Origin: a virus
Reading direction: 5' to 3' (one strand)
DNA: 22,120 nt
IMG/VR virus record: IMGVR_UViG_3300014914_000045
Location: 1-22,120 of that record
Part shown: in pieces, positions 1 through 22,120 of the stretch
Numbering within the stretch: position 1 is the stretch's first letter
Layout of the letters: every line of letters begins with the position of its first letter
Program-made: the position numbers and the translations under genes
The notes under the pieces: model-generated
Databases searched by the model: none
Seen by the model: only the letters and a program-made list of their open reading frames with translations
Told to the model about the DNA's origin: nothing

Positions 1-2
1 GC

Positions 3-1172
3 GGAGGGGGCGGGGCCTCGACCTTCCTTGACCTCACCGACACGCCCTCTTCCTACTCTGGATATGCGAAATATAGCCCCATGGTCAAGGACGACGAGAC
101 CGGCCTCGCCTGGCAGTCCTTCGCCGACATGGAGCTGGAGTCGCGGACGATCTACGTGGACGCCGACAACGGAAGCGACACCACTGGCGACGGGAGCGAA
201 AGCAATCCGTTTCAGACTTACGAAAAGGCGCTTTCGACGGTCCGCAACGCAATTGCAGACGGCGTGACGATAACGATATTCTTGAAGGCCGCAACCAACC
301 CGTATACATGGGTCGACACATCGCGATTGTGTGCAGGAAGCGGCTTGCTAAAAATTCAGGGCGAAATGAACGTCCTTGTCTCAGGGACGGTGGATTCAGC
401 GACAAATACCACCCTCACTGATACGGGGGCGTTTGGGACGAACGATTACTCCGGAAAGCTTATCCATATCACGGGCGGAACCGGAGCAGGACAGTGGAGG
501 GTGATAGACTCCAACACTGCAGACCAAGTTACCGTGTGCGGGGTGTGGGAAACCACGCCAGACAGTACCAGCACGTATGAAATAGTGGATTGGGGGACTG
601 AATTTTCGGGGACCGTACAACCCGGTAATGGCCGAATCGAGTTCGAATTGGTAAAGATGCCCAAGTGCGGACCCACAGCAGTTCGTTTAGATATTACTTG
701 TGACCGCTGTTCTTTGGAACAATATGCTCCTGTAGATGGTTCCGAATATATACGAGGAATTTTTGACACCTGCAGTTTCTACACTTCCGCCCAACAGGGC
801 TGCTTTAGGACAGACGGGAAGGGTGTGGGTACATATGTTTTTAGGCGATGCAGGCTTAAGATGTCAGGAATTAACTATGTCGTTGTCTATGCCAAAGGAG
901 CCGGCCATTATTTCCTGATCGAACGAGGAACAGTGATAGACGGAGGCGGTGCGGCTTCATACGGAATAAAAGTCGCCCTGGCCCATGCACGCCTCTTTTG
1001 CCAGCAAACAAATGGCGTTTGGGACAAAAACACTATCCGCAACAACTCTGTTGGTTTGAGGGTAGAAGCGGGCGGCAAAGCGACCTTCACAGGAACGACC
1101 TACAACACTTATTCCGGGAATTCTACGGATCGCGAGGCGGACACTGGCACTTATTCTTGGTATGCAAATTAG
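3..1172 (+). CDS. Tailspike-like beta-helix protein, 5' end outside window
   Basis: The frame is open from the left edge and the first ATG is only at 81. The residues before that ATG (FLDLTDTPSSYSG) are a phage tail-type motif, so I treat the gene as 5'-truncated, with 389 residues visible. Next comes IYVDADNGSDTTGDGSESNP, the typical opening of right-handed beta-helix (DUF1565/pectate-lyase-like) proteins. The C-terminal half has short alternating strands with Asn/Gly/Thr turns (NTIRNNSVGLRVEAGGKATF). This suggests a receptor-binding tailspike or a beta-helix enzyme on surface polysaccharide. No catalytic site could be identified. The first about 60 codons are very GC-rich, while the rest is visibly richer in A/T, as in a swapped receptor-binding module. 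It is followed by small tail-region genes on the same strand. Tail location is fairly sure; enzymatic activity is unproven. Confidence 0.75.
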   Translation, partial: GGGGASTFLDLTDTPSSYSGYAKYSPMVKDDETGLAWQSFADMELESRTIYVDADNGSDTTGDGSESNPFQTYEKALSTVRNAIADGVTITIFLKAATNPYTWVDTSRLCAGSGLLKIQGEMNVLVSGTVDSATNTTLTDTGAFGTNDYSGKLIHITGGTGAGQWRVIDSNTADQVTVCGVWETTPDSTSTYEIVDWGTEFSGTVQPGNGRIEFELVKMPKCGPTAVRLDITCDRCSLEQYAPVDGSEYIRGIFDTCSFYTSAQQGCFRTDGKGVGTYVFRRCRLKMSGINYVVVYAKGAGHYFLIERGTVIDGGGAASYGIKVALAHARLFCQQTNGVWDKNTIRNNSVGLRVEAGGKATFTGTTYNTYSGNSTDREADTGTYSWYAN

Positions 1173-1182
1173 GGAAAGGAAA

Positions 1183-1650
1183 ATGCTTTTGGTCACATAT
1201 GACGATAGCGGCAGGGTTATAGGGATATACCGGCACGGCCGCGTGCAAGACGGCGCAATCTACGTGAACGGGCAAAAGGTGGCCGAGGGGATCCACTGCC
1301 ATTGGGCTTACGTCCCAGACCAGTCAGTTGCCCATTTGTACGTTCTTTCTCCCGATGGCTCTCTGGAATTGCGAGCGAAATATCCGGACGATTTCGTGCT
1401 TTTCACTATCGAGGAAAAACAGGAACTTATCGATCATGAGACAGAAGAGGTCATCAACAAAGAAATACATGCTTTTGCGCCGATCGGAGAACAAATCGGA
1501 ATTCTTCGCGACCAGCTTGTGTGCGTCCTGAACGCGCTTGGCATAGAGCCCACGCCCGAGTTCGCCCGGCTCAACGAGATCGCCATCAAGGAGATAGAAG
1601 CGGCCAGGAAGAAGAAGGAGGCGACCGATGCCCAAGACGACCCCGCTTAG
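1183..1650 (+). CDS. Hypothetical tail-region protein, 155 aa
   Basis: I do not recognise the family. The start is set at the ATG at 1183 because AGGGAAAGGAAA lies just upstream. An earlier in-frame ATG at 1162 lies inside the preceding gene and lacks such a site. The N-terminal half is beta-rich (MLLVTYDDSGRVIGIY, DGAIYVNGQKVAEG), resembling small phage tail proteins that carry a short beta domain. The C-terminal third is a charged helix ending in Lys/Glu-rich residues (KEIEAARKKKEA). It sits between the tailspike-like gene and the tail fibre and overlaps the next small gene by 23 nt, so it is probably co-translated. A tail accessory or chaperone-like role is possible but is only inferred from position. 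Confidence 0.7.
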   Translation: MLLVTYDDSGRVIGIYRHGRVQDGAIYVNGQKVAEGIHCHWAYVPDQSVAHLYVLSPDGSLELRAKYPDDFVLFTIEEKQELIDHETEEVINKEIHAFAPIGEQIGILRDQLVCVLNALGIEPTPEFARLNEIAIKEIEAARKKKEATDAQDDPA

Positions 1651-1810
1651 GGAGGACCTGAGCAAGCGGGCGGCCAGGAGGGAGGAGGCGAGGAAGATGA
1701 AGCGCCTCCGCCCGGGGCAGGGGCACAAGGTCGCGGACCTGATCGAGAACATCATCGCCCGGCTGGAGGCCATAGAGGAGATCTTGGGACTCAAAGAGTC
1801 GGAAGAATGA
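1628..1810 (+). CDS. Small charged coiled-coil protein, 60 aa
   Basis: This short gene overlaps the end of the preceding one by 23 nt. An AAGGAGG site sits about 6 nt before its ATG, which supports translation. The product has a basic N-terminal half (KRAARREEARKMKRLR) and an amphipathic helix with heptad-like Leu/Ile spacing (ADLIENIIARLEAIEEILGL), so it may oligomerise. No family is recognised. It lies directly upstream of the tail fibre gene in the same direction, so a role in fibre assembly is possible but rests on location alone. Confidence 0.65.
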   Translation: MPKTTPLREDLSKRAARREEARKMKRLRPGQGHKVADLIENIIARLEAIEEILGLKESEE

Positions 1811-1836
1811 GGTGCGATCCGTCCCAGGCGTGACTA

Positions 1837-3843
1837 ATGGCGACGAAGGCGGTCGGCAGCCACATATTCGACTTCCCGGCGCCGGTGGGGCGCCGGGTGA
1901 AGCTTTCGCCCTGGTCGGACCTCGCCGTGGCCCAGGTGCCCCTCAAGGCGACGGGTCCCTCGGCGCCCACGCTGGTCTCCGTCGCCGCGCCGCCGGGGTC
2001 GGTGGGCGTCCTCGAGCTGAGGCTCGAGTTCCCCACGACGAACGTGGACGACACGCCCCTCTATCGCTCCGAGATCGTGAAGGTGCGGGTCTATTATTCG
2101 ACCACGAGTCCCGTGACCGAGAGCGACCCCTACTCGGACTTCCCGCCGGGCGAGACGCTCCAGTTCGGGGCCCCCACCAACGAGACCTACTACTTCGCGG
2201 TGAAGGTCCAGGACTCGCACGGCAACTGGAGCCCCCTGTCGAACGAGCTCTCAGGCAAGGCGAACGACGCCACCGCCAAGGCGACGGAGCACTGGGCGCA
2301 CACGATCAACAAGAACGCGGTCTTCACCGACAACTCGCCCTCCTCGGGCTCGGTGGCGTGGTCCAACGTGGTCCTGTACTACAAGGGCGAGGCCTACGCG
2401 ATCGCCGACGGAGACACCGACAAGCGCTACATTTGGTGGGACGCCGACTACCCTACGCAGTTCCAGACCGCCGACGACGTGCCCGACCTCACGAAGGACG
2501 ACGTCATCGTGGGCTTCAACGACAACGGCACCTGGCGGCTGATGATCTACCGGCCGATGGTCATGGCAGACTACATTCGGGCCGGGGTCCTGCAGTCTTC
2601 GAACTGGGGCACCTCCGAGGGTTCCTATTTCGACCTCGACTCGGGGACCTTCAAGCTCGGTGGCTCTTCTGACCCTAAGCTGAGCTTCTACGAGGATCCG
2701 GTCTCCGGCTGGACCCTAAAGGTCAGGGGCTCGCTCATCGCCGAGAGCGGCTCCTCGATCCACGGCTCCTACATCGAGGACCTCACGGTAACGACCGCCA
2801 AGATCGCGGACGCGGCGATTACAGAGGCGAAGATAGCCGACGCGGCCATCTCATCCGCGAAGATCCAGGACGCGGCGATAACCTCCGCGAAGATAGCGGA
2901 CGCGGCGATCACCAGCGCCAAGATCGCGGACGCCTCTATCACCACCGCCAAGATCGCCGACCTTGCCGTCACGAACGCGAAAATCCAGGACCTCTCCTTC
3001 TCGAAGCTGACGGCGGGGACGTGCGACGCCTCCCTGGTGATCGGGAGTTCCGGCTACATAAAGTCCCAGAACTACTCGGCGGGCTCGGACGGGTTCATCA
3101 TCTACGGTTCCGGCGACGCGGAGTTCAACGACGTGACCGTGCGAGGCGCGATCATCACGTGCTCCGGTTCTCAGATCAACGCGGACTACATCACGTCGGG
3201 TACGATCACAGGGCGCACGGTTCAAACAGCTGCTTCAGGCGCCGCTTTGCGGGCTGCATTAGAAACTTCGGGAACTTATGCTCATTCTCTTGTTTTGACA
3301 CGGTACAGCTCCATCTTAGGTGCATTTCGGGGCTATTCAGGGGGTGAAAGCGCCCTCGAACTGCGTTATGCAGGAGAAGGCCGGATTACAATAGACGCCT
3401 GGAGCGATAAAACCCTCATCAGCTTTTATGAGGTAGACGGGTTCCTCAGGGGAGGATCGGGAAACCCGGTTCATTTGGAATACTGCAAGGCCACGGACAC
3501 TTGCTCCCTTTTCCGCTATTCGTACGTTGAGAAGTTCGACTCGAACGCCCCGACCTCGTGGACCGACCTGATGCTGACCTCGGAGAGGGCGCTGTGCCTT
3601 CTCCTGATAAGGAACAAGACCGCATCGGTGAACAACTACATCTTCCGGCCCAACGGCTTTTCCGACGAACAGCACATATACGTGGACCAATACCCGGGGG
3701 CCTTTGGGACCCGCGTCCACGCGACCGGAGAGAACTATTGCTGGGTCCTCACCGACGCCAACGGAAAGGTGGAGTGGAAGGCCGAGAAGTCCGGCAGCAC
3801 GGAGGTCTACCTTCTAGGATACATCCCCGCCAAGAGCCTATGA
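1837..3843 (+). CDS. Tail fibre / tip attachment-like protein with FN3 domain and decapeptide repeats
   Basis: The product has 668 residues. Residues about 40-140 look like a fibronectin type III domain, ending in the WSPLSNEL signature common in phage tip-attachment (J-like) and fibre proteins. Residues 316-385 hold seven decapeptide repeats of the form AAITSAKIAD, a shaft motif known from tail fibres. The C-terminal part (about 390-668) is beta-rich and ends in CWVLTDANGKVEWKAE, similar to trimeric fibre tips. Codons around 3225-3530 (residues about 463-565) are clearly less GC-rich than the rest, suggesting an exchanged tip segment. The upstream ribosome site is weak (AGGCGTGA), unlike most genes here, so the start is less sure. 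The gene ends 7 bp from the convergent minus-strand gene. The likely role is host recognition at the tail tip. Confidence 0.85.
   Translation: MATKAVGSHIFDFPAPVGRRVKLSPWSDLAVAQVPLKATGPSAPTLVSVAAPPGSVGVLELRLEFPTTNVDDTPLYRSEIVKVRVYYSTTSPVTESDPYSDFPPGETLQFGAPTNETYYFAVKVQDSHGNWSPLSNELSGKANDATAKATEHWAHTINKNAVFTDNSPSSGSVAWSNVVLYYKGEAYAIADGDTDKRYIWWDADYPTQFQTADDVPDLTKDDVIVGFNDNGTWRLMIYRPMVMADYIRAGVLQSSNWGTSEGSYFDLDSGTFKLGGSSDPKLSFYEDPVSGWTLKVRGSLIAESGSSIHGSYIEDLTVTTAKIADAAITEAKIADAAISSAKIQDAAITSAKIADAAITSAKIADASITTAKIADLAVTNAKIQDLSFSKLTAGTCDASLVIGSSGYIKSQNYSAGSDGFIIYGSGDAEFNDVTVRGAIITCSGSQINADYITSGTITGRTVQTAASGAALRAALETSGTYAHSLVLTRYSSILGAFRGYSGGESALELRYAGEGRITIDAWSDKTLISFYEVDGFLRGGSGNPVHLEYCKATDTCSLFRYSYVEKFDSNAPTSWTDLMLTSERALCLLLIRNKTASVNNYIFRPNGFSDEQHIYVDQYPGAFGTRVHATGENYCWVLTDANGKVEWKAEKSGSTEVYLLGYIPAKSL
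2782..2991 (+). repeat. Seven 30-bp tandem repeats encoding AAITSAKIAD-like decapeptides
   Basis: These are seven in-frame units of 30 bp inside the tail fibre gene. Each encodes a variant of (A/L)(A/S)(I/V)T(S/T/E/N)AKI(A/Q)D. The protein motif is kept more strictly than the codons (for example gcgaagatagcg against gccaagatcgcg), so it is an old, selected protein repeat rather than recent slippage. Such repeats form the elongated shaft of fibres, and the copy number may vary between relatives. Confidence 0.9.
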
Positions 3844-3850
3844 GCGCCGG

Positions 3851-4231
3851 TCAGAACTCGAGCCTCAGCCAGAACAGCTCCGCCCCACCTCCGCTCCAGT
3901 AATGACCCGATTCGAGGGCGTAGTAGCAGACATGGCTCCAGCCGAGAGTCGCCCATCCCATGGAGAGGCCTATGTCGAACCGCAGCCTCACGTCGGAGAG
4001 GCGCCCGTAGAGGATGGGTATACCCAACGTGGGCGACATCCTTGCGAAGGCCGGTCCCGCGAGCGCGATGGAGAAGCCCAACTCAAGAGGCCCGGGGTTC
4101 CATGCGAAGGCGGCTTCGTATAGGAAGCCGTGTTGAGGCCACTGGACCCAGTTGAGCGTCAAGGAAGCCGAGGCACAGGCAGTGGAGCCGAGGAGTGATA
4201 TCGCCGCCAACCCGAGGATCAGACTTCTCAT
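3851..4231 (-). CDS. Small exported protein, possible beta-barrel type, 126 aa
   Basis: The N-terminus (MRSLILGLAAISLLGSTACA) is a clear signal peptide. A signal peptidase I cut after an Ala-x-Ala stretch near residue 22 is likelier than lipoprotein processing, because STAC is a poor lipobox. The mature part is rich in aromatic and Gly-containing alternating strands and ends in ELFWLRLEF; a terminal aromatic strand is typical of outer-membrane beta-barrels. Its start lies 4 nt after the stop of the epimerase gene, so it is the last gene of the head-gene operon. By eye it resembles the exported protein at 7944-8426 (GPL..FS, strands ending DIGLS/GIDLS). Function is unknown; altering the host surface or lysis is possible. 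Confidence 0.7.
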   Translation of the reverse strand: MRSLILGLAAISLLGSTACASASLTLNWVQWPQHGFLYEAAFAWNPGPLELGFSIALAGPAFARMSPTLGIPILYGRLSDVRLRFDIGLSMGWATLGWSHVCYYALESGHYWSGGGAELFWLRLEF

Positions 4232-4235
4232 GATC

Positions 4236-5279
4236 TCATTTTAGCCCCAAAGACAGTGTGGAGACAATCCTCCGGGCCGCCCTGCCGTCCCCGTAGACCT
4301 CCGAGGGGTCGGGGCGCCAGTCCCGCGCGAGCGCCTCCCGCGCCGCCCCGACGATCCTCCCGGGGTCCCAGCCCACGAGCTTCGCGTGGCCGGTCGCGAC
4401 CGCCTCGTGGCGCTCGGTCCTCTCCCGAAGGATCAGAGTCGGCACGCCGAGGGCGGTCGCCTCCTCAACGACGCCGCCCGAGTCGGTGAGGACGAGCTTG
4501 GCTTCTTTCAGCAGCCCTACGAACTCGGGATACGGCAGCGGCTCGACGACCTCGACGTTCGTTTCCGTCGTGATCTCGTCCATCGCCCGGCTAACGTTGG
4601 GGTTGGGATGCCGGATCAGGACGAGGGGGATCTCCTTCGCAAGCTGGACGATGGCTCCCAGCATCTTCCGAAGCGGCTCCCCGTGCGCCTCTCTCCTATG
4701 CAGGGTTACCAGGACGTAGAGCTCTTGCTTCGGCTGCGGTTTGTACCGCTCCAGAATCCAGTGGAGGGCGTCCACGATCGTGTTCCCCGTCAGGTAGCGT
4801 CTCCCGGGAAGGTCCTCGAGGTTCGCGTAGGCCCAGGGCGTGGGCGCGAAGAGATCGGAGGCGATCTCGTCTATGCAGGCACGGCACGCCTCCTCGGGCC
4901 AGGGGTGCCGCAGGTCGCGGGAGCGGTAGCCCGCCTCCACGTGCCCGATCGGGATCCGGAGCAGGAACGCTACCCACGCGGCCGTGAAGGCGGAGATCGT
5001 GTCGCCCTGCACAAGGACATAATCGGGCCGCAGCTCCCGCAAGAGATCCCGGATCCGCTCGACCGCCCTGACGAAGAACGCCTCAGGCTCCTGGTTCGGT
5101 AGCATGAGGTCCAGGTCGTAATCAGGCCTCAAGCCGAAGACCTGGAAGGCTTGCGAGGCCAGGCTGCAGTGTTGGCCGGTCGAGATGAGGATGTGCTTAA
5201 GGCCCCGTCTCTTCAGCTCGAAGACCACCGGCGCCATCTTGATGATCTCCGGCCGCGTCGAGGCGAACACCGCGATCAT
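4236..5279 (-). CDS. wecB: UDP-N-acetylglucosamine 2-epimerase (non-hydrolysing)
   Basis: At 347 residues it is slightly shorter than the usual roughly 370. It shows the family signature: STRPEIIKMAPV (residues 7-18), TGQH (34-37), VQGDT with D93, GHVEAG with E115, PEE (128-130), TGNT, LHRRE with H194, RHPNPNV with H224, and LTDSGG..EE (264-273) followed by RTER. All expected active-site regions are therefore present. The enzyme interconverts UDP-GlcNAc and UDP-ManNAc in the cytoplasm, feeding surface polysaccharide synthesis. Its start has AGGGAGG upstream and lies 12 nt after the head morphogenesis gene, in the same operon. An epimerase in a phage structural operon is unusual. It may change host surface sugars, for example to block superinfection. 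No glycosyltransferase accompanies it in this window. Confidence 0.9.
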   Translation of the reverse strand: MIAVFASTRPEIIKMAPVVFELKRRGLKHILISTGQHCSLASQAFQVFGLRPDYDLDLMLPNQEPEAFFVRAVERIRDLLRELRPDYVLVQGDTISAFTAAWVAFLLRIPIGHVEAGYRSRDLRHPWPEEACRACIDEIASDLFAPTPWAYANLEDLPGRRYLTGNTIVDALHWILERYKPQPKQELYVLVTLHRREAHGEPLRKMLGAIVQLAKEIPLVLIRHPNPNVSRAMDEITTETNVEVVEPLPYPEFVGLLKEAKLVLTDSGGVVEEATALGVPTLILRERTERHEAVATGHAKLVGWDPGRIVGAAREALARDWRPDPSEVYGDGRAARRIVSTLSLGLK

Positions 5280-5292
5280 GGGTTTCCTCCCT

Positions 5293-6084
5293 TCAAACTA
5301 GGTTTATCGAACACCTACAGGCTGGGTGCGCTGGGGGGGCCATGACCCCGATTGAAAACGGCTCGTCGAGAGGCCGCCGCTCGCCGTGGAGCGCGGAGCA
5401 GATAGGACACGTCCTTTCATCGAATGCCGTGACCCATTCCTTCATCGCGCCCCGCCGGATGACGCCCTGCCTCTGGGCCTCCCTCCAAGCCTCGAGGCGC
5501 GAGTGGTTCTGGGCGGCGATGAACTCCGTCCGGGCGATGGTCTCGGCGCGGCGGCGCAGCATCCTCCTCGCCTGGCGCGAGACGATCGCCTCGACCTTGC
5601 CCGGGGGCAGGCCCTCCTCGAGGAGCGCCCTCCTTCGGGCCATGAGGGCCCTGGCCTGGCGCTCGGTGAGGCCCACGAGGTCCCGGATCCTCCGCGCCGC
5701 CTCCTCGGGGTGCTCGCCCCACTTGATCGCCTCCGCAAGCAGCGCGCGCAGGCCCTTGGCCGTGGTCTCGGAGAGGTCCCTCGCCCGCGCCAGGCCGTAC
5801 CGCCTGAGCCAAAGCGACGCGAGGTTCTCGGGCACCTCCATCCGCAAGGCGCGCGCCTCCCGGAGGAAGCCTTCCTCGAAGACCGGGACCAGCTCCTCGA
5901 GCGGGACCTGGTGGCGCTCGGCGAGGGGCTCCCGGTCGGCCTTCCAGAACTCCCGGGTCCGGCCGGTCCTGATCGCGCGCGCGAGGTCCCTGAGGGCCAC
6001 CGCGGCTCCCAGGGTGAAGATCCAGCCCTGGACCTTGCGCACGTACTGGGTTTCGGAGGGCGCCTTTGCCTTGGCGACGACCAT
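5293..6084 (-). CDS. Phage head morphogenesis protein, Mu gpF / SPP1 gp7-like
   Basis: The 263-aa product ends with the typical module of this family. There is a helix with ETIARTEFIAAQN (residues 181-193), then TAFDERTCPICSALHGE (219-235) and APPAHPACRCSI (249-260). C226, C229, H233, H253, C256 and C258 could bind a metal. The N-terminal two thirds are charged helices. Members are minor head proteins bound to the portal, acting in procapsid assembly or DNA ejection. The ATG lies 1 nt beyond the stop codon of the portal gene, with a GAGGAG site overlapping that gene's end, so translation is coupled. The order portal then gpF is the normal one. Confidence 0.88.
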   Translation of the reverse strand: MVVAKAKAPSETQYVRKVQGWIFTLGAAVALRDLARAIRTGRTREFWKADREPLAERHQVPLEELVPVFEEGFLREARALRMEVPENLASLWLRRYGLARARDLSETTAKGLRALLAEAIKWGEHPEEAARRIRDLVGLTERQARALMARRRALLEEGLPPGKVEAIVSRQARRMLRRRAETIARTEFIAAQNHSRLEAWREAQRQGVIRRGAMKEWVTAFDERTCPICSALHGERRPLDEPFSIGVMAPPAHPACRCSINLV

Positions 6085-6085
6085 C

Positions 6086-7399
6086 TCACTCCTCTGTCTT
6101 GGGCGGCGGCGCGCCGATGAGGTCGCGCAGCCAGCGCTCGAGGTCCTCGTCAGGGAAGAGCTCCGCGCCGCCCTTCGCGAGGGCGTCGAGGATCTTGACG
6201 ACGTCCTCGACGTCCGGGACGCGCGGCAGGTGGTACTGGAGCTTGGGCCAGAACTCCCTCGGGATGCCGTTGTATTCCATCAGCCGCCCCACGGCCTGCT
6301 GGTTCAGGGTGTCGCGGATCACGTCGAGCCAGCCCAGGAGGGCGTGCTCGAAGATGGACCTCTTTTCCCGCATGAGGGCCCACGAGCCCCGCTCGCCCTC
6401 GCCTAGCATGATGAAGTCCGCCAGGACGGTCTGGGCGATGGCGCGGTCGTAGCGCTTGATGATCTCCTCCACGTCGAACTGCCTCGAGCCCGCGGCGGAG
6501 AGGAGCTCCAGCTTATAGGCCTCGGGATGGTCGGGGTCCCGGGGCATGAGGACGCCCTCCTCCTCGTCCCGGCGCAGCCCGGCGATGAGGTCGAGGAGCT
6601 CATCCCGCAGGGTCTGGGCCCGGGGCTCGTTGGAGTCCCAGAGGTCGATGGGCGCGTAGATCACGGGGAGGCCCGCGAGGTCGCGCTCGACGCCGATCGC
6701 CTCGATCGTCTGGAGGCGCTTCTTGTAGTAGTAGGGCACGTAGGCCGCCCGCAGGATCGAGCGCCCCTCGGGGGAGCCCTTCACGGACTCGGTCCGGAAG
6801 AGGAGGCACTTCTCGAGGGGGAGGTAGCGCTGCTTGTAGTCGGGGGGCGCGACCTGGAACGCGCCCCTCACCCGCCCCTTTGAGTCGAAGTCCCACTTGG
6901 AGATCGTCTCCTGCGCCCGGAAGGCGAAGGAGCGCCATCCTATGCGGCCGTCGGAGAAGGCGGAGCGGTACCACTCGCTCTCCTCGTCGGGACCCCTCCG
7001 GACCTTGTAGTTGATCTCGAAGAGCGCAAACCCGTACACCAGGAAGGAGAGCACCTCGGACATGAAGTCCGCCCACGAGTGCTCGAGGTCCTCGATGCAG
7101 GTCTCGAGGAAGTGCGCCACCTCCCGGGCCTCGTCGGAGCCGTCGGCGGGCTGCACGACCCACCTTGCGGAGCGGATGAGCTGCTTTATGGCGAAGAGGA
7201 GGGCGGCGATGGTGGGGTCGGTCTCGATCATCTCCCGGTAGACCTTGCGCGCCTTCTTGCCCTTGAGGTCGGAGAGGTACTCCTCGCGCAGGGTCCCGCC
7301 CCAGCGCTTGAGGCCGGAGACGCCCAGTTCTACGAGGGGCGGCTCACCCCGTTTCGGGGCCTGCTTCCTGGCCGTCCGCCTGCTTTTGCTTTCCGCCAT
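6086..7399 (-). CDS. Portal protein, Mu gp29-like (DUF935)
   Basis: The 437-aa protein matches the DUF935/Mu gp29 portal family in layout. It has a basic N-terminus, then YREMIETDPTIAALLFAIK (a family landmark near residue 55), the SFLVYGFALFEINYK helix-strand region, a central LRAAYVPYYYKK stem-type helix, IIKRYDRAIAQTVLADFI and a C-terminal clip/crown part. Portals form the dodecameric ring at one capsid vertex through which DNA is packaged. The coding start overlaps the end of the 72-aa gene by 56 nt. The large terminase usually found just upstream is missing, because the operon begins one small gene earlier. It is shorter than Mu gp29 (about 510 aa) but looks complete. Confidence 0.9.
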   Translation of the reverse strand: MAESKSRRTARKQAPKRGEPPLVELGVSGLKRWGGTLREEYLSDLKGKKARKVYREMIETDPTIAALLFAIKQLIRSARWVVQPADGSDEAREVAHFLETCIEDLEHSWADFMSEVLSFLVYGFALFEINYKVRRGPDEESEWYRSAFSDGRIGWRSFAFRAQETISKWDFDSKGRVRGAFQVAPPDYKQRYLPLEKCLLFRTESVKGSPEGRSILRAAYVPYYYKKRLQTIEAIGVERDLAGLPVIYAPIDLWDSNEPRAQTLRDELLDLIAGLRRDEEEGVLMPRDPDHPEAYKLELLSAAGSRQFDVEEIIKRYDRAIAQTVLADFIMLGEGERGSWALMREKRSIFEHALLGWLDVIRDTLNQQAVGRLMEYNGIPREFWPKLQYHLPRVPDVEDVVKILDALAKGGAELFPDEDLERWLRDLIGAPPPKTEE

Positions 7400-7562
7400 G
7401 CGACACCCGGCCCATCATGAGCCTGAGCCACTCCTTGCACAGCTCGAGGGCCTCCTGGCCCGAGAAGCCGTGCTCCACCAGCGCCCCCTTGAACTTCCCC
7501 AGGAACGCGGCGAGCTCCTCTAGGGCCTCCTCGGGGGCGGGGATCCTCCAGTCTCTCTGCAT
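7344..7562 (-). CDS. Small hypothetical protein at start of head operon, 72 aa
   Basis: This is the first gene of the minus-strand head operon, overlapping the portal gene by 56 nt. GGAGG lies 4 nt before its ATG. The product is mostly helical and acidic (PEEALEELAAFLGKFKGALV, FSGQEALELCKEWLRLMM) and has a Gln/Lys/Gly-rich tail. The helix EALELCKEWLRLMMG resembles small phage proteins often encoded near portals or terminases, but I do not recognise a named family. Position suggests a packaging or head accessory role. Confidence 0.65.
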   Translation of the reverse strand: MQRDWRIPAPEEALEELAAFLGKFKGALVEHGFSGQEALELCKEWLRLMMGRVSHGGKQKQADGQEAGPETG

Positions 7563-7585
7563 GGTGCCTCCATTTTAGGTTGCGC

Positions 7586-7614
7586 TTGGCACGGGCCGCA
7601 AGCCGAAGTATCCT
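7586..7614 (+). promoter_or_regulatory. Sigma-70-type promoter for the holin operon
   Basis: TTGGCA at 7586-7591 and TATCCT at 7609-7614 are separated by exactly 17 bp. The predicted transcript start is near 7621, about 30 nt before the holin start. The promoter lies in the 88-bp gap between divergent operons. A 7-bp inverted repeat (GTTGCGC at 7579-7585 and GCGCAAC at 7618-7624) flanks it and could be an operator. Confidence 0.6.
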
Positions 7615-7650
7615 AAGGCGCAACTCTTGGCTTAAGGAGGTGACGGAGAC

Positions 7651-7947
7651 GTGGTGGACATCACGCAGACCCTGGCCCTGGCCCTGACCGGGGTCGCGGC
7701 GGTGCCGCTCCTCCAGGTGCTCAAGCGCTACCTGAGGATGGGCGACGCGCCGTTCGCCTGGATCGCGTACGCGTTCTCCATTCTCCTGGCGGTGGCGGCC
7801 TCGCTCCTGACGGGCAAGATCGCGCCCCAGGACCTCGCCGACCCGCTCGTTGTCTTCGGTCAGGGGTCGGTGGTCTTCGCGGTCTCTCAGGTGGTGTACC
7901 GCTCGCTGAAGGAGAAGCTCGGGACGCAGGGAGGTGGTAAGCCGTGA
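7651..7947 (+). CDS. Holin-like small membrane protein, 98 aa
   Basis: Translation starts at GTG 7651, with AAGGAGGTG about 9 nt upstream. Hydrophobic segments lie at about residues 7-23 and 36-54, with a third weaker one at 64-82, followed by a charged tail (KEKLGTQGGGKP). Size, segment pattern and charged C-terminus fit phage holins, which permeabilise the inner membrane at the end of infection. It is the first gene after the promoter at 7586 and overlaps the next gene (GTGA). No endolysin gene follows within this window, so the lysis assignment rests on topology only; another small membrane protein is possible. Confidence 0.65.
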   Translation: MVDITQTLALALTGVAAVPLLQVLKRYLRMGDAPFAWIAYAFSILLAVAASLLTGKIAPQDLADPLVVFGQGSVVFAVSQVVYRSLKEKLGTQGGGKP

Positions 7948-8426
7948 AGAGGACGCTCGCGGCCCTGGCCGCTGCGGCACTTCTGGGCGTCGCCGGACTC
8001 GGACACACCCTGATCGGGGTCGTCGGCAACTTCTACCCCTACCCCGAGGAGCCCTACTCCCTCTTCATGCCGGGCTTCGCGGTGGGGTACGACGCCGGGC
8101 CCCTCGTCGCGCTCTTCTCGGTGACCTCGGCCCTCGAGGAGGACGGGTGCTACTGGGTGCCGGTCACCCTCAGCGTCCTCCCCACCTGGCCGCTGCCGGG
8201 GAGCGCCCGGGGCTTCGTGGGGATCGACCTCTCGGGGGCGTTCAGTTACTGCGAGGAGGACGCGGGCTTCGCCTTCGTCGTGGGGCCGACCTGGGGGATA
8301 CGGCTCGGACTGGACTGGGAGTTCGATATCGGCGCGAGCTGGCTGCACGTGGACGCCTCTTGGATCCTGCCCAGGATGTTCCAGCTAGGCGTGCTCTACG
8401 AGTTCGGCCCGATCGGCTCCGAGTGA
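7944..8426 (+). CDS. Exported beta-strand-rich protein, possible outer-membrane type, 160 aa
   Basis: The GTG at 7944 overlaps the holin stop codon, with GGGAGGTGG upstream. The N-terminus (MKRTLAALAAAALLGVAGLG) is a textbook signal peptide. The mature part is made of alternating aromatic/Gly strands (FAVGYDAGPLVALFSV, RGFVGIDLSGAFSY, GIRLGLDWEFDIGASW, MFQLGVLYEFG), as in small outer-membrane barrels. It shows a similar pattern to the exported protein at 3851-4231. An endolysin is expected in this slot, but no hydrolase motif is visible. It may be a spanin-like or envelope-modifying protein, or a superinfection exclusion factor. All of these are inference. A strong terminator follows the gene. 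Confidence 0.7.
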   Translation: MKRTLAALAAAALLGVAGLGHTLIGVVGNFYPYPEEPYSLFMPGFAVGYDAGPLVALFSVTSALEEDGCYWVPVTLSVLPTWPLPGSARGFVGIDLSGAFSYCEEDAGFAFVVGPTWGIRLGLDWEFDIGASWLHVDASWILPRMFQLGVLYEFGPIGSE

Positions 8427-8441
8427 AGGCGGAAGAGGAGC

Positions 8442-8474
8442 GGGGCCGGGGCCCTGTCCCGGCCCCTTTCTTTT
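8442..8474 (+). terminator. Rho-independent terminator after holin/exported-protein operon
   Basis: GGGGCCGGG (8442-8450), a 7-nt loop and CCCGGCCCC (8458-8466) form a perfect 9-bp GC stem. It is followed at once by TTTCTTTT. It lies 15 nt after the stop at 8426 and before the next gene, so RusA expression must come from read-through or from another promoter. Confidence 0.88.
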
Positions 8475-8493
8475 GTCTTGGAGGAGGGAGGAG

Positions 8494-8799
8494 GTGGAAA
8501 GCCTCAAGCCCGTCCCCGAGAGGCTGAGACCCAGGCTCGAGGCGGCCTGGCTCAGGTACGAGCTCCTCTCGCGGGACATAGGGGACCTCGTCGCCAAGCG
8601 CCAGGCGATCGAGGCGGAGATCTCCGAGCTCACGAGGTCCGCCCTCGAGGAGCTGGGGCTGGACTGCGACCCGCGCAGGGTGCGACCCCGGTTCGAGGGC
8701 TACTGGCTCGTAGGCCTCTTGGTTCCCGAGGATGTGGCGGATAAGCGTGGAGACGGAGCCGGTTCCAAAGCTGAGGGCGAGGGGAAGGCGAAATCCTAA
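8494..8799 (+). CDS. Hypothetical coiled-coil protein, 101 aa
   Basis: I choose the GTG at 8494, which follows a GGAGGAGGGAGGAG purine tract. The upstream in-frame TTG at 8473 lies in the U-tract of the terminator and is unlikely. The product is helical, with a coiled-coil-like stretch (LRYELLSRDIGDLVAKRQAI, then EAEISELTRSALEEL) and a short YWLVGLLVP strand. The Gly/Lys-rich tail is encoded in the 68-nt overlap with rusA. No family is recognised. Tight overlap with RusA suggests a joint DNA-metabolism function, but this is only context. Confidence 0.6.
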   Translation: MESLKPVPERLRPRLEAAWLRYELLSRDIGDLVAKRQAIEAEISELTRSALEELGLDCDPRRVRPRFEGYWLVGLLVPEDVADKRGDGAGSKAEGEGKAKS

Positions 8800-9196
8800 G
8801 GCCTACCTCCCCGGTCGGAAAGGGCGACGGATCATCTTCTACACGCCCAAGCGGACGCGGGAGTTCGAGAGGACCATCGCCTGGGCGTGGAAGCGACGCT
8901 ACGGGTCCCTGCGCCTCGGCGGCCCCTTGGCGGTCGGGATCCTGCTCGAGGCGCCCTCGAAGCGGGGTGACATCGACAACCTAACGAAGAGCTCCCTGGA
9001 CGGCCTCAGGGACGCCTTCAACGACCGCCAGGTCGAGGCTCTTCTGGTCGTCTATCTCCGTAGCCCCAGGCCCCGCGTTAATGCGGTGATCCTCCCCTGG
9101 AAGGCGGAGGCGGCGGGGCGGATCATCGGGACACTGGCCGACTGCCTGATGAGGGGCCGGAGGACCCGCGCCTCCAGAGCTCAGGAGACCCGCTGA
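8732..9196 (+). CDS. rusA: RusA-family Holliday junction resolvase
   Basis: The 154-aa protein starts with the RusA-type strand ending EPVPKLRAR. It contains RGDIDNLTKSSLDGL (residues 78-92), holding D80, D82, N83, K86 and D90, and then NDRQV with D98. This matches the DxDN..K..D and later Asp of E. coli RusA (D70, D72, K76, D91). RusA dimers cut Holliday junctions in the cytoplasm and in phages resolve recombination or replication intermediates before packaging. The gene overlaps the preceding one by 68 nt and has no strong ribosome site of its own, so coupling is likely. The Arg-rich C-terminal tail is longer than in E. coli RusA (120 aa). Confidence 0.92.
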   Translation: MWRISVETEPVPKLRARGRRNPKAYLPGRKGRRIIFYTPKRTREFERTIAWAWKRRYGSLRLGGPLAVGILLEAPSKRGDIDNLTKSSLDGLRDAFNDRQVEALLVVYLRSPRPRVNAVILPWKAEAAGRIIGTLADCLMRGRRTRASRAQETR

Positions 9197-9205
9197 AAAC
9201 GTTTG

Positions 9206-9221
9206 AAAATCCGCTCCGCGG
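9206..9221 (-). terminator. Weak candidate terminator of the long minus-strand operon
   Basis: Read on the minus strand, CCGC-GGA-GCGG forms a 4-bp GC hairpin followed by ATTTTC. It lies in the 44-bp gap between the converging rusA and the last minus-strand gene. The stem is short, so the call is tentative. Confidence 0.3.
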
Positions 9222-9240
9222 GGCCCGGCACGTATAACCC

Positions 9241-9510
9241 CTAGGCCCCGGCGCCCGAAGCCGAAAGAGAGCCTCTCAGTCGGGAGGGCGGTTCCGGCCA
9301 GTGCAGGACCGGCTTTCCCTTCTCAAGGAACTCCGCGATGCAGGCGAGGGCTTCCTCCGCGTCGCGCCGGTCGGCGAAGCTCGAGAGCGGCCTCGCCCGG
9401 CCGCAGGGGCCCAGCGCCACAAGGTCCCAGCCCCGGTTGCCTTTGCGCACCCGGAAGCCCCTCGCCTCGAGACACCATCCCCTCTCAACGTGGTGAACCC
9501 AAACCGGCAT
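9241..9510 (-). CDS. Hypothetical 89-aa protein, last gene of early operon
   Basis: The ATG follows directly on the stop codon of the upstream gene (TGAATG), with AAGGAGGAGG upstream. The product begins with a beta-rich half (MPVWVHHVERGWCLEARGF, GNRGWDLVALGP) and continues with an amphipathic helix (DAEEALACIAEFLEKG). This is the shape of small AP2/DUF-like phage proteins that display strand-strand-helix folds. It has two or three Cys but no metal motif. No named family is recognised. It closes the operon and faces rusA convergently. Confidence 0.6.
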   Translation of the reverse strand: MPVWVHHVERGWCLEARGFRVRKGNRGWDLVALGPCGRARPLSSFADRRDAEEALACIAEFLEKGKPVLHWPEPPSRLRGSLSASGAGA

Positions 9511-9918
9511 TCAAACCTCCTCCTTCGTCTTTGAATGGGGCGCTTCTACAGTTGTGAAAAGGGCGGCTCGGCAAATGGCAAGGGTAGGTTCGGGTTCAAT
9601 CGCGTATACCTTTCGTGCCCCATCATCCATCCAGACTTCGCAAAGGTCGTAACGCGCAGACCATCGGAGTACAAGGGACCAGCCTTTTCGCCGAACTTCT
9701 TTAACCACCTCCCACGCCGCCGCGATGTCGGTGGAGGGATTCCAGTTCAAGCTTCCACCTGGAGTTTCATTTGCCCGCACAAAACCATCGTCATCCTTCC
9801 AGTAAGCACAGCCGGGCAGTGCCCCTTTAGTGGTGCGCTTCCGCCCCATCACCTTTTCGGCCACGAGCCAGTCAAGCTCGGGGCCGGGTTCCAGGTTAAG
9901 AATTTCCTCTCTAGTCAC
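9511..9918 (-). CDS. Phage ABA-sandwich domain protein, 135 aa
   Basis: The start is placed at the GTG at 9918, preceded by AAAGGAGGG; the open frame runs further upstream, but into the neighbouring gene. The N-terminus TREEILNLEPGPELDWLVAE followed by KVMG, and later STDIAAAWEVVKEV, are hallmarks of the phage ABA-sandwich family (PF18066-type). These are small phage proteins of unknown role that often sit among early genes. The C-terminal part contains LCEVWMDDGARKVYAIEPEPTLAICRAAL, which also fits. It overlaps the upstream small membrane gene by 8 nt. The family call is from remembered motifs; function is unknown. Confidence 0.8.
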   Translation of the reverse strand: MTREEILNLEPGPELDWLVAEKVMGRKRTTKGALPGCAYWKDDDGFVRANETPGGSLNWNPSTDIAAAWEVVKEVRRKGWSLVLRWSARYDLCEVWMDDGARKVYAIEPEPTLAICRAALFTTVEAPHSKTKEEV

Positions 9919-10096
9919 CAACCCTCCTTTCCCGCCGCGATTCGCGGAAAAGCCAGATGGCCGCCGCCAGGTGGAGCAAGGCCGCAACGCCAAGGCTCGC
10001 CGCAGTTTCTTCGCAACCGGTCGAGACGGTCAGCCAGGTGTTGAACGCCAGGAACAACGTAAAGCCCGCGTACCAGATGCACAAGACGGTCTTCAT
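9911..10096 (-). CDS. Small membrane protein, 61 aa
   Basis: I start at the ATG at 10096, which has GGTAGGAAAG upstream; longer forms would run into the upstream gene. Two hydrophobic segments (about residues 4-20 and 32-47: YAGFTLFLAF and ASLGVAALLHLAAAIWLF) flank a short polar turn with a Cys. A basic tail follows (RESRRERR). The positive-inside rule would place the tail in the cytoplasm. It resembles the 67-aa membrane protein at 10989-11192 in layout. The function is unknown; small phage membrane proteins can act in exclusion or host takeover. Confidence 0.6.
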   Translation of the reverse strand: MKTVLCIWYAGFTLFLAFNTWLTVSTGCEETAASLGVAALLHLAAAIWLFRESRRERRVGD

Positions 10097-10101
10097 CTTT
10101 C

Positions 10102-10449
10102 CTACCACTCGGTTTCCACCACGACCGGCCAGCCCCACCTCTGGAGCCACGCCTCGAGGTAGCGCCTGAGGCCCTCGGCCGAGGGATCGGCCTCGGACAC
10201 CCTCGCGACGAAGACCCCGCCCCTCCGCTCGACCTCGCGGCAGCTTAGGTCGCCGAAATTCACCGGTCCGGGGTCTCCGACCAGCCGACCCAAGCGCCCT
10301 TCGTCAATCCGACACACCACCTCCTCGTCAGGCTCATAGAGCAGGGTGATCAGGAAGTTCACGCAATTCCGGATGATCTCCTCCTCGGAGGGGCGGAGGT
10401 CCTTCGGGAACCGTTCCCATTGTTTCCGCGTCATGACGTAGAAGTACAT
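10102..10449 (-). CDS. Hypothetical early protein, 115 aa
   Basis: AAGGAG lies about 10 nt before the ATG at 10449. The product begins MYFYVMTRKQWERFPKDLRP and contains a helix (EEEIIRNCVNFLITLLY). An alternating acidic/hydrophobic middle (EEVVCRIDEGRLGRLVGDPG) follows, and it ends with LRRYLEAWLQRWGWPVVVETEW. No family is recognised. It overlaps the upstream gene by 19 nt and ends 5 nt before the small membrane gene, within the same operon. Confidence 0.65.
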   Translation of the reverse strand: MYFYVMTRKQWERFPKDLRPSEEEIIRNCVNFLITLLYEPDEEVVCRIDEGRLGRLVGDPGPVNFGDLSCREVERRGGVFVARVSEADPSAEGLRRYLEAWLQRWGWPVVVETEW

Positions 10450-10658
10450 GCTCTTTCGTCTCCTTGCGGCGCGAGCTCACCGCTCCGTACGCCCTCGGGC
10501 CACGGCCAAAATCCCGTGACCTTCACGTCGCCCCGAGGAACCAGTCTCGCCGCGGCCGCGAGCTTCTCCATCATCTGGACGATCTCCTGGGCGGCCTCGA
10601 GAGCCCGAGCGAGATCGCGGAGCTTCTCGGCCAGGAAAGCAAAGACTTCATCCTTCAT
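10431..10658 (-). CDS. Small helical protein, 75 aa
   Basis: The ATG overlaps the end of the preceding gene by 11 nt and has GAGGAAG upstream. The first 38 residues form an amphipathic Ala/Leu/Glu helix (FLAEKLRDLARALEAAQEIV) likely to self-associate. The rest (DVKVTGFWPWPEG and a polar tail) is unstructured-looking, and its last codons overlap the next gene. No family is recognised. Confidence 0.55.
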   Translation of the reverse strand: MKDEVFAFLAEKLRDLARALEAAQEIVQMMEKLAAAARLVPRGDVKVTGFWPWPEGVRSGELAPQGDERACTSTS

Positions 10659-10974
10659 CTTCCTCGTCTTTGATGGCGCGCAGCTCCCTCCGGGCGGTGA
10701 CGTACAGGCGGTACACCTCCAGGAAGTCTTCGAGCGTCATCCCGACCAGGGACTTCCCGACCGAGTTCGCCGACGCGCGGACGGCGCAGGTCGGGACCCC
10801 CGAGGCAGTCTTGCCCTCCTCGAGGAGGCAGTGGACCGCGTCCTGCAGGGGCATGAGGGGCGGGAAGAAGAGGCAGCGGATGTCCCCGATCTCCGCCTGC
10901 CACCACCCTTCCCTCGCCCGGGAAGGCCCCACGTGCAGCTCTTCCTCGAGCCGCCTGAGCCACTTCGGCTTCAT
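10648..10974 (-). CDS. Hypothetical early protein, 108 aa
   Basis: The start is the ATG at 10974, just after AAGGAGGGTTATC. The same frame is open for 79 more codons upstream, but those overlap the membrane gene and lack an RBS. The product opens with a basic/acidic helix (MKPKWLRRLEEELHVG), has a middle with EIGDIRCLFFPPLMPLQDAV and ends with a long helix (LEDFLEVYRLYVTARRELRA) and an acidic tail. Its pattern resembles small phage proteins of unknown function. No family is recognised. Confidence 0.65.
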   Translation of the reverse strand: MKPKWLRRLEEELHVGPSRAREGWWQAEIGDIRCLFFPPLMPLQDAVHCLLEEGKTASGVPTCAVRASANSVGKSLVGMTLEDFLEVYRLYVTARRELRAIKDEEDEG

Positions 10975-10988
10975 GATAACCCTCCTTG

Positions 10989-11192
10989 TTATTCCCAGTT
11001 CGTCGCTAGCCATTGCGCAAACAGCATCAAGCCCATCCCGACCAACATCCCTCCTAGGGCCGCACTGAGGAGAGCCTCCACCCCGTTTCCGTTTCCCAAG
11101 GCGCGGCACGAGGTGACGAAGCTCATGGCCGCGACGGCCCAGTCCACCAGCGCCAGGCCGAAAGTACCGTCCAGTCTCCGCCTCACAGCCAC
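10989..11192 (-). CDS. Small membrane protein, 67 aa
   Basis: It starts at the GTG at 11192, overlapping the end of the nuclease gene by 10 nt, with GAGGAGGAGG 5 nt upstream. Two hydrophobic segments (LALVDWAVAAMSFVTSC, then LLSAALGGMLVGMGLMLFAQ) are joined by a Gly/Asn turn (ALGNGNGVE). The N-terminus is basic (MAVRRRL). The hairpin layout, including a Cys near the turn, resembles the 61-aa protein at 9911-10096, suggesting two copies of one type. Its function is unknown. Confidence 0.6.
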   Translation of the reverse strand: MAVRRRLDGTFGLALVDWAVAAMSFVTSCRALGNGNGVEALLSAALGGMLVGMGLMLFAQWLATNWE

Positions 11193-12019
11193 TCGACCTC
11201 CTCCTCTTCAAGGTCCTGCGCCCCGAGGCTCCCGAGGTCGAGGTCCTCGTGGGCCTCGAGCCAGGCCTCGGGGCGCCAGTCCCGCGACTGGCAGACGTCC
11301 CAGAACCCGCACCACTTGGGCGAGCAGATCCAGTGGTCCAGGCTCGCCGGGAGGAACACCCCGGTGCGGAGGGCGATCTCGATGCCGGTCTTGACCTGCC
11401 AGAAGAGGGCCCAGACCCGCTCGGGGTCCTCCTCCGCCTCGACCGGGAGGATGAGCGGCTCCTCCCTCCCGAGGACGAGGTTGTGGAGCTCCAGCCCTTC
11501 GGACTGTGGCCACAGCGCCTGATAGGTGTGCAGCTGAACCGCGTAGGCCCGCGACCGCTGCGTCGAGACCTTCCGCTTCGAGGTCTTCCAGTCGACGATC
11601 TTGGCGGCCTCCCTCAGGTCCGCGATCCCCACGACCTCCATCCCCGCCGGAGCGACGAACTTGGAGCGCCTCTCCTGGAGGGCGACGGGGCGGAGCTTTG
11701 GCACCTGTTTCTTGTGGTAACCCCGGAGCGCGACCCGGGCGTCCTCGAACAGCTTCTCGGGCTTGTCGTCCCGCCAGTCGGCGAGATCCCTTGCCTCCTT
11801 GAAGCCTTCGGCGAACACGTCCTCCACGACGTCGAGGGGCTCGGGCCGCTTTCCCTCGAGCACGGGCTGGAGCGCCACCTCGAGGGCCCTCTCCGTGAGG
11901 GACCCGATGAGGGCCGCCCCGGGTGGAGGGATCTTCAGTCCCTCCACGTACCGGAGCGCCCACATTCTTTGACAGCGGAGGAACGTCTGGATCTGGGATA
12001 TCGACAGCCTCAACCGCAC
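11183..12019 (-). CDS. PD-(D/E)XK nuclease with predicted Fe-S cluster (Cas4/RecB/AddB type)
   Basis: The 278-aa protein starts at a GTG with GGGAG upstream, 4 nt after the preceding stop. LSISQIQTFLRCQRMWALRY (residues 5-24) is the usual opening of PDDEXK_1/RecB-like nucleases. The catalytic core is GIADL (D134), IVDWKTSK (D143, K145) and the QLHTY motif (Q162). C16 together with C232, C237 and C243 (CSPKWCGFWDVC) fits the four-Cys Fe-S cluster of Cas4, AddB and phage RecB-like exonucleases. The likely role is DNA end processing for recombination, as a partner of the annealing-like protein two genes upstream. No cas genes or CRISPR array accompany it, so a CRISPR role is unlikely. The last about 30 residues are acidic. 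Confidence 0.85.
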   Translation of the reverse strand: MRLRLSISQIQTFLRCQRMWALRYVEGLKIPPPGAALIGSLTERALEVALQPVLEGKRPEPLDVVEDVFAEGFKEARDLADWRDDKPEKLFEDARVALRGYHKKQVPKLRPVALQERRSKFVAPAGMEVVGIADLREAAKIVDWKTSKRKVSTQRSRAYAVQLHTYQALWPQSEGLELHNLVLGREEPLILPVEAEEDPERVWALFWQVKTGIEIALRTGVFLPASLDHWICSPKWCGFWDVCQSRDWRPEAWLEAHEDLDLGSLGAQDLEEEEVEWL

Positions 12020-12023
12020 GGCG

Positions 12024-12395
12024 TCACTCCCACGGTCCGTTCGCGAGCGCGTCCGAGAGCTCCAGGACCGCCTTCCAGGTTCCGCGCTTGTACGCCATCT
12101 CGACCTCGGTCTTCGCGACGATGGCCCGCATCAGGTCGAGCACGAGCGGGACGAGCTCTGGCCGCAGGCCCCGGACGCCGACTCGGACGGATAGTTCGTC
12201 GGAGAGGGCCTTGGCGGCCTCCACCGCCTCGTTCACCTGGTCCAGGGCCTTGGGCCCGGCGGCGGCCAGGTGGAGCCGAGTCCGCTCCCTCAGGCTCGCC
12301 CAGAACCGGTCCAGCTCCCGCGACCGAGCGGTGGCCAGTTCCTGGGGTGTCCTGATCCGGACGTCTTCCAACAAACTTTCGAATCGGTCATTCAT
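12024..12395 (-). CDS. Hypothetical early protein, paralogue A of a tandem pair, 123 aa
   Basis: This helical protein is paralogous to its upstream neighbour. Shared parts are LEDVRIRT (B: IEGIRERT) near the start, LDRFWASLRER (B: LEQFWRVLRAR) near residues 28-38 and PLVLDLMRAIVAKTEVE (B: PLVLDLMRAALCKTEVE) near residues 83-99. The W-K-x-(V/I)-LELS end is also shared. It begins 12 nt after the paralogue's stop with GAGGG upstream. The codons are more GC-rich than in the paralogue. No named family is recognised. The position between the annealing-like protein and the nuclease suggests a role in the recombination set. Confidence 0.7.
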   Translation of the reverse strand: MNDRFESLLEDVRIRTPQELATARSRELDRFWASLRERTRLHLAAAGPKALDQVNEAVEAAKALSDELSVRVGVRGLRPELVPLVLDLMRAIVAKTEVEMAYKRGTWKAVLELSDALANGPWE

Positions 12396-12407
12396 CTACC
12401 CTCGGCC

Positions 12408-12788
12408 TCATAATTGCTCCTCGAGCTCGGCCGACAGCTCGAGGATCTCCTTCCAGTGTTCGTGCTTGCCGCTTATTTCGACCTCGGTCTTGCAGAGCGC
12501 GGCCCGCATGAGGTCCAGGACCAGAGGCATGATCATGGGATCGAGTCCCGCCTCAGAGACCAGCGATCCAAGAGTAACACCCAAGGTCCTGGCGATCTCG
12601 GTTGCAGTGTCGATCTTAGTTTCGAGTTTCTTGGCGCCTTCCGAGTCTAAAGTCACCTTCTGATCGATGAACATCCTCGCTCTCAAAACGCGCCAGAACT
12701 GTTCGAGATCATCGTAGTCCCACGTCACCAAGTCCGAAGTCGTGCGTTCCCGGATACCCTCGATCAGCGCCTCAACCGGTTTCGGCAT
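12408..12788 (-). CDS. Hypothetical early protein, paralogue B of a tandem pair, 126 aa
   Basis: It aligns end to end with the 123-aa neighbour, with a conserved core PLVLDLMRA..(C/A)KTEVE and a final WKEILELSAEL. The ATG overlaps the annealing-like gene by 17 nt and has GAGGAGG upstream. By eye its codons are less GC-rich than those of the copy downstream, so the two copies may have had different histories. The proteins look all-helical and soluble. No function can be given. Confidence 0.7.
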   Translation of the reverse strand: MPKPVEALIEGIRERTTSDLVTWDYDDLEQFWRVLRARMFIDQKVTLDSEGAKKLETKIDTATEIARTLGVTLGSLVSEAGLDPMIMPLVLDLMRAALCKTEVEISGKHEHWKEILELSAELEEQL

Positions 12789-13659
12789 CGTATTCCTCCT
12801 CGAAGTAGGCGCTCGCGGCGGTGGCCATCCGCACCGCTGCCACCAGAGCCCTCTTTAGTGCCATCTTCTGGATGGTGTCCACGAGCGAGAAGATGTCCTC
12901 GTTGGGAACTCGGTACAGCACGGTCTTCCCGGCGAGGCGCTTGGGGAGGTGCTCCTTGTCGAGGCGCTTGGGGACCTGGGACTCGGGCACCCACCTGTAC
13001 GCCCACTTCGACTCCTTCGAGTTGGCGGAGCCGTAGGCCACGGCCACGAGCCGGTCGTCCCGGTAGAGCTCGACCTTGAAGCGGTAGTAGAAGAAGGGCT
13101 GGATCCAGTCCTCGACCTCCTTGTCGATGGTGGCGTTGGCCCTGAGCCCGAAGAACCTGAGGATCTTCTCGGCCCCGGGCTTGAGGAGGATGGGCCGGTT
13201 GTTGGTCCCGGGCACGGGGCCGTAGTCGATCCCCGGCTTCATCACGCCCCGGATGAAGCTCCTGAACTGCTCGTAGAGGGCCTTCATCCAGCCGACGTCG
13301 GCGACCGGGACCAGGGCCACGTCGGGAGCGGGGACCTGCGGGGTCTCGAGGGGCGGCGCCTCGGCGGCCTCGGGGGTCTCGGCCTCCCGCGCCCAGAGGC
13401 CCACCGCGACGAGGTGGGGGCACGGCTTGACCGGCCCGCCCTTCGCCTCGGCGATCGCCTTCTCGAAGTCGTCGCAGGAGCAGTAGCCCTTCGCGACGCC
13501 CTCGTCCTGGAGGAACCAGACCTCCTCGCCCGCGACCTCGTAGTGGTCCTCCCGGACCTCGACCTTCCCCTTGAGCTCCTCGCCCTTCTTGAGGACGCTC
13601 TTGGGGGCCGTCCTGTCCAGCTCGAAAAGGAGAAACTCCTCTTGCCGTTGCTGTGCCAT
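12772..13659 (-). CDS. SWIM zinc-finger protein fused to a putative ssDNA-annealing-like domain
   Basis: The 295-aa protein is started at the ATG at 13659, 7 nt after GGAGG and coupled to the upstream stop as TGATG; a GTG one codon earlier is the alternative. Residues 60-82 give C60-x-C62 ... C80-x-H82 (GYCSCDDF ... KPCPHLV), a SWIM-type zinc motif (CxC-xn-CxH). After a Pro/Ala linker comes FRSFIRGVMKPGIDYGPVPG, then ILLKPGAEKILRFFGL, and late NEDIFSLVDTIQKMALKRAL. I know this pattern from phage proteins tied to recombination or single-strand annealing (RecT/Rad52-like in context), but that link is inference. The nuclease and resolvase genes nearby fit it. Confidence 0.7.
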   Translation of the reverse strand: MAQQRQEEFLLFELDRTAPKSVLKKGEELKGKVEVREDHYEVAGEEVWFLQDEGVAKGYCSCDDFEKAIAEAKGGPVKPCPHLVAVGLWAREAETPEAAEAPPLETPQVPAPDVALVPVADVGWMKALYEQFRSFIRGVMKPGIDYGPVPGTNNRPILLKPGAEKILRFFGLRANATIDKEVEDWIQPFFYYRFKVELYRDDRLVAVAYGSANSKESKWAYRWVPESQVPKRLDKEHLPKRLAGKTVLYRVPNEDIFSLVDTIQKMALKRALVAAVRMATAASAYFEEEYDAETG

Positions 13660-13970
13660 CACACCACCTCCTCAGGGTCCGCCAAGTGCCACGGCCAGAG
13701 CACCCGGCAGTACTTGACCGGCACGCGGGAGATGCCCTGGTCGTGCCGGACCAAAACTACCGGCCCCTCAGGGGAGCGCCAGGGCTTCTCCGCCAGGCCG
13801 GCGAAGTAGCCGACGAACCGGGGCTCGCCCCGGTCCCAGACCTCGAGGAGGACGTCGGAGTCCGCCTCGAGCCACCTCCGGAGCCGGTCCCAGGCGTCGC
13901 GCGGCCCAGGAGCCGGCCTCCGCCCGTAGATCCACTCGTAGAGCTGCCCGCCCGTTCCCCACCTGATCAC
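13659..13970 (-). CDS. Hypothetical early protein, 103 aa
   Basis: The start is the GTG at 13970, which follows AAGGAGGGAACC and overlaps the preceding stop (GTGA). The longer open frame upstream is a shadow of that gene. The product is rich in Trp, Arg and Pro (YEWIYGRRPAPGPRDAWDRL, LEVWDRGEPRFVGYFAGLAE) and ends in strand-like LVRHDQGISRVPVKYCRVLWPWHL. It is not recognised. It is translationally coupled on both sides, to the 155-aa gene and to the SWIM protein gene. Confidence 0.65.
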   Translation of the reverse strand: MIRWGTGGQLYEWIYGRRPAPGPRDAWDRLRRWLEADSDVLLEVWDRGEPRFVGYFAGLAEKPWRSPEGPVVLVRHDQGISRVPVKYCRVLWPWHLADPEEVV

Positions 13971-14434
13971 GGTTCCCTCCTTATGTTGCCCGAAAGCTCG
14001 ACCTCGGGCCACGGGGCGCCCCAGACCCTTTCCTCCCAGCCGTGGAGCCTCGGGATGGCCGCCGCCTCGAGCCGCCGGCAGAACGCCGCCGCCAGGGTCA
14101 GCTCCCAGTGCGGCAGCTCGCAGGACTGGTAGGCGTAGCACGCCACGGACTTCAGGACCTGGACCGGGTCGAAGCGGGACCAGTCCCAATCGAGGTCGAG
14201 GTCACGAGGCCTGACATAGCGCGCCCCGGGTAGGTCGGGAGCGTCGGGCCGCAGGCTGTACCGGTAACAAACCGAGGCGACGTTGGTCGCCCAAAGAACC
14301 CGGGCCATCGCCTCCTGGGCGGACCACACCCGCAGGTCCCAGAGCTGCCTCCGCCACGGCACGCAAACCTCCCAAGCTCCGGCGGCCCTCACGAGGTACA
14401 CGACGTGGTGAGGATCGACCACATAGGCGCTCAT
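13967..14434 (-). CDS. Hypothetical early protein, 155 aa
   Basis: It starts at the ATG at 14434 after GAGGAGGCGAA and overlaps the stop of the clamp-like gene (ATGA). The product contains SAYVVDPHHVVYLVRAAGAWE and WDLRVWSAQEAMARVLWATNV, a DLDLDWDWSRFDP Asp/Trp-rich stretch and a C-terminal half with Cys at CYAYQSCELPHW. It is unusually rich in Trp. No family is recognised; the Cys residues do not form a clear metal motif. Confidence 0.65.
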   Translation of the reverse strand: MSAYVVDPHHVVYLVRAAGAWEVCVPWRRQLWDLRVWSAQEAMARVLWATNVASVCYRYSLRPDAPDLPGARYVRPRDLDLDWDWSRFDPVQVLKSVACYAYQSCELPHWELTLAAAFCRRLEAAAIPRLHGWEERVWGAPWPEVELSGNIRREP

Positions 14435-15030
14435 TTCGCCTCCTCGTATTTGGCCCAAGGTTCAGGGTCCTGGAAGCTTTCGGGACTGGTCTTTATCGGC
14501 ATTATGAGGGCGTCGGCCACGGTGTCCTCCTTCGAATTGCTGGTGGCGAGCTGGACGTATGCTGCCCTCTCGGGACCGAAGAAGCTGAAGAGCAGACAGA
14601 ATGTCGGGTCCCGTGTCTCGGCCTTGATGCGCTTGGCCACCTTTAGGAGCTTCTCCAGTTCCGATAGACTGAACCCGATCCGGAACACCGGCTGATCGTC
14701 AATCCCGAAAAGGTGGTCCAGATCGACATCCTCATCGTCGGGCAGCGGTTGAGCCCGAAAGACCGCGGAGCCGATCTTGATGGTCCCGTCTTCCTCCAAG
14801 ACAAGCTCACCCTTTATCTTGGCCATGTCGTCCAGGAGCTCTCTGGCAATTCGCCAATTGCCCCGGGCTGAACCCTGGGCTGTCCGGATGACGAGGTACC
14901 CGTCGGTGGCGTACGATCCCCAGGGATAGACGTGGAGATGCGTCAGGTGCGATCTGGTGGTTTCGGAGTCCTTCCAGAGCACGTCCTTGAAACCCGTCAC
15001 CCAATGTTTCAACACGCTTGGAACTTTCAT
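14431..15030 (-). CDS. Sliding-clamp-like (DnaN-related) protein, 199 aa
   Basis: The ATG at 15030 follows AAAGGAGGCGAG and is the clear start; a GTG five codons earlier would place the RBS inside the gene. Features of beta-clamp domains 2 and 3 are visible. They include ATDGYLVIR (compare the ATDGHRL motif of DnaN), LEEDGTIKIGSAVFRAQPLP, a helix FSLSELEKLLKVAKRI and a C-terminal DALIMPIK (compare VMPMR of DnaN). It is roughly half the length of DnaN (about 370 aa), so it would need a different oligomer to close a ring. A processivity factor or clamp-like DNA-binding role is plausible. No polymerase gene is in this window. By eye it is less GC-rich than its neighbours. Confidence 0.6.
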   Translation of the reverse strand: MKVPSVLKHWVTGFKDVLWKDSETTRSHLTHLHVYPWGSYATDGYLVIRTAQGSARGNWRIARELLDDMAKIKGELVLEEDGTIKIGSAVFRAQPLPDDEDVDLDHLFGIDDQPVFRIGFSLSELEKLLKVAKRIKAETRDPTFCLLFSFFGPERAAYVQLATSNSKEDTVADALIMPIKTSPESFQDPEPWAKYEEAK

Positions 15031-15041
15031 CTCGCCTCCTT

Positions 15042-15662
15042 TCACGGAACAACCAAAGATTTCAGGTTCTGGGGCCTGTAACCGGCTGCCTCCGCCACGT
15101 GGCTAGCCTCGATGGCAGGGGCAGCTTCTAAGGCCCTAATCGCCTCAGTACACCTTACGACCGCCAGTACGTCGCCCCAGGTTAATTGGAACTCTTCAGC
15201 GGCCTTGAGGAGCAACTTCTGGGCGTCGGCAGTAAAACAGTGCAAGACCCGGGCGATTGAGGTGGTGTATCCCGACCGCGCCCTCTCAACCTTGCGGGCG
15301 ATATCCTGTAGGGACTCGCCCCTGCGGCCGTTAAGGAAGTCCCGTAGTTCATTTCGATCCGGAGGATGGACAGCGACCCAGAGGTCCGCTTGCTTCAATG
15401 CCTCTCTCCAGGTCAGTGACCGCTGATGTACCTTGATCTCCTCGGGTGTGCAGCTACAGGGCCGGGGTGAACCCCAATTCCCGCAGGGACATAAGGTCAA
15501 TTCGAACGTGTAGGGAACGTCCAGAGAGGAGGCGGCCTCGGCGAGGACCCGGGCCGCCTCCCGGTCGAGGGCGACGAGGGCGACCTTGAGGCCGCCCACC
15601 GCCGCCACCTCGATCGCCCGCTTCGCTGCTAAATTCCCGGTTAGTTCCTCAAAGGCAAGCAT
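15042..15662 (-). CDS. YifB/ComM-like (Mg-chelatase-related) protein without ATPase core, 206 aa
   Basis: An AAGGAG site precedes the ATG at 15662. The start FEELTGNLAAKRAIEVAAVG (residues 4-23) matches the FxDVxGQxxAKRALEIAAAG that opens the ATPase domain of YifB/ComM. The sequence then jumps, after LVALDREAARVLAEA in place of the Walker A loop, to CPCGNWGSPRPCSC (58-71), the zinc-like NPCPCG...C.C motif of the family. Next come HPPDRNELRDFLNGRRGESL and a helical lid domain ending ASHVAEAAGYR (187-195). Walker A and B and the N-terminal Lon-like domain are absent, so ATP hydrolysis is unlikely. ComM is a DNA branch-migration helicase in natural transformation. This minimal form may bind DNA or interfere with the host protein; that is inference. 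Confidence 0.75.
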   Translation of the reverse strand: MLAFEELTGNLAAKRAIEVAAVGGLKVALVALDREAARVLAEAASSLDVPYTFELTLCPCGNWGSPRPCSCTPEEIKVHQRSLTWREALKQADLWVAVHPPDRNELRDFLNGRRGESLQDIARKVERARSGYTTSIARVLHCFTADAQKLLLKAAEEFQLTWGDVLAVVRCTEAIRALEAAPAIEASHVAEAAGYRPQNLKSLVVP

Positions 15663-16026
15663 GGACGCTCTCCTTGCACACTACGCTCGCGCCAAAGTTC
15701 CCGACCTCGACTGCGATGACTTCATATCCTTTCTTCACGAGGCGATCGACCTCAAACTTGAGCTCCTTTAGGATTCGCCGCAGCTCGTGCTGGTTTCGCT
15801 CTTCGCGGGCGTCGAAATACCAATCGATGTGGATCGGCACGGTCCAGTCCCGGCCCAGGCCCTCGCCGTAGGCGGCCCAGGACGGGAAGCATTCGCCCTC
15901 TAAGGTCCTGTACTCGAAGAGCTCGGAGTCGGGCAAGCGGGTGTCGTAGACCGGGACCGGGAACTCGACGCCTAGTAGCTCGCTGCGTCGGAATCGCTTC
16001 CTCGCGGCCTCAGGACTCAGCAACAT
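15649..16026 (-). CDS. Hypothetical early protein, 125 aa
   Basis: It starts at the ATG at 16026, coupled to the preceding stop (TGATG), with GGAGGAGG upstream. The product begins with a basic helix (SPEAARKRFRRSELLGVEF). A mixed domain with PIHIDWYFDAREERNQHE follows, then a helix and strand (LKELKFEVDRLVKKGYEVIA, VEVGNFGASVVC). The last strand-helix-strand part could be a small Rossmann-like fold, but no motif allows a name. It overlaps the YifB-like gene by 14 nt. Confidence 0.65.
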   Translation of the reverse strand: MLLSPEAARKRFRRSELLGVEFPVPVYDTRLPDSELFEYRTLEGECFPSWAAYGEGLGRDWTVPIHIDWYFDAREERNQHELRRILKELKFEVDRLVKKGYEVIAVEVGNFGASVVCKESVHACL

Positions 16027-16481
16027 CACACCACCTCCTCCACGTCGATAACCGCCTCGCACCAGGGGCACTGCACCGTGAGCCCCAAGGCGCGGACAAC
16101 TTCCCCGAGGCCGAACCGCTTGATGAGGGCCTCGACCTCCTCATCGCAACTCGCCCCGGGCCTAACGCGCGCCAACCGGCGCGCCCCAATCACCCGGCCC
16201 TCCCCGTCCCGGACGAGGTCGTCGGGGACGAGGAGGTCGTCCCGGCCCGGGCAGGCCGCGGCCACGGCCCGGGACACGATGTAGTAGACCCCGGGCCGAG
16301 GCTCCGGGAGGCCCTCGACCCCGGCGGCCACGGTCTCGACCACCGGGACGCCAAGGACCTCCCCGGCCTCCCGGACCTCCATCCGCACCCGAGGGCATCG
16401 TCCCTCGGGCGGGATCTCGATCTGAGAACCATCCGGTTTCACGAGGGTTACCTTATGAGGCGTCAGGTTAACAAGCTTCAT
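16026..16481 (-). CDS. Conserved protein with small zinc-type C-terminal tail, 151 aa
   Basis: AAGGAGG lies before the ATG at 16481. Residues 1-105 (MKLVNLTPHKVTLVKPDGSQ, GVPVVETVAAGVEGLPEP, GVYYIVSRAVAAACPGRDDL, VPDDLVRD.EGRVIGARRL) match a hypothetical family I know from high-GC bacteria and their phages, of unknown function. After a Pro/Gly break comes LIKRFGLGEVVRALGLTVQC, then PWC. The same LIxRFGLxEVxRAL..TVxCP module ends the 163-aa protein encoded two genes upstream. CPWC may be half of a zinc site. Confidence 0.75.
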   Translation of the reverse strand: MKLVNLTPHKVTLVKPDGSQIEIPPEGRCPRVRMEVREAGEVLGVPVVETVAAGVEGLPEPRPGVYYIVSRAVAAACPGRDDLLVPDDLVRDGEGRVIGARRLARVRPGASCDEEVEALIKRFGLGEVVRALGLTVQCPWCEAVIDVEEVV

Positions 16482-16493
16482 GACACACCTCCT

Positions 16494-16784
16494 TCACGCT
16501 GGCAGGGTCAGCTGGTCCAAGTCGAGCTTGAACCGCTGGCCCACGAACCGAGGTGCTGGAAGGATAGAGGTCACATCTACCCGATGTAGTTTCCCGTAAG
16601 CATCGCGATACCGGGGAAAGATCTCGATAAGCTGGTTCCGCAGGACTCGGGAACCGAACCAATCCAGGGCCCGGTTCCCCGGAATGGTGGCGCACCCCAC
16701 CATCCTCCGGCCCGGGGCCCATATTTGGACCTCCAGGCCGAGGTGGGACTCGCCGACTACCCGCAGCTCAACCTTCCGCCCCAT
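16494..16784 (-). CDS. Hypothetical early protein, 96 aa
   Basis: The ATG at 16784 has GGAGG six bases upstream, and the upstream neighbour's coding end lies beyond it, with a 14-nt gap. The product is mostly beta-strand (KVELRVVGESHLGLEVQIWA, RRMVGCATIPGNRALDW, HRVDVTSILPAPRFVGQRF). No family is recognised. It lies between two genes that share a C-terminal module but does not carry that module itself. Confidence 0.65.
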   Translation of the reverse strand: MGRKVELRVVGESHLGLEVQIWAPGRRMVGCATIPGNRALDWFGSRVLRNQLIEIFPRYRDAYGKLHRVDVTSILPAPRFVGQRFKLDLDQLTLPA

Positions 16785-16798
16785 TGTCCACCTCCACC

Positions 16799-17290
16799 TC
16801 AAGGTTCGCACCGCACCGGGGGACACCGGACCGTGCCCCTTAGCGCGCGAAGGACCTCTTCGAGTCCGAACCGGTCGATGAGGTCTTGGACCGCTTTCCC
16901 CACAAGGTCGCTTGGGGATTGCGACTCGGATGCAAGGACTTTGTAGAGGGACCCGTTCTCCAGGACCGGGGCCTCGGGGTACCGTTCTCTAATGCTCCGG
17001 CCCCGCACCCCCACGACCTCGAATCGGCCGCCGCCCAGGTAGCGGAGGTACAGCCGCCGGGGCTCCTGGCGGCCGGAGCCGGTATAGTAGTCGGCCCCAA
17101 TCTCGATCACGACACCCACGGGGACTTGATCGAGGCGGAAGTTCCGCCCCGAACGGTCCACGAACTGCCGGTGGACCTTCCCGTCCTTGACGCCCAGCAT
17201 CGCAACCCAGTTCCGACCGCGACGGTGGGACTCGAAGATGGGCATTTCCGCCACTTTCCCGCTCTCGAAGACATTGAGCTCTATAACCAT
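16799..17290 (-). CDS. Hypothetical early protein with shared LIxRFGL C-terminal module, 163 aa
   Basis: It starts at the ATG at 17290 after AAAAGGAGGGCGGG and overlaps the first gene of the operon by 10 nt. The first 110 residues are beta-rich (MVIELNVFESGKVAEMPIF, GVVIEIGADYYTG, RRLYLRYLGGGRFEVVGVRG), perhaps a small barrel. The end, LIDRFGLEEVLRALRGTVRC then PPVRC, repeats the module found at the end of the protein encoded at 16026-16481. Here CPPVRC replaces CPWC. No function is known. Confidence 0.65.
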   Translation of the reverse strand: MVIELNVFESGKVAEMPIFESHRRGRNWVAMLGVKDGKVHRQFVDRSGRNFRLDQVPVGVVIEIGADYYTGSGRQEPRRLYLRYLGGGRFEVVGVRGRSIRERYPEAPVLENGSLYKVLASESQSPSDLVGKAVQDLIDRFGLEEVLRALRGTVRCPPVRCEP

Positions 17291-17544
17291 CCCGCCCTCC
17301 TTTTGAGTTCCTGTGCCCCGGCCCAGGCTGCGAAAGCGGTCTGCAGGGCCAGCGCGATTGAATGTTCAAGAGAGTAGCCTTCGCCCACGGCCAGCCGGAC
17401 AACGGGGTTCCGCCCTGCCGCGATCTCTTCCAAGGTTTTCCTATAGGCTTCGCTTTCGAGAAAGGGACGCGGTCCCCTCACCGTGAGGTGCCCAGTTAAC
17501 CGATCGAGCTGGACTTCAAAGCTGCCAACCTTCGCTTTGTTCAT
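17281..17544 (-). CDS. First gene of the early operon, hypothetical, 87 aa
   Basis: The ATG at 17544 has AGAAAGGAGGGCGGG upstream. It is the first gene read from the consensus promoter at 17566-17594, with a leader of about 15 nt. The product has a beta-hairpin-like start (KVGSFEVQLDRLTGHLTVRG) and two helices (SEAYRKTLEEIAAG, SLEHSIALALQTAFAAWAGA). No family is recognised. First genes of such early operons often counter host functions, but nothing in the sequence shows that here. Confidence 0.65.
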   Translation of the reverse strand: MNKAKVGSFEVQLDRLTGHLTVRGPRPFLESEAYRKTLEEIAAGRNPVVRLAVGEGYSLEHSIALALQTAFAAWAGAQELKRRAGWL

Positions 17545-17565
17545 CCCGCCCTCCTTTCTACCTTT

Positions 17566-17594
17566 ATTATAGATCATTCATCCCGCGTTGTCAA
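17566..17594 (-). promoter_or_regulatory. Perfect-consensus sigma-70 promoter of the early minus-strand operon
   Basis: On the minus strand, TTGACA (17594-17589), a 17-bp spacer and TATAAT (17571-17566) match the consensus at all twelve positions. The expected start is near 17559, about 15 nt before the first ATG. It would drive some twenty genes down to 9241 and should be very strong unless repressed. Confidence 0.92.
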
Positions 17595-17598
17595 GCCC

Positions 17599-17627
17599 TT
17601 GCAGGCCGGACATTTGTCCCCTATAAT
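17599..17627 (+). promoter_or_regulatory. Divergent promoter of the regulator gene, probably leaderless
   Basis: TATAAT at 17622-17627 with TTGCAG at 17599-17604, spacing 17 bp. The -35 is poor and the -10 perfect. The expected transcript start (about 17634-17635) coincides with the ATG at 17635, so the mRNA would carry no leader. Only 4 bp separate it from the minus-strand -35 element. Confidence 0.6.
17608..17619. promoter_or_regulatory. 12-bp dyad, candidate operator
   Basis: GGACA-TT-TGTCC is a perfect inverted repeat inside the spacer of the plus-strand promoter and about 14 bp upstream of the minus-strand -35. A bound protein would block the plus promoter directly and could act on the early promoter. 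The adjacent HTH protein is the natural candidate. This is inferred only. Confidence 0.4.
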
Positions 17628-17634
17628 GGGAACC

Positions 17635-18063
17635 ATGGCGACCACGAGGCAAGCTATAGGCGCGTTGGTGAGGGCACATCCGGGCCGGTACTCGAAGTCC
17701 GAGCTGGCCCGGATGTTCGGCGTCTCCAAGGAGCGGGTCCGCCAGATCGTCCTCAAGGACGGCCTGGAGCCCTACCTCCGGCCCCGGGGCTCCCCCGGGC
17801 GGCCCCGTCCCCGCTGCGCCCGGTGCGGGAGGCCCGTCTCCCGCGGCGCGAGGCTTTGCGCCGACTGCTACGCGGAGCTGCGCTGGCGGGGCACGGTCAC
17901 CCTCCGGTGCCACTGGTGCGGGCGGGACTTCGCCCTGCCCCTCTCCCGCTACGAGGCCAAGCTGCGGGCGGGGCAGAGGCGCTTCTTCTGCTCCCAGGAG
18001 TGCCGCCTCGCCTGGTGGGCCCAGACCCTGAAGGAGGCCCACCGGAAGGCGTTCAGGACCTGA
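17635..18063 (+). CDS. HTH DNA-binding protein with two Cys4 zinc motifs, putative regulator
   Basis: I choose the ATG at 17635 (142 aa). Earlier starts at 17599 (TTG) or 17626 lie in the promoter, and there is no ribosome site, so translation is probably leaderless. Residues 19-40 (SKSELARMFGVSKERVRQIV) form a helix-turn-helix like sigma region 4. Two zinc motifs follow: CARC..CADC (C61, C64, C75, C78) and CHWC..CSQEC (C92, C95, C119, C123). The Arg/Pro-rich linker is typical of DNA-binding proteins. Being divergent from the early operon, it could control the early promoter and itself. The gene after it follows at 16 nt. The exact regulatory role is inference. Confidence 0.75.
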   Translation: MATTRQAIGALVRAHPGRYSKSELARMFGVSKERVRQIVLKDGLEPYLRPRGSPGRPRPRCARCGRPVSRGARLCADCYAELRWRGTVTLRCHWCGRDFALPLSRYEAKLRAGQRRFFCSQECRLAWWAQTLKEAHRKAFRT

Positions 18064-18079
18064 GGAAAGGGAGGGCGAA

Positions 18080-19330
18080 ATGGGGCGCGACAGGCCTGAG
18101 ACTGCCTCCCTCCGTCTTTCCCATCTCCTTCCACCCCTTTCACAGGAGGAATACGAGGCGCTGAAAGCAGATATCGCCGAGCGAGGCGTCCTGGTCCCGG
18201 TTGAATATGATGAGGACGGCAACATCTTAGACGGTTATCATAGGGTGAGAGCCTGTCAAGAGCTGGGGATCAAGGATTGGCCTCGGATCGTCCGCGTCGG
18301 ACTGACCGAGGAGGAAAAGATCGAGCATGCGCTTTCCTTGAACCTCAACCGACGCCAGCTCACCAGAGAACAGAAGCAGGAGATCGCCAAACAGCTCCGA
18401 GAAAGAGGATGGAGCCAAAGGCGGATCGCCCGCGTTCTCGGCGTTACGCAGCCAACGATACACAATTGGCTAAAAGATAAAGGTGATAAAGATTTATCAC
18501 CTGAAAAGGTCGAGGGTGCAGATGGCAAGCTCTACCCCGCACGCAAGAAGAGACGATCCGCGGTCTTCGCAGCCACGGAGCGCGAACACGAGAGGGTGCA
18601 GGAAGCTCTCGAAAAGACTAGGGAGAATTTGCCAGGCAAGATCTTGACAGCCCAGCGGCTCGCCCGGATCGCACGGGAGACCATCGCACAAGAGGCCGAG
18701 ACGGGAGAGTTTCCGACCGCGAAGGAGGGAGACATTGAGATCCGCCTTGGAGACTTTCGCGACGTACTGGGCGACCTGGAGGGCGAGGTCGATGCGATCA
18801 TCACCGATCCGCCTTACGGAAAAGAATATCTCAACCTTTATTCGGATTTGTCTCGGGTTGCCGCGACGCTTCTGAAACCGAGCGGCGTTTTGGTTGTCAT
18901 GGTCGGGACGCTCCACTTGCCGGATTACCTCGCACGCCTCATGACCCACCTGCGGTACCGGTGGACCTGTGCGTATATCGCCCAAGGGCCGCGTACCCGA
19001 GTATTCCCGGCACGCGTCGGGACTGGCTGGAAGCCCCTGCTCGTCTTTACGCGCCAGGACGCGGCCGACACTAAGTTCCTTAACGATGACGTTTTTTACG
19101 CTGCAACGCTTGCGCAAGATGGAACCGGGAAAGTGCGTCATCCTTGGGAGCAATCAGTAGCTGGCTTCGCGGAAATCGTAAAACGCTTCACGAATCCGGG
19201 CGACCTCGTGGTGGATCCGTTCCTCGGCAGTGGAACGACGGCTGTGGCCTGCCGAGACCTGGGGAGGCGTTTCGTGGGCTGCGATATCGACCCCAAGGCG
19301 GTAGCGATAGCGAAGGAGCGTCTCGCATGA
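18080..19330 (+). CDS. ParB-like / DNA methyltransferase fusion, 416 aa
   Basis: AGGGAGGGCGAA precedes the ATG. Residues 20-75 form a ParB/sulfiredoxin-like domain (GVLVPVEYDEDGNILDGYHR, VRACQELG), and 93-131 a helix-turn-helix (QRRIARVLGVTQPTIHNWL). After a charged linker the methyltransferase has IITDPPYGKEY (motif IV, DPPY at 243-246) and then VVDPFLGSGTTAVACRDLG (motif I, 379-387) and CDIDPKA. DPPY before the AdoMet loop is the order of beta-class N4-cytosine or N6-adenine enzymes. No partner endonuclease is present, so it is a lone phage methyltransferase, perhaps for anti-restriction or for marking DNA at the origin. By eye its codons are less GC-rich than the flanking genes, suggesting separate acquisition. 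Confidence 0.9.
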   Translation: MGRDRPETASLRLSHLLPPLSQEEYEALKADIAERGVLVPVEYDEDGNILDGYHRVRACQELGIKDWPRIVRVGLTEEEKIEHALSLNLNRRQLTREQKQEIAKQLRERGWSQRRIARVLGVTQPTIHNWLKDKGDKDLSPEKVEGADGKLYPARKKRRSAVFAATEREHERVQEALEKTRENLPGKILTAQRLARIARETIAQEAETGEFPTAKEGDIEIRLGDFRDVLGDLEGEVDAIITDPPYGKEYLNLYSDLSRVAATLLKPSGVLVVMVGTLHLPDYLARLMTHLRYRWTCAYIAQGPRTRVFPARVGTGWKPLLVFTRQDAADTKFLNDDVFYAATLAQDGTGKVRHPWEQSVAGFAEIVKRFTNPGDLVVDPFLGSGTTAVACRDLGRRFVGCDIDPKAVAIAKERLA

Positions 19331-19740
19331 GCATGGAAGAGCGCTATGGCACGCGAGATTTGACATACTCCTCGTGGCACAGGACGTTACATCCCTCCTT
19401 GCATTACATCGACCTTGATGCGGTTGAGTATTGCGCCCGCTGCAAGGAGCCTTTAGCCCTCCTAGAACTGGCCCAGGACGTTGGTCAGACCTCCAAGACC
19501 ACCACAGTGCTTCGGAAGCTCGCCCGCAGGAGCAACCTCCCGGCCTACCTTGTGTTCTGGAAGAAGGAGGGAGACAGCATAAGCCAATTTCGGATTCGCC
19601 AGGTCTGGCCAAATTGGGGCGAGGAACAAACCATGAGCCCGGAAGAATACGAAGGCTGGTTGCTCTCCCTCAGGTCGGGGCATCGATGCCCCTTGGCTTC
19701 CTCTGGGAGGTGGCATGATGACGACAGAAGAGTTTCTTGA
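19327..19740 (+). CDS. Small PD-(D/E)XK-like protein, 137 aa
   Basis: The ATG overlaps the methyltransferase stop (ATGA), with AAGGAG upstream. SSWHRTLHPSLHYIDLDAVE followed by PLALLELAQD resembles phage proteins with a PD-(D/E)XK-like core, usually WHR.L....Y..DID.vEy....aliE.K. Here the catalytic-type end is E47-L-A49, so the usual Lys is missing and the activity is doubtful. The middle, VLRKLARRSNLPAYLVFWKK, and FRIRQVWPNW fit the same fold. The family link is from memory of patterns and only moderate. It overlaps the primase/helicase by 26 nt and probably belongs to that replication operon. Confidence 0.6.
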   Translation: MSMEERYGTRDLTYSSWHRTLHPSLHYIDLDAVEYCARCKEPLALLELAQDVGQTSKTTTVLRKLARRSNLPAYLVFWKKEGDSISQFRIRQVWPNWGEEQTMSPEEYEGWLLSLRSGHRCPLASSGRWHDDDRRVS

Positions 19741-21748
19741 AAGGCTAGATGGGGTCCGCCAAATCTCTCCTCAGAAATGGATGGCCCGCTGCCCCGCCCA
19801 CGACGACCGCCGCCCCTCCCTCTCGGTCCAGGTGGTCGACGACAGGATCCTGATCCATTGCTTCGCCGGTTGCTCGCCCCAGGAGATCGTCGGGGCCCTC
19901 GGCCTCGACATGCGGGACCTCTTCCTCAAATCCGACTCGCAGAAACCGGAAACGAAGGGGATCCCCGTCGCCGCCTACGTCTACACCGACGAGCAGGGGA
20001 ATCCCCTCTACCGGGTCGTCCGCTATTGGGTTCCCGACCCCAAGAGGCCGAAGCGCTTCGGCCAGGAGGCATGGAACCCGAAGACCGGGACCTGGGAGGG
20101 CGGGAAGGGCTGCATGACCCGGGTCCGGAAGGTCCTCTACCGCCTGCCGGACCTTGTCTCGGCGCCCCGGGACGAGCCGGTCTGGCTGTGCGAGGGCGAG
20201 AAGGACGCGGACCACCTCGCATTCCTCGGCCTCTTGGCCACCACGAACGTCGGGGGCGCCCTCGGCTGGCGGCCGGAGTACGGGACGTACCTGGCGGGCA
20301 GGAAGGTCTACATCCTCGAGGACAACGACGACGCGGGCTCCCGCCGCACCGCCCTCCTCGCGGAGGACCTCTCGGGGATCGCCGCCGAGGTCAAGGTCAT
20401 CCAGCTCCCCGACCTGGGCCCCGGCGAGGACGTGACCGACTGGCTCCTGAAGGGCCACACCGTCGAGGAGCTCCGGGAGATCGCCGAGGCGACGCCTCCC
20501 TACCGCCCCCGCACCGCCGCGGTCATCAAGGGCTCGTTCGGGATCTACTCCGTGGAATGGCCGGAGCTCAACGTCGCCGCCAAGGTCGAGGGCGTGGACA
20601 TCTCGCCCAAGGACGCGACCGTGGTCGCCTCCTTCTACGCCTACGGGCGGCAGGTCATGCCCCGCACCAAGGTCAACCTCCTCTCCGCCTCCACCCGCTC
20701 CAAGCTCGCCAAGGAGCTCGAGAAGAGGGCCCCGATCGACCTCTGGGACCGGCTCGTCGAGGACCTCGCCTCCCGCCTGGTGGACAGGGAGCGATTCGGC
20801 GAGCCCGTCGAGATCATCACCGACGAGAGCGAGTACGAGGAGACCGGCTACCTCGTGGAGCCCCTGCTACCCCTCGGCCTCCCCTCGATCGTCTACGGGG
20901 ACGGCGAGAGCGGGAAGACCATGCTCGCCATCCTCCTCTCCATCCTCGTCTCCTCCGGCGAGTCCCTCCCCGACCTCGGCCTCGAGGTCCGCCACCGAGG
21001 GCCCGTCATGTTCCTGGACTGGGAGGGCACCCGGCACGTGTTCGCCCGCCGGGTCCGCCGCCTTTGCAGGGGCCTGGGCCTCAAGGCCGCGATCCAGTAC
21101 GTGCCCTGCAGGGTCCCCCTCGCCCTCGACTTCGACCGGATATCGAAGGCGGTGCTCGAGTTCGACCCGATCCTCGTCGTGGTCGACTCCGCGGCCCTCG
21201 CCGCCTCGCCCGACCTCAAGGACCCCCTCGACACCGCCAAGAGCGTCATCTCGCCCCTGGCCCAGCTGGGGCGCACCTCCCTCGTCATCGCCCACACGCC
21301 CAAGGGCGGCGACTCCATCTACGGCTCCGTCTTCTTCCGGAACCTCGCCCGCTCCGTCTGGCGCGCGAAGGCCCACCGCGACCCCGACGAGCCCCACCTC
21401 GACGTTGTCCTCGTCCACGACAAGGCCAACGAGGACCGCCGCCGCCTCCCCATCGGCCTCCGGTTCGGCTTCCTCGAGGACCGCACCGTCGTCAAGTGGA
21501 CCAACCCCGCGACCGTCCCCGAGGTCGGGCCCTCCGCCGACCCCAAGGGCGCCGTCATCGCCCTGCTCAAGCGCGAGGGCGCCATGTGCGCCGCCGACAT
21601 CGCGAGGGCCCTCGACCTCAAGGAGAGCACCGTCCGCTCCATCCTCAACCGCCTCAGGGCGAACGGGCGCGCCACGGTCGTCCGCTCCCAAGGGCGCCGC
21701 AAGTACTACGGCCTCGTCACCTACGAAGAAGAGGAAATCCCGTTCTGA
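19715..21748 (+). CDS. Primase/helicase: CHC2 zinc, TOPRIM and RecA-fold ATPase domains
   Basis: The 677-aa protein starts at 19715 or 19718 (ATGATG after GGGAGG). A CHC2 zinc finger (C26, H29, C49, C53: RCPAHDDRRPSLSV, HCFAGCS) is followed by TOPRIM (LCEGEKDADHL with E160; LEDNDDAG with D203 and D205). Residues 380-600 form a RepA/RecA-like ATPase with Walker A GDGESGKT (395-402), the strand MFLDWEG (432-437) and Walker B ILVVVDS (486-492). Residues 612-668 are a winged helix (ADIARALDLKESTVRSILNR). It would prime and unwind DNA at replication start in the cytoplasm. Codon third positions are almost all G/C. The iteron cluster lies right behind it, as expected for an initiator with its origin. 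A dedicated replicative polymerase is not seen. Confidence 0.92.
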   Translation: MMTTEEFLERLDGVRQISPQKWMARCPAHDDRRPSLSVQVVDDRILIHCFAGCSPQEIVGALGLDMRDLFLKSDSQKPETKGIPVAAYVYTDEQGNPLYRVVRYWVPDPKRPKRFGQEAWNPKTGTWEGGKGCMTRVRKVLYRLPDLVSAPRDEPVWLCEGEKDADHLAFLGLLATTNVGGALGWRPEYGTYLAGRKVYILEDNDDAGSRRTALLAEDLSGIAAEVKVIQLPDLGPGEDVTDWLLKGHTVEELREIAEATPPYRPRTAAVIKGSFGIYSVEWPELNVAAKVEGVDISPKDATVVASFYAYGRQVMPRTKVNLLSASTRSKLAKELEKRAPIDLWDRLVEDLASRLVDRERFGEPVEIITDESEYEETGYLVEPLLPLGLPSIVYGDGESGKTMLAILLSILVSSGESLPDLGLEVRHRGPVMFLDWEGTRHVFARRVRRLCRGLGLKAAIQYVPCRVPLALDFDRISKAVLEFDPILVVVDSAALAASPDLKDPLDTAKSVISPLAQLGRTSLVIAHTPKGGDSIYGSVFFRNLARSVWRAKAHRDPDEPHLDVVLVHDKANEDRRRLPIGLRFGFLEDRTVVKWTNPATVPEVGPSADPKGAVIALLKREGAMCAADIARALDLKESTVRSILNRLRANGRATVVRSQGRRKYYGLVTYEEEEIPF

Positions 21749-21762
21749 ACCATGCGCGCGAA

Positions 21763-21780
21763 TGCAACGCTTTGCAACGT
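21763..21780 (+). repeat. Iteron copy 1
   Basis: TGCAACGCTTTGCAACGT, two TGCAACG half-sites 10 bp apart (one helical turn). It differs by one base from the copies at 21829 and 22031. Confidence 0.85.
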
Positions 21781-21828
21781 TTCAGTTCCCTTGCGGGCTC
21801 AGGGCCGATTTTTGATTCAATTTGGAGT

Positions 21829-21846
21829 TGCAACGCATTGCAACGT
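21829..21846 (+). repeat. Iteron copy 2
   Basis: TGCAACGCATTGCAACGT, identical over 18 bp to the copy at 22031. It is followed by TTTCC, as copy 1 is followed by TTCAG. Confidence 0.88.
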
Positions 21847-21897
21847 TTCCGCATCGAATGCCCTAGCAAACCGGCTTTCCGGCCGGCCCGCCCCGAA

Positions 21898-21925
21898 ACG
21901 TTGCAAATGCGTTGCGAAGCGTTGC
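21898..21925 (-). repeat. Inverted iteron copy with extra half-site
   Basis: ACGTTGCAAATGCGTTGC is the reverse complement of the iteron with one extra A. A third CGTTGC follows at 21920, keeping about 10-bp phasing. Confidence 0.8.
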
Positions 21926-21997
21926 GCGTTTAAGCTGTTCCAGTTCCCAACTGCGTTTTCCCTGCAACGTTTTTCGCCAATAATATACTTCTTACGT

Positions 21998-22039
21998 TGC
22001 GTTGCACCGGGGCCTTATATAAGGCCCCGGTGCAACGCA
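21998..22039. repeat. 42-bp perfect palindrome
   Basis: The two 21-bp arms are exact reverse complements with no loop. The left arm opens TGCGTTGCACCGG and the centre is CCTTAT|ATAAGG. The flanks continue the symmetry imperfectly (CTTCTTACG on the left against CGTAAAGAAG on the right, separated by an extra TTGC). No U-tract follows, so it is not an ordinary terminator. Confidence 0.95.
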
Positions 22040-22048
22040 TTGCAACGT
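22031..22048 (+). repeat. Iteron copy 3, overlapping the palindrome's right arm
   Basis: TGCAACGCATTGCAACGT, identical to copy 2. Its first nine bases form the outer end of the right arm of the 42-bp palindrome. Confidence 0.88.
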
Positions 22049-22106
22049 AAAGAAGAAATTAAAGAAGGGAACCGGAAAATCCCGGCGCCGGGTTGCGTCC
22101 CAATCC

Positions 22107-22120
22107 GTTGCACGTGCAAC
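22107..22120. repeat. 14-bp palindrome at the right window edge
   Basis: GTTGCACGTGCAAC is a perfect palindrome built from two inverted iteron half-sites. It reaches the last base, so it may extend beyond the window. Confidence 0.8.

Follow-up and report, generated by a model that had tools for sequence, protein, structure and literature searches.

Several described replication systems resemble the locus analysed here. SaPI Rep and SCCmec Cch2, both self-loading helicase-initiators, recognise, through their C-terminal domain, iterons located directly downstream of their own genes (PMC7581432). The oriV of the IncQ plasmid RSF1010 consists of iterons and of stem-loops where a dedicated primase starts, and its RepA, RepB' and RepC are separate proteins (PMC4234260, PMC4538821). 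The alpha protein of phage P4 unites a TOPRIM-type primase, a helicase and a winged helix and binds repeats at its own origin, the origin of pRN1 is an essential stem-loop 3' of the primase-helicase gene ORF904, and in Bordetella phage BIP-1 a stem-loop proposed as the origin lies 3' of a primase-helicase-winged-helix gene, with no origin iterons found (PMC4234260). A survey of mobile-element PrimPols considered that their C-terminal winged helices may recognise origins, the repeats not being named (PMC5862659).

The window, that is the whole stretch of DNA analysed, takes in a whole virus record (22,120 bp), which is probably a fragment of a genome. Terminase and major capsid genes were not found in it, and a Mu-type portal (also similar to the P23-45 portal) and a Mu F-like protein are encoded at 5293–7399 on the minus strand, which is consistent with a fragment. 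The record also encodes a tail-fibre-like protein with a run of short KIADAAITSAKI-type repeats (1837–3843, plus strand) and a relative of phage-borne UDP-N-acetylglucosamine 2-epimerases with about 40% identity to cyanophage copies (4236–5279, minus strand). Its last 372 bp, downstream of a primase-helicase gene, probably form a phage replication origin, in which TGCAACG (CGTTGCA on the other strand) would, judging from the sequence, be the word bound by the C-terminal winged helix of that primase-helicase. As the record stops inside this array, further boxes may follow, and the next gene lies out of view.

TGCAACG occurs 11 times in the record against 1.5 expected, a number reached in 0 of 100 shuffles, and ten of these copies (seven plus, three minus) lie in the last 372 bp, the remaining one being at 19102. 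With up to one mismatch allowed, there are about 48 boxes per kb in the array versus 1.6 per kb elsewhere in the record. The first box, starting at 21763, closely follows the stop codon of the primase-helicase gene (21748), and the ten boxes span 15 to 364 bp past the stop, which bears out the iteron cluster that a sequence-only reading had placed after this gene. The pattern TGCAACGNNTTGCAACG is present in three copies in the record, all within the array, and its reversed control in none. In particular, word counts and the pair pattern placed tandem box pairs on the plus strand at 21763–21779 (TGCAACG-CTT-TGCAACG) and at 21829–21845 and 22031–22047 (both TGCAACG-CAT-TGCAACG), and word counts placed single boxes at 21963–21969 (plus) and, at the record end, 22106–22112 (minus). 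The earlier description of three tandem copies, two of them identical, with half-sites in a phase of about 10 bp is thus correct (the copies at 21829 and 22031 share the spacer CAT, and the start-to-start distance is 10 bp), although the unit, given as 18 bp, measures 17 bp. What had been called an inverted copy with an extra half-site is indeed inverted and comprises three boxes (CGTTGCA-AATG-CGTTGCG-AAG-CGTTGCG, 21899–21926, minus strand), but two of the three carry one mismatch and the spacing is 11 and 10 bp. The AT-rich patches amount to a weak enrichment, 50-bp windows peaking at 60% AT versus about 36% for the record.

Palindrome search and folding revealed a further element, absent from the sequence-only reading: a perfect 42-bp palindrome at 21998–22039 (TGCGTTGCACCGGGGCCTTATATAAGGCCCCGGTGCAACGCA) with the core CCTTATATAAGG and an imperfect extension to 21981–22061. 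Its left arm carries a box at 22000–22006 (minus) and its right arm one at 22031–22037 (plus), so that it overlaps the third tandem pair. Folding of 21950–22120 yielded −47.7 kcal/mol compared with −24.3 ± 3.2 for shuffles (z = −7.4). We propose the palindrome as a hairpin, melting or priming element, and its TTATATAA core may act as an unwinding element. A strong hairpin after a stop codon could also terminate transcription or have another structural role where an early operon ends, with the boxes serving autoregulation, and a short T-run does follow the stem in Rhizobium phages 16-3 and RHph_X2_25; in the record, however, neither strand has a T-run after the palindrome, and this explanation, which accounts for neither the ten boxes nor the covariation between word and protein described below, is very unlikely.

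The gene upstream (19715–21748, plus strand) encodes a 677-residue primase-helicase, the proposed initiator, composed according to Pfam, PHROG and profile matches of an N-terminal zinc-ribbon/TOPRIM-type primase region, a central RepA-like AAA_25 helicase and a C-terminal winged helix (Pfam AAA_25, E = 3.8e-21; PHROG DNA primase, 1.4e-31). The helicase domain was delimited by Pfam and profile to residues 365–533 (20807–21313, plus strand). AAA_25 was found in all 38 aligned family members, and a profile of the part of the family from the helicase to the C-terminus had RSF1010 RepA (1g8y) as its best PDB match (E = 1.7e-17). The winged-helix domain, at about residues 610–667 (21542–21715, plus strand), was delimited by sub-threshold Pfam wHTH matches and an AlphaFold model built with 38 aligned relatives (mean pLDDT 80), in which model residues 244–301 follow the order H-E-H-H-E-E with a block pLDDT of about 68–82; the weak Pfam matches and the model suggest a winged-helix topology for the C-terminal end, i.e. 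a putative DNA-binding domain. Foldseek matches to the model were dominated by KaiC/RecA-fold ATPases and carried little information on the winged helix. The predicted recognition helix comprises residues 637–649 (ESTVRSILNRLRA, 21623–21661, plus strand), as placed by covariation and the AlphaFold model, with R641, S642 and N645 as equivalents of the word-covarying residues. Close relatives of the record's primase were not found in IMG/VR, records with relatives of its portal contained no primase match, and a plasmid collection contained no match to the helicase-winged helix part.

The arrangement of array and helicase gene recurs in other phages. When viral contigs were scanned for the DNA word alone, 120 loci were obtained; in 18 of them the array follows an AAA_25 helicase ORF at a distance of at most 1 kb, and in none does it precede one. 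The reversed-word control was positive in three of 120 loci, all of them arrays already found with the true word, because both words share GCAACG, and in the single-pair scan control none of 65 loci had an array beside an AAA_25 helicase. Among the helicases found in this way are some with little similarity to that of the record: those of loci L086, L185 and L182 and a family A of about 660–696 residues (e.g. L079). Matches to phage primase/polymerases place L086 in another primase class, and the 478-residue protein of L185 has hardly any space for a primase domain.

The same scans yielded other occurrences of the word. The pair pattern TTGCAACGNNTTGCAACG matched 65 times over viral contigs, mostly as single chance occurrences, and only L051 was kept; there, a TTGCAACG array takes up positions 1–120 of a 4-kb contig and is immediately followed by a bbp27-like HTH gene and then by the terminase small and large subunits, any helicase lying off the contig. 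Many matches to a triple pattern (e.g. L148 and L107) proved to be repeats inside or near coding sequence and were excluded. In L143 a TGCAACG array lies upstream of one weak AAA ORF, which was flagged by an early, less general profile and dropped by a later one. L147 and L140 (IMGVR 3300046092_000154, 73.6 kb) carry many separate TGCAACG clusters on one contig, in contrast to the single array elsewhere, and L101 has a TGCAACG/GTTGCA-rich stretch of mixed orientation at 10720–11010, largely non-coding and with no helicase detected beside it.

The reverse selection, in which loci were chosen by the helicase protein alone, gave a consistent picture. A 7-mer over-represented in the 500-bp flank (p ≤ 0.01 versus 200 dinucleotide shuffles) was detected downstream in 34 of 51 loci and upstream in none of 47, in a set that includes close relatives, so that loci and lineages are not fully independent; about a third of these loci had no detectable word in the 500 bp downstream. 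The words differ among phages and include CGTTGCA, CGGGACA (up to 18 copies), CGTGACA, CCAGACA (14 copies), CCATACA (up to 12 copies) and others. Among named phages the same layout was found in Rhizobium phages 16-3 and RHph_X2_25 with the word CGTGACA, in RHph_N65 with GCGGAGAT, in Roseobacter phage CRP-823 with CTACAAA and in Idiomarinaceae phage 1N2-2 with CGGTACA. In three complete genomes, 11 of 13, 12 of 16 and 8 of 12 word copies lie inside the array. No array was found in several named phages with related primase-helicases, namely Caulobacter RW, Arthrobacter BruhMoment, Mycobacterium Prince, Microcystis Mae-JY30 and ctLpZ231, actinophages and cyanophages being among the relatives that lack it. 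In 29 of 72 loci a GC-rich hairpin with a T/A core follows the helicase gene, and in one it precedes it (1.6 expected from shuffles), its cores being CCCTTTAGGG, CCTATATAGG, CCTTATATAAGG and similar sequences, and in many loci it is placed between oppositely oriented boxes. Despite the differing words, the phages share a recurrent layout of boxes, GC-rich T/A-core hairpin and inverted boxes. The gene order of phage 1N2-2 is that of the record, with a minus-strand exonuclease block, a plus-strand HTH gene and primase-helicase gene, and the array; past the array come one small gene and then, across the genome ends, the terminase genes, and this order suggests what may lie past the end of the record.

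The word changes together with the C-terminal part of the helicase. In the natural pair L350 and L351 the helicase cores are mostly 85–100% identical and the last 120 residues 45–65%; the two arrays align in register, with CGTTGCA replaced box by box by CGGGACA and the hairpin arms altered to match. In the A2 family, at core identities of 0.75–0.97, pairs with the same word share 0.56–0.59 of their C-terminal residues versus 0.31 for pairs with different words, and among pairs below 0.65 core identity no such difference was found. To compare recognition helices, positions were numbered back from a conserved arginine in an alignment placed by hand, and 19 lineages were treated as independent in a permutation test. 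The word covaries with positions −5, −4 and −1 (p = 0.0005 for each, the lowest value that the test can give), residue identity being 0.81, 0.61 and 0.42, respectively, for same-word and 0.21, 0.07 and 0.06 for different-word comparisons. Positions −8 and −7 covary weakly (p = 0.03 and 0.07), and positions −6, −3, −2 and +1 showed no covariation in the 19 lineages. With this spacing, −5, −4 and −1 point to the same side of the helix. The motif R-S-x-x-[NYH] occurs with the word CGTTGCA in the record (R641, S642 and N645) and in L086, L182 and L185, and since the latter three were picked by their DNA word only, the residues they share played no part in their selection. Family A combines CGTTGCA with a different helix (RKQRVRRAL), so that the code is not unique and has more than one solution.

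Taken together, the position 3' of RepA-type helicases, the recurrent hairpin and the covariation of word and helix support the replication origin that the sequence-only reading had seen in an iteron array beside its initiator. Of the two binders it had left open, an initiator or a regulator, the covariation favours the primase-helicase's own C-terminal winged helix. Its GC-skew check gives no such support: the cumulative minimum does fall in the array, but at the end of the fragment, and it is uninformative in the record because the fragment ends at the array; in complete relatives it lies near the array in one of three.

Box arrays are typical of operators as well, and the region could instead be an operator or promoter. 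A phage regulator, e.g. the small HTH protein that is frequently encoded after the array, would then bind the boxes and either control the late genes that follow or restrict expression of the helicase. A small bbp27-type HTH gene indeed lies directly after the array in family A loci and in Bordetella phage BPP-1, and terminase genes follow the HTH gene in BPP-1 and L051. Of the 72 loci, however, only 12 have a bbp27-type gene downstream, the helicase upstream being constant, and in none of 47 loci was an array detected in front of the helicase gene; as the next gene varies while the helicase stays and its recognition helix tracks the word, we consider an operator unlikely. In BPP-1 (L381), the interval separating bbp29 (primase) from bbp27 (HTH) contains, at about 2080–2250, a hairpin flanked by inverted TTGCCTCGT/ACGAGGCAA box pairs (GAGGCAA/TTGCCTC), at the site where the near-identical BIP-1 was reported with a stem-loop but without iterons (PMC4234260).

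Upstream of the primase-helicase gene, at 18080–19330 (plus strand), the record encodes a fusion of ParB_N, HTH and an N6/N4 DNA methyltransferase; methyltransferase-like matches were found upstream of the helicase in 13 of 65 other loci, and a link to origin control is possible. With this ParB-like protein, with terminase genes following in some relatives and with a palindrome so long and perfect, the region could be imagined as a parS site, as a pac or cos site near the missing terminase genes, or as a telomere-resolution palindrome. Such a role is highly improbable, as the word tracks the winged helix of the helicase and not ParB or terminase, no resolvase was seen in the record and beyond the palindrome the sequence does not fold back.

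For the origin, we propose the following mechanism. Several copies of the protein would bind the phased direct and inverted boxes through their winged helices, and RepA-type helicase rings would be loaded on either side of the GC-rich palindrome and its TTATATAA core. The palindrome would melt, or each of its strands would be extruded as a hairpin; the fused primase would prime on the exposed strands and forks would depart. Because the palindrome is perfectly symmetrical, either strand would form an identical hairpin, an arrangement reminiscent of the paired ssi sites in RSF1010.

Such an origin would differ from each of the described systems. The helicase of P4 alpha belongs to superfamily 3 (SF3), and the P4 repeats have another sequence; the helicase here matches AAA_25/RepA and is thus not of the SF3 type. 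pRN1 and BIP-1 share with the record an origin, or proposed origin, stem-loop directly 3' of a primase-helicase-winged-helix gene, but pRN1 ORF904 and BIP-1/BPP-1 combine an AEP primase with an SF3 helicase. As in SaPI Rep and Cch2, several copies of a short word stand immediately 3' of a helicase-initiator gene with a putative C-terminal DNA-binding domain, and these two proteins offer an experimental precedent, by analogy, for downstream iterons bound by such a domain. They are DUF927 or D5/Primase_Cterm helicases from other hosts, whereas a RepA-type AAA_25 helicase is here fused to a TOPRIM-type primase and a large palindrome lies inside the box array. With RSF1010 the record shares a RepA-family helicase and the combination of iterons with stem-loops, and the T/A-core hairpins that recur among its relatives may be counterparts of primase-recognised ssi hairpins; unlike in RSF1010, primase, helicase and DNA reader form one polypeptide and the primase is of TOPRIM type, not AEP. 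The protein resembles RSF1010 RepA and RepC fused to a primase, and by analogy it may work like an IncQ replicon without being a member of that group. The literature search turned up no paper on origins of this box-hairpin-box kind downstream of AAA_25 helicase genes in phages, and this recurrent layout is apparently undescribed.

More broadly, and with somewhat less confidence than for the origin itself, we think it likely that the RepA-type primase-helicases of tailed phages make up a large family whose members are self-contained replicons sharing one origin layout, in which the word would be read by helix positions −5, −4 and −1 through a decipherable code (R-S-x-x-[NYH] for CGTTGCA, [KR]-[KR]-x-x-[QS] for CGGGACA, R-Q-x-x-[NH] for CGTGACA and Q-[AT]-x-x-[KM] for CCATACA), phages switching word and helix together. 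For most tailed phages sequenced so far, the replication origin has not been located. If this proposal is true, the origin and its binding word could be located in many phages and prophages, whose hosts here include Alpha-, Beta- and Gammaproteobacteria among others, by inspecting the DNA 3' of the RepA-type primase-helicase gene, and both could be predicted from the protein sequence. Coexisting phages would then have origins that do not cross-react, and the natural word swaps would provide a ready data set on the coevolution and mutual exclusivity of initiators and origins.
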